Part shown: one piece after another, positions 1 to 64,000 of the stretch
Position numbering within the stretch: position 1 is the first letter of the stretch
Layout: every line of letters begins with the position of its first letter
NCBI GenBank assembly: GCA_015061315.1
Contig: SUWV01000001.1
Location: 62,001 to 126,000 of the forward strand
Direction of reading: 5' to 3'
DNA: 64,000 bases
DNA from: Lentimicrobiaceae bacterium
Lineage (GTDB): Bacteria; Bacteroidota; Bacteroidia; Bacteroidales; F082
The notes under the pieces: generated by a model
Database searches by the model: none
Told to the model about the DNA's origin: nothing
The model's input: only the letters and a program-made list of their open reading frames with translations
Program-made: the position numbers and the translations under genes

Positions 1-990
1 AACGACTTCATATTCACCTTCTTTATCAGTAATACCATAGATAGAAGCTGACTTTCTGTCGTATTGTTCAAAGTTCAACCATTCAGGTTTTGCTTGTACT
101 TCTATTTTGATATCCTTATCGTCTGTATCATGGACGTATATATTATAAAGGTATTCAACGGCAGCGTAATTTTCTGTTATAGGAGTAGATGTGAATTTTG
201 GAGCCGCGTTATCTTGTCCGTTAGCATATTCACTTATACCTGCATTATCAACGATACCTCCCTCACCTAAAAGAATACCGACGACTCTTATGTAGTTGTG
301 ATCATATTCTTCTGGAATGTAATATGTGAATGTCTGTGCAAAAGACTGCCCTGCAACCAAGCCTGTTGAGAAAGCTGCTTCGCCTTCATAACCGCCAAGT
401 AACTGACGAGCGACATGGTCGTAAGCTATACGTGATGCAGGAATAGGGTTTGGAAGATTTTCATAACCACCCATATAACCGTATAATGTCGCATAGATGT
501 TTTGTTGATTGTAGTATGGAGCTGGACCTGTGACAGCATCTTCTGTAACGACAGCACTTATACGCCATGCGTCACCTGTAAGGTTTTCAAGAGCTGTAAC
601 GGTAACAACCGCTGTCAACAAACGTGTCGCTTCATCGAAAGTGGTTTCAACACTCACTGTAGATTTTGAAGGTTGATTCATCTCTGCTGCAACAGATTCA
701 AACCATTCTATTGGAGCCTTATCATTATAACGACGACCGATATTGGCAGAAGGAGCTGCTGTCAAACCTAATTCATTGGCATATTCTTCATAAGCCATAG
801 GGTCATTTCCATTATGAACAGCTATCGTAATGACATTGTCATATTCATGTTGCAATGAGTCAATGTGATAAATACCTGATGGACAGTAAGTACACCAAGT
901 ACCTGTTAACTCTTCAATAAGCACATTTTTTTGCGCTGTTAAAATGTTCAATGATAACATCGCGCAGATAACAAGTAATAATTTCTTCAT
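1..990 (-). CDS. Omp28-like secreted thioredoxin-fold protein (partial)
   Basis: The gene starts at 990 and reads left out of the window, so only the first 330 codons are visible. Residues 1-20 form a signal peptide ending in LTAQ. A thioredoxin-like motif WCTYCPSG follows (Cys33 and Cys36) in the context IEELTGTWCTYCPSG, which is typical of Omp28-related Bacteroidota outer-membrane or secreted proteins. The remainder looks like beta-rich extracellular sequence. The C-terminus is outside the window, so a sorting domain cannot be checked. The gene is divergent from the cyd operon and has its own TAnnTTTG promoter. The substrate or redox partner is unknown; family assignment rests on the motif and overall look. 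Confidence 0.75.
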   Translation of the reverse strand, partial: MKKLLLVICAMLSLNILTAQKNVLIEELTGTWCTYCPSGIYHIDSLQHEYDNVITIAVHNGNDPMAYEEYANELGLTAAPSANIGRRYNDKAPIEWFESVAAEMNQPSKSTVSVETTFDEATRLLTAVVTVTALENLTGDAWRISAVVTEDAVTGPAPYYNQQNIYATLYGYMGGYENLPNPIPASRIAYDHVARQLLGGYEGEAAFSTGLVAGQSFAQTFTYYIPEEYDHNYIRVVGILLGEGGIVDNAGISEYANGQDNAAPKFTSTPITENYAAVEYLYNIYVHDTDDKDIKIEVQAKPEWLNFEQYDRKSASIYGITDKEGEYEVV

Positions 991-1019
991 AAGACGATTT
1001 ATTGATTTAATTAAGGTCG

Positions 1020-1027
1020 CAAAGATA
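1020..1027 (-). promoter_or_regulatory. -7 promoter element of the Omp28-like gene
   Basis: On the minus strand this reads TATCTTTG, an exact match to the Bacteroidota -7 consensus TAnnTTTG, about 30 nt upstream of the start at 990. The -33 element is not obvious. Confidence 0.6.
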
Positions 1028-1082
1028 GTATTTTTAAATAAAACAGAGTAATATTTTTTATTTAATTTTAGCTATTTTAAAA

Positions 1083-1111
1083 TTGATTTCTCTTAAAAAT
1101 TATTAAGTTTG
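1083..1111 (+). promoter_or_regulatory. Promoter of the cyd operon
   Basis: TTG (1083-1085) and TAAGTTTG (1104-1111) are separated by 18 nt, matching the Bacteroidota TTG-N19-TAnnTTTG layout. The start of the DUF4492 gene lies 17 nt downstream. Confidence 0.6.
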
Positions 1112-1128
1112 TAGACAAATTTTATGTC

Positions 1129-1338
1129 ATGAAAAAAACTATCATCTCTATCTGGAACTTTTATTACGAAGGCTTCAAGAATATGACTTGGGGTAAACAA
1201 TTGTGGCTCTTGATATTTCTCAAAGTCATCATATTATTTCTTGTTTTACGATTGTTTTTCTTTAAGCCAGCGATGGCAGGAAAGACTGATGAACAAAAAA
1301 GCGAATACGTTGGAACACATCTCATTAATAATAATTGA
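1129..1338 (+). CDS. DUF4492 small membrane protein of the cyd operon
   Basis: A 69-residue protein with one strongly hydrophobic segment at about residues 25-46, preceded by the conserved-looking stretch FYYEGFKNMTWGKQLW. This is the DUF4492 pattern, a small inner-membrane protein that in Bacteroidota is commonly encoded directly before cydA. Position and spacing (cydA starts 65 nt downstream) suggest a bd-oxidase accessory subunit or assembly factor, comparable in place but not in sequence to CydX/CydH. The role is inferred from context. Confidence 0.8.
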   Translation: MKKTIISIWNFYYEGFKNMTWGKQLWLLIFLKVIILFLVLRLFFFKPAMAGKTDEQKSEYVGTHLINNN

Positions 1339-1363
1339 AAGTTAAAAGCAAATATTACCAACT

Positions 1364-1396
1364 TTAAACCTTTAATCCTTTAATCCTTTTAAACTT
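1364..1396. repeat. Degenerate 8-nt tandem repeat (CCTTTAAT type)
   Basis: Two CCTTTAAT units followed by CCTTTTAA and flanked by AAAC/TTTAAAC fill the gap just before the cydA start. The same AAAGGATTAAAGG word occurs at 51490-51525, and related ATCCTTTC units at 52660-52705. Confidence 0.6.
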
Positions 1397-1403
1397 AAAA
1401 GAT

Positions 1404-2900
1404 ATGATTGAAAGTGCATTAGTTAATTGGTCGAGGGCTCAGTTTGCTCTCACTGCTGCCTATCACTGGATCTTTGTCCCGCTCACTTTGGGTCTCGCCG
1501 TGATAATGGCTGTTATGGAAACTATTTATGTCGTCAAGAAAGACGGGTTTTGGAAAAACACCGCCAAGTTTTGGATGAAACTCTTTGCCATTAACTTTGC
1601 TGTAGGCATCGCTACAGGCATTATCTTAGAATTTCAATTTGGCACCAACTGGAGTAATTATTCATGGTTTGTAGGCGACATCTTCGGCGCGCCGCTCGCC
1701 ATCGAAGGCATCTTCGCTTTCTTCATGGAAGCTACCTTCTTCGCCGTGATGTTCTTCGGCTGGGAGAAAATCAACAAGAAAGTTCACCTCGCCTCCACAT
1801 GGTTCGTTGCCCTCGGCTCTGCCATCTCCGCTTTATGGATCCTCATCGCCAACGCATGGATGCAGCATCCTGTCGGCATGGAGTTCAACCCCGATACTGT
1901 ACGTCACGAGATGACAGACTTCTGGGCTTTGGTGCTTAACCCTGTCGCTGTATCCAAGTTCTTCCATTCTGTCTTCAGCGGCTGGATGACAGGAGCCATC
2001 TTCGTCATCGGCGTCAGCTGTTGGTACTTACTAAGAAAACGCGAGACTAAGTTTGCGCTCGCAAGTATCAAGGTGGCTGCCATAGTAGGCATTGTAGGAA
2101 CATTCGCTGTGATGCTCAGCGGCGACAGCTCGGGAATACACGTCGCTAAATATCAGCCTATGAAACTCGCCGCTGCCGAAGGCTTAGAAGACGGAGGCAC
2201 TCGCGCTCCTTTCTCAATAGTACCTGGAGTAGAAATACCTGGAATGTTATCTATCTTAGCCACTCACGACATCGACGGCTACGTGCCCGGTATCAATCAG
2301 ATGCTCGACGGCTACACCACTCCCGACGGCGTACGTCATCTCTCGGCAGAAGAAAAGATGCAACGTGGCAAGACCGCCATCGATGCTTTCGCTAAATATA
2401 GAACATTGAAAGACAGCGACCCTCAAGCCGCTGAAGAAGCTCGTCAAATACTCGATGAAAACGTCAATTACTTCGGCTACGGCTATATCGACAGTCGCGA
2501 AGAACTCGTGCCTAATGTGACATTAGTATATTGGGCGTTCCGTGTCATGGTGGGCTTCGGAACATTCTTACTGCTTCTCATGATTGTTGTCTTGTGGATG
2601 GAATATAAAAAGAAACTCGTCAATATGAGATGGCTGCAATGGGTGTCGTTATTGTCTATTCCATTGGTTTATTTCTGCGGACAAGCAGGCTGGATCGTGG
2701 CGGAAGCTGGTCGCCAGCCATGGACGATAGAAGGCTTGCTTCCTGTCAAAGCCGCTGTCTCAAGTGTTAGCGTCGGTGCGGTACAAACAACCTTCTTCCT
2801 TTTCGTCGCCATCTTCACTCTCTTCCTCGTGATAGAGACGAGAATAATAATCAAAGCTATAAAACAAGGACCTAAAATCGAAGAACAGAAAGGAGAATAA
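1404..2900 (+). CDS. cydA: Cytochrome bd ubiquinol oxidase subunit I
   Basis: Haem-bearing catalytic subunit of the bd-type quinol oxidase, an inner-membrane enzyme that reduces O2 with high affinity. The 498-residue length is normal for the family. The N-terminal AYHWIFVPLTLGL holds His21, the equivalent of the haem b595 ligand. The Q-loop start is seen in KYQPMKLAAAEGL and the GRQPW motif in AEAGRQPWTIEGLLP. Multiple transmembrane helices are evident. It is followed after 3 nt by cydB. This enzyme lets an anaerobe or microaerobe remove oxygen or respire at nanomolar O2. Local GC is higher than in many neighbours, consistent with a well-expressed conserved gene. Confidence 0.97.
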   Translation: MIESALVNWSRAQFALTAAYHWIFVPLTLGLAVIMAVMETIYVVKKDGFWKNTAKFWMKLFAINFAVGIATGIILEFQFGTNWSNYSWFVGDIFGAPLAIEGIFAFFMEATFFAVMFFGWEKINKKVHLASTWFVALGSAISALWILIANAWMQHPVGMEFNPDTVRHEMTDFWALVLNPVAVSKFFHSVFSGWMTGAIFVIGVSCWYLLRKRETKFALASIKVAAIVGIVGTFAVMLSGDSSGIHVAKYQPMKLAAAEGLEDGGTRAPFSIVPGVEIPGMLSILATHDIDGYVPGINQMLDGYTTPDGVRHLSAEEKMQRGKTAIDAFAKYRTLKDSDPQAAEEARQILDENVNYFGYGYIDSREELVPNVTLVYWAFRVMVGFGTFLLLLMIVVLWMEYKKKLVNMRWLQWVSLLSIPLVYFCGQAGWIVAEAGRQPWTIEGLLPVKAAVSSVSVGAVQTTFFLFVAIFTLFLVIETRIIIKAIKQGPKIEEQKGE

Positions 2901-2903
2901 GTC

Positions 2904-4046
2904 ATGATAACATACGAATTTTTACAGCATTACTGGTGGTTTTTAATCGCATTACTCGGCGGACTCTTAGTGTTTCTACTCTTCGTACAAGGTGGCAACG
3001 CCTTGATTTTCCTTGCTGGAAAGACAGAAGACGAACGACAATTAATCGTCAACTCCACAGGTCGGAAGTGGGAACTTACCTTCACCACATTAGTAACATT
3101 CGGCGGCGCGTTCTTCGCCTCGTTTCCATTATTTTATAGCACCAGCTTCGGCGGAGCCTATTGGGTCTGGATTCTAATCTTGATAACATTTGTCTTCCAA
3201 GCTGTCTCTTACGAATTTCAAAACAAGGCTGGCAACCTTCTCGGTAAAAATGCCTTCCGTGCTTTCCTCACGATCAACGGTTGCCTCGCACCTTTATTAA
3301 TAGGTACTGCCGTAGGAACATTCTTCACAGGCTCAGAATTTATGGTGAATAAAAACGCCGTTGCCGACATAGGAGCGCCTGTCATAAGCCGTTGGGCAAA
3401 CAATTGGCACGGACTTGAAGCCGTCGCTAATCCATTCAACGTGGAGTTCGGACTGATGGTGATGTTCCTTGCTGTATGTCTCGGCGCCTTATATATGATT
3501 AACAATATCGACGATGATAAATTAGCGACACAGTTACGTAAGAGCCTTTTGATTTGTTTCGCTGGATTTTTAGTTATGTTGGTTCTCGTTCTTATCAACT
3601 TCATCACTATGGAAGGTTTCGCTGTCGATGCTGAAGGTAATGTCTTCATGGAGAAAGGTAAATATTTCCATAACTTGATTCAGATGCCAGCAGTGCTGAT
3701 AATGTTCTTATTAGGAGCTGTTCTGTTAGTCACAGGTGTCATAATGACATTACTGAAAAAGGAATTTAGAAGAGGAATCTGGATCACAGGACCTGGAACT
3801 GTCTTAGCTGTGATGGCGATATTTATGATAGCAGGATATAACGGCACATCATATTATCCATCGACTGCCGACTTACAAGCATCGCTTACTTTAAGTAATA
3901 GTTCATCAAGCGAATTTACCTTAAAGACGATGGCGATAGTTTCGCTGATAATTCCTTTCGTTGTAGCCTACATCGCCTATTTCTGGCGTCAAATGGATAA
4001 GAAATCCTTGACGAAAGAAGAGTTAGAAACGGGAGAGAAATATTAA
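2904..4046 (+). CDS. cydB: Cytochrome bd ubiquinol oxidase subunit II
   Basis: Second membrane subunit of the bd oxidase, 380 residues, with the N-terminal YWWFLIALLGGLLVFLLFVQ and about eight or nine transmembrane helices. The start is supported by an unusually good Shine-Dalgarno-like AGGAG at 2892-2896, overlapping the end of cydA; this is notable because SD sites are weak in the phylum. Translational coupling with cydA is likely. No cydC/D exporter genes lie nearby. Confidence 0.95.
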   Translation: MITYEFLQHYWWFLIALLGGLLVFLLFVQGGNALIFLAGKTEDERQLIVNSTGRKWELTFTTLVTFGGAFFASFPLFYSTSFGGAYWVWILILITFVFQAVSYEFQNKAGNLLGKNAFRAFLTINGCLAPLLIGTAVGTFFTGSEFMVNKNAVADIGAPVISRWANNWHGLEAVANPFNVEFGLMVMFLAVCLGALYMINNIDDDKLATQLRKSLLICFAGFLVMLVLVLINFITMEGFAVDAEGNVFMEKGKYFHNLIQMPAVLIMFLLGAVLLVTGVIMTLLKKEFRRGIWITGPGTVLAVMAIFMIAGYNGTSYYPSTADLQASLTLSNSSSSEFTLKTMAIVSLIIPFVVAYIAYFWRQMDKKSLTKEELETGEKY

Positions 4047-4086
4047 GAATCAAATAAAAATCTATCAATTATAAATAATTACTATT

Positions 4087-6264
4087 ATGAAAAAACTAAT
4101 CTTATCAATACTATTTACACTTTCGTTGACATGTCTTGCCAATAATGATGGCGACAAGACAAAATTATCATCTAACCTGATTCGTATATTGTCATCTCAA
4201 GAAGACAGTCAGACGCGTTCTGACAGAAGCATTCTCGCATTGGTAGCCTTTGTTGACAATAATGATGATATGTCATTATTTGAGAAGTACGACTGTGTCG
4301 TCAAGGCTCAGATTGGTCGTATCTATATAGTTTCAATACCGATAAATCAGATTATGCCATTATCGGAGGAGTCTGCTATAGAACGTATCGAAGCAGAGGA
4401 GATGCCGAAGCCGGCTATGGATGTGACACCACAACGCGTTAATGTTACGCCTATCTATGAAGGACAGGATCTCCCTCAGGCTTTCACCGGTGATGGCGTA
4501 ATATCAGGTATCTTCGACTGTTATTACGACTTCACCCATCCAGCATTCTTTGATGCCGATGGCTCTACACGTATCAAATATTACTATGATTTCTTATGGA
4601 AGAATGCCGATGGTACAATGGGATACGCCATAGAATCGCCTGATGAGATATTAGAGCAGCAACATTCAAACAATGTCATCAATCACACTCATGGCACTCA
4701 TGTGGCGAGTATCATGGCGGGGTCTGCCGTCGATGGGAAATATCAAGGCATAGCATACGAGAGCGACATATACCTCGTTGATTTCAACTCATATCCTGAA
4801 GATTTCGATAACCCTGATATACATACCTCTGCCACCGCGGTGTTAGGATTCAAATATATCTTCGACAAAGCCGACGAGCTTGGGAAACCCTGTGTCATCA
4901 ATTTCAGTAGCTGTACGAGTGAGATGTTCACATCACAGCGTATATTAGAGAGCGAGGCATTGGAGTCGTTGGTAGGTCCAGGTCGTATTATCGTTGCAGC
5001 AGCAGGTAACTTTGGAACCAACGCGACATATCTGATAAAAGAAGATGATGAGCAATTTGCTGGAGCATATATCACCAACGGTATCAGTGGTGCTGGCATA
5101 ATCAGTATGGACATAGTGACACCTGTTAATCAGAATATTCGTTTCGATTTCTTAGGAATGAAATTGACAGGAGACCAACAGATTGAAGGCACCATCAAGT
5201 TTGAAACAGACAGCATCGCATCAATGCAAGGTGACACCTGCATTCTAAGAACGACTGTCAGCATGGGTGATGTTGAGCTTAGAGTCTACAAGACAGACCA
5301 TGAGGACGAGAGAGGCGATGTTTTTCACGTTGACGGCAGTCTGCCAAACATGACGTATCTGATATTATGTGGTGCCACATTCCTACTCGACAGCGATGGC
5401 CCTGCATGGGTGTATAGCGATGTCTCCTACTGTCCGCTTGCCAATATAGAAGGGATGCCTGAGTATAGCTGCGCTCAGCCAGGTTATACCGTCTCATGGC
5501 CTGCCACCTTACCGTTTATTATCGCGGTGGGCGCTACTGGTTATGAGGCGACATTCACTAACATCGACGGTAACACTAATGATGAGATGCTGATGTTTGA
5601 ACCAGACGCACCAGGCTTACAAGCGAAGTTCTCCTCAATGGGACCTACTTACGACGGACTTATCAAACCTGATGTGGTAGCTCCTGGCATAAACATCAAC
5701 GCGGCATATAACAGCTTCTATTCCGATTTTGAAGGTAACAGAAAATACCTTACTTATAAGACCAAATATAATGATAAGGATTATTATTATATGGCTCAAT
5801 CTGGAACGTCAATGGCAGCCCCTGTAGTGGCTGGTGTCATAGCTTTGTGGTTAGAAGCTAACCCTAAACTCACACCTCAAGATATTCTGAACACAATAGC
5901 AGAGTGTTCTAACCACCCTGATAACACGCTGACATATCCTAATAACATTTACGGACATGGAAGTATAGATGCCTATAAAGGTCTGCTTCATGTCTTAGAT
6001 ATTGTGGATATACCATCATTGTCAAAGAAACACGCTCAAGATGTAAGATTCTATGTTGATGGCGATATGCTGAAAATTGACTTCGACGATGCTGATGCGA
6101 TGAATAATAAAATATCTGTCTCTGTCTATACATTACATGGTATCTTGGTAGCAACAGGAAACGACACCTCTATCGATGTGTCACATCTTCCCGACGGTAT
6201 CTATGCTGTTCAATTAAACACTGGCTCAGCAAAGACCTCAGGTTCCACTTTGATAAAGCTATAA
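4087..6264 (+). CDS. Secreted S8 (subtilisin) serine peptidase with T9SS-type tail
   Basis: A 725-residue protease with signal peptide 1-18 and a propeptide-like region to about residue 125. The catalytic triad is visible: Asp144 in GIFDCYYDFTHPAF, His202 in HGTHVASIMAGS and Ser575 in SGTSMAAPVVAG. The His-Ser distance of about 370 residues implies an insert (protease-associated or beta domain) in the catalytic domain. The last ~75 residues have the type A T9SS tail pattern (VYTLHGILVATG, then LPDGIYAVQL and a basic/hydrophobic end), so export to the cell surface or medium is expected. It follows cydB by 40 nt but is functionally unrelated. It ends at a strong bidirectional terminator. Natural substrates are unknown. 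Confidence 0.92.
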   Translation: MKKLILSILFTLSLTCLANNDGDKTKLSSNLIRILSSQEDSQTRSDRSILALVAFVDNNDDMSLFEKYDCVVKAQIGRIYIVSIPINQIMPLSEESAIERIEAEEMPKPAMDVTPQRVNVTPIYEGQDLPQAFTGDGVISGIFDCYYDFTHPAFFDADGSTRIKYYYDFLWKNADGTMGYAIESPDEILEQQHSNNVINHTHGTHVASIMAGSAVDGKYQGIAYESDIYLVDFNSYPEDFDNPDIHTSATAVLGFKYIFDKADELGKPCVINFSSCTSEMFTSQRILESEALESLVGPGRIIVAAAGNFGTNATYLIKEDDEQFAGAYITNGISGAGIISMDIVTPVNQNIRFDFLGMKLTGDQQIEGTIKFETDSIASMQGDTCILRTTVSMGDVELRVYKTDHEDERGDVFHVDGSLPNMTYLILCGATFLLDSDGPAWVYSDVSYCPLANIEGMPEYSCAQPGYTVSWPATLPFIIAVGATGYEATFTNIDGNTNDEMLMFEPDAPGLQAKFSSMGPTYDGLIKPDVVAPGININAAYNSFYSDFEGNRKYLTYKTKYNDKDYYYMAQSGTSMAAPVVAGVIALWLEANPKLTPQDILNTIAECSNHPDNTLTYPNNIYGHGSIDAYKGLLHVLDIVDIPSLSKKHAQDVRFYVDGDMLKIDFDDADAMNNKISVSVYTLHGILVATGNDTSIDVSHLPDGIYAVQLNTGSAKTSGSTLIKL

Positions 6265-6276
6265 TACATTAAAAGA

Positions 6277-6319
6277 AAACCGTCTAACTTCTGATTCGAC
6301 TCTAAAAGTTAGACGGTTT
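6277..6319. terminator. Bidirectional intrinsic terminator
   Basis: A perfect 14-bp stem (6277-6290 with 6306-6319; core CCGTCTAACTT/AAGTTAGACGG) and a 15-nt loop, T-rich on both sides. It lies between the convergent subtilisin (+) and C69 peptidase (-) genes. Confidence 0.9.
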
Positions 6320-6341
6320 CTTTCTTTATAATTCTATCTCA

Positions 6342-8084
6342 TCAATAAACTCTCAATTTATCGCCTGTCTGTTCGATGATAGCTCTGTAAAATTCTTCGT
6401 TAAATTCTGGTTGTTCAACCTTAGGAGCGAAGAACTTGTAGCTCTTAGGTGTTGGCTGAGCTGTCTTGATATTGAAGTCCATATATTTCACGAACAAATA
6501 TTTGTAGAAATCTCTCCAGTCGGCTGTCAATTTCTCAGCTTCTTCATTTGAGAATTTAGTAAGATATTCCACTGCTTTCTTAGGGTCTTCTTTATAAAGC
6601 TCAGCGGCTTTAGCATCGACGTCTAACACTGTCTTCACCCAGCCTTGTTCGTAAGCTGCTTGTTTCTCAGCTATTTCAGGGTGTATGAAACTATATTTTG
6701 TATAAGCCCAGTTTGTCACTTGGTTGAAAGCCCAGAATGCTGCTGTCTCAGAATATTCCATGATGTCGCCATTGCCTTCTCTGAAACAAAGCGGGATTTC
6801 TGTCATACAGGTATACATAGGACAATAGACTGTGCTTGCTGCATCATCAACGCCGAACCAGATAATACCACCTATATTATTAATGGTGTTAGGACGACAT
6901 TGTGCCACGAAAGAGAAGGCAGTCTGTTGTGTTGCTGTTGCGCGTTCGTGTACATATTCTACGCCATCAACTTCAAAACCCATAGGACGTGGTCTGTATG
7001 GACATCCGAAAGGACCAGCGCCAATATCCTGAGTCATATCGAGTTCTGTACCTTCAAGATGGTCACGCATAAAAGCCATCATGTCTAAGACAGAAACTTT
7101 CTCATTAGGTTTGACCCAGAGAGGCATTCTGTTGGTAGGGAAATTCTCAGGTGTCTGAGGCTCACCTTTGACGTAAGGTTTCGCACGATTGATATTTCTT
7201 CCTGTTGCATAATCCCAATATTGATCCATGCCATCTACGACTTGGTTAAACATAGCCCAAACACGAATCTCACAAGCACGAGCACCACTGAAATCTACTG
7301 GAGCGTAAACATCAGAAAATGAGAACTGTCCGTCAGGACCTGAATATAAATTGTTTTTCTTTGCAAATGAAATAACGTCTTCTGCATAAACACAGTCGAT
7401 GTTAGGATTCTTCAAAAGCTTAGCCAAATTCTTTGAAGTGATGCTGTTTTTATTATGTTTATTAGCCAATGGGAAAGTAGTGATACGAGCTTGGTTAGCG
7501 TGAGCTGAGACATAGCCATCAGGGATACGACGAGCTACCCACACTGCACCTTTCTCCTGACCTTTACCTATGAGTTCCATGATCCATACTTCGTTAGGGT
7601 CGGCGATAGAGAAAGACTCGCCATCGCTGATATAACCGTATGTAGCAACCAATTCTGCCATTGTCTTTATAGCTTCGCGAGCTGTCTTGGCACGTTGAAG
7701 TGTAAGATAAATCAAGCTGCCGTAATCTATCAAACCATCAGGATTACCGAGATTTGGAAGTCCGCCGTAAGTTGTCTCACCAATAGCGAGTTGCCATTCG
7801 TTCATATTACCTACAACATTGTAAGTATGAGCCACTTCTGGAATACTGCCGAGGTATCTACCAGAGTCCCAATCCGCTATTTCTCTCATGGCACCGGCTG
7901 GGTGGTCGGCAGCAGGATAATAATACAATTCGCCATAAAGTACATGTGAATCAGCTGCATATGAAATCATAGAAGATCCGTCAGCTGACGCTCCTGGCGT
8001 GATCAAGAAATTTGTACATGCCATAGCAGGTCTCATGAAAGAGACTAAGCACATAACAACTAATAATGTCAATACTTTTTTCAT
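6342..8084 (-). CDS. C69 family dipeptidase
   Basis: A 580-residue N-terminal nucleophile hydrolase of peptidase family C69 (PepD/PipD-like). After signal peptide MKKVLTLLVVMCLVSFMRPAMA comes CTNFLITPGASADGS; Cys23 is the expected N-terminal nucleophile exposed by cleavage. Conserved-looking blocks include VGNMNEWQLAIGETTYGG, EVWIMELIGKG and SAHANQARI. Periplasmic or secreted dipeptide hydrolysis is the likely role. It lies 30 nt after ribF on the same strand, so it probably belongs to the asd-ribF transcript, and ends at the shared terminator. Confidence 0.92.
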   Translation of the reverse strand: MKKVLTLLVVMCLVSFMRPAMACTNFLITPGASADGSSMISYAADSHVLYGELYYYPAADHPAGAMREIADWDSGRYLGSIPEVAHTYNVVGNMNEWQLAIGETTYGGLPNLGNPDGLIDYGSLIYLTLQRAKTAREAIKTMAELVATYGYISDGESFSIADPNEVWIMELIGKGQEKGAVWVARRIPDGYVSAHANQARITTFPLANKHNKNSITSKNLAKLLKNPNIDCVYAEDVISFAKKNNLYSGPDGQFSFSDVYAPVDFSGARACEIRVWAMFNQVVDGMDQYWDYATGRNINRAKPYVKGEPQTPENFPTNRMPLWVKPNEKVSVLDMMAFMRDHLEGTELDMTQDIGAGPFGCPYRPRPMGFEVDGVEYVHERATATQQTAFSFVAQCRPNTINNIGGIIWFGVDDAASTVYCPMYTCMTEIPLCFREGNGDIMEYSETAAFWAFNQVTNWAYTKYSFIHPEIAEKQAAYEQGWVKTVLDVDAKAAELYKEDPKKAVEYLTKFSNEEAEKLTADWRDFYKYLFVKYMDFNIKTAQPTPKSYKFFAPKVEQPEFNEEFYRAIIEQTGDKLRVY

Positions 8085-8114
8085 ATCAAATAATTTAAAA
8101 TGTTAATAATCAAT

Positions 8115-9041
8115 TTATAATAATTCTCTTATCTGTTTCTCATCAAGTTTCAATTGATTTCTTAGATCATCTAAGCTCTCAAATTTTTTGTCGTCTCTTA
8201 TCCTTTTCACGAAACGCACTTTAATATCTTTATCGTATATATCACCGTCAAAATCAAAGATATGTACCTCGATATTCATGTCGTTACCATCACCTACAGT
8301 AGGTTTATTTCCTATATAAGTCATTGATTTATATTCTTTACCTTCAAAATCGACATATGTCGCGTAGACACCCGATTTCTCTATCAGCATATATTCTCTT
8401 CTAACTTCGAGATTAGCAGTACGATAGCCTATTTCTCTACCTATTCTATTTCCTTGAATTACTTTCGAGACATAAGCATATTGATAGCCGAGGAGCATGT
8501 TGGCATGTTCCACATCGCCACGTTGCAGAGAGAGACGAATTTTGGTAGAGCTAACAGCAATATTTTCGACATCATGAGCCTCAATACGTTGAACCTCAAA
8601 TTTATAATGTGATGCCAAATCTTGCAAGAGCGAGAAATCGCCCATTCTGTTTTTCCCAAAATGATGGTCGTAGCCGATGACAATCTTAGCAGGATTGATA
8701 TTTTCTATCACATAGTCACGAATGAAACTCTCTGAAGAAACGCGTGAAAACTCTTTAGTAAAATTCACAACAATAAGATTATCAATACCAATCTCTTCAA
8801 GATGTTTTATCTTTTCCTCTTGATTAGTGATAAAACGAAGATTAGAGCTGTCGATATTAAGCACCTGACGTGGATGTGGATAGAAAGTAATCACAACAGT
8901 CTCACCCTCAATCTCTTTAGCGGAGTTCACCATATCTTCAAGTATGGCGCGATGTCCTTGATGCACGCCATCGAAAGTGCCTATAGTGACAATAGCGTTA
9001 GGCACTTTTACAAAGTCGGTGAAATTGTTGTAAATCTTCAT
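8115..9041 (-). CDS. ribF: Bifunctional riboflavin kinase / FAD synthetase
   Basis: Converts riboflavin to FMN and FMN to FAD in the cytoplasm; 308 residues, normal length. The N-terminal nucleotidyltransferase domain shows GTFDGVHQGHRAIL (HxGH). The C-terminal flavokinase domain (about 180-305) shows GNRIGREIGYRTANLEV, where the usual GFPTAN reads GYRTAN: the Pro of the PTAN motif is Arg while Thr and Asn are kept. The start overlaps the asd stop by 4 nt (ATGA), indicating coupling. Confidence 0.95.
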   Translation of the reverse strand: MKIYNNFTDFVKVPNAIVTIGTFDGVHQGHRAILEDMVNSAKEIEGETVVITFYPHPRQVLNIDSSNLRFITNQEEKIKHLEEIGIDNLIVVNFTKEFSRVSSESFIRDYVIENINPAKIVIGYDHHFGKNRMGDFSLLQDLASHYKFEVQRIEAHDVENIAVSSTKIRLSLQRGDVEHANMLLGYQYAYVSKVIQGNRIGREIGYRTANLEVRREYMLIEKSGVYATYVDFEGKEYKSMTYIGNKPTVGDGNDMNIEVHIFDFDGDIYDKDIKVRFVKRIRDDKKFESLDDLRNQLKLDEKQIRELL

Positions 9042-10027
9042 TTCTTAAAATTCTCGATAACATATTTAGCAATCTGCACTGCGTTAGTAGCAGCGCCTTT
9101 TCTGATATTATCAGATACAAGCCACATATTCAACGACTTATCTCTACTGAAATCGCGACGTAAGCGACCAACGAAAACCTCGTCTTTGTCGTATGCCATC
9201 ACTGGTGTCGGATAAATATTCTCACTTGGATTGTCATAAACGACAACGCCTTCCGACTTCGACAAAATATCTCTAACTTCATCTAAATCAAAGTCATGTT
9301 CAAATTCAACATTGATACTTTCCGAATGACCACCATAAACAGGCACGCGAACTACAGTAGCAGTAACAGCAATATCAGAATGTAAAATCTTATTAGTCTC
9401 GAAAACAAGTTTCTCTTCCTCAGCAGTATAGCCATTATCTAAAAAGTTACCGCCATGAGGAATCACATTCTCGTGGATTTGGCACGGATATGCTGGATTA
9501 TCCGACACTTCGCCTCTTTGTTCGCAGGCAAGCTGATCTAAACCTTTCTGTCCGCTACCACTCACCGATTGATATGTGGAAATCACCAAGCGCTTGGCAT
9601 TGTACTTTTTATGTAATGGAGCTAATGCCATCAACATACAAATTGTTGTACAATTAGGATTTGCAATTATGTGATTATCAACATTTATATCAGAGGCATT
9701 GATTTCTGGTACAACGAGAGGAATTTCTTTATCCTTGCGCCAAGCTGAACTATTATCTATTACATAAGTTCCTTTTTCAGCAAATTTCTTAGCATATTGA
9801 AGCGACACTTCTGCTCCTGCCGAAAATATTGCAATATCAGGAATTTCCTCAACAGCTTGATCTACAGATATTATAGTTATTTCTTTATCTTCGTATTTAA
9901 TTTTCTTACCTACAGATTTCTCTGATGCGGCTACGATTATTTCATCTACGGGCAATTTCTGTTCGCTCAAAACTTGTAACATCTTCTGCCCTACTAAACC
10001 CGTAGCTCCAATAACAGCGACTTTCAT
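9038..10027 (-). CDS. asd: Aspartate-semialdehyde dehydrogenase
   Basis: Reduces aspartyl phosphate to aspartate semialdehyde for Lys/DAP, Thr and Met synthesis; 329 residues. The N-terminal NADP-binding GATGLVGQKML is present. The catalytic Cys sits in NPNCTTICMLMALAPLH, and the substrate-binding His in VPVYGGHSESINVEF. First gene of a likely asd-ribF-C69 transcript; overlaps ribF by 4 nt. Confidence 0.96.
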   Translation of the reverse strand: MKVAVIGATGLVGQKMLQVLSEQKLPVDEIIVAASEKSVGKKIKYEDKEITIISVDQAVEEIPDIAIFSAGAEVSLQYAKKFAEKGTYVIDNSSAWRKDKEIPLVVPEINASDINVDNHIIANPNCTTICMLMALAPLHKKYNAKRLVISTYQSVSGSGQKGLDQLACEQRGEVSDNPAYPCQIHENVIPHGGNFLDNGYTAEEEKLVFETNKILHSDIAVTATVVRVPVYGGHSESINVEFEHDFDLDEVRDILSKSEGVVVYDNPSENIYPTPVMAYDKDEVFVGRLRRDFSRDKSLNMWLVSDNIRKGAATNAVQIAKYVIENFKK

Positions 10028-10158
10028 TTCTTAAAATATATTTACAAAATGTGACACTTTTTTACTTATCTCACACTCATTTTTAACATTTTTTAACACA
10101 AAAGTTAAAGTTAGTTAAAAATCAGTATTATATAAAAAATTTGTTATACTTTTACATG
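10028..10158 (-). other. asd leader, no recognised element
   Basis: About 130 nt of AT-rich leader between the predicted promoter and the asd start, with several TTAACA/GTTAAA words. I see no lysine riboswitch, tRNA-like fold or leader peptide. Confidence 0.4.
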
Positions 10159-10166
10159 CAAATATA
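10159..10166 (-). promoter_or_regulatory. -7 promoter element of asd operon
   Basis: Minus strand reads TATATTTG (TAnnTTTG) followed by CATG. It implies a long 5' leader for asd. Confidence 0.5.
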
Positions 10167-10205
10167 CGAATTTATTACGAACCTTAAAAGCAAAACCTTA
10201 AAACT

Positions 10206-11927
10206 ATGAAACATATATTTTGCACCTTATTAATTATATTTTACCTTACAGCGAGTCAGGCACAAATCATACAAGAAAACGATATTGTCATAAACGAAAT
10301 CATGGCAGATCCGAGTCCGGCTGTTGCTTTGCCCGAATGGGAATATATTGAATTATATAACGTAAGTGAAAACACAATAAACATTCGCGACTGGACTTTA
10401 ATTATAGGTAAAAAAGAATATATTTTTGAAAACGACATTGAAATTCAATCTGATGAATATCTTGTCTTATGTCATAACAATGCTGTTGAGGATTTATCTA
10501 AATTCGGTAATTGTCATGCTTTCTCTTCTTTTCAAATAACTAATTCTGGGTTAAATATATCTTTGATTGACAATAATGACAAGCTGATTTCATCGGTGAA
10601 TTTTGATATTTCTTGGCATTCAACGTCTTATAAAGAAGAAGGAGGCTGGTCGTTAGAACAAATCGATCCATTCAATCCATGCGTAGGAAAAAACAATTGG
10701 GGAAGTAGCATTTCAAAAAACGGCGGCACTCCTTCTATGCCAAACTCCATCTTAAACAATAATCCCATACCGCCAAAATTAGATCACATAAATCTTGATT
10801 CAACTAACTGCATAGAAGTGTTCTTTAATCAGAATATGAATTTATCAACAATACAAAATATTGATAATTATAGAATTAGTGAATTAGATTTAAAACCACA
10901 AAAAATAGAGTCAGTAAAATATAAAAACAACTACGTCAAACTTTATTTCGATTTTATCTTTGAAGAAAATAAATTATACACACTCAATATTGATAATGTG
11001 ACAAACTGTAAGGACATTCCTCCTGAAGACGAAATATTAGTTCAGTTTGGAATTCCTTCTTCTGCAAATCGTAATGATGTTATTATCAACGAGATTTTAT
11101 TCAATCCTATAAATCCTGGTGTCGATTATTTGGAATTATATAATCGTTCCGATAAAGTAATTGACTTGAAAGAACTTACATTTGGGACAATAAAAATAAG
11201 TTTTCCAAATCCAGCAGATACTACACTAAAAGATATTATTAATGAAAGTCGATATTTATTACCACATTCATATACTTTACTTTCAACAGACAGCGAAATA
11301 GTTAAATATCAATATAATATAAAAGACAAGGATGATAATAACTTTATTGAAGTTATATCATTTCCATCATTACCAAACACAGAAGGAAGAGTTGTTATTT
11401 GCGACAAAGCATCGACAATTATTGATGAGATGTATTATTCAGAAAAGATGCACTACGAGTTATTGACTGTTACCCAAGGTGTTTCATTAGAAAGAATATC
11501 ATTTGAGAAATCTTCATTAGATGAAAGCAATTGGCATTCTGCATCTTTTAATTACAATTATGGAACTCCGGGATATAAAAATTCTATGGCTGCTGATTCT
11601 AAAAATGAAGTCTCTGAAAATGAAATCGACATTATTCCAGAAATATTTTCTCCAAACGGCGATGCTTACGATGACATTTGCAGCATATATTATAATCTCG
11701 ATAAAAACGGATATTCGATAAATATAAAGGTTTTCAATTCAAATGGATTGTTGGTAAGAAATTTATTGAACAATAATCTTACTAACAGTCAAGATGTTAT
11801 ATATTGGGACGGTTGCGACGACAATAATCGAATCGTCGAAGCAGGGATTTATATCATTATGATAGAAATCTTTGATTTGGAAGGAAATGTTAAAAGATTT
11901 AAGAAAGTGGTGACGGTGGCGATTTGA
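10206..11927 (+). CDS. Secreted lamin-tail-domain protein with FlgD-like/CHU_C-type C-terminus
   Basis: A 573-residue protein with signal peptide MKHIFCTLLIIFYLTASQAQ. Two lamin-tail domain copies are visible: one at about 25-160 starting IVINEIMADPSPAV, with PEWEYIELYN; the second at about 295-430 starting DVIINEILFNPINPG, with VDYLELYNRS. Between them lies an Ig-like region containing VEVFFNQNM-type strands. The C-terminus (about 480-573) begins EIFSPNGDAYDD and continues with a FlgD-like Ig fold, the gliding-associated (type B T9SS) pattern. Probably a surface-anchored adhesin-like protein; function unknown. Monocistronic by position. Confidence 0.85.
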   Translation: MKHIFCTLLIIFYLTASQAQIIQENDIVINEIMADPSPAVALPEWEYIELYNVSENTINIRDWTLIIGKKEYIFENDIEIQSDEYLVLCHNNAVEDLSKFGNCHAFSSFQITNSGLNISLIDNNDKLISSVNFDISWHSTSYKEEGGWSLEQIDPFNPCVGKNNWGSSISKNGGTPSMPNSILNNNPIPPKLDHINLDSTNCIEVFFNQNMNLSTIQNIDNYRISELDLKPQKIESVKYKNNYVKLYFDFIFEENKLYTLNIDNVTNCKDIPPEDEILVQFGIPSSANRNDVIINEILFNPINPGVDYLELYNRSDKVIDLKELTFGTIKISFPNPADTTLKDIINESRYLLPHSYTLLSTDSEIVKYQYNIKDKDDNNFIEVISFPSLPNTEGRVVICDKASTIIDEMYYSEKMHYELLTVTQGVSLERISFEKSSLDESNWHSASFNYNYGTPGYKNSMAADSKNEVSENEIDIIPEIFSPNGDAYDDICSIYYNLDKNGYSINIKVFNSNGLLVRNLLNNNLTNSQDVIYWDGCDDNNRIVEAGIYIIMIEIFDLEGNVKRFKKVVTVAI

Positions 11928-11929
11928 AG

Positions 11930-12165
11930 TCTATGAGACTACAAGACAACGAGACAACAAGTAGAGACGTGACACTAATATGGTTGATAAATCTTTATAT
12001 GAAAATAACTAAAACATATTTCAACCATATTATGGTGCGTCTTAATTAAGTCTACGAGACAACGAGACAACAAGACAACAAGTAATTGATAATTATTAAC
12101 TATTAATTCTACATTTTACATTGTTAATTGTTAATTGTCAATTGTTAATTGTCAACTATCAATAC
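11930..12165. repeat. Composite repeat: octamer arrays flanking a GACG hairpin
   Basis: Fills the gap after the lamin-tail gene. 11932-11970 and 12046-12083 are degenerate 8-nt arrays of GACAACRA type (GACAACGA, GACAACAA). Between them is an inverted repeat, AATATGGTTGA (11977-11987) with TCAACCATATT (12021-12031), bounded by AGACG...CGTCT (11965 to 12042). 12112-12160 is a 7-nt TTGTTAA/TTGTCAA array reaching the end of the DUF1893 gene. Confidence 0.75.
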
Positions 12166-12589
12166 CCCTGTTTCCTATTTCCTGAAATCTTGAAATTCTG
12201 AAAAAAGCCTCTTCAGGATTATCAATATCTAGGCAAAGAGTTTCCATCGGGCATAAGCCATCGCCTTTTCTATTGATTATTCTATCGACTTCACTATCGA
12301 AAGTAATTTTAATATCGTGATTTTTAAACACTTCAACTGCTGGCGAACTTATTGTTGGAGTAAAGACTTCTTTAACACCAGCGAATACCATGAGCAAGGC
12401 TGCGGCTTTACCGATGACTTTATCAACAACTATTGAATCAAGGAGTTGCGACTTATCTTCCTGTAATAGTTTCATTAATGGAACAACGCCTCTGTCGTCA
12501 GAGACAAAAACAGAGGCGTCGTTTTTATATATCACAATAGTGTGATTATCATTTAACAAAATTTCTTTTAAGTCGTTAATATTCATCAA
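12152..12589 (-). CDS. DUF1893 domain protein
   Basis: A 145-residue cytoplasmic protein. The N-terminal half has the DUF1893 look: HTIVIYKNDASVFVSDDRG, then DKVIGKAAALLMVFAGV. Such proteins resemble the cytidine-deaminase-like fold, but no activity is established to my knowledge. Last gene of the purH-mre-ECF block, starting 3 nt after the ECF S component. Its stop region is embedded in a TTGTTAA repeat array. Association with the ECF S component suggests a shared but unknown metabolite. Confidence 0.75.
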   Translation of the reverse strand: MMNINDLKEILLNDNHTIVIYKNDASVFVSDDRGVVPLMKLLQEDKSQLLDSIVVDKVIGKAAALLMVFAGVKEVFTPTISSPAVEVFKNHDIKITFDSEVDRIINRKGDGLCPMETLCLDIDNPEEAFFRISRFQEIGNRGIDS

Positions 12590-12592
12590 GAT

Positions 12593-13108
12593 TTATTTAT
12601 TATCGAAATGAGTTAAAATGAAATATACTCCGAGAATTTGTATCATCATTCCAGGAACTCCCAATCTAAAATCTTGAATAGCGATATAAAACGATGATGT
12701 CATCGCCCATTCTACCAAAGTTCCTACAACTTGATAAATCAAAACAATCATCAACAAATTAAGTATAGAAATCTTTTGAGTTTTATTTGCCACAAAAGAT
12801 GCTGATAATGCCAAAACTATTGATTTTGTCAATATTGCAGGAAGCAAGTTCAACACTGGCATCCCGAATAATAACGAATTAATGACAGGAGATAATATCG
12901 CCGTCATAACACCCACTTTGAAGCCATATTTATAGGAAGCAACGAAAGTGAAGAAATAAATAGGCAGCAATATTTTTCCTCCATTAGGAATCAAGTGACA
13001 CAGTTGAGGCAAAGCAATATTTCCTATAACAAAAAGAATTGCAAGGAGATATGTCTTTATTTCAGATAATCTGTAATTGTAAATCCTTATTTCTTTTTCC
13101 ATAATCAT
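12593..13108 (-). CDS. ECF transporter substrate-binding (S) component
   Basis: A 171-residue integral membrane protein with about five or six hydrophobic segments. The blocks LLPIYFFTFVASYKYGFKVG and LSPVINSLLFGMPVLNLLPA look like S components of energy-coupling factor vitamin importers. No ATPase (EcfA) or EcfT genes are nearby, so it would use a shared module elsewhere. Substrate not assignable. Its start overlaps the TlpA gene stop by 1 nt. Confidence 0.75.
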   Translation of the reverse strand: MIMEKEIRIYNYRLSEIKTYLLAILFVIGNIALPQLCHLIPNGGKILLPIYFFTFVASYKYGFKVGVMTAILSPVINSLLFGMPVLNLLPAILTKSIVLALSASFVANKTQKISILNLLMIVLIYQVVGTLVEWAMTSSFYIAIQDFRLGVPGMMIQILGVYFILTHFDNK

Positions 13109-14208
13109 TACTTATTCAAGATTTCTTCAACTTTATTTCTCAAATCTTCACCTCTTAAATTTTTAGCGATAATAATTCCATTTTCATCGAGAAGAATATT
13201 ACTTGGGATAGATGAAATTGCATAATCTTTAGCGGCAGCATTATTCCAATATTTCAAATCAGAAACGTTATGCCAAATAAGTCCATCACTATTGATAGCT
13301 CTTATCCAGTTAGCCTTTTCCATATCCAAAGAAACTCCCAACACATCAAAGCCTTTTTCGTGATAATCTTTGTAAACAGACACAACATTAGGATTTTCAG
13401 CGCGACAAGGACCACACCATGAAGCCCAGAAATCTACCAATAAAAGCTTCGATTTTCCAACAAGTTCCGACAATGACAACAGATAACCATCTGGTGTTTC
13501 CTGCGTAAAATCCAAATATGGCTGACCAACATCAACACGTTGAAGCTTAGCTATATACTCGTTTAACAATTGTGTATAAACTGTTTCTTCCTTTAATTCA
13601 AAACTATTGACAAAATCTTCAAGTTCATTTAATTCATAATTGTAACGGTTATTGTACAAAATATAAGGTGCAACGATACTGCTTTTATTTTTTGTCAAGA
13701 AAAGATTTCTGTAGTTGGTCAGATTTTTCTCCATCTGTTCGTATGCAGTTCCTATTTTTTCCCTTGCAACTTCATCGTTATTCTGTGCAGACGAATAATA
13801 TTTCTCTCTTACTTCATTAAACTGCTCATTGAGTTTTTTATACTCAGCATTATATTCATTTACAAGCTGTTGGGCATGTGAATCAGTTATAATATTAAAA
13901 CTTTCTCTGCTTTTTACGTCTCCAACAATTTTTACGTCATTATTTTCAGCAAAAAAACGAATAGGATTTAGATCTTTGATTATCAAATAATAATGTATTG
14001 AAGGATCATCATTTTCCACAATGAAATTAACCATATTATCTTGCATCACTGCAGAATCAATGACAATCTTTTCATTCTTCAAAAATTTTTGCAAATAGAT
14101 CTTTTTACCTTCTGCATTTTGAAGTTCAACCTTAACATTAAATGTAGGTTTACTACATGAAGCCATAGCTAACAAAGCTAAAGCAAATGATAACAATCTA
14201 ATTTTCAT
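13108..14208 (-). CDS. TlpA-like thioredoxin lipoprotein with DUF4369 domain
   Basis: A 366-residue predicted lipoprotein: the leader ends ALLAMASCSKP with lipobox Cys18. Residues ~22-115 form a DUF4369-type beta domain, followed by a helical linker (~125-215) and a C-terminal thioredoxin domain with WASWCGPCRAENP (WCGPC redox pair) and a cis-Pro loop near ISSIPSNILLDENG. Acts in the cell envelope as a thiol-disulphide reductase. Unusually placed directly after mreD, where pbp2 and rodA are often found in relatives. Confidence 0.9.
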   Translation of the reverse strand: MKIRLLSFALALLAMASCSKPTFNVKVELQNAEGKKIYLQKFLKNEKIVIDSAVMQDNMVNFIVENDDPSIHYYLIIKDLNPIRFFAENNDVKIVGDVKSRESFNIITDSHAQQLVNEYNAEYKKLNEQFNEVREKYYSSAQNNDEVAREKIGTAYEQMEKNLTNYRNLFLTKNKSSIVAPYILYNNRYNYELNELEDFVNSFELKEETVYTQLLNEYIAKLQRVDVGQPYLDFTQETPDGYLLSLSELVGKSKLLLVDFWASWCGPCRAENPNVVSVYKDYHEKGFDVLGVSLDMEKANWIRAINSDGLIWHNVSDLKYWNNAAAKDYAISSIPSNILLDENGIIIAKNLRGEDLRNKVEEILNK

Positions 14209-14218
14209 AACTATAATT

Positions 14219-14740
14219 TTATATTAATTTCTTTTTATTTTTCTTGAATAACAAAAGTATAATAATTATTAACATTAAAGAACTTAAAACGCTCAATAAT
14301 GTTTGCATCAATACTATTCCGAATAGTTTAAAACTAAATGCTTCCAACATGAATAACAGCATGTTATGAGCTAAAAGCATAAGTAAGGAATATACAATAA
14401 ACCTTCCTGCACCCATATTGTCGAGTGAAGGTTCCTCATTTTCGTTAATATCATTTCTTCTTGTCATCGCATTAATCACAAAAGGTCTTATAAAAGCCAT
14501 AAACACTGTTGCTGAAGCATTTAAGCCAGGCGTACCATTAAATAAATCGACGGCAAAACCCATTGCAAAACCTGATAGAAGCAGTTGCCAATTAGGAATG
14601 TTGAATGGCAACAAGAAGATATACAAGACGTAAACGTAAGGATGAATATAATAACCTAGACGAATATCATCAATCACCAACACTTGCAGGAGAAGCAAGC
14701 CAACGAAACGTAAAAAATTTATTATCAATCTATTGTTCAT
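14219..14740 (-). CDS. mreD: Rod shape-determining protein MreD
   Basis: A 173-residue protein with about five transmembrane helices and the MreD-like block NIPNWQLLLSGFAMGFAVDL. Inner-membrane partner of MreC in the elongasome. Starts 4 nt after mreC. Confidence 0.88.
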   Translation of the reverse strand: MNNRLIINFLRFVGLLLLQVLVIDDIRLGYYIHPYVYVLYIFLLPFNIPNWQLLLSGFAMGFAVDLFNGTPGLNASATVFMAFIRPFVINAMTRRNDINENEEPSLDNMGAGRFIVYSLLMLLAHNMLLFMLEAFSFKLFGIVLMQTLLSVLSSLMLIIIILLLFKKNKKKLI

Positions 14741-14744
14741 CGTA

Positions 14745-15551
14745 TCATTGATTTATGGTGAGTGAATCTATTTCTGTTTCATGCAAATTCTCTATCACAA
14801 AAACGTGACGTAAAGTACTGAAGTTGGTCGAAAAACGAATTTTTGCTGTATTGAAATCCTTTGATTCCTTATTAAGCATTTCCTCAATAGTTCCGACCAT
14901 AATATCAGAAGGATAAATATTTGAGAAACCACTTGTTACAAGAGTATCGCCATTATTTAAATGCAGATGCAATGGAATATCACTCACCGTTCCATAACGA
15001 TAGTCAGTATTACCCCAGCTCACATTTGCAATATGCTGATTACCTGTAAATCTCGCACTTATAACAGAATATGAATGTAACATGCTCATCACGGATGCGT
15101 AATTCTCTGTCACATTTACGATTTTTCCGACAACGCCTTTTTCGCATATCACACCCATATCTTTTTTAAGACCATCTTTTCTTCCTTTATCGATAAGCAA
15201 ATAATTATTAACATTATTAACACTATTGTTGATAACATTAGCTGGAATGAAGTTAAAATCGTGCGACAAAGAATCACATACAAGATTTGTGTCAGCATTG
15301 ATTTTATACAACTCACTCATAAGCATAGCGTTATGCTCAAGCATCAACTTATTTTCTTCTTTAAGGGAGAAATAGTCAGTAAAATTGGTTTTTGTCTTAA
15401 AGAAACTGCCTGATATAGCATTTCCGACCTTAGTCAATTTACGTTTTTGATATGGAAGGTTTTTTATCAACATCGTGATACACAACACTTCCAATATCAA
15501 AAACAGTAAGATATAATGATATTTCTTTAAAAATTTTAGTAAGCTATACAT
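14745..15551 (-). CDS. mreC: Rod shape-determining protein MreC
   Basis: A 268-residue bitopic protein: N-terminal transmembrane segment (~10-30), a coiled-coil-prone stretch (~60-85), then the beta-rich periplasmic domain with LIDKGRKDGLKKDMGVI and GVVGKIVNVTENYASVMS, diagnostic of MreC. Scaffold linking MreB to periplasmic wall synthesis. In operon with mreB (16 nt upstream) and mreD. Confidence 0.93.
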   Translation of the reverse strand: MYSLLKFLKKYHYILLFLILEVLCITMLIKNLPYQKRKLTKVGNAISGSFFKTKTNFTDYFSLKEENKLMLEHNAMLMSELYKINADTNLVCDSLSHDFNFIPANVINNSVNNVNNYLLIDKGRKDGLKKDMGVICEKGVVGKIVNVTENYASVMSMLHSYSVISARFTGNQHIANVSWGNTDYRYGTVSDIPLHLHLNNGDTLVTSGFSNIYPSDIMVGTIEEMLNKESKDFNTAKIRFSTNFSTLRHVFVIENLHETEIDSLTINQ

Positions 15552-15567
15552 GACTTTTCAATCCAGA

Positions 15568-16590
15568 TTATTTAATCAGGAATGGGAATTTGTCAAAGTT
15601 TTTAAGAGCGATGCCAGTACCGCGAGCCACTGCTCTCAAAGGATCGTCGGCTACATGGATAGGCAATTTTGTCTTAGCATGGAGACGTTTGTCGAGACCA
15701 CGGAGTAAGGCGCCACCACCAGTAAGATAAATACCTGTGCGATAAATATCTGCTGCTAATTCTGGAGGCGTTTGTTCCAAAGCATTAAGCACAGCAGTCT
15801 CAATCTTAGAGATGCTCTTATCCAAGCAATATGCTATTTCTGAATAGTTTACCTTTATTTCCTTCGGAATACCTGTCAACATATCGCGACCATGGACTGC
15901 ATATTCCTCTGGTGGATTGTCAAGCTCTGTCAAAGCTGAACCGACCTCTATTTTAATCATCTCAGCTGTTCTTTCACCGACGTGCATATTATGTTGCTTA
16001 CGCATATATTCAACAATCTCATCGGTAAAGTCATCACCAGCGGTACGAATTGATTTATTATTAACGATACCACCGAGGGCAATGACAGCGATTTCACTTG
16101 TGCCGCCTCCAATATCGACGATCATATTACCCATCGGTTCAAGAACGTCGATGCCGATACCGATAGCTGCTGCCATTGGCTCATGAATAAGACGAACTTC
16201 CTTAGCGCCAGCTTGTTCCGCTGAATCTTTAACAGCTCTCTCCTCAACTTCAGTAATGCCAGAAGGTATACAGATAACCATCTTCAAAGCAGGTGGGAAA
16301 ATACTATTATGGAAATTAATCATCTTGATCATCTCTCTCAACATATATTCCGCAGCCTGGAAATCTGCTATAACACCATCTCGCAATGGTCTGATAGTCT
16401 TGATATTTTCATGAGTTTTTCCATGCATCATCATAGCACGTTTACCAACAGCCATGATTTTCTGTGTGTCCCTTTGAATTGCAACTATCGAAGGTTCATC
16501 AACAACCACCTTATCGTTATAAATAATAATGGTGTTGGCTGTGCCCAAGTCGATTGCTAATTCCTTATTGAAAAAAGAAAATAAACCCAT
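15568..16590 (-). CDS. mreB: Actin-like rod shape protein MreB
   Basis: A 340-residue actin homologue. ATPase motifs: phosphate 1 IDLGTANTIIIY, phosphate 2 MIVDIGGGTSEIAVIALGG, adenosine motif GIYLTGGGALLRGLDKRL. The N-terminal amphipathic start MGLFSFFNKELAIDLG is typical. Guides elongation of the lateral wall. Preceded by purH and followed by mreC/mreD. Confidence 0.97.
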   Translation of the reverse strand: MGLFSFFNKELAIDLGTANTIIIYNDKVVVDEPSIVAIQRDTQKIMAVGKRAMMMHGKTHENIKTIRPLRDGVIADFQAAEYMLREMIKMINFHNSIFPPALKMVICIPSGITEVEERAVKDSAEQAGAKEVRLIHEPMAAAIGIGIDVLEPMGNMIVDIGGGTSEIAVIALGGIVNNKSIRTAGDDFTDEIVEYMRKQHNMHVGERTAEMIKIEVGSALTELDNPPEEYAVHGRDMLTGIPKEIKVNYSEIAYCLDKSISKIETAVLNALEQTPPELAADIYRTGIYLTGGGALLRGLDKRLHAKTKLPIHVADDPLRAVARGTGIALKNFDKFPFLIK

Positions 16591-16609
16591 TTTTGTTAAT
16601 AATTTTTAA

Positions 16610-18127
16610 TTAGTGTTTAAAGTGACGATAGCCAGTGAAGACCATAGCCATATCGTTAGCATTACAATAGTCGATAGAATCTTGATCTTTTATTGAGCCT
16701 CCAGGTTGGATAACTGTCGTAACACCTGCATTATGAGCAATTTCCACACAGTCTGCAAATGGGAAGAAAGCGTCTGATGCCATAACCGCTCCATTAAGAT
16801 CGAAGTCGAAGGACTGAGCTTTTTCGATAGCTTGACGCAAAGCATCAACACGTGAAGTCTGACCTATACCCGAAGCATACAATTGTTTGTTCTTTGCAAG
16901 AACGATAGCATTTGAACGACTATTTTTAACAATCTTATTTGCGAAGATAAGATCTTCAACTTCTTGTGGTTCAATATTTTTATTTGTTACAGTCTTAAAA
17001 TCTTCTGCTGTTTCTGTATGAAGGTCACGATCTTGAGCCAAAATACCGTTAAGAGCTGATTTATAAACCTTTGTTGGGAAATCGTTAGATTTAAGTTTCA
17101 AAACGATTCTGTTTTTCTTTGCGAAAAGAATATCCAAAACGCCTTCGTTATAGTCAGGTGCGACTATGACTTCAAAGAACATCTTGTTAATTTCGTTAGC
17201 TGTCTCAACGTCAATAGCTTTATTACTTACGAAGACACCACCGAAAGCCGAAACAGGGTCGCCAGCCAATGCTGCTTGATAAGCTTCTGCTATTGTAGGA
17301 CGCGATGCTATTCCGCATGGATTGTTATGTTTCAATATCGCAAATGTAGGTTCATCAAACTCACGAATTAAGTTAAGACCAGCTTCTAAGTCTAACAAAT
17401 TGTTGTATGACAAATCTTTACCGTGCAATTTTTCGAAGACGTCGTCAAGTTTGCCGTAGAACACAGCTTTTTGATGAGGATTTTCGCCATAACGCAATTC
17501 GCTGCGATTATCGATATGAATGTTCAAATCAGAAGCATCATCATCTTTTGCAAACCAGTCGTAAATCATTCCATCATAATGCGAACTTGTTGCGAAAGCA
17601 TATTTTGCAAAACGTTTACGATCTTCAATGCTTGTGCAGCCATTTTGATTTTTGTAAAGCTCCATAAATTCGAGGTAATATTTTGAATCTGGAACGATGA
17701 CGACTTCATTGAAGTTTTTAGCTCCGGCACGAATCAAAGAGATACCGCCAATATCTATCTTTTCTATAATCTGAGCTGGGTCGTCGGTTTTCTTCACTGT
17801 TTCTTCAAAAGGATAAAGGTCAACAATGACGAGGTCGAAAGCAGGGATTTCATACTGCTTCATTTCTTCGACATCTTTCTCATTTTGCAAACGACCTAAG
17901 ATACCTCCAAATACTTTTGGGTGCAAAGTCTTAACACGACCTCCAAGAATAGAAGGATATGTAGTTAAGGATTCTATAGTCTTAACAGTATCGTCAAGTT
18001 CTTTAATAAAATCGTATGTTCCGCCAGTAGCGTAAATTTGAACATCATGCTCTTTCAACAAAGCAACTATTTTATCTAAATTAGTCTTGTAAAAGACTGA
18101 TATTAAACAGGTTTTAATCTTTTTCAA
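16610..18127 (-). CDS. purH: Bifunctional AICAR transformylase / IMP cyclohydrolase
   Basis: Catalyses the last two steps of IMP synthesis; 505 residues. The N-terminal IMP cyclohydrolase domain has ATGGTYDFIKEL and GGRVKTLHPKVFGGIL; the transformylase half has the Lys-His pair in FAILKHNNPCGIA and the C-terminal DAFFPFADCVEIAHNAGVT. The best start is TTG at 18127 (TTG AAA AAG), which fits the family N-terminus MKKIK. Upstream of mreB on one strand, the usual Bacteroidota arrangement. Confidence 0.95.
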   Translation of the reverse strand: MKKIKTCLISVFYKTNLDKIVALLKEHDVQIYATGGTYDFIKELDDTVKTIESLTTYPSILGGRVKTLHPKVFGGILGRLQNEKDVEEMKQYEIPAFDLVIVDLYPFEETVKKTDDPAQIIEKIDIGGISLIRAGAKNFNEVVIVPDSKYYLEFMELYKNQNGCTSIEDRKRFAKYAFATSSHYDGMIYDWFAKDDDASDLNIHIDNRSELRYGENPHQKAVFYGKLDDVFEKLHGKDLSYNNLLDLEAGLNLIREFDEPTFAILKHNNPCGIASRPTIAEAYQAALAGDPVSAFGGVFVSNKAIDVETANEINKMFFEVIVAPDYNEGVLDILFAKKNRIVLKLKSNDFPTKVYKSALNGILAQDRDLHTETAEDFKTVTNKNIEPQEVEDLIFANKIVKNSRSNAIVLAKNKQLYASGIGQTSRVDALRQAIEKAQSFDFDLNGAVMASDAFFPFADCVEIAHNAGVTTVIQPGGSIKDQDSIDYCNANDMAMVFTGYRHFKH

Positions 18128-18242
18128 GGGACTTTAATTTTAAAGTTAAACATATTGCAATAATAAGGAATATAAATCATTAATGAAAGTGTTTTCAAAA
18201 TTTTTTTTAAGAAAAAAAGCTCGTTGATTAAATTAGACACAT

Positions 18243-18296
18243 CTCTATTCATTTACTTGTTGACTCGTTTACTCATTGACTTGTCGACTTTATAAT
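18243..18296. repeat. Degenerate 8-nt tandem repeat (GTTGACTC type)
   Basis: Consecutive octamers ATTTACTT, GTTGACTC, GTTTACTC, ATTGACTT and GTCGACTT in the divergent purH/recJ gap (18128-18396). The rest of that gap is AT-rich with T tracts. Confidence 0.7.
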
Positions 18297-18396
18297 ATCC
18301 TGAATATTAAACAATTATTTTTTTTATTTTTTTTGATGAAAAATGCTTGTAAAAAGGATTAATTATTTGTAATTTTACAAGTCAAATTTTTTTAAA

Positions 18397-20196
18397 GTGG
18401 AAACTCGTTGGATTATAAATAAAGATGTTGATAAACAAATTGTTGCTAATTTGTCTGATGCTTTAGGCATAGATGAAAATTTAGCTACTTTGTTAGTTCA
18501 ACGTGGAATTAATAATTACGACGAGGCTAAAGATTTCTTCCGACCATCATTAACACATCTGCATGATCCTTTTTTGATGAAAGACATGGATAAGGCTGTG
18601 GAACGCATCAAAAAGGCTTACGAAAATGGTGAGAAAATCTTGATTTACGGCGATTATGATGTTGATGGAACGACAGCTGTCGCCTTGATTTATACTTACC
18701 TAAAGAATTTTATCAGTAAGAAAAAGATAGAATTTTATATTCCAGACAGATATGATGAGGGTTACGGAATATCTTATAAAGGTATTGATTACGCTGCTGA
18801 GAACGGATTCAGCTTGGTGATAGTCTTAGATTGTGGCATCAAAGCTGTCGATAAGATAGAATATGCCAATAGTCTAAATATAGATTTTATAATATGCGAC
18901 CATCACCGTCCAGGTGACGAAATTCCTAATGCTGTAGCTGTCTTAGATTCTAAACGCCCTGATTGTCAGTATCCATATAAAGAGTTGTCGGGTTGTGGCG
19001 TAGGTTTCAAACTTATCACAGCTTTGTCGATGAGTTTGAATCGCCCTATTGATGAAGTTTACGAATTGCTTGATTTAGTAGCTGTTAGTATCGCTGCCGA
19101 CATTGTTCCTATAACAGGTGAAAACAGAGTCTTGGCTTATTATGGCTTGCAACTGATAAACAAGAATCCTCGTCCAGGACTTGAATCTGTTTTAAGTCAT
19201 GCCAACGTACATCGCGTTGAAGAAGAACCCGCTCCAAATTCAGAACATCCTCAAAATGTCCTTAATAAGGAAGTGACTATCAGCGACTTGGTTTTCATGA
19301 TAGGACCTCGTATCAACGCTGCTGGTCGTTTGGAAAAAGCCAGCGACTCAGTGAGATTACTAATCGCTGAAAGAAAGGAACATGCCGAGAAATTGGCTTC
19401 TTCAATTAACGACTTGAATGTCAGACGCCGCGAATTCGACAATAAGATAACAGAAGAAGCTCTTCAAATGATACAACAAGACGAAAGACTTCTTCAGGCA
19501 AAAAGCACCGTCATCTTCAACGAAAATTGGCATAAAGGTGTTATCGGTATTGTAGCATCAAGATTAACAGATACTTATTATAGACCGACAATAGTTTTAA
19601 CAAGATCAAATAATCTTATCACAGGTTCTGCTCGTTCTATAAAAAACTTCGATATTTATGATGCTATCGACAATTGTTCCGACTTATTGGAACACTTCGG
19701 AGGTCATAAATATGCAGCTGGCTTATCACTGAAACCAGAAAACCTCAGTGAATTTAGTCGACGTTTTGAAGAGTATGTATCAAATAATATTGATAAAGAA
19801 GAACTTATTCCTGAACTTAACGTAGATCTAGAAATAAACTTTTCTGACATCACTCCTAAATTCGTCAGGGTCTTGAAACAATTTTCTCCTTTCGGTCCAG
19901 GTAATATGGCTCCAGTTTTCTTGTCGAGAAACGTAATTGACTCAGGCTCATCACGTCCTGTCGGAGGTCAAGAAAAGAAACATCTTAAATTGTCGATGAC
20001 TCAAAAACATGATAATAATTTGATTCTTCCTGGAATAGCTTTCCAAAAAGGAGCAGATTATCAAAGAGTTAATTCTAAAGAACCTTTCTCAATATGCTAT
20101 TGCATAGAGAAAAACTTCTGGCAAGGAAAAACCAATCTTCAACTTAATGTCAAGGATATTAAGTTTGAAAACGATGGAAATATCTTAGAAAAATAA
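18397..20196 (+). CDS. recJ: Single-stranded-DNA-specific exonuclease RecJ
   Basis: A 599-residue DHH-superfamily 5'-3' exonuclease. Motifs: ILIYGDYDVDGTTAVALIY (motif I Asp cluster), VIVLDCGIKAVD, FIICDHHRPGDE (DHH) and SGCGVGFKL; DHHA1 domain near FGGHKYAAGLSL and an OB-like C-terminus. Start is GTG at 18397, fitting the N-terminal METRWII. Acts in recombination and mismatch repair. Confidence 0.96.
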   Translation: METRWIINKDVDKQIVANLSDALGIDENLATLLVQRGINNYDEAKDFFRPSLTHLHDPFLMKDMDKAVERIKKAYENGEKILIYGDYDVDGTTAVALIYTYLKNFISKKKIEFYIPDRYDEGYGISYKGIDYAAENGFSLVIVLDCGIKAVDKIEYANSLNIDFIICDHHRPGDEIPNAVAVLDSKRPDCQYPYKELSGCGVGFKLITALSMSLNRPIDEVYELLDLVAVSIAADIVPITGENRVLAYYGLQLINKNPRPGLESVLSHANVHRVEEEPAPNSEHPQNVLNKEVTISDLVFMIGPRINAAGRLEKASDSVRLLIAERKEHAEKLASSINDLNVRRREFDNKITEEALQMIQQDERLLQAKSTVIFNENWHKGVIGIVASRLTDTYYRPTIVLTRSNNLITGSARSIKNFDIYDAIDNCSDLLEHFGGHKYAAGLSLKPENLSEFSRRFEEYVSNNIDKEELIPELNVDLEINFSDITPKFVRVLKQFSPFGPGNMAPVFLSRNVIDSGSSRPVGGQEKKHLKLSMTQKHDNNLILPGIAFQKGADYQRVNSKEPFSICYCIEKNFWQGKTNLQLNVKDIKFENDGNILEK

Positions 20197-20206
20197 TATT
20201 TCTTCG

Positions 20207-20884
20207 TTATAAAGACACAGGGAAAAACAAGACTCTGACTATCACAAAAAGTCCGAATAATATTAATGCAACTCCTGTAGCTTGATTCAATTTCTTCATC
20301 ATTTTTTCGGTAAAGAATTTCTTGAGTGAATAAGCTCCTAATGCTTTTAAAACATCAAAGAATAATACTGTTGAAAAAATCCCAATGAAGAAAATCATCA
20401 TAGAATATTTATTTCCGGCAAAATTACTCGATGCCGTAGCTACACATGTTATCCAAAAAATCCAGACAAAAGGATTGAAAATATTGATAATAAAACCTTT
20501 ACTTATATAAACATACCACTTAGGTTCATCGTCGAACTTCTCATTCATCTTATCAATCTTCTCGTTATTATGCTCGCTGATATGAATAATCTTCTTAGGA
20601 GATAAGTTGAAAGTATAAATACCAAATATTATCAAGATAATACCTGCACTGATTCCAGCATATAAAAGATTATCTTTGTCAGTAATATTAAACTGAAGAT
20701 TTGTCATCATCATCAAAACCACGACCATTATGTCATTCAAGATGATACCAATATCAAGAAGCATTGCCGATTTGAAACCTCTGTTGATACTGGTTTGAAT
20801 CAGCGTAAAAAAAGCAGGACCGAATCCCATGACAAAAGTGAGAGACAGTCCTATTATTATACCTTCTAAAAATATCATTATCAA
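20207..20884 (-). CDS. LysE-family membrane exporter
   Basis: A 225-residue protein with about six hydrophobic segments. N-terminal FLEGIIIGLSLTFVMGFGPAFFTLIQ matches the LysE/RhtB pattern (G-P-A pore motif), with a cytoplasmic loop rich in charged residues at ~110-130. Likely exports amino acids or related metabolites; substrate unknown. Overlaps the upstream GH3 gene by 4 nt, so the two are probably co-translated. Confidence 0.8.
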   Translation of the reverse strand: MIMIFLEGIIIGLSLTFVMGFGPAFFTLIQTSINRGFKSAMLLDIGIILNDIMVVVLMMMTNLQFNITDKDNLLYAGISAGIILIIFGIYTFNLSPKKIIHISEHNNEKIDKMNEKFDDEPKWYVYISKGFIINIFNPFVWIFWITCVATASSNFAGNKYSMMIFFIGIFSTVLFFDVLKALGAYSLKKFFTEKMMKKLNQATGVALILFGLFVIVRVLFFPVSL

Positions 20885-22422
20885 TTATTTAATGAAGAAA
20901 TAAATTGTTTCCATTCCTCATAACGTTTTCCTTTAAGAACACGAGGGAATTTCGTTGCTCCACCAATCTTTCCCGTCTTTTCCATAAAATCGTAAAAGAC
21001 ATGTGTCGGCAAAATGTCGATATAAAGATTTTTGAGAGCTTCTTCTCTTTCAACGCGATAATCGTCATTCAATACTTTCAAGTGCTCATCTATCTTTTTG
21101 ATTGCTAAATCTTTATCAATATTTTCGTCACAAGCTAAATACCAATGATGAGAGAATGTGTTGTCTTCACGAAAACCAGCTACTGTAAACTCGTTAATAT
21201 CGACATTCAACTCATTGGAAACATTTTCAACTGCTTGATTCATATTATCTTGTGAAAGATGTTCACCAACTAAACTCAAGAACTGCTTTGTTCTTCCTGT
21301 AATGATAATCTCACATTTTTCTTTATTGACGAATTTAATGACATCGCCGATGAGGTATCTCCACGTTCCTGCATTCGTTGATAACAAAATTGCGTAATCG
21401 ACATTCTCTTCGATTTCTTTTATTGTCAACGACTTACAATTTTGTTTTATATTACCGTCTTCGTCAAAATTATTTTCATTAAAAGGAACAAATTCGTAAT
21501 AGATGCCATTATCGACAATAAGCTGCATTATACGTTTGTTGAGATCTACTTGATAAGCGATATAACCTTCTGATGCTAAATAACTTTCGCTGTAAACCAC
21601 AGGTTTTCCGAACAACTTCTCGAAACTCTTTTCATAAGGAGCAAATGAAACGCCACTATGAACATAAGCCGATAACGAAGGCCATAAGTCGTGGATTGTG
21701 TTTAAGTTATATTCTTTGATGATTCTTTCCAAGAGAATTTGTACCCAAGAAGGCACGCCGACCAAAACACCGATATCCCATGATGGAGCTTTCTTCACCA
21801 TCTCGTCGAGTTTAGTATTCCAGTCTGTTGTTCTTGATATTTTTCTTCCTGGCTTGTAGAAATATTCGAACCAGAAAGGCAATTTTGCCGCTGATATTCC
21901 AGATAAGTCGCCGGAATAATAGGTTCCATTATATTGAAGATGAGTACTTCCGCCTATCATCAAGAAGCCTTTGTCATAGAAATCGAGAGGGAAGTCGTAT
22001 TTTGTTGCAGCTAAAATCTGCCTGAGACTTGCCTTCTTGATTGAACTCAGCATGTTATTGGTGATAGGAATAAATTTACTCGATGCTTCCGAAGTTCCTG
22101 AGCTAAGAGCAAAGTATTTTATTTTTCCAGGCCATGAAACATAAGTCTCGCCATTCAAAGCGCGGAACCACCAATTTTTATACATCGAATTATAGTCGAA
22201 AACAGGCACCTTTTCTCTATAGGTGTTGAAAATATCATCTGAGTTAAGGATATCATCAAAATTATAATGCTCTCCGAAAGCAGTATGAGAAGCTTTTCTA
22301 AGCAGTTTCTTCAATTCTTTTTCTTGTGCCTTAATAGGATCTAACCTTCTCTGTTTTATGTCGATAGGAATATTTCCTACAGAATAAACAGTCTTCATTA
22401 AAGTTCCAAAAATCTTCGACAT
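20881..22422 (-). CDS. GH3 family acyl-acid-amido synthetase-like protein
   Basis: A 513-residue member of the GH3 (auxin-responsive promoter) family, a branch of the adenylate-forming superfamily. Recognisable blocks are YFALSSGTSEASSKFIPIT (phosphate-binding/acyl-adenylate motif), VYSESYLASEGYIAY and LLSTNAGTWRYLIGDVIKF. Plant members join acids to amino acids; the bacterial substrate is unknown. Pairing with a LysE-like exporter suggests synthesis and export of, or detoxification by, an amino-acid conjugate (inference). Confidence 0.88.
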   Translation of the reverse strand: MSKIFGTLMKTVYSVGNIPIDIKQRRLDPIKAQEKELKKLLRKASHTAFGEHYNFDDILNSDDIFNTYREKVPVFDYNSMYKNWWFRALNGETYVSWPGKIKYFALSSGTSEASSKFIPITNNMLSSIKKASLRQILAATKYDFPLDFYDKGFLMIGGSTHLQYNGTYYSGDLSGISAAKLPFWFEYFYKPGRKISRTTDWNTKLDEMVKKAPSWDIGVLVGVPSWVQILLERIIKEYNLNTIHDLWPSLSAYVHSGVSFAPYEKSFEKLFGKPVVYSESYLASEGYIAYQVDLNKRIMQLIVDNGIYYEFVPFNENNFDEDGNIKQNCKSLTIKEIEENVDYAILLSTNAGTWRYLIGDVIKFVNKEKCEIIITGRTKQFLSLVGEHLSQDNMNQAVENVSNELNVDINEFTVAGFREDNTFSHHWYLACDENIDKDLAIKKIDEHLKVLNDDYRVEREEALKNLYIDILPTHVFYDFMEKTGKIGGATKFPRVLKGKRYEEWKQFISSLNN

Positions 22423-22444
22423 TTCTAATAAAATTAATTTCCTA

Positions 22445-22452
22445 CAAAAATA
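22445..22452 (-). promoter_or_regulatory. -7 promoter element of GH3-lysE
   Basis: Minus strand TATTTTTG (TAnnTTTG), 22 nt upstream of the GH3 start. Confidence 0.55.
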
Positions 22453-22482
22453 CGAAAAAAGTTACATTTTAAAAAAAAATGT

Positions 22483-22490
22483 TATTTTTG
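22483..22490 (+). promoter_or_regulatory. -7 promoter element of small barrel gene
   Basis: TATTTTTG followed by TAG, 38 nt upstream of the start at 22529; divergent from the GH3 promoter. Confidence 0.6.
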
Positions 22491-22528
22491 TAGTCATTAA
22501 AAAATTCATTAACTTAAAATTTACAATT

Positions 22529-22981
22529 ATGAAGAAAAAATTATTCTTTTTAGTAGCAGTATTATGCTTCTTAGGTTTAGGTGCACAAGCTCAAGAAACA
22601 ATGAGCAAAGGTCAATTAGTTGGTAGCCTTAAAGTTGGTTTCAGCGATTACGGTCTTCCATTAGGTCTTTCTGCAGATTACGGTGTAGTTAGCGGTTTCA
22701 TTAATGGCAATGCTGCTGTTTCTGTTGGTGGTGAAGTTGGTGTTTACATCAGCGACGTTCATACACACTTATCACTCGCTGCAAGAGGTAACTTCCACTA
22801 TGAATTTGTTGATAACTTAGATACATACTTAGGTTTGAATTTAGGTTTAGTTGGTAGAAGCTTTGCTCTTAATGGACATTTAGGTGCTCGCTACTATTTT
22901 GGTAAAGTTGGTGTAGGCGTAGAATTTGGTATGGGTAACCACGCAGCAGGTGGAACAATCGGTGTTTCAATGAAATTCTAA
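22529..22981 (+). CDS. Small outer-membrane beta-barrel-like protein
   Basis: A 150-residue protein with signal peptide ending GLGAQAQ (~residue 22) and alternating hydrophobic/polar strands rich in Gly (VGVYISDVHTHLSLAARGN, GLVGRSFALNGHLGARYYF), ending in Phe (GVSMKF), as outer-membrane barrels do. Probably a minimal 6-8 strand barrel. Codon use appears optimised, suggesting high expression. No enzymatic motif; function unknown. Ends at a strong terminator. Confidence 0.75.
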   Translation: MKKKLFFLVAVLCFLGLGAQAQETMSKGQLVGSLKVGFSDYGLPLGLSADYGVVSGFINGNAAVSVGGEVGVYISDVHTHLSLAARGNFHYEFVDNLDTYLGLNLGLVGRSFALNGHLGARYYFGKVGVGVEFGMGNHAAGGTIGVSMKF

Positions 22982-22999
22982 GTAATACATAACAACAAT

Positions 23000-23037
23000 A
23001 AAAAAAGTCCGACTTCAATTTGAAATCGGACTTTTTT
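23000..23037. terminator. Bidirectional intrinsic terminator
   Basis: 17-bp stem (23000-23016 with 23021-23037, one G-U pair, AATT loop), with A7 and T8 tracts on the two sides. Serves the barrel gene (+) and the converging 76-residue gene (-). Confidence 0.92.
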
Positions 23038-23050
23038 TTACTTAATAAAT

Positions 23051-23281
23051 TTACTTCTTATACTCAAGCTCATACAAATCATGTAAATCATGATCACTCA
23101 TTTTCATGATTTCTTTGTAATCCATTTTTTTGGTAACCAATAACCATTCAAAAAACTCATCTAAAAATGTTTCAATACCAGCTGCATGAGCCTTGTGATA
23201 AAATAAACTTAATTTCTTTTCTGCCTTGATGTCATCATAACCTTCTTGCTGCTGCTTCAGTAATTCTATTAAGTTTTCCAT
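23051..23281 (-). CDS. Small hypothetical acidic helical protein
   Basis: 76 residues, not recognised. Predicted mostly helical and charged, with no signal or membrane segment; features are ENLIELLKQQQEGYDD and a His/Asp-rich end (MSDHDLHDLYELEY). It has a plausible start, a good terminator downstream and no overlap with other genes, so it is probably real. Confidence 0.55.
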   Translation of the reverse strand: MENLIELLKQQQEGYDDIKAEKKLSLFYHKAHAAGIETFLDEFFEWLLVTKKMDYKEIMKMSDHDLHDLYELEYKK

Positions 23282-23393
23282 AGCTTATATTTTTAAAATG
23301 TTAATAAATTCTTAAAAGCATACAAATTTACAAAATTTGATTTTTTTTGTCAATAGTTTTTTTCAATTATTTACAATAATCAAAAATAAAACA

Positions 23394-23867
23394 TCAAACA
23401 TGATGATAAGGTTCACCTTTTATAATAGTGAAAGCTCGATAAAGTTGTTCCACAAAAATAAGACGTATCATCTGATGAGAAAATGTCATCTCGGAAAGAC
23501 TTATCTTAAACTTCGCCTTAGCATAGACTTCTTTAGAAAATCCGTAAGGTCCGCCAACGACAAATATCATTCTCTTACTTCCAATATTCATCTGTTTTTC
23601 AATCCATTGAGAAAAAGCAACCGACGAAAATGTCTTGCCGTTTTCATCTAAAAGAACCAAATCGTCACCTATATTAATATTGGATAATATAAATTCACCT
23701 TCAGCCTTTTTTTGCTGCTCCTCCGTAAGCGTCTTCCTATTTTTTATGTCAGGAATGATTTTCATTTCAAAAGGCACATAATGCTCCAACCTTTTGATAT
23801 ACTTCAAAATACCTGTATCTAAATAAGATTCGTCTGTTTTACCAATAACAAGAAATACTATTTTCAT
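23394..23867 (-). CDS. rlmH: 23S rRNA (pseudouridine1915-N3)-methyltransferase
   Basis: A 157-residue SPOUT-class methyltransferase that modifies helix 69 of 23S rRNA. Normal length; knotted C-terminal blocks MIFVVGGPYGFSKEVYAKA and LSLSEMTFSHQMIRLIFVEQ (SAM-binding knot) with the terminal FTIIKGEPYHHV. Confidence 0.96.
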   Translation of the reverse strand: MKIVFLVIGKTDESYLDTGILKYIKRLEHYVPFEMKIIPDIKNRKTLTEEQQKKAEGEFILSNINIGDDLVLLDENGKTFSSVAFSQWIEKQMNIGSKRMIFVVGGPYGFSKEVYAKAKFKISLSEMTFSHQMIRLIFVEQLYRAFTIIKGEPYHHV

Positions 23868-23872
23868 AACTT

Positions 23873-23910
23873 AATGAGACTAAAGACTACGGACTAACGC
23901 CAACTGACTT
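23873..23910. repeat. Short GACTAAAGACTACGGACTAA-type repeat
   Basis: 7-nt related units (GACTAAA, GACTACG, GACTAAC) directly upstream of the rlmH start, in the same family as 43414-43450 and 37282-37335. Confidence 0.5.
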
Positions 23911-23977
23911 TGTCAGTGTAATTGCAAATATAATAATAAATGATTTTTTAAAATTATTTTCAATAACAAATATTTTA

Positions 23978-23985
23978 TAACTTTG
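23978..23985 (+). promoter_or_regulatory. -7 promoter element of the ureohydrolase-like gene
   Basis: TAACTTTG matches TAnnTTTG. It overlaps a possible TTG start at 23983 and so argues for the ATG at 24013 as the true start. Confidence 0.6.
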
Positions 23986-24012
23986 AAGAAAAATAAAATA
24001 AAGTATAAAATA

Positions 24013-25188
24013 ATGGAAATCAACGTTTTTCTTAATAATATAAAGCAAGAATTTATTGATAGTTGTAATTTATATCATCAGAGGCAAATCGGAAATAGCA
24101 TTACAATATATAAAGAAAGTGAGGAATTTCCTGACTTAGATGATTGCCATCTTGCCATTATAGGTGTTGAAGAAGAACGTAATTCTTTTGACAACGAAGG
24201 TTGTAAAGATGCTCCTAATGCCATTAGAAAATCTTTGTATCAACTATTTAATCATTGGAACGATTTAAAAATCATTGATTTAGGAAATATAAAAACAGGT
24301 TTTGAAGTTGAAGACACTTATTTCGCTCTTAATAAAGTCGTTACAACTTTGATGAAATATCGCATCGTTCCTATCATTTTAGGCGGCAGTCAAGATTTAA
24401 CATATCCAATTTATCAGGTTTACGAAAATACTGGTAAGTTAGTGAATATCACTTCTATAGATTCTCGTTTCGATATAGGTCAGGATAATGAAAAGTTGAA
24501 CTCTAATTCTTATATGAGTTACATCATTTTGCATCAACCTAATTTTCTTTTTAATTATACAAATATTGGTTATCAAAGTTATTATATTGACAATCAAAAT
24601 ATTGAACTGATGAAAGATCTTCTTTTCGACGTTCATAGAATTGGTAACATAAAATCGAATATAGAAATTACAGAACCTTTATTACGCAATGCCGACATTA
24701 TTTCTATCGACACTTCTGCTTTTTGTGCCGCCGATGCTCCAGGCGTGAAACATAATTCTCCTAATGGATTTTCTTCTGAAGACGGCTGCAAAATGACACG
24801 TTACGCCGGACTTAATGCGAAACTAACTTCAATAGGTTTTTTTGAATATAATCCAAAATACGATATTAACAACGTAACTGCCAACACATTATCACAAATG
24901 ATTTGGTATTTTATCGAAGGTTTCAGCCTAAGAATCAACGATTTTCCAAGTCATGAAAATAAAGATTTCAAACGTTATATCGTAAAAATGGACGATGTCG
25001 ACGACGAGATTATTTTCCTTTGTCATAAAGTGAGCGGTAAATGGTGGATGGATTTATCGTTCAAAAGCAAAAACCGCGAGAAATATGAACGACATCATTA
25101 CATTCCATGTTCAAGAAAAGATTATGAACTTACGATGGAAAACGAATTGCCCGACAAATGGTGGCAGTTTTATCAGAAACTTATGTAG
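24013..25188 (+). CDS. Ureohydrolase (arginase/formimidoylglutamase)-fold protein lacking several metal ligands
   Basis: A 391-residue arginase-superfamily protein counted from ATG 24013. The fold is shown by GVEEERNSFDNEGCKDAPNA, VPIILGGSQDLTYPIY, SIDSRFDIG and IISIDTSAFCAADAPG. In active enzymes the Mn2+ ligands lie in GGxH, DxHxD and DxD motifs. Here they read Gln127 (His lost), Asp150-Ser-Arg152-Phe-Asp154 (His to Arg) and Asp233-Thr-Ser235 (second Asp to Ser), so three of six ligands are missing. I recall similar variants in other Bacteroidota, so this may be a fixed non-catalytic subfamily. The extra C-terminal ~80 residues are unassigned. Annotation as an active hydrolase is not justified. 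Confidence 0.8.
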   Translation: MEINVFLNNIKQEFIDSCNLYHQRQIGNSITIYKESEEFPDLDDCHLAIIGVEEERNSFDNEGCKDAPNAIRKSLYQLFNHWNDLKIIDLGNIKTGFEVEDTYFALNKVVTTLMKYRIVPIILGGSQDLTYPIYQVYENTGKLVNITSIDSRFDIGQDNEKLNSNSYMSYIILHQPNFLFNYTNIGYQSYYIDNQNIELMKDLLFDVHRIGNIKSNIEITEPLLRNADIISIDTSAFCAADAPGVKHNSPNGFSSEDGCKMTRYAGLNAKLTSIGFFEYNPKYDINNVTANTLSQMIWYFIEGFSLRINDFPSHENKDFKRYIVKMDDVDDEIIFLCHKVSGKWWMDLSFKSKNREKYERHHYIPCSRKDYELTMENELPDKWWQFYQKLM

Positions 25189-25195
25189 AATAATT

Positions 25196-25336
25196 TACAA
25201 TTAACAGTTTACAATTAGCAGTTATTAATTACTTGTTGACTTATTGAGACGCATCAATTACATATCTTTTATTTTCATAGGTGTAATATGCTACGTCTCT
25301 ACTTGGTGACTGTTGTCTTGTAGACTCGTAGACTTA
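25196..25336. repeat. Composite repeat with GACG hairpin and octamer array
   Basis: Fills the gap between convergent arginase-like and ruvC genes. 25196-25232 has TTTACAATTA-type units. A hairpin follows with arms 25246-25263 and 25281-25299 (AGACGCATCAATTACAT pairing imperfectly with the second arm). Then come octamer units at 25305-25336. The left arm plus loop is nearly identical to 41664-41694. Confidence 0.75.
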
Positions 25337-25338
25337 AA

Positions 25339-25932
25339 TTAAATCATCCTATCCGGATTATCGTTAATGAAAGAACTCCAACTGTTAAAAGATTTTTTGC
25401 CTTTTGGAATTTTAACAGTTTTGGTTTCGTCGTTATTTCCAACAATATTAAGAGAACGTTGAAAATAATGACATACAGCTGCTGCTGTTGCATCGGTCGC
25501 GTCTAAGAAATCTGGAAGATGATCGAATTTTATGATTTTCTGTAACATAAGAGCTACTTGCTCTTTAGAAGCTGCTCCATTTCCTGTTATCGACTGTTTA
25601 ATTTTACGAGGCGAATATTCAAAAATTGGAATATCTCTATATAAAGCAGCTGCCATTGCAACTCCTTGCGCACGACCTAATTTTAACATCGACTGAACAT
25701 TTTTTCCAAAAAAAGGTGCTTCTATTGCCAATTCGTCAGGATGATATTCATCTATTATTTCAAGAACTCTCTCAAATATTTTCTTTAACTTTAAAGCTTG
25801 ATTATCATATTGTTTCAACTTTAAAATCCCCATTCTCAATAATGACAACTGCTTGTCTTTCTGTAAAATCAAGCTATATCCCATGATCATAGTTCCTGGG
25901 TCGATACCTAATATTATCCTTTCCTTTACCAA
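25339..25932 (-). CDS. ruvC: Holliday junction resolvase RuvC
   Basis: A 197-residue endonuclease. Acidic active site: Asp in IILGIDPGTMIMGYSL, Glu in LAIEAPFFGKN, Asp residues in FLDATDATAAAVCHY. It has a C-terminal extension (~160-197, basic) beyond the E. coli length of 173. The start appears to be TTG at 25932. Divergent from the flippase gene. Confidence 0.95.
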   Translation of the reverse strand: MVKERIILGIDPGTMIMGYSLILQKDKQLSLLRMGILKLKQYDNQALKLKKIFERVLEIIDEYHPDELAIEAPFFGKNVQSMLKLGRAQGVAMAAALYRDIPIFEYSPRKIKQSITGNGAASKEQVALMLQKIIKFDHLPDFLDATDATAAAVCHYFQRSLNIVGNNDETKTVKIPKGKKSFNSWSSFINDNPDRMI

Positions 25933-25939
25933 TTTTTTT

Positions 25940-25947
25940 TATTTTTG
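25940..25947 (+). promoter_or_regulatory. -7 promoter element of flippase-GT operon
   Basis: TATTTTTG (TAnnTTTG) only 11 nt upstream of the ATG at 25959, implying a very short leader. Confidence 0.5.
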
Positions 25948-25958
25948 TAATTCGTATT

Positions 25959-26942
25959 ATGAATAGTAAAGCAAAAATAATAAAATTAACAGAAACAATA
26001 GTCAAAATAGTAATTGTACTATTAGGAATCTGGATTATATACAAAAAAATTATTCATAATCAAAATATTACACAACTTTGGAGTGATATTAAATCTTCTT
26101 TCACTTCTACTAAACACATTTATTTATTAATAGTAACAATTATTTTAGTTCCTATTAATATTTATTTAGAAGGTGTTAAATGGAAAATTCAATTAAAACC
26201 TATTGAAAATATAAGTTATTATAAATCATTTCTTTCAATTTTTACAGGTCTTACTGCTGGTATGTTTTTCCCAAACAGAATGGGAAATTTCTTAGGAAGA
26301 ATTTTCATGATGGAAAACGGCGACAGAATAAAAGCCGCTATGGTGACTATTGTAGGAGGAATGGCTCAAATGATAGCTACTGTTAGTGTTGGACTTATAG
26401 CGACAATATTTTTTGTTAATAAATATTTTGTTTTACTGACAATATCGATCATTTTAATTGTTGCATTACTTCTGTTAATTTATTTTAACATACATGTCTT
26501 AAAATATTTTCAGTTTTTAATTCCAAAAAAATTTAAAGAAAAGACAAAAGAATATTTCGATGTATTTTCACTTTACGATAAAAAGGAATTGTTAAAAATT
26601 TTAATAATATCATTTTTAAGATATTTCATCTACACTTTCCAATTCGTGCTTTTAATTTGGGCTTTCAATATACCATTAACATATTTAAATGCAATGATTC
26701 CAATATCATTTACCTACTTATTAATGATGGTAATACCATTTATTACCATTACCGAAATAGCAATCAGAGGATCTGTTAGTATTTTAGTATTTGAAAAATG
26801 GTTTATAATCAATGGAATAAGTAATTCATTAGAATTGATGGTATTTTCAGCAAGCTCATTATTATGGATTTTAAACATTGCAATACCATCAATAATTGGA
26901 TTGTTTTTAATACATCGTTTAAAATTTTTCAGACAAAAATGA
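25959..26942 (+). CDS. Flippase-like membrane protein (LPG synthase TM family)
   Basis: A 327-residue membrane protein with about eight transmembrane helices. FTGLTAGMFFPNRMGNFLGR and the preceding YLEGVKWKIQLKPI resemble the lysylphosphatidylglycerol synthase membrane/YbhN (UPF0104) family, whose members move lipid or polyprenyl-linked substrates. Strongly AT-rich coding. The stop overlaps the next ATG by 4 nt, linking it to a glycosyltransferase; together they may glycosylate and flip a lipid. Confidence 0.8.
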   Translation: MNSKAKIIKLTETIVKIVIVLLGIWIIYKKIIHNQNITQLWSDIKSSFTSTKHIYLLIVTIILVPINIYLEGVKWKIQLKPIENISYYKSFLSIFTGLTAGMFFPNRMGNFLGRIFMMENGDRIKAAMVTIVGGMAQMIATVSVGLIATIFFVNKYFVLLTISIILIVALLLLIYFNIHVLKYFQFLIPKKFKEKTKEYFDVFSLYDKKELLKILIISFLRYFIYTFQFVLLIWAFNIPLTYLNAMIPISFTYLLMMVIPFITITEIAIRGSVSILVFEKWFIINGISNSLELMVFSASSLLWILNIAIPSIIGLFLIHRLKFFRQK

Positions 26943-28072
26943 ATTTTGAATTATTACAGATATTACTTAATATCATATTGATAACTACAGTATTATACAT
27001 TATTTGTATTATTGCATTCACTGTAGGTTTATATAATTTAAAAGAACGATTTTTTACTTTTAACAAAAAAATTAACGTCAAAGTTTCTGTTTTGATTGCA
27101 GCGAGAAATGAAGGAAAAAACATTTATAAATTACTTCAATCGCTTTATTATCAGACTTTTTCTAAAGAATTATTTGAAGTTATAATTATTGACGATCATT
27201 CGGAAGACGATACAAAAAATATTATTGAAAATTTTATTAAAGAAAAAGATATTAACATTAGAGTTTTTGAAGCAGAAAATATAGGTAAGAAATTAGCAAT
27301 TTCACAAGCATTACATTTAGCTAATAATGAATTAATTATGGTTACAGATGCCGATTGTGAATTAGAAAACACCTGGATAGAAAGCGTTGTTAATTTTTAT
27401 TATGAGAAAAAACCAAAAATGATACTATCGCCTGTTTTATTATCACCAGCTAATAATTTTTTTGAAAAGATTCAGGTTTTGGAACATCTGAGTTTGATAG
27501 GCAGCACTGCAGGTTCGGCTGCAATAGGATTTCCGGTGATGTGTAACGGCGCCAACATGGCTTATGAAAGAGAAGCTGCCTTAGAAGTTGAAAAGCAACG
27601 TCACGACTTCAATATTCCTTCAGGCGATGATATGTTCCTCTTGGAACAATTTGTCAGAAATTACGGTTATAATAAAGTCAAATTTTTATTGAGCAAAACG
27701 GCTATTGTCAAGACCAATACATGTAAAACCGTATCAGAATTTTTCCATCAGAGAAGAAGATGGGTTTCCAAGACCAAATTCTATACCAATTGGAAAATCA
27801 TATCGACAGCCTTAACGGTTTTCTTTTTCAATTTAAGCATAGTTTCGCTGTTTGTAAGCGCATTTTTCATTCCAGCCTTATGGAGTTTATATCTTTTATT
27901 AACATTACTTAAATTTTTTATAGATTTCCCTCTTCTGAAAAACATAACGACATTCATGAACCAAAGTAAAATTTTGGTTTGGGCGTTACCTCTCGAATTT
28001 ATTTATCCATTCTATGTCATTTTTACCGCAGTCAGCGGACTATTAATTAATGTAAGTTGGAAAAGAAACTAA
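26939..28072 (+). CDS. Membrane-bound family 2 glycosyltransferase
   Basis: 377 residues from ATG 26939, the start coupled to the flippase stop (ATGA); an upstream in-frame ATG at 26864 lies inside the flippase and is unlikely. N-terminal membrane helix, then a GT-A domain: VSVLIAARNEGKNIYKLLQS, IIDDHSEDDT, MVTDADCELENTW (DxD), GDDMFLLEQF and HQRRRWVSKTK (QxxRW). Two or three C-terminal helices. The QxxRW motif marks processive or polyprenyl-linked enzymes. Likely modifies the flippase substrate. Confidence 0.88.
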   Translation: MNFELLQILLNIILITTVLYIICIIAFTVGLYNLKERFFTFNKKINVKVSVLIAARNEGKNIYKLLQSLYYQTFSKELFEVIIIDDHSEDDTKNIIENFIKEKDINIRVFEAENIGKKLAISQALHLANNELIMVTDADCELENTWIESVVNFYYEKKPKMILSPVLLSPANNFFEKIQVLEHLSLIGSTAGSAAIGFPVMCNGANMAYEREAALEVEKQRHDFNIPSGDDMFLLEQFVRNYGYNKVKFLLSKTAIVKTNTCKTVSEFFHQRRRWVSKTKFYTNWKIISTALTVFFFNLSIVSLFVSAFFIPALWSLYLLLTLLKFFIDFPLLKNITTFMNQSKILVWALPLEFIYPFYVIFTAVSGLLINVSWKRN

Positions 28073-28472
28073 GTTGTTTATTTATTCTTTTAAATATTTT
28101 TAGAATTAAAAATTAATAAGAATGAATGGATGAATAAGTATATGTTGATAACTTAATATATAATTTATTATCAATAATTTAAGTTAAAAATTTATGTTGA
28201 TAACTTTGTAAAATTATATTAACAACTCGCGATAAATATTGTTCAAAAGTCGAAAATGTTAATTGTTAAAAAAGTTTTAAAATAAAATCAACAATATTTT
28301 AAGTTATTAACAATATAAATGTTGATAACTTTTAATAAGCTGAATTATAGTAAAATACGATTTTTAATTACAAATGAATTTTTTTTGTAAAATATTCATA
28401 ATTAGTAAGAAAAATCATTTTTTTATCATGAAAATATTTTTAATTTTGTAGAAATTTATCAACAATTGTAAT
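28073..28472. other. Gene-free AT-rich gap with four TTATCAACA boxes (candidate oriC)
   Basis: The only gap over 300 nt. It is extremely AT-rich and contains the 9-mer TTATCAACA four times: minus strand at 28143-28151, 28195-28203 and 28320-28328, plus strand at 28456-28464. This differs from the canonical DnaA box TTATCCACA by one base. Further near matches (TTATCAATA, TTAACAACT) and T/A tracts lie between. Clusters of DnaA-like boxes in an AT-rich gap are the hallmark of replication origins, but a regulatory region or another protein's sites cannot be excluded. No dnaA gene lies in the window. Confidence 0.4.
28441..28448 (+). promoter_or_regulatory. -7 promoter element of rpiB
   Basis: TAATTTTG (TAnnTTTG), 24 nt before the rpiB ATG; a TTATCAACA box sits in the leader at 28456. 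Confidence 0.5.
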
Positions 28473-28910
28473 ATGAAAAGATTAATTCCTATAGCTTGCG
28501 ATCATGGTGGATTTGCCATGAAGCAATATATCATTGAAAGACTGATAGAAAGCGGTTATGAAGTTAAAGATTACGGCACATATTCAGAAGACAGTGTCGA
28601 TTATCCAGATTACATTCATCCTTTAGCACAGGATATTCAAGACGGTGTTTATCCACTTGGAATAATTTTGTGCGGAAGTGGCAATGGAGCTCAGATGACG
28701 GCTAACAAACATCCAAACGTAAGAGCTGCCTTATGTTGGAATGTGGAATTAGGAAAATTGGCACGTCAGCATAATGACGCTAATATTTTAACACTTCCTG
28801 GTCGTTTCATAGAAAATGAATTAGCTTGGGAAATTGTTCAAGCTTATCTTACAACAGATTTTGAAGGTGGCAGACACTCTAATAGAGTTAAAAAAATTAA
28901 CCTTTCTTAA
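28473..28910 (+). CDS. rpiB: Ribose-5-phosphate isomerase B
   Basis: A 145-residue RpiB/LacAB-family sugar-phosphate isomerase. Blocks: IACDHGGFAMKQYI, DYPDYIHPLAQDI, ILCGSGNGAQMTANKHPNVR (catalytic Cys plus anion hole) and LARQHNDANILTLPGRFI. Interconverts ribose-5-P and ribulose-5-P. First gene of a run with the LutB-like gene 11 nt downstream. Confidence 0.93.
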   Translation: MKRLIPIACDHGGFAMKQYIIERLIESGYEVKDYGTYSEDSVDYPDYIHPLAQDIQDGVYPLGIILCGSGNGAQMTANKHPNVRAALCWNVELGKLARQHNDANILTLPGRFIENELAWEIVQAYLTTDFEGGRHSNRVKKINLS

Positions 28911-28921
28911 AAAATTTTAAC

Positions 28922-30298
28922 ATGAATGATAATGGAGTGATTTTTAATCAGAATGCAAAGAAAATTGCTTTCGACGATGAACATCACGAGATGATGATGT
29001 CGCGTTACGATTTTTTTATGCAGAATGTTAAAAATCGTTCCAATTATTATTCAGACATTGAGTTAGAAAAACAAAGAGCCTTCAACATAAGAAGCAAGGC
29101 TTTTAAAAAATTAGATAAGTTGTTGGTCGATTTTGACACTAATTTTACAAATAATGGTGGCAAATTGTTGTGGGCTAACGATGCTGAAGAAGCAAAAAAG
29201 ATGATTTATGATATTTTAAATCAAAATAAAGTAAATAAAATCATCAAAACTAAGAGTTCCACATTAGAAGAAATAAGACTGACATCATATCTTGAAATGA
29301 AAAAAATAAAAGTCGTTGATACTAATATTGGCGATTTTATTTGTAGTGTTTTTACCGAAAGACCTTATAGTTTCAAATCGTCGGCTGCTCATAAAAATAC
29401 AGAACAAATTGCTGATATTTATACAAATCAGTTTGGAGTAAAAGAAAATTTAAATGCTAAGCAGCTGACTATTTACACAAAAAATATTTTAAGAAAAGAA
29501 GTTTATAATCCGGAAGCTCTTATTACCGGAGCTAACTTCTTGATTTCAAATACAGGCAGTATTGTTTTTACCGAGAATGAAGGTAACATATTGAAATCTA
29601 CTTCTTTTGCTCCAATTCATATCATTGTTGCCGGCATCGACAAAATGATTACATCAATAGATGAATTGAGTGTTTTACTTCCTTTATCGTCATTATACGA
29701 CAATAATAAAAATATTTCTTCCTTATATTCAATTATAAATTCACCTTCTATTAGTGAAGATAAGGTTCAAAATCTGTATTTGATTTTACTTAATAATAAT
29801 AGAACCAATATCTTATCAAAAGAGAAGCAAAGAAATATTTTGTCGTGTATTCAGTGTGGAGCTTGTTTGGAAGTATGTCCTATATATAATGTTATAGGAG
29901 GTCATACGTACAATGAATATAATCCAGGACCTGTTGGTTCCATTTCTTTACCGATGTTAAAAAATATTGAGGAGACATCGCATTTTTGTTCATTATGTAC
30001 CTTATGTGGCAGATGTTCAGAGATTTGTCCTGTCAATATTCCTTTAAAAGATTTATTTTTAGAGAACAGAAAAGATTTAGTTAAAGAAGATAAATCGCTG
30101 ATAGGTGAGAGAAATTTTTTCAGTAATCTTATGAAAAAAATGATTAGCAGAAAAAATTTAGACAAATATGGAGCTAACTTTAAAGACATGGAATTAAGTT
30201 TTCATATAAAGAAGAAATGGGGTATAAGAAGAGAACTACCAAAATTTGCAAAAGAATCATTTTCTGAGTATTGGAAAAATATTAACAACATAAAATAA
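28922..30298 (+). CDS. LutB-like LUD-domain 4Fe-4S protein
   Basis: A 458-residue lactate-utilisation B (YkgF) type protein: LUD domain (~60-290) followed by ferredoxin-type cysteines in CIQCGACLEVCP and CSLCTLCGRCSEICP, then a charged tail. In the LutABC system it works with LutA and LutC in lactate oxidation; neither partner is adjacent here, so the exact pathway is open. Strongly AT-rich codons. Confidence 0.85.
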   Translation: MNDNGVIFNQNAKKIAFDDEHHEMMMSRYDFFMQNVKNRSNYYSDIELEKQRAFNIRSKAFKKLDKLLVDFDTNFTNNGGKLLWANDAEEAKKMIYDILNQNKVNKIIKTKSSTLEEIRLTSYLEMKKIKVVDTNIGDFICSVFTERPYSFKSSAAHKNTEQIADIYTNQFGVKENLNAKQLTIYTKNILRKEVYNPEALITGANFLISNTGSIVFTENEGNILKSTSFAPIHIIVAGIDKMITSIDELSVLLPLSSLYDNNKNISSLYSIINSPSISEDKVQNLYLILLNNNRTNILSKEKQRNILSCIQCGACLEVCPIYNVIGGHTYNEYNPGPVGSISLPMLKNIEETSHFCSLCTLCGRCSEICPVNIPLKDLFLENRKDLVKEDKSLIGERNFFSNLMKKMISRKNLDKYGANFKDMELSFHIKKKWGIRRELPKFAKESFSEYWKNINNIK

Positions 30299-30305
30299 AA
30301 TTAAG

Positions 30306-31838
30306 ATGAAAAGAACATTATCACTATTATTAGCATTGTGTATCTCAACGATGTTATTTGCAGACAATTTTGTCATGATTAAAGTAAAAGATCAACAAAA
30401 TTTAAGAGAATTATTTAGCAGACAAGACATTAATATTCATTACTATAATGATAATTATGTACTTGCTACAACAGAGACTCTTAATGAGGATATGATTTTG
30501 TTGGATGAAAATTCTTTTGAAGACAATGAATTGTATTTTATAGTTTATTGCGACAAATCGGAACAAGTAAATTATATTGATAGAGAAAGAGAAAATGCTG
30601 AAGTATTGTTTGCCGCTGACGATTATCTTATTGTTAAACAGTTAAGTTATGATTTGAAATCGGCTAAAAACGATGGCATGGTTGCCATTTACAATAAGAC
30701 ATCTAGATTGCCAAAAGTAACTCGTGATTTTCCTGTTGTTTCAGAAGAAGATGCAACTATTAAAGAATTGATTAATGAAGTTGATATTGAAAATCTTACT
30801 GCAACAGTTCAGCATTTACAAGACTATGAGAGAAGACAATATAATACAACTCAGGCAGAAGAAGCTGCTCAATGGCTTTATACACAATTTGAGGATTTGG
30901 GTTTAGATGTAGAAGAATTTCCTTTTGATTATTTAGGTAATCCTTCTTCACCTAATATCATTGCTACACAGTGGGGAACAAAATTTCCTGACAAATATAT
31001 AATATGTGGTAGCCATTACGATTCACATAGATCGGGTGATGGTGACAAGACATGTCCTGGCGCTGACGACAATGCTACTGGTGTTGCTACAGTTTTAGAG
31101 ACAGCAAGAATATTGTCGGAATACAGTTTTGAATATTCTATTTTATATTGTGCATTTTCAGCTGAAGAAATAGGTTTGATAGGTAGCGAGGCTTATGCTT
31201 CATATTGTGCTGAAATGGGAATGGATATTATTGCTTATTTCAACAACGACATGAACGGTTATCTTCATGAAGGCAATGAAATTCATGTTGATTTGATTTA
31301 TCCAGAAACTGTTGCAACACTTGGCGACTACTACAAGAATGTGGCTGGAACATATTTCCCAGAAATGGAAGTCCGTCATATAGATTTTACAGCAGGTGAC
31401 AGCGATCATACATCATTTAATAACAATGGATTTATGGGAATTTATCCTTTTGAAGATAAAGATAATTATAGTCCTTATATCCATACTAAAGACGATGTTA
31501 TCGGTATCAGTGTTAATTCGTTTGAGCAATCGCAACGTTTTACTCAGATGAACTTAGCTTGTGTTGCACATATGGCTAACTTATCGACAGAGAATGTTAT
31601 GGAAAATGTTTATAATAACGTTAAGATTTTCCCTAACCCAGCTAAAAACTCTTTAACATTACAAAGTGAAGACGCTACTAATGAAGTAAAAATTCTTAAC
31701 TCAATAGGACAAATAGTTAAAGAATTTTCATTTGAATCAAATATTACTATTGATATAAAAGATTTGAATGAAGGAGTTTATTTCGTTCAGATAATGGGAG
31801 AAAATCCTATTACAAAGAAATTAGTAGTAAAATATTAA
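30306..31838 (+). CDS. Secreted M28 zinc aminopeptidase with T9SS tail
   Basis: 510 residues; signal peptide MKRTLSLLLALCISTMLFA. An N-terminal region of ~140 residues is propeptide-like. The M28 domain shows all expected zinc/catalytic blocks: ICGSHYDSHRSGD (His, Asp), CPGADDNATG (bridging Asp), FSAEEIGLIGSEAY (Glu pair), YFNNDMNGY (Asp) and DSDHTSFNNNG (His). The C-terminal type A sorting domain begins VKIFPNPAKNSLTLQ and ends TKKLVVKY. Exported peptide trimming is the likely role. Followed 18 nt later by the PNGase F-like gene with the same tail type. Confidence 0.93.
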   Translation: MKRTLSLLLALCISTMLFADNFVMIKVKDQQNLRELFSRQDINIHYYNDNYVLATTETLNEDMILLDENSFEDNELYFIVYCDKSEQVNYIDRERENAEVLFAADDYLIVKQLSYDLKSAKNDGMVAIYNKTSRLPKVTRDFPVVSEEDATIKELINEVDIENLTATVQHLQDYERRQYNTTQAEEAAQWLYTQFEDLGLDVEEFPFDYLGNPSSPNIIATQWGTKFPDKYIICGSHYDSHRSGDGDKTCPGADDNATGVATVLETARILSEYSFEYSILYCAFSAEEIGLIGSEAYASYCAEMGMDIIAYFNNDMNGYLHEGNEIHVDLIYPETVATLGDYYKNVAGTYFPEMEVRHIDFTAGDSDHTSFNNNGFMGIYPFEDKDNYSPYIHTKDDVIGISVNSFEQSQRFTQMNLACVAHMANLSTENVMENVYNNVKIFPNPAKNSLTLQSEDATNEVKILNSIGQIVKEFSFESNITIDIKDLNEGVYFVQIMGENPITKKLVVKY

Positions 31839-31856
31839 TCATGTAAACACTTAATT

Positions 31857-34442
31857 ATGAAAAAGATTGCATTATTATTCTTTTCATTGATAACGATGTG
31901 TTATGTTCAGGCACAGACTGTCATAACAAAAGATTTCAATGATTACAAAGAAGGAGAGATCTTGAACGGACAAGACAACTGGAAGGCGAGAGCGCACAGT
32001 GCAGGTGGAGGACAGTTGAAGATTGATTATTTGGGTGATGGTTTGCCGACAACTCCAGATGAGACATTAGGTGTGTTTTTTAATACAGGTAACACCAACT
32101 TCGGTGAAATTGCCACACACAAATCGACACCTGATTTTCAGTTTGATTTTTCTGAAGGTGGAACTATAGAAATAGAATTGGACGTTTATCGTAACTGGTG
32201 GGGAACACTTTTCGGTGTCGGTTATGATGCTGACGGTGATGGTGTTGTATTACCTCCAATGAATTATGAAACCACAAATCCTAATCCTAATCTTCCAAGT
32301 AAAGACGGTGGTGTTTATTTTGTAACGACAGGAGTAGATGCCAGACCAATGTTCTTCAACGGTATTGTGTTGCCTGACAATACAGTTCCTGTTGATTTCG
32401 ATTACGATTATACAGGTTGGACACGTTGGAAGATAATGATTGACTTAGAAGCAAATGATAAAGCTGGTAGTGTCACTTTATTTGCCGATCATGGTTGTTT
32501 GGGTGAGTTTCAGCCAATACCAGAAATTCAGGGTATCAATGCAGGTCTCACTCCAGGCTCTGGCGATTGTAAAGACCCGGCTATGTGGGACGGAATATTT
32601 TTCTTAAATAGTTCCAAGGCTGGATACGATAATTTGTTAGTTCGTCACATTCCAGCAGGTTTATCATCACAATTCATTGATTTTGCATCTATTAGCGATC
32701 AACTTGTCTCAGCGGCTCCTATTACCTTGGAGGCTTCTGCAACATCAGGATTAGCTGTCACTTTTGAACTCTTGGAAGGTCCTGCAACATTGGATGGTAA
32801 CATATTAACTCTTACCAAAGAACCAGGTGTTGTTAAAGTTAGAGCATCTCAAGAAGGTAACGATAGCTGGCAGGCAGCTCCTTCAGTGACTCGTACTTTT
32901 GAAGTTATTAACCCTGATGATTTCACACCTGAAATTACAATACGTCGTCCATACGATGGAACAAAAGTTTATGTAAATGATTTAGAATCACCAGTTATAT
33001 TAGTATTAAGCGCTTATATTGAACATGGCGATGCTATTAAATTTGAATCTGTTACTTGCGACATCGACGGTGAGACTGTAGAACTTATGACAGCTTATCC
33101 TGATGATCCAGACAATGGTTATTGGTACGCTCAATGGACTCCTTCAAAATATGGCGCACATAATTTGACAGCTACAATTGAACAGTCGGGCGGTAAAGTG
33201 ACATCGTTATCTAATAGTTTTGAAGTGACAAATACTTTCGATAACATCAGCGTCACAGCTTTCGATGGCGATTTGGTAGTATCTCCTCAAAAACAAAATG
33301 CTTTCGGCGACTATGCTTTCCCAACACATGTCAATGCATTCAATAATATTAAGTTGAATTATAGCCACAATTGTGCAGGCAATTGTGATCCATACGATAG
33401 AGTTGGCTATTGCCGCATTAAAAACTATCGCGGAGAATGGGTAGAGCTTTATCGTTATGTTACACCTTTCGGCGTGGAATGTGATGCTACTATGGACGTG
33501 ACAGACTTCACCTCATTGCTTCAAGGTTTGGTTGAGTTTGAACTTTATTTCCAGACATGGGACGGTCAAGGTTATAATCCTACGGCAATTTTTGATTACA
33601 CTAAAGGAACACCTGAATATAAATATGTCGATATGAAAGAGATTTGGTACGGTATCTTCGACTTCGGTGATTATGCCAACAAACAGCCTGTTCCTGAAAA
33701 AGTCTATTATTTTGAAGAGAATGTTGAAAAAGCTAACTTGAAGATTATCACTACAGGACATAACTGGAGCAGCGGTACCAACGACGCTTATAATACAGGA
33801 AATGCTGCTGAGTTCTATGAGGCAACTCATAACATTTATGTAGATGATAAAAAAACTTTCGATCAGCATTTGTGGCAAAACTGTAATCCTAATCCTGCAG
33901 GCTGCCAACCTCAAAACGGTACTTGGACTTATCAGCGTTCAGGATGGTGCCCAGGTTCTTTGGCAAAAGTTTGGGACTACAATATCGATAGTTATATTGC
34001 TAATGACAGCATTAAATTATTCTATGAATTTGATCCTTCCTATTTAGATGAATGTCATCCTAATCACCCTGATTGTAAAGACGGTTTCACTTGTAAGAAA
34101 TGTTCTGCTGCCGACAATCCAATTTTGAGAGTCTCTGGCAAAATAGTTTCTTATAGTAATAACATTGAAGTTCTCAATGGTGGTGAAGTTGATTTACAAG
34201 AGAATACGATGGATTATAATGTTGATATGTTCCCTAATCCAGCAAACGATGTTTTGAGATTGACAACAGATTACGACAAAGGCAAGGTTTGTGTTCACAT
34301 CTTGAATATGCAAGGACAAGAAGTTCGTAACTTTGTTTTCAGCGGCACTACAACAATCGACATATCCGATTTAACACCAGGAATGTATTTCGTTAATGTT
34401 ATCGGAGGACATGTTGTGACGAAGAAACTTGTTGTTAATTAA
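31857..34442 (+). CDS. Secreted PNGase F-like peptide:N-glycosidase with T9SS tail
   Basis: 861 residues; signal peptide to ~20 (ending VQAQ). Residues ~20-275 look like a lectin/laminin-G-type domain, ~280-350 an MBG/Ig-like repeat, ~360-460 another Ig-like domain. Residues ~465-785 resemble the two domains of Elizabethkingia PNGase F: CDPYDRVGYC (Asp514 = catalytic Asp60), DVTDFTSLLQG, LYFQTWDG, AAEFYEATH (Glu652 = Glu206), then NGTWTYQRSGWCPG. The family's Glu118 (TETW) is Gln566 here. The T9SS type A tail starts VDMFPNPANDVLRL. Would release N-glycans from glycoproteins outside the cell, if active. Homology positions are from memory. Confidence 0.82.
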   Translation: MKKIALLFFSLITMCYVQAQTVITKDFNDYKEGEILNGQDNWKARAHSAGGGQLKIDYLGDGLPTTPDETLGVFFNTGNTNFGEIATHKSTPDFQFDFSEGGTIEIELDVYRNWWGTLFGVGYDADGDGVVLPPMNYETTNPNPNLPSKDGGVYFVTTGVDARPMFFNGIVLPDNTVPVDFDYDYTGWTRWKIMIDLEANDKAGSVTLFADHGCLGEFQPIPEIQGINAGLTPGSGDCKDPAMWDGIFFLNSSKAGYDNLLVRHIPAGLSSQFIDFASISDQLVSAAPITLEASATSGLAVTFELLEGPATLDGNILTLTKEPGVVKVRASQEGNDSWQAAPSVTRTFEVINPDDFTPEITIRRPYDGTKVYVNDLESPVILVLSAYIEHGDAIKFESVTCDIDGETVELMTAYPDDPDNGYWYAQWTPSKYGAHNLTATIEQSGGKVTSLSNSFEVTNTFDNISVTAFDGDLVVSPQKQNAFGDYAFPTHVNAFNNIKLNYSHNCAGNCDPYDRVGYCRIKNYRGEWVELYRYVTPFGVECDATMDVTDFTSLLQGLVEFELYFQTWDGQGYNPTAIFDYTKGTPEYKYVDMKEIWYGIFDFGDYANKQPVPEKVYYFEENVEKANLKIITTGHNWSSGTNDAYNTGNAAEFYEATHNIYVDDKKTFDQHLWQNCNPNPAGCQPQNGTWTYQRSGWCPGSLAKVWDYNIDSYIANDSIKLFYEFDPSYLDECHPNHPDCKDGFTCKKCSAADNPILRVSGKIVSYSNNIEVLNGGEVDLQENTMDYNVDMFPNPANDVLRLTTDYDKGKVCVHILNMQGQEVRNFVFSGTTTIDISDLTPGMYFVNVIGGHVVTKKLVVN

Positions 34443-34472
34443 GAATTAAGAATGAAGAATTAAGAATTTATA
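34441..34472. repeat. GAATTAAGAAT-type short repeat
   Basis: Units AAGAATTAAGAAT, GAAGAATTAAGAATT immediately after the PNGase-like stop. Confidence 0.45.
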
Positions 34473-34478
34473 GTTATG

Positions 34479-34514
34479 AAAAACGCCTCGATGAAAAATA
34501 TTCGAGGCGTTTTT
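34479..34514 (+). terminator. Intrinsic terminator of the rpiB-PNGase run
   Basis: 13-bp stem AAAAACGCCTCGA (34479-34491) with TCGAGGCGTTTTT (34502-34514), followed by more T residues. Can also work on the opposite strand. Confidence 0.9.
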
Positions 34515-34528
34515 TTTATGACACTGAC

Positions 34529-34566
34529 TTATTGTCTTTGTGTCTCTGAGTCTCTGCGTCTTTAAA
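34529..34566. repeat. Degenerate 8-nt repeat overlapping the DUF2148 stop
   Basis: Units TGTCTTTG, TGTCTCTG, AGTCTCTG, CGTCTTTA. The last unit contains the complement of the DUF2148 gene's TAA stop (34562-34564). The AGTCTCTG/CGTCTCTA words recur inside the ManC coding region. Confidence 0.7.
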
Positions 34567-35083
34567 TCCTATCAAAGAAAATGCTTTTTCCTTTTACTGC
34601 TAATGGCAAAGCTAAAACCATGCTGCATTCTGGTAAGAGGTTGAGAGCCAATACTGCTTGACCTACAGAGAACATCACGCGACTATCGACGCGCATATCT
34701 GCTGCGAGTGAGGCTGCCGAGCCAATGGCGATGCCTAAGTCGTTGGCGTTAAAGAAACAAGGCACGTTCTTAGGCTTGTCGCCGCAAGTCTTGAAGCCGC
34801 AGGCTCCGCAGTTCAATCCTAAAGGACTTATTTTCATTCCGAATAAGACTACGGCTCCACAGTTCAAGATGTTTTCCGCGTCTCGATTTAGAAATTCCAT
34901 GTTACGTTCAACAGCGAGCTGCTTCATCTTTTCGGCTAACTTAACGATAGTGTCGTCAGTAGCGACAGCAAGGACTAAGTTGTCTGTTCCTCTTGCCTTC
35001 GGTGCGGTGCGAGCCGCTGTCATCAACATCTTCGCGATGTCTTTGATATTCTCGTTACGAATGTCTTGTTCAAAAGTTATCAT
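34562..35083 (-). CDS. DUF2148 ferredoxin-like protein
   Basis: A 173-residue cytoplasmic protein. The N-terminal AARTAPKARGTDNL and Cys-rich LNCGACGFKTCGDKPKNVPC are characteristic of DUF2148, and the four Cys likely bind an Fe-S cluster. Related in fold to nitroreductase-like proteins. Function unknown. Divergent from metG. Confidence 0.85.
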   Translation of the reverse strand: MITFEQDIRNENIKDIAKMLMTAARTAPKARGTDNLVLAVATDDTIVKLAEKMKQLAVERNMEFLNRDAENILNCGAVVLFGMKISPLGLNCGACGFKTCGDKPKNVPCFFNANDLGIAIGSAASLAADMRVDSRVMFSVGQAVLALNLLPECSMVLALPLAVKGKSIFFDRI

Positions 35084-35124
35084 GATGTTTGTTTTAAAGG
35101 ATTACAAAAATAATGATTATTTCG

Positions 35125-35132
35125 TATATTTG
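35125..35132 (+). promoter_or_regulatory. -7 promoter element of metG
   Basis: TATATTTG followed by CA, 34 nt before the metG ATG. Confidence 0.55.
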
Positions 35133-35166
35133 CACCTTAATTTATAATTCATAAAACTTTATAAAA

Positions 35167-37227
35167 ATGGAAAATAACGACAAACAATTCAAGCGTTATA
35201 CGGTAACGACAGCTTTACCTTACGCTAATGGTCCTGTACATATCGGTCACTTAGCCGGTGTCTATATCCCTGCCGACACTTACGTCCGTTACCTCCGAAT
35301 GAAAGGTGAAGAGGTTTTGTTTGTCGGCGGCTCCGATGAACACGGAGTGCCTATCACTATCAAAGCCGAAAAAGAAGGCTGCACACCTCAAGACATCGTC
35401 GATAGATACCATAATATCATCAAAGACTCTTTCGAAAAACTTGGAATAAGCTACGACATATACTCTCGTACTTCTTCTAAAACTCATCACGAGACAGCAG
35501 CTGCTTTCTTCAAGAAACTCTACGAAGACGGCAAATTCATCGAAAGAGAGACAGAACAATTCTTCGACCCGGAACGTAACAAATTCTTATCCGACCGTTA
35601 TATAATAGGTACTTGTCCTAAGTGCGGCAACGACCACGCTTATGGCGACCAATGCGAGAAATGCGGTTCTTCGATGAGTCCTGAGGAATTGATAAATCCT
35701 CACTCAGCTCTCAGCGGCGCGAAACTCGTAAAGAAAGCTACCAAACACTGGTATCTTCCTTTAGACCAATATGAACAATGGCTTCGCGACTGGATAATTG
35801 AAGGTCATAAAGAATGGAAACCTAACGTATACGGTCAGGTGAAAAGCTGGCTCGACAATGGTTTGCAGCCTCGTGCTGTGACTCGCGACCTCGACTGGGG
35901 CGTGCCTGTGCCTTTCGAAGAAGCCGACGGCAAAGTGCTTTACGTATGGTTCGATGCCCCGATAGGTTACATCTCAAATACAATAGAACATTGCAGAGAA
36001 AAAGGTACCGACTGGGAAAAATGGTGGAAAGATGAAGATACTAAACTCGTTCATTTCATAGGTAAAGATAACATCGTGTTCCACTGTATCATCTTCCCTT
36101 GCATGCTCAAAGCTTACGGCGATTATATCGTGCCAGAAAACGTTCCTGCTAACGAATTCCTTAACCTTGAAAACGATAAGATTTCTACTTCTCGTAACTG
36201 GGCTGTATGGTTGCACGAATATCTTGAAGAGTTCCCTGGAAAACAAGATGTGCTTCGTTACGTTTTGACAGCTAACGCTCCTGAGACAAAAGATAATAAC
36301 TTCACTTGGAAAGATTATCAAGACAGAAATAATAATGAGTTACTCGCAGTGTTCGGTAATTTCGTAAATCGTTCTTTGGTCTTGACTCATAAATATTTTG
36401 AAGGTAAAGTTCCTGCTTTGACAAATCTCAATGAGAAAGATAACGCAGCTATAGAAGAGATGAATCAATATCCTGACAAGATTGCTCATCTTCTCGACAC
36501 ATATAAATTCCGTGAGGCTTTGTCAGAATTGATGAATCTTGCTCGTCTCGGAAATCGTTATCTCACCGAAAACGAACCTTGGAAACAATTCAGGACAGAT
36601 CCTGAAAGAGTGAAAACAGTCCTCGCAGTGTCGTTGCAGATAGTGGCAAAACTCGCTATCCTTTCAGAACCATTCCTTCCTTTCTCTGCTAAGAAGTTAC
36701 AAGCTATGATAGGTTTGGAAGTAAGCGGATGGAATCAGGCTAAGGAGACAGTTTTGTTAAATGAAGAAAGTCAAATTGGTGAAGTCGAGTTGTTGTTCAC
36801 AAAAGTGGAAGACGAGACTGTAGCAGCACAGATTAAGAAGTTGGAAGATACTAAGAAACAGAATGAACTCAACGCATGGGCTCCAAATCCTGTCAAACCT
36901 AATACTAATATTGACGAATTTGGTAAGATGGACATCAGAGTTGGTACTGTCTTAGAATGTGTCAAAGTTCCAAAAGCTGATAAGTTATTACAATTCTTGA
37001 TTGACGACGGCATGAATAAACGTACCATCGTTTCAGGTATTGCGAAATATTATCCTAATCCAGAAGAGTTGGTTGGCAAGCAAGTTTGCTTCATTGCTAA
37101 CTTCGAGCCTCGTAAGTTGAAAGGCATCGTCAGTGAAGGCATGATTCTTTCGGCTGAAGACAAAGACGGACGTTTGGTTGTCGTAACACCAAGTCAGCCT
37201 GTCGCTCCAGGAAGTAATGTAGGATAA
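35167..37227 (+). CDS. metG: Methionyl-tRNA synthetase
   Basis: 686 residues, a long bacterial class I enzyme with C-terminal tRNA-binding (EMAP/Trbp111-like) domain. HIGH motif at residues 25-28 in [14 protein letters not shown]; zinc-knuckle CPKC and CEKC at about 150-168; KMSKS-type loop KISTSRNW near residue 337. The C-terminal domain (~585-686) has [13 protein letters not shown] and [18 protein letters not shown]. Bounded by its own promoter and a bidirectional terminator. Confidence 0.98.
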
Positions 37228-37244
37228 AAGTCTAAAGTCTAAAG
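37228..37244. repeat. GTCTAAA heptamer pair
   Basis: Two GTCTAAA units directly after the metG stop; the same unit is at 43414-43424. Confidence 0.5.
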
Positions 37245-37280
37245 AAAGAGAGCGGCTATGAATTCATAACCGCTCTCTTT
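37245..37280. terminator. Bidirectional terminator between metG and pgk
   Basis: Two 18-nt arms, 37245-37262 and 37263-37280, complementary except for one position (core AAAGAGAGCGG / CCGCTCTCTTT), forming a long hairpin between convergent genes. T tracts are short, so efficiency is uncertain. Confidence 0.75.
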
Positions 37281-37281
37281 A

Positions 37282-37340
37282 TGTCTACAGACTACGGTCT
37301 ACTGTCTACAGACTACGGTCTACTGTCAACAGACCTAAGT
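37282..37340. repeat. Perfect 21-bp tandem duplication of heptamer units
   Basis: The 21-nt unit at 37282-37302 (TGTCTACAGACTACGG...) is repeated exactly at 37303-37323, with a third partial copy to 37335. Each 21-mer is three related heptamers. The pgk stop lies 29 nt beyond. Confidence 0.85.
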
Positions 37341-37368
37341 CGAAAGTTCAATAGCTAAAAGCCAAAGT

Positions 37369-38616
37369 TTATTTTATCGCTGCTATGCCAGGGAGCTCCT
37401 TGCCTTCAATAGCTTCTAACAATGCACCACCGCCAGTTGATACGTATGACACCTGATCTGCTAAGTTGAACTTATTGACGCAGGCTACCGAGTCGCCGCC
37501 GCCTATCAATGAGAATGCTCCGTTCTTGGTAGCTTCCACGATGGCTTCTGCTATAGCGCGTGAACCGTTAGCGAAGTTGTCGAATTCAAACACGCCGCAT
37601 GGTCCATTCCATAATATTGTCTTTGAATTTTTGATTACCTCGCCGAACAACTCTCTTGTCTTTGGTCCTATGTCCATGCCTTCGTATGCTTCTGGAATAT
37701 CCATAGGGTCTACAATCAAAGTATTTGCGTTGTTATTGAAATCGTCGGCAACGACAGCATCGACAGCTAATACTAAGTTGACGCCTTTCTCTTTAGCTTC
37801 GTCTAATAACGACAATGCCAAATCTAATTTATCGTTTTCACAAATAGACTTGCCGATGTTACCGCCGAGAGCTTTCTTGAAGGTATAAGTCATTCCGCCA
37901 CAGAGGATGAGGTTATCGACTTTTGTCAAAAGGTTTTCGATGATTTCTATTTTAGTAGATACTTTAGAGCCGCCCATGATAGCTGTGAAAGGACGTTTGA
38001 TGTCTTTCATCACTTTGTCGACAGCAGCCACTTCTTTACCCATGAGGAAGCCGTACATCTTATGGTCGGCGTCGAAGTAATCGGCTATGAGCGCTGTTGA
38101 AGCGTGAGCGCGGTGTGCTGTGCCGAAAGCGTCGTTGATGTAATAGTCGGCGTAAGAAGCCAATGTCTTGGTAAATTCTTTCTGGCTTTCTTTGAGAGCT
38201 TTCTTAGCTTCGTCGTAGCCTTCTTCGCCTTTTTCTATGCCACGTACCTTCCCTTCTTCTTCAGCGTAGAAACGGAGGTTCTCTAATAAAAGGGCATCGC
38301 CGTTCTGCATGGCAGCGATCTTGTCGGCAGCTTTCATGCAGTCGTCAGCGAAAGCCACTTCCTTGCCGATGACTTGGCTTAGATAGTTGACGATGTGTTT
38401 AAGAGAATACTTTGGATCTGGATTTTTTTTAGGACGACCGAGGTGTGACATCAAGATGAGCTTGCCGCCATCGTTGATGACCTTGTTGATAGTTGGCATC
38501 GCTGCGCGGATGCGGGTGTCGTCGGTGATATTGAAATTCTCGTCCAATGGGACGTTGAAATCAACGCGAACTATAACGCGTTTGCCTTCAAAATTTACTT
38601 GTTCGATGTTTGCCAT
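37369..38616 (-). CDS. pgk: Phosphoglycerate kinase
   Basis: A 415-residue glycolytic kinase (1,3-BPG + ADP to 3-PG + ATP). Conserved [71 protein letters not shown] and [12 protein letters not shown]. Confidence 0.98.
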
Positions 38617-38625
38617 AATATTTAA

Positions 38626-38688
38626 GTCTTAAGTCTACAGTCTACAGACTACAGACATTGTTAATTGTCAATTGTTAATTGTTCCAAG
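38626..38688. repeat. Two adjacent 7-nt repeat arrays encoding the GT2 C-terminus
   Basis: 38630-38655 is a GTCTACA array (AGTCTACAGTCTACAG...). 38658-38688 is a TTGTTAA/TTGTCAA array. The second overlaps the glycosyltransferase 3' end: its last residues LTIDN and its TAA stop are read from the repeat. Confidence 0.8.
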
Positions 38689-39419
38689 GTTTCATATTTA
38701 TGTTTTGTGGCTTTTGCTGCTACTTTGCACATTACGAAACCTTCTTTGCCATCTAAGAAACCTAATCGGAAGAAGTAATGTTGTATGAAGAAATAAATCG
38801 GTGAGATGATTTTCAACAAGGATGCACATTTCTTTCCTTTATCGAAATAATGCTGAGCTCTTAATTCGGCAAACTTAAAGACTTGTTTCTCGAAGTCTTC
38901 AGGTTTAGCATACGAATAATGTAGCAGATCGCCTTTAAGATGAACCTCTTTCACTTTTGTTGAAAACTTAATCACTTCATGAACTATTCCTTCCCACTTC
39001 CCTATCTTACGATTCCAGATTCTTATTTTCTTATCAGGATAAAATCCCGAATGATGAATCCATTTTCCACAGTAATTGTTCAATCTGTTAAAAGAAAAAA
39101 CAACGTCGGTGTCAAAGTCAGAGTCTTTAATCTTAAGAATCGATTTCTTCAATTCATCAGAGAGCACCTCATCGGCGTCGATAGATAGAATCCAGTCGTG
39201 AGATGCGATGTTGTTAGCCAAGTTTTTCTGTTCTGAATATCCTAACCATTTCTGTTCAACGAATTTGACGGCGAACTCCTCGCATATCATTTTCGTGTTG
39301 TCGGTAGATAACGAGTCAACGACTACAATTTCGTCTGCCACGTCTTGAAGAGATTCGAGGCACTGACGTATTTTGTCTTCTTCGTTTAATGTTATTATGG
39401 TCGCGGATATTTTTTTCAT
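38661..39419 (-). CDS. Family 2 glycosyltransferase (WaaE/KdtX-like)
   Basis: 252 residues. N-terminal ISATIITLNEEDKIRQCLES, DEIVVVDSLSTDNT and the acceptor/metal block DWILSIDADEVLSDEL match LPS-core beta-glucosyltransferases of the WaaE/KdtX kind; also IHHSGFYPDKKIRIWNR. Likely adds a sugar to the lipid A core or a similar acceptor. The C-terminal five residues are repeat-derived. Lies 15 nt after trkA. Confidence 0.88.
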   Translation of the reverse strand: MKKISATIITLNEEDKIRQCLESLQDVADEIVVVDSLSTDNTKMICEEFAVKFVEQKWLGYSEQKNLANNIASHDWILSIDADEVLSDELKKSILKIKDSDFDTDVVFSFNRLNNYCGKWIHHSGFYPDKKIRIWNRKIGKWEGIVHEVIKFSTKVKEVHLKGDLLHYSYAKPEDFEKQVFKFAELRAQHYFDKGKKCASLLKIISPIYFFIQHYFFRLGFLDGKEGFVMCKVAAKATKHKYETLEQLTIDN

Positions 39420-39433
39420 TATGTTAAAAAATT

Positions 39434-40774
39434 TTAACGAAACAGTTTTTCTACCTCTTGTATTGTCTTAGGAAGCACGAGTACCACTACCCTATCTTCA
39501 GCTTGAATCTGGAAGTTGCCTGTAGCGATGAAGCTGTCTTCGCCTCTTATGATACCGCCTATGATAGCGCCTTCAGGCATATCGAGACGGTTGATAGGTT
39601 TGTTAGTCACGGCAGCACCGTCTAACACCACGAACTCCACTATGTCGGCGTCGATACCGCTGAGACATTTGAGCGAGGAGACGTTGCCACCGAGAGTGTA
39701 ACGCACCATATAACTTGCAGCGATGAGTTTCTTATTGATGATGGTGTCGATGCCTATGTTCTGTGAGATGTCGATATAGTCGATGTTCTCAACCATGGCG
39801 ATGGTACGTTTCACGCCGAACGACTTAGCTTGCAGACATGTCAAGATGTTGGTCTCGGTGTTGTCTGTCACAGCGATAAAAGCGTCCATGTCTTTGATGC
39901 CTTCGTCTTCCAAGAGGTCGACATTACGAGCGTCGGCATTGACGACTAAGGTGTTCGACAATACGTTGGTGAGTTCGAAGCTGCGACTCTTATCCATCTC
40001 GATGATCTTTATGTTGAGGTCGTTCTCGAGACGTTTGGCTGTGAGTTTACCCACACGGCTGCCACCAACAATCATCACATTATTAATATTGAATTTCGTC
40101 TTGCCACTAAGCTGCATCAGCTCTCTGATAGCATGAGGCTTCGTGATGACATACACAAGGTCGCCTTCAAGAAAGACGTCATCAGCTTTAGGAATAAAAG
40201 TGTTTTGTCTTCTATGTATCGCCAAAGCCCTGAAGTCGATGTGTTTGTAGTTCTCAATGATTTCCTCCAAAGTCTTGTTGATGGCAATGGCGTTAGGTTC
40301 CAACTTGATCATCAGAAGTTCCAACTTACCGCCTGCGAAGTCGTGAGCTTCAGTGGCTACATTCTGTTTCAGCAGGTTGATGATTTCCTGAGCTGCAATA
40401 TCTTCTGGTGATACTATGCCGTCGATGCCGAGGTCTTGATAGATACGCCACGACTCTTTACTCAGATTCTCCATCGTATTGACACGCACAATGACTTTCT
40501 TCGCGCCTAATTTCTTGGCGAGTATGCCCGTCAGAAGGTTGATATGTTCGTCATGAAGCACAGCGATTACGAGGTCGGCTTTCTTCACGTTTGCCTGTTG
40601 CAGAACTTTTATCGAGGTAGAATCACCGATGATAGTCATGAGGTCAGACTGAGATTCAATCATTTTCAAAAGTTCTTCATGAGGATCGACGATGGTGATA
40701 TTATGATCGCCATGTTCCAATGCCTCTGCTAAGTGCATTCCAACTTCACCGTCTCCAGCTATGATGATATTCAT
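39434..40774 (-). CDS. trkA: Trk potassium uptake regulator TrkA
   Basis: A 446-residue cytoplasmic regulatory subunit with two RCK units: NAD-binding MNIIIAGDGEVGMHLAEAL at the N-terminus and VMIVGGSRVGKLTAKRLEN near residue 235, each followed by a TrkA-C domain (~140-220 and ~365-446). Gates a TrkH/KtrB-type channel, which is not adjacent in the window. Confidence 0.96.
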   Translation of the reverse strand: MNIIIAGDGEVGMHLAEALEHGDHNITIVDPHEELLKMIESQSDLMTIIGDSTSIKVLQQANVKKADLVIAVLHDEHINLLTGILAKKLGAKKVIVRVNTMENLSKESWRIYQDLGIDGIVSPEDIAAQEIINLLKQNVATEAHDFAGGKLELLMIKLEPNAIAINKTLEEIIENYKHIDFRALAIHRRQNTFIPKADDVFLEGDLVYVITKPHAIRELMQLSGKTKFNINNVMIVGGSRVGKLTAKRLENDLNIKIIEMDKSRSFELTNVLSNTLVVNADARNVDLLEDEGIKDMDAFIAVTDNTETNILTCLQAKSFGVKRTIAMVENIDYIDISQNIGIDTIINKKLIAASYMVRYTLGGNVSSLKCLSGIDADIVEFVVLDGAAVTNKPINRLDMPEGAIIGGIIRGEDSFIATGNFQIQAEDRVVVLVLPKTIQEVEKLFR

Positions 40775-40801
40775 AATCTACAATTTGTGCAAATATAAAA
40801 A

Positions 40802-41629
40802 TTATATAATATTAAAACTATCCCAGTCGCGATGTACTGTGAAATAATTTCTGAAACTCGTCAGCGACTCCATGTCGATCTCGACTTCCAAAATATCTTC
40901 CTTATCGCCTTCTATCTCAGCTACCGTCCTTCCTTTTCCATTCACGACTTTTGTCTCACCGATATAAGGTATCTTGTTATGGTCGATGCCAACTCTGTTG
41001 ACACCGATGAAATAAGCCTGATTTTCTATTGCTCTTGCAGGGATAAGAGTGTTCCAGATATGAGACTTCTGCATAGGCCAATTAGCTATCACTATCGCTA
41101 GGTCGTATCCAAACACGCCGTCTTTGTAGCTGTTACGCAGCCATACAGGGAAACGCAGGTCGTAGCATACGAAAGGTCTTATGCGCCATCCTTTATAATT
41201 GATGGTGATAAGATTTTCTCCAGTGCATAACTGCTCCTTCTCGCCACCCATGAAAGTATGACGCTTGTCGTAAGTCTGATAACTTCCATCAGGATTCATC
41301 CAAACGAAAGTATTGTGGAATTTAAGAATCTGAGAATTTGATGGAGTCTGTAGACCGTAGACTGTAGACTGTAGACCGAACGCAGTGATAAAGCTTCCGC
41401 AGATAGCGCAGTTTTTTTCTTTGGCTTTCTCGCGGAGCCATGTCATCGTAGGACCGTTTTCGTCTTCGGCGAAGAGTTCAGGTTCTGCTGGGAAGCCCGT
41501 AGTGAAGGTCTCTGGCAGTATGATAATATCGGTATCATCTTGAATCTTCATAAAAAGATTATCAAGATGTTTGAAATTCTCTTCAGGATTACGAGCGATA
41601 ATATCGCTTTGTACGCAAGCTATCTTCAT
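40802..41629 (-). CDS. Nitrilase-superfamily amidase with in-frame repeat insertion
   Basis: A 275-residue carbon-nitrogen hydrolase of the omega-amidase (YafV/Nit2) type. Catalytic triad: Glu40 in DIIILPETFTTGFP, Lys122 in TYDKRHTFMGG and Cys in IRPFVCYDLRFP. Between the strands that normally run ...ICGSFI to HNTFVW there is an extra segment, about residues 83-103 (FGLQSTVYGLQTPSNSQ), encoded by a heptameric GTAGACY repeat (41346-41377) of the intergenic type. Reading frame and triad are intact, so the protein may still work. Likely hydrolyses alpha-keto-acid omega-amides in the cytoplasm. Confidence 0.9.
   Translation of the reverse strand: MKIACVQSDIIARNPEENFKHLDNLFMKIQDDTDIIILPETFTTGFPAEPELFAEDENGPTMTWLREKAKEKNCAICGSFITAFGLQSTVYGLQTPSNSQILKFHNTFVWMNPDGSYQTYDKRHTFMGGEKEQLCTGENLITINYKGWRIRPFVCYDLRFPVWLRNSYKDGVFGYDLAIVIANWPMQKSHIWNTLIPARAIENQAYFIGVNRVGIDHNKIPYIGETKVVNGKGRTVAEIEGDKEDILEVEIDMESLTSFRNYFTVHRDWDSFNII
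41346..41380. repeat. Heptamer repeat inside the nitrilase CDS
   Basis: Units GTAGACC, GTAGACT, GTAGACT, GTAGACC. The reverse complement shares a 23-nt identical stretch with intergenic 43424-43446. It is translated in frame as LQSTVYGLQ-type residues. Confidence 0.85.
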
Positions 41630-41663
41630 TTTTTAAGCAGTCATTATCCACCATTTATTCTCA

Positions 41664-41755
41664 AGACGCATCAATTACATATCATTTATTTTCATTGATG
41701 TAATTGATACGTCTCTACAATTGTTAATTGTTAATTGTCAACTGTTAATTGCAAA
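41664..41755. repeat. GACG hairpin element plus TTGTTAA array at ROK 3' end
   Basis: Hairpin with 17-nt arms 41664-41680 and 41698-41714 (one mismatch) and 17-nt loop. About 31 nt of the left arm and loop match 25247-25278 with one difference. It is followed by a TTGTTAA/TTGTCAA array (41718-41750) that carries the TGA stop and last residues of the ROK gene. Confidence 0.8.
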
Positions 41756-42826
41756 AGCATATGCGCCGATACATACAGCTGATGATGTTCCGAGTTTCGT
41801 TGCTGTGATACCTATTTTCTTTGAAGGGTCGTACCACACTTCTTTATCGGAGAAAGGCACTTTTATCATCTTGCCCGATGAGCTGTCGCAGAATGCTTTT
41901 CTGTCGTTTTCATCATCTAAGTTATAAGCTGATATTTCCATGCGAGGACCTTTTTTGCCGTCCAATCCAGGGTAATCTTGGTTAAGGAGTTCGACTACTT
42001 TAGGGAGGAAAATCTTAGAAGCACCTGAGAGACCGCCGCCGAGTACAACGATGCCGTCGACCACTGTGGCGATATTAGCGATGATGTCGGCGAGCACTGT
42101 AGCAAATTCGTCCCAAGCCTTGAGAGCTGCTGTCTTGTCACCTTCTTTATTACCCATAGCAATCTCGTAGATGTCGAAAGGTTGAGGAGCGTCGTTGAAA
42201 TTTATTCCGGCTTCGCGAGCATAAACGCGGCGCACGCCTCTGATGCTGATAGAATCCTCTGCGCATGTCTCTGGATATAATATGTTTCTCATGCACCATA
42301 CCTCTGCTCCTGCCGAGTTGTCGCCTTCTAACAGCCTGCCGTTTAACACTACGCCTCCACCGAATCCAGTGCCGAGTGTCAAGCCGACGAGGTTCTTATA
42401 TCTTTTCGGATTACCTTCTCTTTCTAACATGGCGTTCACTTCAGGAAGCACTCCGCCGAGAGCCTCACCGTATGCAAACAAGTCGCCGTCGTTGTTGATA
42501 TATACAGGGACGTTGAACTCGTTTTCCAACATGTCTTTCAAAGCTACACCGCCTCTGAAGAGAGGAAGATTGACTAAGTCGCAGATGATGCCGTTAGGAT
42601 AGTCTGCCGGACCTGGGAAACAGAAGCTGATGGCTGCAGGCTTGCTGCCACATAACTCTTCGGTGCGACGGAAGCCTTCGATGATTTTTTTAAGTTGTTC
42701 TTCTAAAGTGTCGGAAGCTGTCTTGATAGTGAAAGCTTCTATTATCTCTTTATAATCTTGAACAGCCGAGAACTTGAATCCTGTGCCACCGGCATCGAGG
42801 ACGAAGATAATGCTTTTTGAATCCAT
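41738..42826 (-). CDS. ROK family protein (sugar kinase-like)
   Basis: A 362-residue ROK/ASKHA protein: FVLDAGGTGFKFSAV (phosphate 1), GLTLGTGFGGGVVLNGRLL and VVLGGGLSGAS (adenosine). The usual ROK zinc CxCGxxGC motif is not seen; only WCMRNILYPETC occupies that area. No DNA-binding N-terminus, so a kinase rather than a repressor; the sugar is unknown. C-terminal AINS and stop come from the TTGTTAA repeat. Exosortase gene lies 12 nt upstream. Confidence 0.85.
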   Translation of the reverse strand: MDSKSIIFVLDAGGTGFKFSAVQDYKEIIEAFTIKTASDTLEEQLKKIIEGFRRTEELCGSKPAAISFCFPGPADYPNGIICDLVNLPLFRGGVALKDMLENEFNVPVYINNDGDLFAYGEALGGVLPEVNAMLEREGNPKRYKNLVGLTLGTGFGGGVVLNGRLLEGDNSAGAEVWCMRNILYPETCAEDSISIRGVRRVYAREAGINFNDAPQPFDIYEIAMGNKEGDKTAALKAWDEFATVLADIIANIATVVDGIVVLGGGLSGASKIFLPKVVELLNQDYPGLDGKKGPRMEISAYNLDDENDRKAFCDSSSGKMIKVPFSDKEVWYDPSKKIGITATKLGTSSAVCIGAYAFAINS

Positions 42827-42838
42827 AGTATTTATTTT

Positions 42839-43408
42839 TTAATTTTTTTCTTTTTTATGTAAGAACTTCTCCACCCATATTACCCACATTATAAATATGA
42901 AGAAGTAGAATAATACCTTGAAGAAATAATCGTGGAAGAAGTCGAAATGATTAGGAAACGGTATCATGCAGAGTGTTATACCTACGACTCTTACGACGTT
43001 GATAAATTCGATGATGACGAGACCGAGCGGTATGTACCATAGCTTATGTTTCCATGGTCCTGGGAATATCAGCATCAAGAAGAGCCAGTGCAGCCATTGC
43101 TTCAGACTCGTACATTCAGGTGCGACGTTAATAAATGAGTAGGTGTCATTTTTGTTAATGACGCCGATGGCATGATTATGAGTCACTATATCTACATTGA
43201 AGATATGTTCTAACACCCAGCAGCTCTGGTTGAATAATAAGGTAGAGGCTTCATCGAATAGTTTTGCTATGAGTCCTGCAATAGGGAAAAAATCTAAAGC
43301 CTGCCATCCTAAATAAATAAAATGGAAGCTGAAGATAAGTATTATGAACAAAGCCACATCGATAGTCGAAGTGTACTTCTTGTCTTTATAAAGTTCCTTA
43401 ATATTCAT
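42839..43408 (-). CDS. Exosortase/archaeosortase-family membrane protease
   Basis: 189 residues with about five or six transmembrane helices. The catalytic signature of the family is visible: Cys99 in NVAPECTSLKQW, Arg140 in FINVVRVVG and His159 in FDFFHDYFFKVLFY. Such enzymes cleave PEP-CTERM-like sorting signals and may transfer the protein to a membrane anchor. No target with an obvious C-terminal signal, and no exosortase-associated gene, lies next to it: neighbours are a ROK protein and a ClC channel. The Bacteroidota subtype (XrtF-like size) is not firmly assignable. Confidence 0.8.
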   Translation of the reverse strand: MNIKELYKDKKYTSTIDVALFIILIFSFHFIYLGWQALDFFPIAGLIAKLFDEASTLLFNQSCWVLEHIFNVDIVTHNHAIGVINKNDTYSFINVAPECTSLKQWLHWLFLMLIFPGPWKHKLWYIPLGLVIIEFINVVRVVGITLCMIPFPNHFDFFHDYFFKVLFYFFIFIMWVIWVEKFLHKKEKN

Positions 43409-43411
43409 TTT

Positions 43412-43508
43412 TTTAAGTCTAAAGTCTACAGTCTACGGTCTACAGTCCTAAGTTATTGTACATTGTTAATTGTAAATTGTTAATTGTACATTGTAAATTG
43501 TACATTGT
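43412..43508. repeat. GTCTACA array followed by TTGTAAA/TTGTTAA array
   Basis: 43414-43450: GTCTAAA, GTCTACA, GTCTACG, GTCTACA, GTCC. 43455-43508: about seven units of TTGTTAA, TTGTAAA and TTGTACA. Fills the whole exosortase-ClC gap and abuts the ClC stop. Confidence 0.85.
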
Positions 43509-45311
43509 TTAATCGTCAGAAATCTCTTTCAGTGTTGCTTGATAGGTAGTGAAAATGAGAGCACGTGATATATATCCTAGGTATTTCTTACCGTCGACGA
43601 CGGCGATATTGTAGTTGCCTGAGCGTTCAAATTTCTTCACTACTTCCTCGGCGCTGTCTTCGGTAGTGACGAGATAATCGGGGAAGAGCATGATGTCTTC
43701 GATGAGAGTGTCGTATTGTTCTGGGTCGAAGATGATTTTACGTATTGAGTCGAAGAGCACGTGACCTTTGAAGTTACCGTTTTCATCGACGACGGGGAAG
43801 ATATTTCTTGTTGAAGATGATATTACTGGCAACAGGTCGCACAATGTTTGTTCGGGGCGTATCGTCTTGAAGTTAGTCTCTATGAGTTTATTGACGGTAA
43901 TCATATTAAGTATGCTGATGTCTTTGTTATGAGATACGCGCACGCCTTTGTCGCTGACGTCTTTGGTGTAGATAGAGTCTTTGAAGAAAGCTCTGTTGAT
44001 GGCGTAAGAGAGTGCCGACACTATCATGAGAGGTACCATGAGCGAGTATCCGTTTGTTATCTCTGCGATGAGGAATATTCCGGTGAGAGGAGCGTGCAGC
44101 ATTCCGGCTATGACGCCGCCCATTCCTACAAGGGCGAAGTTGGTGATGTTGAGATTACCTAAGCCGAGAGTATTGATGAGCAGTGCGAAGAACATGCCGG
44201 AGAAGGCTCCTATGAACAGAGCCGGAGCGAAGGTGCCTCCTACTCCGCCAGCAGCGAAAGTGAAGGAGGTGGCGAAAGCCTTAAGCAATATTATTATCAG
44301 AATACCGGCTAATATCACCCAGATGTTATTTTGAAAAGGTGAGAACAGCTCGTTTTCAAATAAGATGGAGGTGTCGCCGTTCAGAGCAGCGTTGATGGCT
44401 TCGTAGCCTTCACCATATAAAGCGGGAAAGATGAAAATCAAGATGCCGAGACCTGTGGCACCGAAAAGAAACCGTAGCCATGGCGATTTTATCTGCTTCG
44501 CCTTCTTGCCTACCTTGAAATAGACATACATGAAATAAGCCGACATCAAACCGACAAAAAGACCTAAGCCTACATAAAACAAAGAGTTCGATGGCATGAA
44601 GGCAGTGCTCGTCGTGATGGTATATTCAAAGGCTCTTCCTAAAAAATAATATGAAGTCAATATTGCTACGAACGAAGATACTATTATAGGTATCAGCGAT
44701 GCCATGGAGATGTCTATCATAAAGACTTCAATGGCGAATATGATACCTGTGATAGGAGCCTGGAAGATAGATGCTAAAGCCGCGGCGCAACCCATGCCGA
44801 TGAGCACGACAATATTTTTCTGGTTGAGACGTAAGAGCTGTCCTATGTTGGAACCGATGGCGGAACCCGTCGACACCGAAGGACCTTCAAGTCCGACAGA
44901 ACCTCCGAAACCTACTGTCAATGAACTCGTGATGATGGAAGCGAAGGTGTTGTATGGCTTCACGGCTCCTTTGTTTTTCTGTATGGCATATAAAATTCCT
45001 GGAATGCCATGCCCAACATCTCTATGCAAAATGTAACGACAGAATATGATGGTAAGTAAAATTCCTATGGCAGGAAGGATGAAAAACAACAAGCCGTAAT
45101 GGTCGTCGTGAGTGGCGATGTTATAGAAATAATCTCTGATGAAATGAGCTAATTTCTTGATGATTATAGCCGATAGTCCGGCTAAGAAACCGGTAGGTAT
45201 GCTGAGAAGTAACATAAACTGTTTCTCAGAGATATGTGTCAAACGCCACCTGTTTATTTTCTGCGCTAATAATATGCTGCGAGCTTTTATTCTCATTTTC
45301 ACGATATTCAA
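43509..45311 (-). CDS. ClC-family chloride channel/antiporter with CBS domains
   Basis: 600 residues. Selectivity-filter motifs GFGGSVGLEGPSVSTGSAIG (GxEGP), AAGGVGGTFAPALFIGAFSG (GGxFxP) and GMGGVIAGMLHAPLTG; about 11 membrane helices to ~445, then a pair of CBS domains (~455-600) that would bind adenine nucleotides. Preceding GSGIP-equivalent is DVGHGIPGIL, with Gly-His in place of Gly-Ser. Confidence 0.94.
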   Translation of the reverse strand: MNIVKMRIKARSILLAQKINRWRLTHISEKQFMLLLSIPTGFLAGLSAIIIKKLAHFIRDYFYNIATHDDHYGLLFFILPAIGILLTIIFCRYILHRDVGHGIPGILYAIQKNKGAVKPYNTFASIITSSLTVGFGGSVGLEGPSVSTGSAIGSNIGQLLRLNQKNIVVLIGMGCAAALASIFQAPITGIIFAIEVFMIDISMASLIPIIVSSFVAILTSYYFLGRAFEYTITTSTAFMPSNSLFYVGLGLFVGLMSAYFMYVYFKVGKKAKQIKSPWLRFLFGATGLGILIFIFPALYGEGYEAINAALNGDTSILFENELFSPFQNNIWVILAGILIIILLKAFATSFTFAAGGVGGTFAPALFIGAFSGMFFALLINTLGLGNLNITNFALVGMGGVIAGMLHAPLTGIFLIAEITNGYSLMVPLMIVSALSYAINRAFFKDSIYTKDVSDKGVRVSHNKDISILNMITVNKLIETNFKTIRPEQTLCDLLPVISSSTRNIFPVVDENGNFKGHVLFDSIRKIIFDPEQYDTLIEDIMLFPDYLVTTEDSAEEVVKKFERSGNYNIAVVDGKKYLGYISRALIFTTYQATLKEISDD

Positions 45312-45374
45312 ATTTCAGTCTTCAAATATAAAAAATTGTATCAATAATAGGGGCGTTTTAGAGTAAATATTTTT

Positions 45375-45382
45375 TATATTTG
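45375..45382 (+). promoter_or_regulatory. -7 promoter element of xth operon
   Basis: TATATTTG followed by CAG, 16 nt before the xth ATG; divergent from the ClC gene. Confidence 0.55.
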
Positions 45383-45398
45383 CAGAAATAATATAATA

Positions 45399-46160
45399 AT
45401 GAGGATTTTCAGTTATAATGTTAATGGAATAAGAGCTGCTATATCAAAAGGCTTTCTACAATGGTTGGAGGAATATTCTCCTGATGTTATTTGTCTTCAA
45501 GAAATTAAAGCCACTCAGGATCAGATTCCTCTCATGGAGATAGAGATGCTCGGCTATCATCACTATTGGTTTCCTGCCAAGAAAAAAGGCTATAGCGGAG
45601 TGGCGATACTCTCTAAGATAAAACCTGATAATGTGGTTTATGGAATGAATAATCCTCTCTATGACGACGAAGGTCGTTTCCTGAGAGCCGACTTCGGAGA
45701 GCTTTCTGTGGTGAGTGTCTATCATCCTTCAGGAACTAGCGGCGACGAACGTCAGGATTTTAAAATGAATTGGCTCGACTTCTTCCATAATTATGTAAAC
45801 GAATTAAGAAAAGAAAGACCTCAGCTTGTTATCTCTGGCGACTATAACATTTGTCATGAAGCCATCGACATTCACGATCCAATACGTAATGCCAAGTCGT
45901 CGGGCTTCCTCCCAGAAGAACGTCAGTGGTTTACAGATTTCTTAAACGACGGCTATACCGACAGCTTCAGATTTTTAAATAAAGAGCCTCATCATTATAG
46001 CTGGTGGAGCTACCGCGCTAACGCTAAGCAGAATAACAAAGGCTGGCGTATCGACTATCATATATTGACTGATAATCTTAATGAAAGATTGACATCGGCA
46101 TCAATAATGCCAGAAGTGAACTTCTCAGACCATTGCCCAATAATTGTTGAAATTAACTAA
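45399..46160 (+). CDS. xth: Exodeoxyribonuclease III / AP endonuclease
   Basis: A 253-residue ExoIII family nuclease of base-excision repair. MRIFSYNVNGIRAAISKGF, Glu in CLQEIKATQDQIP, SGDYNICHEAIDI and the terminal FSDHCPIIVEIN (Asp-His) give the metal-dependent active site. First of a run xth-M15-mnmA. Confidence 0.96.
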   Translation: MRIFSYNVNGIRAAISKGFLQWLEEYSPDVICLQEIKATQDQIPLMEIEMLGYHHYWFPAKKKGYSGVAILSKIKPDNVVYGMNNPLYDDEGRFLRADFGELSVVSVYHPSGTSGDERQDFKMNWLDFFHNYVNELRKERPQLVISGDYNICHEAIDIHDPIRNAKSSGFLPEERQWFTDFLNDGYTDSFRFLNKEPHHYSWWSYRANAKQNNKGWRIDYHILTDNLNERLTSASIMPEVNFSDHCPIIVEIN

Positions 46161-46167
46161 AATTATT

Positions 46168-46992
46168 ATGGATTTTATTAAGTATAATATTGAAGAAATT
46201 ATGATGATAGCAGTTGCTCTTGCTGTCGTTTGCCTTTTGTTTTATATTCTAAAATCTAAAAAACGTCGCCGTAAGGTAGGTTTTTATATTAATTTCGTGA
46301 TGTTTAAATTAGGCTTGGTTAAGCGAATGTCGAAGACTTACATAGGTATGGTTCATGTTACGGAATCGTATGAGCCTTTGGTAGAGTTGAAGCCTCATCA
46401 TAAAATAATAATTAATGAGACTGCAGAACAACCAGTTATGTTGAGAAAAAGTGTAATGAATAGGTTGTATGATGTAGCAGACCGACTTGATGATGGTGTG
46501 TATATTAAGATTTATAGCGCGTATCGTTCGCGTATTAGATTGAATGAGATATGGCAGGAGGAAATAAGTAAAGCTGAGAAAGATAATCCAGGAATGAATA
46601 GGGCCGAACTGCTCGCTATGGTGAAATATAAGGTCGCGGCACCTAACATAAATATGGGAGGTCATGACACTGGAGCTGCCATCGACTTATCACTCTGCGA
46701 TAAAAATGGTAGCGACTGGGATTTCGGAAGCAGGTATCACGAAAAAACAGGATCTGTGTCCTTATCAAATGAACAGAAGAAGAACATAAAGTATCTTAAT
46801 AGATTGATGAGGTCGCAGGGGTTTGTGCAGCAACCTTCGCAATGGTGGCACTATTCATACGGTGATCGTTATTGGGCTGTATACAAAGGTCGTAGACGTG
46901 GAGCTGTTTATGGTTCTGCAGAAAAGGAGTTTGAGAATACAGGCTATGTGAGAGTAGTTAAGACTATTTCGTCAAAGGCTAATATAAAATGA
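46168..46992 (+). CDS. Membrane-anchored M15 (VanX/DdpX-like) peptidase with Glu-to-Gln
   Basis: 274 residues from ATG 46168; an in-frame TTG at 46144 would overlap xth and is less likely. One N-terminal membrane anchor (~11-28) followed by basic residues, then an M15D-like domain: YSAYRSRIRLNEIW, GGHDTGAAIDLSL (His166, Asp173) and QPSQWWHYSYGDRYWA. In active relatives the last motif is EWWH, whose Glu is catalytic; here it is Gln225 before the zinc His228. The fold would target D-Ala-D-Ala peptides in the envelope, but activity is doubtful. Confidence 0.82.
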   Translation: MDFIKYNIEEIMMIAVALAVVCLLFYILKSKKRRRKVGFYINFVMFKLGLVKRMSKTYIGMVHVTESYEPLVELKPHHKIIINETAEQPVMLRKSVMNRLYDVADRLDDGVYIKIYSAYRSRIRLNEIWQEEISKAEKDNPGMNRAELLAMVKYKVAAPNINMGGHDTGAAIDLSLCDKNGSDWDFGSRYHEKTGSVSLSNEQKKNIKYLNRLMRSQGFVQQPSQWWHYSYGDRYWAVYKGRRRGAVYGSAEKEFENTGYVRVVKTISSKANIK

Positions 46993-46996
46993 TAAT

Positions 46997-48058
46997 ATGA
47001 AAATAGCAGCTTTAGTATCGGGTGGCGTAGATAGCTCCGTGATGGTTCCTATCTTGAAAGAACAAGGTTACGACCCTCATATATTTTACATCAAAATAGG
47101 TCTCGAAGGTAAAGACGACCTGATGGATTGTCCTTCAGAAGAAGACATCGAGATAACGACATTCATCGCAAAGAAATACGGTTGCAAGTTCGATATTATT
47201 GATTTGCAAAAAGAATATTACGACAGAGTAGCTTCTTATACTATGGATTCGGTGCGTAAAGGCCTGACGCCAAATCCTGATGTGATGTGCAACAGAATGA
47301 TTAAGTTCGGCGCTTTTGAGGAGAAGATGGGCTACCAATTCGACAGAATAGCGACCGGACATTACGCACGCCAATGGTACGACGAAAACGGCATTTCATG
47401 GCTCGGCACTGCAGTAGATACTTTTAAAGACCAGACCGATTTCCTCGCCAGAATAACTTACCATCAGCTCTCAAAAGCGATGTTTCCAATCGGCGATTTC
47501 CCAAAAGCAGAAGTGAGGAGATTGGCAGAATTTCATAAGCTTCCGAGCGCTCAACGTCACGACTCGCAGGGCATCTGTTTCCTCGGCAAGATAAACTACA
47601 ACGATTATATTAAGGAATATGTCGGCGAGAAAGAAGGCGACATCATAGAACTTGAAACTGGCAAGAAACTAGGAAAACATAAGGGATTCTGGTTCCATAC
47701 CATCGGCCAGAGAAAAGGCCTCGGCTTAGGCGGCGGTCCTTGGTTCGTCGTGAAGAAAGATACGGAAAGAAATCTTATTTATGTCTCAAAAGGCTATGAC
47801 CCTATAGCTCAATATACCAACAATATTGATTTAGTCGATGTTATGACGATGAATCCAGCGATAGAATTTTCAGAAAATCAAAGGGTTCGATATAAGATAA
47901 GACATCAGCCTGGATTTAATCTCGGAAATCTGAAGCTCACCGAAAGTGGCTTAACCATCATCTCCGACGAGGCCATCTCAGGCGTCGCTGCCGGACAATT
48001 CGGCGTCATCTATCACGAGACAGAACCGGTGGTTTTGGGCAGCGGGGTGATAGGGTGA
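46997..48058 (+). CDS. mnmA: tRNA-specific 2-thiouridylase
   Basis: 353 residues; thiolates U34 of Lys, Glu and Gln tRNAs. PP-loop AALVSGGVDSSVMVPIL; catalytic Cys98 in NPDVMCNRMIKFG and Cys194 in DSQGICFLGKINYN; IATGHYARQW and GQRKGLGLGGGPWFV are also diagnostic. Starts 4 nt after the M15 gene. Confidence 0.97.
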   Translation: MKIAALVSGGVDSSVMVPILKEQGYDPHIFYIKIGLEGKDDLMDCPSEEDIEITTFIAKKYGCKFDIIDLQKEYYDRVASYTMDSVRKGLTPNPDVMCNRMIKFGAFEEKMGYQFDRIATGHYARQWYDENGISWLGTAVDTFKDQTDFLARITYHQLSKAMFPIGDFPKAEVRRLAEFHKLPSAQRHDSQGICFLGKINYNDYIKEYVGEKEGDIIELETGKKLGKHKGFWFHTIGQRKGLGLGGGPWFVVKKDTERNLIYVSKGYDPIAQYTNNIDLVDVMTMNPAIEFSENQRVRYKIRHQPGFNLGNLKLTESGLTIISDEAISGVAAGQFGVIYHETEPVVLGSGVIG

Positions 48059-48059
48059 T

Positions 48060-48195
48060 AAGTCCGCTAAGGTCCGAACCACACGAAACTTCACGAACAA
48101 TTTTCGTGTCAATTTCGCGTTATTTCGCGAACAAATCTCGCGAACAAACTTTCGCGTCAAATTCGTGTTATTTCGTGGACAATTCTCGTGGACAA
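48060..48195. repeat. Nested CGCGAA/TTCGCG inverted and tandem repeats
   Basis: About nine alternating units of TTCRCGAAC and TTTCGYGTNATTTCGYG occupy the gap after mnmA, e.g. TTTCGCGTTATTTCGCGAAC and CTCGCGAACAAACTTTCGCG, each able to form small hairpins. No ORF. Confidence 0.75.
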
Positions 48196-48200
48196 AAAAA

Positions 48201-48230
48201 ACTCCCGTGAGGAAATTTCTTCGCGGGAGT
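48201..48230 (-). terminator. Intrinsic terminator of EF-G2 gene
   Basis: 12-bp stem, 48201-48212 with 48219-48230 (ACTCCCGTGAGG / CTTCGCGGGAGT, two G-U pairs), AAATTT loop; the minus strand continues with a T7 tract. Confidence 0.88.
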
Positions 48231-48253
48231 CTTCGTATTTAGTGGAGATTTTA

Positions 48254-50389
48254 TCAATCTTCGTCTTTCTTGCTTTCTTCGTAAGCTTTCAAGAGTTTTG
48301 TTTGAACATCAGTTGGAACTTGTGCGTATTCTGCATATTCCATTGTGAAAGTACCACGGCCTGATGTCAATGAGCTTAATGATGTTGAATATCTATCCAT
48401 CTCTGCTAATGGAACTCTTGCGCGGATGATTTGGTAGTTGCGGTCAGCATCCATACCCATGATGATAGCACGACGGCTTTGGAGGTCTGTATTGACAGCG
48501 CCCATCATATCTTCTGGCATACGAACTGTTAAGTCGTAGATAGGTTCCATGATCTTAGGACCAGCGTTTTTAAATGCTGCTGAGAATGCCATACGGCCTG
48601 CGATCTTAAATGCCATTTCGTTTGAGTCAACTGGGTGCATCTTACCATCGTAGATGTAGCAGATGATGTCGCGAGCGTAAGAACCTGTAAGAGGACCTTC
48701 TTCCAAACGTTCGTTGATACCTTTCAAGATAGCTGGCATGAAACGAGCGTCGATAGAACCACCAACGATACAGTTGCAGAAGATGAGCTTACCGCCCCAT
48801 GGGAGATCGTATTCATCTTTACCGCGGATTTGGAGATCTGATGGATCTGTGTAGCCTTCATAATAAGGAGCCAATCTCATGTGAACTTCACCGAATTGAC
48901 CTGAACCACCTGATTGTTTCTTGTGACGGTAGTCAGCATTAGCTGTCTTAGTGATAGTTTCGCGATAAGGAACTTTAGGAGCTGCAAATTCAACAGCAAT
49001 TTTATGTACGTTATCGAGATACCATTTAATTGTGTTGAGGTGATATTCACCTTGACATTGAAGGATATTTTGTTTCAACTCACGTGACATTGAAGTGATG
49101 ACTGTTGGGTCGATCTTGTGGAAGTCGGCGAGGATACCACCGAGTTTTTCGTCTTCTTGTGAGTTGACGGCTTTGATAGCTGTTGAGAATATTGGAGCTG
49201 GGAATGGTACGCCTTCGAAAGCTGTCTCAGAAATCTTAGCATCGACTAAGCTGTCGTTTACGCGAACATCTTTCAATTTGATTGTAGAGATGATGTCACC
49301 AGCGCAAGCTTTCTCAACTCTTTCACGTGTTTTACCGTTAGAAACTAAAAGTTGTGATATACGTTCTTTGTTACCTGTACGTGGGTTGACAAGGTCTTGT
49401 GACTCAGCGATTGTACCGCCATAGATACGTGCCATAGCGACGTCACCGACGTTTTGTTCGTTAGAAATCTTGAAGAAGAACATTGCAGGAGCTTCTTCTG
49501 TGCTGTTGTGGAATTCTGTTCCGTTAGCAGCTTTTGTTGGGTGAACGTGAGCTGGTGAAGGACATGCGTTGATAAGGAACTCTAAGAGACGAGTTACGCC
49601 AGCACCTGATTTAGCAGCGCCGCACAATACTGGGAACATGTCGCGGTTGATGATGCCGAGGTGGAGACCTTTTTCCATATCTTCAGCTGATAATGTACCT
49701 TCTTCGAAGAATTTTTCCATGAGAGCGTCATCGCCTTCTGCTGCATGTTCGATGAGTTCGTTGTGTAATTCTTCAGCTTTGTCGGCTAAGTTAGCTGGAA
49801 TGTCTTGTACTTCAGGAGCGCCGTTACCGTTTTTGAAGACTAACATCTTCATTGTGATAAGGTCGATTACAGAGTTAAAACCTTCGCCTGTAGCTACTGG
49901 GAATTGAACTGGAGTTACTTTATCACCGAAATATTCTTTTAATTGACGTACAGTGTCGTCGAAGTTAGCGTTGTTATGGTCTAACTGGTTCATGAAGAAC
50001 ACGACAGGTTTGTTGGTCTTTGTTGCATATTTCCAAGCATTTTCTGATGTTGCTTCAACGCCTGATTGAGCATTGACTGTGAAGACAGCCATGTCGGCAG
50101 CTGTTAAACAAGCAACGATGTCGCCTGAGAAGTCGCTAAAACCTGGAGTATCTAAAATGTTGATTTTTTTGTCGTTATAGATTGTGTATAACAAACTGGC
50201 GTTTACTGAGATACCGCGTTCTGTTTCGATTGGACGGTAGTCTGATACAGTGTTTTTACCTTCTGTAGTGCCTTTTCTGTTGATGAGCTTACCTTCGAAA
50301 ACCATGTTTTCAGCAAGCGTTGTCTTACCGGATTTAGCAGCTCCTATGAGAGCAACATTCCGAATGTCTTCTGTTTGGAATATCTTCAT
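48254..50389 (-). CDS. fusA2: EF-G2: elongation factor G paralogue with altered GTPase motifs
   Basis: A 711-residue protein with the full EF-G domain order (G, II, III, IV, V; domain IV tip in KKQSGGSGQFGEVHMRL). The GTPase site departs from canonical EF-G: G1 reads GAAKSGKTT (16-24) instead of AHxDAGKTT; switch I ERGISV has Ser for Thr at 61; G3 reads DTPGFSDF with Phe84 where the catalytic His normally sits; G4 reads NQLD instead of NKxD. This fits the Bacteroides EF-G2 type, which I recall as supporting translation without GTP hydrolysis and being needed under carbon limitation or gut growth. It has its own promoter, leader hairpin and terminator. Confidence 0.93.
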   Translation of the reverse strand: MKIFQTEDIRNVALIGAAKSGKTTLAENMVFEGKLINRKGTTEGKNTVSDYRPIETERGISVNASLLYTIYNDKKINILDTPGFSDFSGDIVACLTAADMAVFTVNAQSGVEATSENAWKYATKTNKPVVFFMNQLDHNNANFDDTVRQLKEYFGDKVTPVQFPVATGEGFNSVIDLITMKMLVFKNGNGAPEVQDIPANLADKAEELHNELIEHAAEGDDALMEKFFEEGTLSAEDMEKGLHLGIINRDMFPVLCGAAKSGAGVTRLLEFLINACPSPAHVHPTKAANGTEFHNSTEEAPAMFFFKISNEQNVGDVAMARIYGGTIAESQDLVNPRTGNKERISQLLVSNGKTRERVEKACAGDIISTIKLKDVRVNDSLVDAKISETAFEGVPFPAPIFSTAIKAVNSQEDEKLGGILADFHKIDPTVITSMSRELKQNILQCQGEYHLNTIKWYLDNVHKIAVEFAAPKVPYRETITKTANADYRHKKQSGGSGQFGEVHMRLAPYYEGYTDPSDLQIRGKDEYDLPWGGKLIFCNCIVGGSIDARFMPAILKGINERLEEGPLTGSYARDIICYIYDGKMHPVDSNEMAFKIAGRMAFSAAFKNAGPKIMEPIYDLTVRMPEDMMGAVNTDLQSRRAIIMGMDADRNYQIIRARVPLAEMDRYSTSLSSLTSGRGTFTMEYAEYAQVPTDVQTKLLKAYEESKKDED

Positions 50390-50425
50390 GTTTGTTTAAA
50401 AATTAATTCTTTGATAATTTGCAAA

Positions 50426-50443
50426 GACGTGACTTGTCGCGTC
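50426..50443. repeat. Minimal GACG hairpin in the EF-G2 leader
   Basis: GACGTGAC TT GTCGCGTC, 8-nt arms with one G-U and one mismatch depending on strand, flanked by CCCTACG; related to the GACG hairpins at 11965, 25246 and 41664. Lies between the EF-G2 promoter and start codon. Confidence 0.6.
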
Positions 50444-50471
50444 CCTACGTATACTCTCCCAATTTGGAGTG

Positions 50472-50479
50472 CAAAGATA
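50472..50479 (-). promoter_or_regulatory. -7 promoter element of EF-G2
   Basis: Minus strand TATCTTTG followed by CAC, the best form of the Bacteroidota -7 box. Gives a leader of about 80 nt. Confidence 0.7.
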
Positions 50480-50497
50480 CATATTTCAATTAAATAA

Positions 50498-51463
50498 TCA
50501 AATAGTTTTCTTAAATATTTCCCAACGATTTTCATCCATCTTTGCGCCTATGACTTGAATGATACTTTCGGCAAGAAGATTTCCTATATTGCCGCATCTT
50601 TCTAAGTCATAACCGTTGATAAGTCCGTATAAAAATCCAGCTGCATACATATCGCCAGCACCTGTAGTATCAACGACTTCGACTTTGTTACAGCCAATCT
50701 TTACGACTTCTTCTCCTCTTTTTATTAATGAGCCTCTTTTGCCGATTTTCACAACAGCGATGTCTGTATGTTGAGCAATGTATTCTAAAGATGCTTCGGC
50801 GCTGTCGTTTGTCAATGCTTTTGCTTCTTCTTCATTGGCAAAAATGATATTGATATTTGGCAACAATTCGTTCAAGAATTCGCGATTGTCTTCAACAACA
50901 TTATAACTTGCGAGGTCTAAGATTACCTTGCAACCGCATTCTTTTGCTGTATGAATAACTTTCTTGAAGAGGTTTTTGTTTGCGATGAGATAACCTTCAA
51001 GGTAACAATAATCCCAGTTTTTGAATAATTCTGGTGTTATTACGTTTTCGTTCAACTCCACAGAAGCTCCGAGGTTGGTGGCGAAAGTACGTTCACCGTC
51101 GGATGATATTATGGTGCGAGCCGTTCCTGAGGCTGTGTCGCTTTGAAACATCAGAGGCTTCACTCCTACCGAGTTCATCGAGTCTTCAAAGAACCTGCCG
51201 ATTTCGTCATTGCCGACGTATGAGATAAATCCGCTTTCGATGCCCATTTTTGCTAAGGCGTGAATTGTATTCGCTGCTGAGCCGCCTGGAGCCATAGAAC
51301 TCTCATAGCTTTCAAGTTTCTTTTCTATCAATGCAGAAGATGTTTCATCTACCAATTGCATCGAACCTTTAGGGATGTTAATTTCTTTTAATATATTGTC
51401 GTTATCGATACGTGTTAGAATATCGACTAACGCGCTTCCAATTCCAATTACTGATTTTTTCAT
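50498..51463 (-). CDS. PfkB-family carbohydrate/nucleoside kinase (adenosine kinase-like)
   Basis: 321 residues. PfkB signatures: GGSAANTIHALAKMG near the N-terminus and VEVVDTTGAGDMYAAGFLYG with catalytic Asp near the C-terminus. N-terminal GIGSALVDILTRI and sequence pattern resemble bacterial adenosine kinases; ribokinase cannot be excluded. Confidence 0.88.
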   Translation of the reverse strand: MKKSVIGIGSALVDILTRIDNDNILKEINIPKGSMQLVDETSSALIEKKLESYESSMAPGGSAANTIHALAKMGIESGFISYVGNDEIGRFFEDSMNSVGVKPLMFQSDTASGTARTIISSDGERTFATNLGASVELNENVITPELFKNWDYCYLEGYLIANKNLFKKVIHTAKECGCKVILDLASYNVVEDNREFLNELLPNINIIFANEEEAKALTNDSAEASLEYIAQHTDIAVVKIGKRGSLIKRGEEVVKIGCNKVEVVDTTGAGDMYAAGFLYGLINGYDLERCGNIGNLLAESIIQVIGAKMDENRWEIFKKTI

Positions 51464-51484
51464 GATGTGATTTCAGATTGTTTG

Positions 51485-51528
51485 TTGTTAAGGGTTAAAG
51501 GTATAAAGGATTAAAGGTTTAGAGTAAA
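51485..51528. repeat. GGTTAAAG/GGATTAAA degenerate repeat
   Basis: Units AAGGGTTA, AAGGTATA, AAGGATTA, AAGGTTTA upstream of the PfkB start; same word as at 1364-1396. Confidence 0.6.
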
Positions 51529-51618
51529 AGTTCTTCGTACAAAGTACTGTATTCAAAGTATAATAAAAAAAATGACCGCTTGTTTAGCAATCATTTCTTC
51601 AATTAATAACATGAAACA

Positions 51619-51639
51619 TAAAAAATTACACTTTGTAAT
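51619..51639 (-). terminator. Weak terminator of tRNA-Asn
   Basis: Minus strand ATTACA AAG TGTAAT then TTTTT; short 6-bp stem, 11 nt after the tRNA 3' end. Confidence 0.5.
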
Positions 51640-51650
51640 CTCTCTCTTTG

Positions 51651-51724
51651 CGCCCCCTTCAGGACTTGAACCTGAGACCCCCTGATTAACAGTCAGATGC
51701 TCTAACCAACTGAGCTAAGGAGGC
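51651..51724 (-). tRNA. tRNA-Asn (anticodon GTT)
   Basis: 74 nt. Acceptor arms GCCTCCT / AGGGGGC pair (one G-U), D loop AGCTCAGTTGGTTAGAGC, anticodon loop CTGTTAA giving GTT, T arm GGTTCAAGTCC. CCA is not encoded. A standard bacterial Asn tRNA, with its own promoter at 51757-51786. Confidence 0.97.
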
Positions 51725-51756
51725 GTTTGCTACGTCTTATCTCCGTATTGCGAGTG

Positions 51757-51786
51757 CAAAGGTACATCTTTTTTCTTTACGCGCAA
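51757..51786 (-). promoter_or_regulatory. Promoter of tRNA-Asn
   Basis: Minus strand: TTG (51784-51786), exactly 19 nt, then TACCTTTG (51757-51764). This is the cleanest Bacteroidota promoter in the window, about 33 nt upstream of the tRNA. Confidence 0.8.
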
Positions 51787-51847
51787 GTATTTTTTTTAAT
51801 TTTTTGAAAAAATATTTTTCTTTATAGTTAAATTATTGATTTTTAAT

Positions 51848-52669
51848 TCATTTTGATTTACGAGAATACTCTTCCATTCTTAAAATAGCCTTTACATTTC
51901 TGAAAGGAATAAGATTCCTGAACGGAAAAAGCAGTTTTACGACGACGCCAAACCACCATTTATAGTAAACATTGAGTTTGCAGTAAGCTTTTCTGAACTT
52001 AAAATTATATTCTAAAAAAGGCTGAATATTGGAATGTTCTGTTATGGAACGAGAGCCATCGCATACATATTTAAGTTTTTTTCCCCCAAGATAATACTGG
52101 TTCATAGTGTAGAACAGACCGTAGAATGGTTGAGAACAATCATGAAGCGACTCCCATTTACATTTTGCATTATCATATTCACAACTATCAGTCTTTATTG
52201 TATTGACCGAAAAACCGACTATCTCACCAGAAATTTTATTTTCAACACACCAACACTCTTTGTTACCATCATTTTTATATTCATCTATAAGACATTCTAT
52301 GCTATCTTTCGTTGTGTGTCTTAATAAATTATCATAAGATTGTTCAGCAGATATTACAATATTATAAGCTACAGTTCTGAGTTCTTCAAGTGTAATAATT
52401 CTAAAATTGTATATCTTCAATGCTCTTCGAATCTTCTTACGCGTTGATGATGGCAATTCTGAGATATCTTCTAATTTATCTTTTATAATAAACCAAAATG
52501 ATGTTTCTTCTTTTGTATCAAAATCATAAGTATTACGAATCATCCAACCTTTATCTTTCAGAATAGATTTAGCTTCTTCTTTGGGAAGTAGATTTTCCTT
52601 GCTCTCTTCTAAAAATATCCAAGCATTTTTATACAAACGCCACGAACTCTTTCTCTCTAAACCTTTCAT
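51848..52669 (-). CDS. GNAT/FemAB-like protein of polysaccharide cluster
   Basis: 273 residues, not firmly recognised. It has the look of a GNAT-fold acyl- or aminoacyl-transferase: LPSSTRKKIRRALKIYNFRI resembles the R..IR helix of FemAB-like proteins, and NKISGEIVGFSVNT the central strands. No membrane segment except a hydrophobic C-terminal patch. Last gene of the minus-strand surface polysaccharide cluster, so it may N-acylate a sugar. The ATG lies inside an octameric AGGATGAA repeat. Confidence 0.5.
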   Translation of the reverse strand: MKGLERKSSWRLYKNAWIFLEESKENLLPKEEAKSILKDKGWMIRNTYDFDTKEETSFWFIIKDKLEDISELPSSTRKKIRRALKIYNFRIITLEELRTVAYNIVISAEQSYDNLLRHTTKDSIECLIDEYKNDGNKECWCVENKISGEIVGFSVNTIKTDSCEYDNAKCKWESLHDCSQPFYGLFYTMNQYYLGGKKLKYVCDGSRSITEHSNIQPFLEYNFKFRKAYCKLNVYYKWWFGVVVKLLFPFRNLIPFRNVKAILRMEEYSRKSK

Positions 52670-52705
52670 CCTTTCATCCTTTCACCCTTTCAATCTTTCA
52701 CCCTT
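52660..52705. repeat. ATCCTTTC octamer array spanning two gene ends
   Basis: Units ACCTTTC, ATCCTTTC, ATCCTTTC, ACCCTTTC, AATCTTTC, ACCC. It holds the start codon of the GNAT-like gene (52667-52669) and the stop plus last residues (KGERLKG) of the upstream glycosyltransferase. Confidence 0.8.
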
Positions 52706-53467
52706 ACTAACTTTCCTGCGATATACTATTTTTTTATAAACACCAAAAATGAGATTTCCTGCGGTTAAAATTAATGAAGCAACGACATTATTATCTAATT
52801 TCCTAAACATCAGATAATGCCACTTTATTAATTTTAAGTAAGATTGGTGACTTAAAGAATTAGAATGTCTGCGATATTTTGCCAAATTTTCATCAAGCAA
52901 ATAACAATCTGTTTTTTTTGAAACATTTATCCAAAGAGCATATTCTTCATTTATCCTTATGTCGATTGTTTGTATTAATCCTACAAATTCAGCGTCATAC
53001 ATTATTGTTAGACATCCTGGCCAGCAATAGGCGAGCATTTTATGTCTCGTGATTATTTTTGGACCTGTTAATATAACTCCTGTTTCATTAGAATTTTCGT
53101 CAATCTCAGAGTAGTTGGTATAAGAAAAATGACAATTGTTCTCTGTCATATATTCTATCTGTTTCTCGAGTTTATTTGGCAACCAGACATCATCGCTATC
53201 TAAGAATGCGATCCATTTGCCTTTAGCTTTTCTCAATGCCAAATTACGAGAGAATGCCGAGCCTTTATTAATTTCATTTCTCAAATAAATTATTCTGGAA
53301 TCTTTTTCTTGAAAAGAAAGAATAATCTCCGCAGTTTTATCGGTAGAACAATCGTCAACAATTATCATCTCCCAATCTTGATAAGTCTGATTTAGAACAG
53401 ACATAATTGTCTCAGCGATAAATTTCTCACTGTTAAAAGCTGGAGTTATTATTGAGACGAGGTTCAT
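52682..53467 (-). CDS. Family 2 glycosyltransferase
   Basis: 261 residues; NLVSIITPAFNSEKFIAETI, EMIIVDDCSTDKTAEIIL and WIAFLDSDDVWLPNKLEKQI (DxD) define a GT-A inverting transferase, of the kind that adds a sugar to lipid-linked repeat units. C-terminal residues are repeat-encoded. Confidence 0.9.
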   Translation of the reverse strand: MNLVSIITPAFNSEKFIAETIMSVLNQTYQDWEMIIVDDCSTDKTAEIILSFQEKDSRIIYLRNEINKGSAFSRNLALRKAKGKWIAFLDSDDVWLPNKLEKQIEYMTENNCHFSYTNYSEIDENSNETGVILTGPKIITRHKMLAYCWPGCLTIMYDAEFVGLIQTIDIRINEEYALWINVSKKTDCYLLDENLAKYRRHSNSLSHQSYLKLIKWHYLMFRKLDNNVVASLILTAGNLIFGVYKKIVYRRKVSKGERLKG

Positions 53468-53523
53468 TTTTAAATCTGAAAATCTGAGAAACTGAAAGAC
53501 TGAAAATCTGAGAAGTAGTCAAT
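53467..53523. repeat. CTGAAAAT/CTGAGAAA octamer array
   Basis: Units AATCTGAA, AATCTGAG, AAACTGAA, AGACTGAA, AATCTGAG, AAGTAG fill the 58-nt gap between the GT2 start and the sugar transferase stop. Confidence 0.75.
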
Positions 53524-53525
53524 TC

Positions 53526-54128
53526 TCAACGAAATATTGTCTTAAAGATAATCCTAATATCTCCCCAGAAAGTTCTATTGTAATAGTATTCTAAATTAAT
53601 TTTAACTTTATCGGGGTATATTATTTCGTCGTTATATTTCTGAGGGTTATCTACTTTTGCCAACAATTCTTCTTCATTAATATATTTTAGGGAAGCAGGT
53701 CCTGTTATTCCAGGACGGAGTTCGAGGATTTTTCTATCTTCACCTATAAGTTTATCAGCATAACCTGCAACATCTGGACGAGGTCCGACGAGACTCATCT
53801 CTCCTTTTAACACATTGACGAGTTCTACTATTTCATCTAGTTTCGTTTTCCTCAGAAACTTACCAAAAGGTAAAATCCTATCGTCGTTTGCAGTCGTGAC
53901 AAAAACATCGTTATCGTCGCCATCCGATTTCATCGTTCTTATTTTATAAATCTTAAACGGCTTTCCATATTGACCTATTCTTTCTTGTTTAAAGAAAAAG
54001 CTCCCTTTTCCCATGACTATATTATGAATGATAAAGATTATCAGCATAAAAGGAAATAGAATTACTATTCCAATTAATGCCATTATTTTATCAAACAGAT
54101 ATTTTATGAAAAGAGACCCTTTACTCAT
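53526..54128 (-). CDS. Polyprenyl-phosphate sugar phosphotransferase (PglC/WcaJ-like)
   Basis: A 200-residue initiating glycosyl-1-phosphate transferase of the small monotopic type. N-terminal re-entrant helix (~12-32), FFFKQERIGQYGKPFKIYKI, RTMKSDG, and RKTKLDEIVELVNVLKGEMS followed by LVGPRPDV, which contain the catalytic Asp-Glu-type region and phosphate site. Loads the first sugar onto undecaprenyl phosphate at the inner membrane. Confidence 0.93.
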   Translation of the reverse strand: MSKGSLFIKYLFDKIMALIGIVILFPFMLIIFIIHNIVMGKGSFFFKQERIGQYGKPFKIYKIRTMKSDGDDNDVFVTTANDDRILPFGKFLRKTKLDEIVELVNVLKGEMSLVGPRPDVAGYADKLIGEDRKILELRPGITGPASLKYINEEELLAKVDNPQKYNDEIIYPDKVKINLEYYYNRTFWGDIRIIFKTIFR

Positions 54129-54138
54129 TTAAAAATCT

Positions 54139-55620
54139 TTATTTTAAATTGGACAAAGTCTGTTGGCTGTTGTCAGTTGTCTGTTGACAAAAGTTCCCGT
54201 GGAATAACAAGAAATAGAAAAACACGAAGAACATAATTCCCATCTGACGTTCAAGCACCGACTCAAACAATGAGTTAAAAGCGACGATCAGCAATAATGA
54301 GAAAAATACAATGTCGAAGTTTTTGTTCTTAATCCAGAGAAAGATAGGATATATGAAGAAGGTAATCAGCAGAATCAGTCCCATAACACCGACAGCTATT
54401 ATTGTGTCGGAGAATTGGTTGTGGGCGTTGCAATCACTATTTATAGCCACGTTTATATTTATATATGTTGCCAGATTTTCTCTAACAGAATTATAATCGC
54501 AATTATATTTCTCTGCCAGTTCTTCTGCATATTTGAATATTGAATTATTAAGGTTGCCTCCTGACTTCTTATCGATACTATCAAGGCATTTTCTTCTTTC
54601 CTGATCAAAATTGTCAGAAGTTTTTATTGGTTTTATCTTCTGTATTATTTCTTCTTTTTTTCTCAAATAACTATTTAACGTCTCTTCATTTCTGTCGCCC
54701 GCACCTACGCCAAACCAAAACTTATCCATCAGCAAATCTTTATATCCTAAGGTTATGCCGATTCTTCTGTCTTGTTTTTCAATGTTATCAAGATTTGTAA
54801 TGGTTTCTGTAATTCTTTTGATGCTTTTATTGAAAACGATGGAACTGATAATCACTATACATATAATTGTTACACCGACACTTATTCCTAATTTCGTTTC
54901 TTTTTTAACGAAAGTAAGCCAAAACCATATAATGATAAAGATAATTGCGACACAGAGCAGACCTGCTCTTGAACTTGAAAGAGCAATGAAAAGTATCAAT
55001 GTGACTACAGTAAGAATGTTGAATAACTTTAATCCTATTTTATTTTCATTAAATAATTCATAAAAACAGAAACTTATTCCTAAGCAGGAATATATAGATG
55101 TGTAAGAATGATGAATGTATCCAGTACCTTTTTTTAACAAATCTGGTTCATAAAAACGACTTGCTTTCGCTCCTTCAAATATCACATCATACACAGCCCA
55201 AATAAGATTTATCACGAACAATGTCAATATTCCTATGACAAAATAATACATCACGGTTCTGATTCTGTCTTTTGTTAGATATGATAAATTTGATGTCATG
55301 AAGAACAATGGAAAAAGCAAGAATGGCAGTTTCTTTCCTATCTGCACTCTTGCTTCGGCGGTGTTTTCTGAATATAAAAAACTTATCGCATAGATTACCC
55401 AAAATGCGATGAAGATAAAATATGCGAATTTGTTTCTGTATTGTAATTCGTTTTTCTTAAAACCTTCTTCAAAAATTCCTTTTAATATTGTACATACAAA
55501 AAGTCCTATCATGACGTATGTCGCGATTCGCCATGACATAGGAACGAAAAAAGCGAATAATACTAAAAAAATATATTCGCTTAGTTGAAATGGTTTTAAA
55601 CCTTTAAATGACAATAACAT
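54139..55620 (-). CDS. O-antigen ligase/polymerase (Wzy/WaaL-like)
   Basis: A 493-residue membrane protein with about 10-12 helices and a large periplasmic loop (~310-400) after FWFGVGAGDRNEE; HNQFSDTIIAVGVMGLILL is the typical HNxF motif of the O-antigen ligase/polymerase family. The C-terminal tail (FCQQTTDNSQQTLSNLK) is encoded by an octamer repeat. Polymerises or ligates the polysaccharide. Confidence 0.88.
   Translation of the reverse strand: MLLSFKGLKPFQLSEYIFLVLFAFFVPMSWRIATYVMIGLFVCTILKGIFEEGFKKNELQYRNKFAYFIFIAFWVIYAISFLYSENTAEARVQIGKKLPFLLFPLFFMTSNLSYLTKDRIRTVMYYFVIGILTLFVINLIWAVYDVIFEGAKASRFYEPDLLKKGTGYIHHSYTSIYSCLGISFCFYELFNENKIGLKLFNILTVVTLILFIALSSSRAGLLCVAIIFIIIWFWLTFVKKETKLGISVGVTIICIVIISSIVFNKSIKRITETITNLDNIEKQDRRIGITLGYKDLLMDKFWFGVGAGDRNEETLNSYLRKKEEIIQKIKPIKTSDNFDQERRKCLDSIDKKSGGNLNNSIFKYAEELAEKYNCDYNSVRENLATYININVAINSDCNAHNQFSDTIIAVGVMGLILLITFFIYPIFLWIKNKNFDIVFFSLLLIVAFNSLFESVLERQMGIMFFVFFYFLLFHGNFCQQTTDNSQQTLSNLK
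54146..54192. repeat. CTGTTGTC-type octamer repeat encoding the Wzy-like tail
   Basis: Units GTCTGTTG, GCTGTTGT, CAGTTGTC, TGTTGAC. Read in frame as the last ~15 residues of the ligase-like gene. Confidence 0.65.
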
Positions 55621-55623
55621 CTT

Positions 55624-57267
55624 TTAAAAATCGTAATATTTTCTGTCTAATGTCGTTCTGATTCCAAAACTGATAATAAAGTCGTTTATATTATCAAGTC
55701 CTTCAATCTTCTGATTTCTATGTGTTACCTCAGCAAAGACATTGAGATTATATGAAGGATTAACTAACCACGATACAACAAAATTATTCATCATCAATGT
55801 ATTCAGTTCTCCAGTTAGCATATAATGTCCGTAATATGGTTTGTCGTAGCCTTCAATCTGATAATAGTCGTAATAATTCTGATATATGTCGTGACCGTAA
55901 TATTGGAACTCGCCATCTTCTGTTGTAATGTCATCACCCCATTGACCGAAGTTCATCTTATATTGGAAATAGAAACGCTTGTAATTGTATTGCGCTCTCG
56001 CTACTATTTCATAGAAGTTGGCTCCCCAAGGATGGGCGAGCGGTTGGTTGAGATGCGCATAATTATCTTCTCCATCATAATGTGAATACATATAAGGTCT
56101 TACCATATTAAACTCTCCCTGAAGGAAAAGATTCTTCACATTGAAACAATCGAAGCTTTTCACACCGAACTGATAAGATTGTTTATTAGCCCAATAGCCA
56201 TTGCCTCCGATAAATTCCTTCACTGTCATTTCATCCAAAACGAATTGTGCGTAGAAGGTAGTATGTTTTCCAGCGATGAAACTCGCCGTTGCTCCGAGCA
56301 ATGCGTTATCGGGAGAAGTACCGACGTAATAGTCTGTCGTTCTCAAGAATATAATTGGATTTATGTATTGAAAATCCAAACCTCTTCTCACGCCGTTCTC
56401 ATCCTGACCTTTACAAACCATAGCGTCGAAAAGTCCTAAGTTGAGACGTTTGGTAACAGCCCAATCCAAATAATGTATCACAATATTTTTTCTCGCGAAA
56501 GTATCGTCGTCTAAAACGCGACGTTTGTCCGACATCTGAGAATATAGGCAGGTGTATTGAATATTCCAAATATCGGCAGTGAGTTTTACGTAAGGATAAG
56601 CGAAAGCATTGTCAGACAATATCAATGAACGATAGCCATCACCAATGAAATTCTTACCGTAGCCGAGAGTTCCATTAAGCCAATACATAGGACGTAATGA
56701 GATATATGCAGAAGCGTTGGCATAATCGAAGCCTGTCTCTTTAAATTTTCTGGCGTGACCTTGTCCAGGAATAACTTTATTTACATTCGCAAAATCTGTA
56801 ATATAATCAGGGAAGACAGCTTGATTCTCTCTTAGGTTAGTATAAAAAGCAAAGTTATCTCCAATTGTTCCTTTCACTTCAGCACCGCGAGTATTTACCC
56901 AAGTGCTTTTGCTTCCGTCTTTACCGACTTGAAAATCAACGATGGGATTGATACCAATATAGAAATCGTCGGTTTTTGTTCCTATAAAATCTGTATTAAA
57001 GATAGAATTCCAAACTATGTTTTTCCACTTCTTATTATAATTCTTAACTATAAACTGTGATTTATTAAGGCTGTCTAAGTCAAGAATATCTTTAAACTGA
57101 TATTCCGACCATGACTTCATCGAGGTATGAAAACGATAGTCTGAACTGTAGGCTGCCGTCTGTATCTCCATCTCATAATCATCGTTTAACGGAATGAGAA
57201 GTTCTTGTGAGTAAGAATATGTTGCAGTCAGCAGACATATTAATAGTGTGTATATAATTTTTTTCAT
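55624..57267 (-). CDS. Wzi-like capsule assembly outer-membrane protein
   Basis: 547 residues; signal peptide ending TYSYSQ. Predicted beta-barrel: many alternating strands with aromatic girdles (LNGTLGYGKNFIGDGYRSLI, NFGQWGDDIT, FIISFGIRTTLDRKYYDF), ending in Phe. GKNFIGDGYRSL resembles the Wzi family of surface attachment barrels. Likely anchors or exports the polysaccharide at the outer membrane. Confidence 0.82.
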   Translation of the reverse strand: MKKIIYTLLICLLTATYSYSQELLIPLNDDYEMEIQTAAYSSDYRFHTSMKSWSEYQFKDILDLDSLNKSQFIVKNYNKKWKNIVWNSIFNTDFIGTKTDDFYIGINPIVDFQVGKDGSKSTWVNTRGAEVKGTIGDNFAFYTNLRENQAVFPDYITDFANVNKVIPGQGHARKFKETGFDYANASAYISLRPMYWLNGTLGYGKNFIGDGYRSLILSDNAFAYPYVKLTADIWNIQYTCLYSQMSDKRRVLDDDTFARKNIVIHYLDWAVTKRLNLGLFDAMVCKGQDENGVRRGLDFQYINPIIFLRTTDYYVGTSPDNALLGATASFIAGKHTTFYAQFVLDEMTVKEFIGGNGYWANKQSYQFGVKSFDCFNVKNLFLQGEFNMVRPYMYSHYDGEDNYAHLNQPLAHPWGANFYEIVARAQYNYKRFYFQYKMNFGQWGDDITTEDGEFQYYGHDIYQNYYDYYQIEGYDKPYYGHYMLTGELNTLMMNNFVVSWLVNPSYNLNVFAEVTHRNQKIEGLDNINDFIISFGIRTTLDRKYYDF

Positions 57268-57270
57268 AGT

Positions 57271-59217
57271 TTAATTTTCTTTCTTATCTAAGCAAGAGTA
57301 GATAGAATTATTGCTGATGAATTCAGGGACGATGTTTTTCATCTGAGCCACTATTTTGAAATCATCGCAGGTTGGTATCAGGTTGATGAGAGTGTCTATT
57401 TTTTCGTTCACTTCCTCTTCCGTATAGCGACGTACCTTTGCTCTCATGATTTTCGCATGTTCTGTCGGTATTGTATTTTCTTTGGTAGAGAGCAATTCTT
57501 CATATAGTTTTTCGCCAGGTCTCAACCCAGTTATCTCAATTTCAATATTTTGTTTATGTGAAAGTTTTATCATCTTCTTAGCGAGATCATAAATCTTAAC
57601 AGGCTCACCCATGTCGAAAACGAAGATGTCTTCTTTTTCTCCCATCACGCCAGCTTCAAGGACGAGGCTACAAGCTTCTGGTATCGTCATGAAGTAACGT
57701 ATGATGTTTCTGTCTGTAACAGTAAGTGGTCCGCCGTAAGCCAATTGCTTTTTGAATAACGGGATGACGGAACCGTTAGAACCCAGCACATTACCGAAAC
57801 GCGTTGTAACAAATGAAGTCTTTTCAGCTTTACGGCTTTGAGTATATATCTCCGCAATACGTTTTGTTGCACCCATCACGTTTGTTGGGTTGACAGCTTT
57901 GTCGGTTGATACCATCACGAATTTCTCCACCTCGAACTCTATTGCCAAGTCAGCCACGTTTTTAGTTCCTAAAACATTGACGAATACGGCTTCGTAAGGA
58001 AATTCTTCCATGAGAGGAACGTGTTTGTAAGCTGCCGCATGATATACAATCTGAGGCTGATGTTTAGAAAACACCTCTCTCATCTTAACATTATCCTTAA
58101 CGTTTCCAATTACAAATTCCATTGGGACGTTGAAAGAACGATAAGGTTCATTGTTTCTAAGTTCAAACTGAATGTCATATAACGGCGACTCGGCTTGATC
58201 TAAAAGGATAAGTTTCTTAGGTTTATAATGAAGAACCTGACGGCAAATCTCGCTACCTATTGAACCAGCAGCACCTGTCACCATAACGACTTTGCCTTTG
58301 AGACCTTCTGTGACATTTTCTTTACCAAGCACTATAGGCTCTCTTCCTAACAAATCTTCAATCTTAATATCTTCAATTTGATTAGCTGTAAGGTCGTTGT
58401 CGATCCAATTGTTAAGATGAGGAACAGATTTTATTACAAGTCCCAAGTTGATGATTTCATTGATGATTTTTGTTCTTTGTTCTTTGCTTACACTTGGTAA
58501 GGCGAGTATAATAGTTTGGATATTATTTTTAGATATATAATCTTGATTAAGTATTTTTGAAGGCTTATACACAGGTACGCCGTTAATTGTTTTTCCCACC
58601 TTACTACTAGAGTCATCGGCGAAAGCCACAATGTCGTAGTAGCAAGAAGTATCCTGTTTGAGAGCTTTTTTTGTTATTATACCGGCATCGCCAGCGCCGT
58701 ATATTATTGTCTTTATAGGGTCTTGCTTATGACTAATATTCTCGTTATAGATACGTCTTATTATCAATCTGGAAATGGTCATGAATATAAAAACCAACAT
58801 TGATACGAAGCATACTTCGGTGTGTGATAGGAACCATTTCTGAACAATAAACATGTTTGATGGATCAATAAAACGAACCACGATGGTTTTTGTCATGAAA
58901 GCTAAAATGAAAGTCCCCAAACAAACAAAACCTATTTTTTTAACATCTCCGAATCCGCTATATCTTACGAGACCTTGATACGAACCAAAAATAAATGAGT
59001 TGATTAAAAATGCTACGAATAAAGGTAACATGTGTATCAGCTCATATTGAAAATTAAGATATTCAATATTGTAAATATATTTTATAAGGACATATATCCA
59101 AAATGATATGAAAAATAAGAAGCAGTCAAACAGAAGTACTAACCATTTTGAAAATGACTGTGGAGCGTATCTGCCTTTAAATAGAGCCAACACCAATTTT
59201 TTTACTAATCTTTTCAT
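57271..59217 (-). CDS. Nucleoside-diphosphate-sugar 4,6-dehydratase (PglF/WbpM-like)
   Basis: 648 residues: four N-terminal membrane helices (~20-125), a Rossmann-like CoA/NAD-binding domain (~165-275), and an SDR domain with VVMVTGAAGSIGSEICRQ and MVSTDKAVNPTNVMGATKR. In that last block Met replaces the SDR Tyr before Lys, as is usual for the UDP-GlcNAc 4,6-dehydratases of this class. Makes UDP-4-keto-6-deoxy-GlcNAc; its partner aminotransferase is probably the DegT protein at 61987. Confidence 0.94.
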   Translation of the reverse strand: MKRLVKKLVLALFKGRYAPQSFSKWLVLLFDCFLFFISFWIYVLIKYIYNIEYLNFQYELIHMLPLFVAFLINSFIFGSYQGLVRYSGFGDVKKIGFVCLGTFILAFMTKTIVVRFIDPSNMFIVQKWFLSHTEVCFVSMLVFIFMTISRLIIRRIYNENISHKQDPIKTIIYGAGDAGIITKKALKQDTSCYYDIVAFADDSSSKVGKTINGVPVYKPSKILNQDYISKNNIQTIILALPSVSKEQRTKIINEIINLGLVIKSVPHLNNWIDNDLTANQIEDIKIEDLLGREPIVLGKENVTEGLKGKVVMVTGAAGSIGSEICRQVLHYKPKKLILLDQAESPLYDIQFELRNNEPYRSFNVPMEFVIGNVKDNVKMREVFSKHQPQIVYHAAAYKHVPLMEEFPYEAVFVNVLGTKNVADLAIEFEVEKFVMVSTDKAVNPTNVMGATKRIAEIYTQSRKAEKTSFVTTRFGNVLGSNGSVIPLFKKQLAYGGPLTVTDRNIIRYFMTIPEACSLVLEAGVMGEKEDIFVFDMGEPVKIYDLAKKMIKLSHKQNIEIEITGLRPGEKLYEELLSTKENTIPTEHAKIMRAKVRRYTEEEVNEKIDTLINLIPTCDDFKIVAQMKNIVPEFISNNSIYSCLDKKEN

Positions 59218-59259
59218 ATTTTAATCTTTGTTTTTATCGACAAGTATAACTTCGTAAAT

Positions 59260-60342
59260 TTATTTTTGCCAGTCTTTAATATGCTGTTCTTCTTCTTTTT
59301 TACAAATCAGAAGAGTGTTGTCGCTTTCAGCAACGATGAAATTGTCTAATCCTTGTATCACGACTTTACGTTCTGAAGGTGTATGTATTACACAATTTTT
59401 ACAATCAATAAGATTGATGTTTTGTCCAACCGAAGCGTTATTGTTTTCGTCTTGTTCGAGATGAGTGTAAAGACTTCCCCATGTGCCGAGGTCGCTCCAT
59501 CCGAAGTCGGCCGGATAGACATAAACCTCTTTAGATTTTTCCATCACAGCATAGTCTATCGAGATATTAGGACATGTTGGGAAATATTGATTTATGATTT
59601 CCTGTTCTTTATCTGAATAGAAATAAGGTTCTATCTTATCGAAGACTGAAGTCAATTCCGGGACTAAGGCAGTGATAGTATTGACTACCATTTTAGCGTT
59701 CCAGATGAAGATGCCAGCGTTCCAATAGTAGCCGCCTTCAGCAAGATAAGATTTCGCGGTTTCAAGATTCGGTTTTTCTTTAAATGCCTCTACTTTATGA
59801 ATTGATTCAGACGTTAGTCTCTGCGTCTCTACTTGTTGACTCGTTGTCTCGTTGCCTTGTAGACTCTTAATATATCCATACCCTGTTTCCGGACGAGTTG
59901 GCATCATTCCTAATGTAAGAATAGCTTCGCGATTCTCGGTAAATTCCAAAGAATTTTTGATGACATTTCTGAAAGTATTTACGTCGAGGACAATATGATC
60001 GGCTGGAGAGAACACGAGATTTGCTTCAGGATATTTAGCATAAATCTTACGGGCCACATATTCTATGCAAGGAGCGGTGTTTCTCATGCAAGGCTCCAAA
60101 AGTATTTGAGACTCAGGAATACATGGGAGTTGTTCTCTTACTATATTTTTATACTTCTCTGAAGTTACTATCCAAACGTTTTCAATTGGGATCACTGTCT
60201 CGAAACGTTCTACAGTAAGTTGAATAAGAGATTTACCAATGCCGAGAACATCGATAAATTGTTTAGGCTTTTCTGGTGTACTCATCGGCCAAAAACGAGA
60301 GCCGACGCCACCAGCCATTATGATAAGGTGATTTTTGTTCAT
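59260..60342 (-). CDS. manC: Mannose-1-phosphate guanylyltransferase with in-frame repeat insertion
   Basis: 360 residues; makes GDP-mannose from GTP and mannose-1-P. N-terminal HLIIMAGGVGSRFWPMSTP and KPKQFIDVLG, FSPADHIVL, RPETGYGYIK and KVEAFKEKPNLETA are diagnostic. Between GYGYIK and HKVEAF lie about 17 extra residues (SLQGNETTSQQVETQRL) encoded by an octamer repeat at 59813-59867 that closely matches the intergenic repeat at 11932-11970. Frame is kept. The insert falls in a surface loop region of the family, so function may be retained. Confidence 0.92.
   Translation of the reverse strand: MNKNHLIIMAGGVGSRFWPMSTPEKPKQFIDVLGIGKSLIQLTVERFETVIPIENVWIVTSEKYKNIVREQLPCIPESQILLEPCMRNTAPCIEYVARKIYAKYPEANLVFSPADHIVLDVNTFRNVIKNSLEFTENREAILTLGMMPTRPETGYGYIKSLQGNETTSQQVETQRLTSESIHKVEAFKEKPNLETAKSYLAEGGYYWNAGIFIWNAKMVVNTITALVPELTSVFDKIEPYFYSDKEQEIINQYFPTCPNISIDYAVMEKSKEVYVYPADFGWSDLGTWGSLYTHLEQDENNNASVGQNINLIDCKNCVIHTPSERKVVIQGLDNFIVAESDNTLLICKKEEEQHIKDWQK
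59813..59867. repeat. Octamer repeat inside the manC CDS
   Basis: Plus-strand units TAGTCTCTG, CGTCTCTA, CTTGTTGA, CTCGTTGT, CTCGTTGC, CTTGTAGA, CTC. On the coding strand it reads CTACAAGGCAACGAGACAAC..., almost the same as CTACAAGACAACGAGACAAC at 11939-11958. Confidence 0.85.
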
Positions 60343-60345
60343 TTT

Positions 60346-60669
60346 TTAAAATATTCTCTCCATCCTTTGCCATTTCTCATCGGAGCGAGCGTCGGCACGA
60401 CATCCTTGAAACTGCGCCACGTATGCTTCCCATTCAGCCTGACGAGGAAGAGTAGCGAGTCGAGCCATATCACGTTCCCAATCGAAGTCATCGACAGTGT
60501 CGCATATCATAAAGAGCAGATTATCTTTAATAAAAATCTGCATATCTAAGATTCCAACCTCACGTTGACCTTCAATTATTTCTGGCCAAACATGAGAATG
60601 GACTTCAACGTATTTCTTTATCAACTCAGTGTCATTGACGAGCGTTAGGGTTTGGCAATAGCGTTTCAT
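60346..60669 (-). CDS. L-rhamnose/L-fucose mutarotase-like protein
   Basis: 107 residues from the ATG at 60669 (MKRYCQTLTLVND). EVHSHVWPEIIEGQREVGI, DTVDDFDWERDMARLATLP, and the terminal WQRMERIF match the RhaM/DUF718 mutarotase family (His and Trp pair). It interconverts alpha and beta anomers of a 6-deoxyhexose. It sits 2 nt before manC and 149 nt after a nucleotidyltransferase-kinase fusion that would need a defined anomer. Specificity (rhamnose or fucose) is not resolved. Confidence 0.85.
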   Translation of the reverse strand: MKRYCQTLTLVNDTELIKKYVEVHSHVWPEIIEGQREVGILDMQIFIKDNLLFMICDTVDDFDWERDMARLATLPRQAEWEAYVAQFQGCRADARSDEKWQRMERIF

Positions 60670-60815
60670 ATTTTTAAAGTTTATAGTGTATAGTTGATAG
60701 TTTATAGTAGTTGTAAAGTTTATAGTTGATAAGTTGCTGCTAAGATAAACTTTTAAACTTAACAAATTTCAACTTGCGAACTTCTATTAACTATAAACTA
60801 TTAACTATGAACTTT
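60670..60815. repeat. TTTATAGTT/TAACTATAAAC repeat block
   Basis: Degenerate units GTTTATAG, TGTATAGT, TGATAGTT, TATAGTAG, and inverse TAACTATAAAC, CTATTAACTATG fill the gap upstream of the mutarotase. It keeps an open frame upstream of the gene, creating a false N-terminal extension. Confidence 0.7.
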
Positions 60816-60817
60816 TC

Positions 60818-61990
60818 CTAAAATCCTGATCTTCTTATCTTTAATTTAATAACCTCATTATGTTTTTCGCAGAAAGCGTCTGTATCTTTCACAACGCAAG
60901 CCAAGTAACCACCGCCGCCTGCACCTGGCATCTTCCAAGCAAGAACATCATCCATAGCGGAATATTTATTAATATATTCTTGTACACAACCTTGAATCAT
61001 TGCGGGGAACATAGCCACTTGTGCGTTAAAAGAATCCTTATATGCCTTTGCAAACAATTCTAAATCAGTATTCATTATAGCGTACCAACAATCATCGGCA
61101 GCTTTGGCAAGAGTTTCAACTTTTGTCTTTGTAATATCCATCCCTTCAATCACAGAACAACCTGGACGACGAGGATCCATAGGTATCATGCAAAGATGAT
61201 TCTCTAACCAACACAATACATCCTCATCTTCACAAGTCTCGATTTTATCAGGCCAGAAGTGATTGTCATAATAATGGCGACACAAACCAGGAACACAGAT
61301 ACCTATTGCATCTTGAGCTCCGCTAATGATACCGTCTTCTCTCTCAGGATGATTTTCAAAGCAGAAAACCAAGCGAGCCAACGTCTCTGGATCCATATTT
61401 GGAAGTTGGTAAGGCCAAATGCGTTTTATGACATTACGTGTTGAAGTACTCAATCCACATCTGTCACGAATCTCGAAAGAAGGTTCGAGACTTATTGTCA
61501 AAGCCCAACCCGGAGCATGGCAGCTGACGTAAGGCTGGTCGATCCAAGTTCCTGCCAAATCCAAACGCGTTGGAATGAAACAAGGGCTCTTCTTCAATTC
61601 GGTGCTGCTACGAGCTTCGAGACCTTCATGAGGGTCGCGTTCAAGAACGATATATTCTATGCCTCTTTCTTCGCAGACTTTACGTTTAGAGTCAGAGCCG
61701 CCATCGCTATTCACGACAAGAATATCAGGTTTTACAATATCCAAAGTAGGAATAAAATCCAAGATGCCGCGACCAGAATTAATAAAAGCGTCTTTCACGT
61801 ATTTGATACTCTTTACCATGAAAAGACGCTCCTGTTCCGAATAAACGGTCTTATGATTTTTATAATGTAATATGGTCTTATCAGAACCGATTCCGACATA
61901 CAACTCACCATATTGAGCAGCCTGACGGAAAAACTCGACATGACCGCTATGAAGAAGGTCATAGCAACCTGAAACGAATACTTTTTTCAT
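60818..61990 (-). CDS. Cytidylyltransferase-GHMP kinase-like fusion
   Basis: 390 residues. N-terminal (~1-135) nucleotidyltransferase: SGCYDLLHSGHVEFFRQAA (HSGH at 14-17), VGIGSDKTI, ILVVNSDGGSDSKR. The C-terminal (~140-390) GHMP-kinase-like part has PTRLDLAGTWIDQPYV (similar to the fucokinase-type RIDLAGGWSD), CGLSTSTRNVIKRIW in the P-loop place, SGAQDAIGICVPGL and MPGAGGGGYLACV. The canonical P-loop GxGxSS is altered. The domain order is opposite to a simple kinase. Suggested role: phosphorylating a deoxysugar and activating it as an NDP-sugar; substrate unknown. Overlaps the DegT stop by 4 nt. Confidence 0.75.
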   Translation of the reverse strand: MKKVFVSGCYDLLHSGHVEFFRQAAQYGELYVGIGSDKTILHYKNHKTVYSEQERLFMVKSIKYVKDAFINSGRGILDFIPTLDIVKPDILVVNSDGGSDSKRKVCEERGIEYIVLERDPHEGLEARSSTELKKSPCFIPTRLDLAGTWIDQPYVSCHAPGWALTISLEPSFEIRDRCGLSTSTRNVIKRIWPYQLPNMDPETLARLVFCFENHPEREDGIISGAQDAIGICVPGLCRHYYDNHFWPDKIETCEDEDVLCWLENHLCMIPMDPRRPGCSVIEGMDITKTKVETLAKAADDCWYAIMNTDLELFAKAYKDSFNAQVAMFPAMIQGCVQEYINKYSAMDDVLAWKMPGAGGGGYLACVVKDTDAFCEKHNEVIKLKIRRSGF

Positions 61991-63180
61991 ATAATACTTT
62001 CAATTATACACTTCACAATATATCTCACATCATCATCACTTACGCATGGTCCCGATGGAAGACATAATCCCTTTTTAAATAAATCTTCACTGACGCCATT
62101 GATGTATGCAGGATTATTTTTATAAACCGGTTGTTTATGCATTGGTTTCCAGAGAGGGCGTGCTTCTATGCCTGCTTTGTCTAATGCAATACGCATTGCC
62201 TCGACATTATTATTAGGCTGACAATCTGTCGTTAAAGTAGAGGCTACGTGAGTTACGTTATGTTTTATTTTAACCCAAGGTTCGATGGTAATTGTATTGA
62301 GCCAATAATTACTATCGTAATCTGAAGAAGGATTCTCTTGTAACTTAATTCCTTCAATATCTTTGAGTAACTCTCTATAAAGCTGACAAATATGCTGATG
62401 ATGTTTGATATGCTCGTCAGCCACAGTCATCTGACCACGACCTATACCAGCACATATATTAGACATACGATAGTTGTAGCCAATCTTTTCGTGCTGATAA
62501 TAAGGATAATTCTCGCGAGCCTGAGTAGCATAGAACATGATCTCCTGTTTAGCGGCATCATTTTCGCAGATGAGCGCACCTCCACCAGAAGTCGTTATCA
62601 TCTTATTACCGTTGAAAGAAAGAATACCATACTTACCGAAAGTTCCAAGAACCTGACCTTTATATTTGGAACCGAAAGCATCAGCAGCATCCTCTATGAT
62701 TGGAATGTCGTAACGATTAGCGATTTCTGCTATCTCATCAATTTTATATGGCATTCCGTAAATCGAGACCGTTATTATGGCTTTAGGAGTTTTTCCTGTT
62801 TTTTCTATACGGTCTTTGATAGCCTCTTCGAGAAGCTGAGGATCCATATTCCAAGTGTCGCATTCAGAATCTATAAATATAGGAGTCGCTCCGAGATATG
62901 TTATAGGATTTGCGGATGCACAGAATGTAAAACTTTGAGTTATAACTTCATCACCCGCTTTAACGCCACAAGCAACAAGAGCAAGATGAATGGCAGCAGT
63001 ACCTGATGTCAAAGCAACCACTTTTTTATTCTCGCCTACATAATTTTCCAACTCTGTCTCAAAAGCATCAACATTAGGACCGAGAGGCACCACCCAATTG
63101 GTATCAAAAGCCTCTTGTATGAATTTCTGCTCGTTGCCACTAGTATGAGCGAGACAGAGGTAAATGCGATTTTGTGACAT
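61987..63180 (-). CDS. DegT/DnrJ/EryC1/StrS PLP aminotransferase
   Basis: 397 residues; sugar aminotransferase. GTAAIHLALVACGVKAGDEV, PIIEDAADAFGSKYKG, and the PLP-lysine block GILSFNGNKMITTSGGGALI are diagnostic. C-terminal EARPLWKPMHKQPVY is typical. It would aminate the 4-keto sugar from the PglF-like dehydratase (PglE/LegC-type step). First gene of the polysaccharide run by position. Confidence 0.93.
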   Translation of the reverse strand: MSQNRIYLCLAHTSGNEQKFIQEAFDTNWVVPLGPNVDAFETELENYVGENKKVVALTSGTAAIHLALVACGVKAGDEVITQSFTFCASANPITYLGATPIFIDSECDTWNMDPQLLEEAIKDRIEKTGKTPKAIITVSIYGMPYKIDEIAEIANRYDIPIIEDAADAFGSKYKGQVLGTFGKYGILSFNGNKMITTSGGGALICENDAAKQEIMFYATQARENYPYYQHEKIGYNYRMSNICAGIGRGQMTVADEHIKHHQHICQLYRELLKDIEGIKLQENPSSDYDSNYWLNTITIEPWVKIKHNVTHVASTLTTDCQPNNNVEAMRIALDKAGIEARPLWKPMHKQPVYKNNPAYINGVSEDLFKKGLCLPSGPCVSDDDVRYIVKCIIESII

Positions 63181-63184
63181 AGTT

Positions 63185-63226
63185 GTTTAATTTACAATTT
63201 ACAGTGTACAATTAACAATTAGTTTT
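63185..63226. repeat. TTTACAATT/TGTACAATTAACAATT repeat
   Basis: Units TTTACAAT, TTTACAGT, GTACAATT, AACAATTA upstream of the DegT start; same family as 25196-25232 and 43455-43508. Confidence 0.6.
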
Positions 63227-63278
63227 TGCACACGTGAATTAGACTTAATATTTGCAGGTTAAAATATAACTTCTATCT

Positions 63279-63488
63279 TTATATTCTTTTCAAAATTTCT
63301 TCAGGGCTAAATCCCAGTTTGATGACAGTACATAATCCTCTTCCCATATCTTTTACTGATGCTCCTAGAAGCCAAACAGTTTCATCTTCTATTCGCACCT
63401 CCAAGCGGATGCTTTCATCAGGCTGATAAAGAACTATCTCGCCTTTTTCGCCTGTCGGTAATAATGTGCTTTTATTTTTAGGTTCCAT
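63279..63488 (-). pseudogene. RhuM-like gene remnant with internal deletion
   Basis: 69 residues. The N-terminal part GEIVLYQPDESIRLEVRIED and ETVWL matches the start of RhuM/virulence-type proteins, where an HTH-like LTQAQMAELF region would follow. Instead the reading jumps to LGASVKDMGRGLCTVIKLGF and EEILKRI, which resembles the far C-terminal end of such proteins (GASLKDLGKK-type). Probably an in-frame deletion relic rather than a functional gene; alternatively a short standalone protein. Confidence 0.5.
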
Positions 63489-63518
63489 TGTTTTTGGGTT
63501 ATAGTTATTAGCATTAGT

Positions 63519-63917
63519 TCAACTGTTTATATACAATTTAATTCTTTTAATCAATTCTATTGTAGGATAAATCAAAGGTTTTATTTCATCTTCGGATGTT
63601 TGATACGCACAATTATAATCACTCTTTTCTCGAATAGTCTGTAATTGCGAAAATAATCTACCGTCGTTTATATTAAATACACCTGTCTTGATGTAGAATT
63701 GACCAAATAAAACAATACTGCCTTTATGTGTACTTACATTATGTTTATCAAATATTAGAAGTGCTGATACTGCATGGAACAATGCATAATACAACCTGTT
63801 TGCTATGTTGTCCCAATAGGATAATTTTTCTAATTCATTGATTTGGGAGACAATATTCTCGGCTTTTTCTATCTCTAAGCCGACTATTATCTTGCGTTCT
63901 TCTTCATTGAGACTCAT
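63519..63917 (-). CDS. HEPN domain protein (toxin-type partner of MNT)
   Basis: 132 residues, COG1895-type HEPN: NRLYYALFHAVSALLIFDKH, STHKGSIVLFGQFYIKTG and the active-site-like IREKSDYNCAY (R-x4-Y form). Its start overlaps the stop of the gene upstream (ATGA), whose visible 3' end looks like a minimal nucleotidyltransferase. HEPN-MNT pairs act as toxin-antitoxin modules in which the MNT partner AMPylates or blocks the HEPN RNase; activity here is not shown. Confidence 0.82.
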   Translation of the reverse strand: MSLNEEERKIIVGLEIEKAENIVSQINELEKLSYWDNIANRLYYALFHAVSALLIFDKHNVSTHKGSIVLFGQFYIKTGVFNINDGRLFSQLQTIREKSDYNCAYQTSEDEIKPLIYPTIELIKRIKLYINS

Positions 63918-64000
63918 TGCAATAATATTTTATCTTTCTCAACATTCTTGTAGAATGGCAGAAAGGTACTATTCTCCCATTCCTCCTTGGTATATAATAC
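63914..64000 (-). CDS. MNT-type nucleotidyltransferase (3' end only)
   Basis: Only the last 28 codons are inside the window, ending LYTKEEWENSTFLPFYKNVE and KDKILQ then TGA at 63914-63916. The LYTxEEW...FYxNVE ending is common in MNT-domain nucleotidyltransferases paired with HEPN genes. The catalytic GSxxxG part is outside the window. Confidence 0.6.
   Translation of the reverse strand, partial: VLYTKEEWENSTFLPFYKNVEKDKILLQ

Follow-up and report, generated by a model that had tools for sequence, protein, structure and literature searches.

What are the short tandem arrays that recur in the gaps of the Lentimicrobiaceae genome analyzed here, and which process placed them there? The question is raised by the convergent gap between metG and pgk, where 2.6 copies of AAAGTCT at the metG stop codon are followed by an inverted repeat and then by TGTCTACAGACTACGGTCTAC, which occurs twice. 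A preliminary description of the window (the whole stretch of 64 kb that was analyzed) had reported a perfect 21-bp duplication at 37282-37323, and the two copies are indeed present without a mismatch. TRF assigned the array at 37282-37334 a period of 21, 2.5 copies and a value of 96%. The focal genome (2.47 Mb, 49 contigs, 95% complete) belongs to an uncultured member of the Bacteroidales. The closest relatives of its methionyl-tRNA synthetase, the metG product, are from MAGs of uncultured Bacteroidales of roe deer colon (96 and 95%), and further relatives are from many gut MAGs, mostly of ruminants. The assembly gave no match for 16S, and a single tRNA was the only Rfam match in the window at gathering scores.

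Arrays were called by TRF and by our own tandem-array detector, the latter for periods of 4 to 15 with a score threshold of ≥ 10. The sample of the focal genome covered 456 kb, i.e., the window and 20 sampled stretches, with 41.7 kb of gap sequence and 414.5 kb of genes. Dinucleotide shuffles of each gap served as nulls, 20 for the window and 10 for the 456-kb sample. The genes of the window were picked by hand from the list of open reading frames and those outside it by a script that greedily takes the longest open reading frame; starts and short genes may be wrong. The genome collections contain one genome per species, so that all comparisons are between species. Labels with G denote congener genomes (the genus set comprises 99 including the focal one) and labels with L sampled loci.

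At this threshold, the 48 gaps of the window contained 10, 5, and 3 arrays with periods of 7, 8, and 14, compared to means of 0.0, 0.1, and 0.05 in the shuffles; the genes of the window contained 4, 1, and 0. In the gaps of the 456-kb sample the corresponding numbers were 78, 77, and 22 versus 0.4, 0.3, and 0.1 after shuffling, each remaining period gave 0-3 arrays, and the genes contained 23, 32, and 2. Although short arrays occur also in shuffled sequence at the lowest score threshold, an origin by chance in AT-rich gaps is refuted by this excess of about 200-fold, restricted to periods 7, 8, and 14 in the 456-kb sample, and can be dismissed. The family of 7/8-nt tandem arrays proposed in the preliminary description is real. 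The period-specific scan with a shuffle test that was suggested there showed enriched arrays throughout the sampled 456 kb, and because the arrays are enriched over shuffles and spread across the sampled genome, the objections foreseen there fall away. The arrays of the window are listed in Table 1.

Table 1. Tandem arrays in the 64-kb window (positions are those of the window).
Feature	Position	Strand	Detection or remark
Octamer array CTTTAAAC	1362..1389		TRF and detector
Octamer array ACGAGACA, convergent gap	12054..12082		TRF and detector
Heptamer array, TTGTTAA type, extends over stop codon of right-hand gene	12083..12162		
Period-14 array TTTACAATTAACAG	25194..25223		TRF and detector
Heptamer array AATTAAG, begins over stop codon of gene 31857-34442	34437..34468		
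Octamer array, TCTCTGAG type	34533..34561		Detector
AAAGTCT, 2.6 copies, at metG stop	37227..37244		TRF and detector
Focal array, 21-bp unit of three heptamers, convergent metG-pgk gap	37282..37334		
Heptamer array AGTCTAC	38622..38656		Detector
Heptamer array ATTGTTA over stop codon of gene 38661-39419	38657..38683		
Heptamer array GTCTACA in carbon-nitrogen hydrolase gene 40802-41629, codes for GLQSTVYGLQ	41350..41376	-	
Heptamer array AATTGTT over a stop codon	41719..41745		Different words in G055, G009, G057
Heptamer array AGTCTAC	43415..43447		Different words in orthologous gap of relatives
Period-14 array ATTGTACATTGTTA	43455..43508		TRF and detector
Octamer array CCTTTCAC over a stop codon	52662..52700		
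Octamer array AAATCTGA	53472..53505		Detector
Heptamer array coding for C-terminal tail of Wzy_C protein 54139-55620	54158..54186	-	
Octamer array in mannose-1-phosphate guanylyltransferase-like gene 59260-60342	59831..59854	-	
Heptamer array TTTATAG, upstream of likely start of rhaM-like gene	60673..60708		Identical in G043
Heptamer array CTATTAA	60784..60813		Identical in G043
Heptamer array AATTTAC	63189..63221		Detector

Of the 21 sites given in the preliminary description, 16 carry an array of period 7, 8, or 14 at a score of ≥ 10 and 18 at ≥ 9, but those at 18243, 23873, and 25305 are too degenerate for the detector and have no matching TRF row. Most sites are intergenic as described, with the exception of 41346 and 59813 within conserved genes and of 54146, which codes for a C-terminal tail; site 60670 precedes what is likely the real start of a rhaM-like gene. 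Hairpin repeats with GAGACG...CGTCTC ends (window positions 11960-12045, 25230-25300, and 41640-41720; L206:13980-14161) are often adjacent to arrays, and a 27-nt part of the L206 repeat is tandemly repeated, which is not so in L198. Another convergent gap of the window (48094-48196) contains a 48-bp tandem repeat of 2.2 copies with CGCGAACAAA motifs. Array densities per 100 kb at periods 7, 8, and 14 were 23.5, 24.8, and 5.9 in the focal genome, 33.0, 4.0, and 12.0 in G043, 5.7, 0.8, and 2.6 in 33 other congener loci, and 3.2, 1.8, and 1.0 in 44 loci from outside the genus.

According to the preliminary description, unit sequences differ between sites. Many words do occur, but the units are related; they fall into families that are common within one genome and in many cases confined to a single species or a small clade. 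The units in the 456-kb sample are few, the leading heptamers being AACAATT (equivalent to TTAACAA) and ACAGTCT (equivalent to GTCTACA) and the leading octamer families AACAAGTC, AAAATCTG, and ACTCCATC. When arrays up to 1500 nt apart in one locus were not paired, a common unit was found in 501 of 5630 pairs of period-7 arrays within the focal genome, compared to 0.6% when the letters of the units were shuffled and to 115 of 9095 pairs formed between genomes, which corresponds to a 15-fold and a 7-fold excess, respectively. For octamers, the unit was shared in 254 of 6239 pairs within the focal genome, in 0.08% after shuffling, and in 41 of 2147 pairs between genomes, an excess of 50-fold over letter-shuffled units and of only 2-fold over between-genome pairs. 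Small samples vary, same-genome sharing of heptamers being 0 of 15 in G009 and 13 of 48 in G023. The distinct units of the focal genome align to a common degenerate pattern, with 6.2 bits for octamers (4.2-4.4 shuffled) and 5.0 bits for heptamers (3.8-4.0 shuffled).

Exact searches in the 99 genomes of the genus set revealed how private these words can be. (GTCTACR)3 gave 27 overlapping hits in the focal genome, which merged to 19 places, and no match in the 98 congeners; the reversed control was without match. Three copies of AGWCAACR were present in 10 of the 99 genomes, with 161 hits in the focal genome; the nine others had between 5 and 57 hits each. The reversed control of this search had 0 hits in those ten genomes and hits in 28 others; it is not neutral, because those other species have arrays of the reversed word. 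Such hits were frequent in G010 (20), G052 (14), and G076 (14), as were those of the reversed control of an AAAGTGG search in G041 (23) and G004 (20), suggesting that arrays of other words are abundant in these five genomes. The AAAGTGG triple itself was found in 6 of the 99 genomes and was absent from the focal one; in G023 AAAGTGG leads in the sampled loci, yet the exact triple is absent. Within the AGWCAACR family, the mean frequency of GAC versus GTC was 0.93 in G047, 0.84 in G009, 0.50 in G050, 0.43 in the focal genome, and 0.28 in G042, values which rest on 5 to 21 loci per genome. This spread between genomes was reached by 0 of 5000 permutations, that of the second variable base by 1 of 5000. 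The hits used were the first 40 of 161 in the focal genome, 29 of 57 in G009, all 35 in G042, all 15 in G047, and 9 of 11 in G050; two overlapping G050 rows and the listed rows of G041 (5), G027 (10), and G043 (5) were set aside, and G057 and G059 were not included. The likeness of variants within genomes looks like concerted evolution of dispersed loci.

Words also change at a given place. The gap at 43409-43508 is flanked by the same two genes in relatives, and arrays were detected in the orthologous gap of four of them, each with a word unlike the focal one: the CTAATTC type in G055, the AAAGGCT type in G009, the AGTTCTT type in G047, and the AACTTAGT type in G051. By eye, weaker and different arrays are seen in G057, G059, and G043 and none in G042. 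From 593 orthologous gap pairs, the 241 in which both gaps have ≥ 25 nt were counted: arrays were present in both gaps of 46 pairs, in one gap of 56, and in neither of 139, with gaps reused across genomes and pairs thus not independent. With flanks below 97%, a limit which also removed the same contig in duplicate (G021/L018, G023/L040), array presence was shared beyond chance, with odds of 4.3, 7.6, and 39 in three length classes of these non-independent pairs. The words were changed in most of the orthologous array pairs listed and kept, for example, among L012, L014, L022, and L029.

The close species G039 and G075 have a median gene identity of 93.4%, and the median identity of their 27 array-free gaps is 0.97. 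Among the eight array gaps, three differ by one heptamer (one of them has also a separate tandem duplication and another small loop changes), one is unchanged, and in four the array was replaced or is present in one species only. A gap identity below 0.6 was found for 5 of 8 array gaps versus 3 of 27 array-free gaps (p 0.007). In a separate comparison of gap pairs, from which gaps above 1500 nt and those near locus ends were dropped, GTTTATA units are located opposite ATTGATA units in the pair G021/L017, with a flank identity of 97.4%. The arrays at 60673 and 60784 are identical in the focal genome and G043, at 93%. The one-heptamer differences, the replacements, the changed words at orthologous sites, and the variant frequencies that differ between genomes support the active slippage or copying put forward in the preliminary description.

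In the 456-kb sample, 41 arrays lie at least 45 nt inside genes. In the carbon-nitrogen hydrolase (PF00795) encoded at 41346, the array stretch is located between SFIT and HNT and for most of its length has no aligned counterpart in 2e11, the closest solved homologue. In G059 and in G027 (locus L149) this stretch is short, whereas it is coded by four copies of GTCTACA in the focal genome, by GACAACA heptamers followed by octamers in G055, by octamers of the GACAACAA type in G009 and G057, by the octamers AACTCAGT in G047 and AGTCACCA in G042, and by GACAACAGTCAACA in G051; the stretch in G043 is less regular. At site 59813, in the mannose-1-phosphate guanylyltransferase-like gene, 2x5s, the solved homologue, is shorter by 13 residues. 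For 13 in-gene arrays with a comparable orthologue, three or fewer residues across the array stretch were identical in 10; the others had 7 of 9 (L124:2746), 5 of 12 (L123:6281), and 13 of 13 (60673, which is really a leader). Two octamer arrays lie in the DNA polymerase I gene of L120 (positions 4394-4518 in gene 2681-5380 on the minus strand) and code for residues 287-329, which are situated between domains of the enzyme, after the 5′-3′ exonuclease part.

Ten in-gene arrays share one position within C-terminal domains, and all four tested proteins with such an array match the type A sorting domain of the type IX secretion system (TIGR04183) above cut-off. The focal genome has 18 proteins with YGR near the C terminus, and arrays were detected in 10 of them. 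The stretch after IYD[IV]YGR is of the TTVYSLQ type in five, of the QQVNETTSQQV type in eight, and of the LCCRDASNAS type in five of the 18. These three alternative inserts occur in type IX secretion-type proteins of L124, L125, L126, L127, L128, and L136; no link to an array was established for the LCCRDASNAS type. Repeat DNA thus becomes protein repeatedly at the same loop, including in type IX secretion sorting domains, and the low-complexity inserts of such proteins may derive from copied repeat DNA.

With respect to gene ends, 75 arrays are situated within 20 nt of 3′ ends and 36 within 20 nt of 5′ ends. A stop codon is overlapped by 46 of the 126 arrays near 3′ ends, and in 34 of these 46 the three units that follow contain the stop triplet again, once or more. 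As neither 7 nor 8 is divisible by three, a single stop triplet in the word is enough to close every reading frame within 21 or 24 nt. Surviving arrays occupy gaps between genes, sites directly behind or across stop codons, C-terminal tails, and variable stretches of proteins, and the stop triplet is often part of the unit in those adjacent to stop codons.

The periods, the partly private words, the one-unit differences, the replacement in place, and the survival in tolerant sites lead us to the reading, with a probability of roughly 0.6, that the arrays arise from an ongoing mutational process which acts genome-wide, copies, expands, and replaces words, and is filtered by selection. Array words would be copied from locus to locus within a genome, since the loop inside a gene has no reason to carry GTCTACA unless it came from elsewhere and since variants are alike within a genome; such copying would give each species a small, partly private set of words with similar variants across dispersed loci. 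Individual loci would gain or lose 7- or 8-nt units, most simply by slippage of the growing strand, and whole arrays would be replaced, in line with the replacements and one-heptamer differences seen between species. Fold-back copying or template switching during gap or break repair might bring in foreign words and leave an array followed by its own inverted complement, and selection would remove harmful arrays. Loops of this size (7-8 nt) reportedly go unrecognized by MutS, which fits with the intact mutS of the focal genome. The pattern can be explained without assuming a function. Shared words could likewise arise through selection for certain words, and the mutational process leaves unexplained why the periods are 7 and 8 and why the purine-rich strand is biased at 3′ ends. 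The only twofold within-genome excess of octamers, the 0 of 15 for heptamers in G009, the unchanged arrays, the spread of some arrays inside longer repeats, and the size of the close-pair test (eight gaps) also speak against it. A more specific and rather doubtful version is a self-reinforcing process of this Bacteroidales genus that copies 7/8-nt words between dispersed loci, without flanks, into gaps and protein loops and homogenizes them in each genome; if it were true, every species would end up with a vocabulary of its own and would be continually supplied with new coding insertions.

The arrays might instead be selected 3′-end elements, i.e., terminator arms or mRNA-stabilizing hairpins whose structure is kept while the sequence drifts. 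We regard this as unlikely, although several observations agree with it. The purine-rich strand leaves the gene in 75 of 82 arrays located ≤ 30 nt from 3′ ends in the focal genome, in 28 of 30 in the clade, and in 19 of 27 elsewhere in the genus (p 0.05), while the values at 5′ ends (21 of 32, 15 of 22, and 6 of 15, respectively) are not significant; ties in purine content (3 and 6 focal arrays) were dropped, and array-free gaps show a weak purine skew at 3′ ends. Neighboring arrays are inverted complements in 18 of 72 focal cases versus 160 of 1939 pairs from other gaps and in 12 of 26 versus 78 of 872 in the clade, whereas in the rest of the genus direct orientation is about as frequent as inverted (10 versus 11 of 25). 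Of 94 arrays near 3′ ends, 27 have a complementary stretch within 100 nt (0.287 versus a null of 0.092), which is located downstream in 25 of the 27, and tandem gaps with arrays fold better, with z below -2 in 59% and 71% versus 44% without arrays. However, about 70% of the arrays near 3′ ends lack a pairing partner, array-free convergent gaps fold as well as array-bearing ones, and neither in-gene arrays nor shared words are explained. Terminator hairpins as the general function of the arrays were rejected, as only a minority of arrays pair. Termination may have been taken on at some sites, which does not account for coding copies or private words. Among focal gaps of ≥ 40 nt, arrays are present in 74 of the 118 tandem, in 19 of the 32 convergent, and in 10 of the 34 divergent gaps. 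The deficit between divergent genes (10 of 34 versus 93 of 150 in the focal genome) has p values of 0.0009 in the focal genome, 0.017 in the clade, and 0.06 in the rest of the genus.

Slightly less probable still is a dispersed discrete mobile repeat, STRR- or MITE-like, that spreads by transposition. Words common to dispersed loci, the occurrence of array-less alleles, and the flanks shared by some same-word arrays would suit such an element. Against it, the flanks of same-word arrays are mostly unrelated, with a median local score of 7 versus 6 for random pairs, and many words, two periods, and unit-sized changes are unexpected of one element. The 95th percentile of the flank score was 19 versus 10 for random pairs, and about 1 in 20 pairs was beyond the random range, which indicates that a few arrays spread inside longer repeats. 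Dispersal of a longer element was rejected, flanks being mostly unshared.

It appears improbable that the repeats are added by an enzyme dedicated to writing them, be it a telomerase-like reverse transcriptase that uses an RNA template, of which DRT10 is an example, or one of another kind. Private words per genome and the purine-rich outgoing strand at 3′ ends could be read in favor of such a writer, and bacterial reverse transcriptases that make tandem-repeat DNA are described in the available part of PMC12632851. Several words and two periods per genome would, however, require several templates, and the focal genome, 95% complete, has a single RVT_1 match beside phage-like genes, on which ground a telomerase-like or DRT reverse transcriptase was set aside as improbable. 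This match (L191:1006-2334, minus strand; focal contig C36:16359-16961) has phage-like neighbors and looks like the reverse transcriptase of a diversity-generating retroelement, judged by eye from its motifs. The search of the focal genome, which covered reverse transcriptases, found no dedicated array-writing enzyme. Loss of mismatch repair or of a hairpin nuclease was likewise rejected, MutS1 and SbcD matches over cut-off being present in the focal genome. Across the genus, such matches were found in 90 (MutS1) and 71 (SbcD) of 99 genomes, and in the sample their presence does not track array density, since the array-poor G075 has SbcD and the array-richer G051 has no match.

Heptamer repeats of bacteria have been noted since 1990, in Calothrix, and heptanucleotide arrays of cyanobacteria are known as STRRs. 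The resemblance to these repeats drawn in the preliminary description holds as a likeness: the focal arrays are dispersed and mostly in gaps, with 78 of period 7 compared to 0.4 after shuffling. Unlike heptamer repeats with period 7 only, the focal genome has 77 gap arrays of period 8. The arrays thus work like heptamer simple sequence repeats or STRRs but are not confined to period 7, so that they are not plain members of this class. Private words, octamers as common as heptamers, and coding insertions are features for which the available parts of the sources contain no mention in STRRs or long simple sequence repeats. The Calothrix heptanucleotides are mentioned in PMC4692102, and the survey of Mrazek (2007), as cited in the accessible part of PMC4679880, ranked heptamers first in abundance among the long simple repeats of most genomes and offered slippage as an explanation.

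As far as the available text of PMC4692102 goes, the GGGAATC and GGGGAYT heptamers of Xanthomonas and Nostoc are dispersed near ORFs, downstream on the coding strand and upstream on the non-coding strand, with few repeats between divergent ORFs and with inverted pairs. They are placed between the same genes, and their length and sequence vary between related species; each lineage has one G-rich word, and 83% of the repeats are at the same place in related species. By this account, the focal arrays are similar in being dispersed heptamer arrays with inverted pairs, same-gene placement, and variation in length and sequence. They differ in having many words and periods of both 7 and 8, in that the word itself changes and is not kept at most orthologous sites, and in that arrays enter proteins. 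The main words AACAATT, ACAGTCT, AACAAGTC, and AAAATCTG have, by eye, no run of three G on either strand and, in contrast to the G-rich repeats of that account, appear to lack quadruplex-type G runs. The strand rule reported there agrees with the focal 3′ ends (75 of 82) and divergent gaps (10 of 34), while the 5′ ends (21 of 32) are not significant; the match in 3′-end strand bias and divergent-gap deficit (PMC4692102) is a hint of one common process.

TAACTGA direct repeats were reported for Beggiatoaceae, cyanobacteria, and some Bacteroidetes in the available portion of PMC4679880, with heptamers scattered in gaps, mixed heptamers in some Bacteroidetes, and indels in 7-nt increments between related Cyanothece strains. 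In Beggiatoaceae, TAACTGA is located mostly just before start codons and other heptamers are rare (PMC4679880). Judged from that portion, the focal heptamers are likewise scattered in gaps and differ by one heptamer between species; unlike one-word repeats before starts, they comprise many words, with 75 arrays at 3′ and 36 at 5′ ends. DRT10 makes tandem-repeat cDNA of a defined word and needs its reverse transcriptase and ncRNA, as described in the part of PMC12632851 at hand. Short tandem repeats of a defined word are common to this product and the arrays, but no such reverse transcriptase was recognized in the focal genome, and chromosomal insertion by DRT10 is not described in that part (PMC12632851).

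Among the matches listed, no literature account of multi-word 7/8-nt arrays in Bacteroidales was recognized. Heptamer repeats are without a settled mechanism, and one-unit differences between close species make the mechanism testable. The closest known kind is the heptamer repeats of cyanobacteria and Xanthomonas; what is new here is that the arrays are multi-word and fast-changing.
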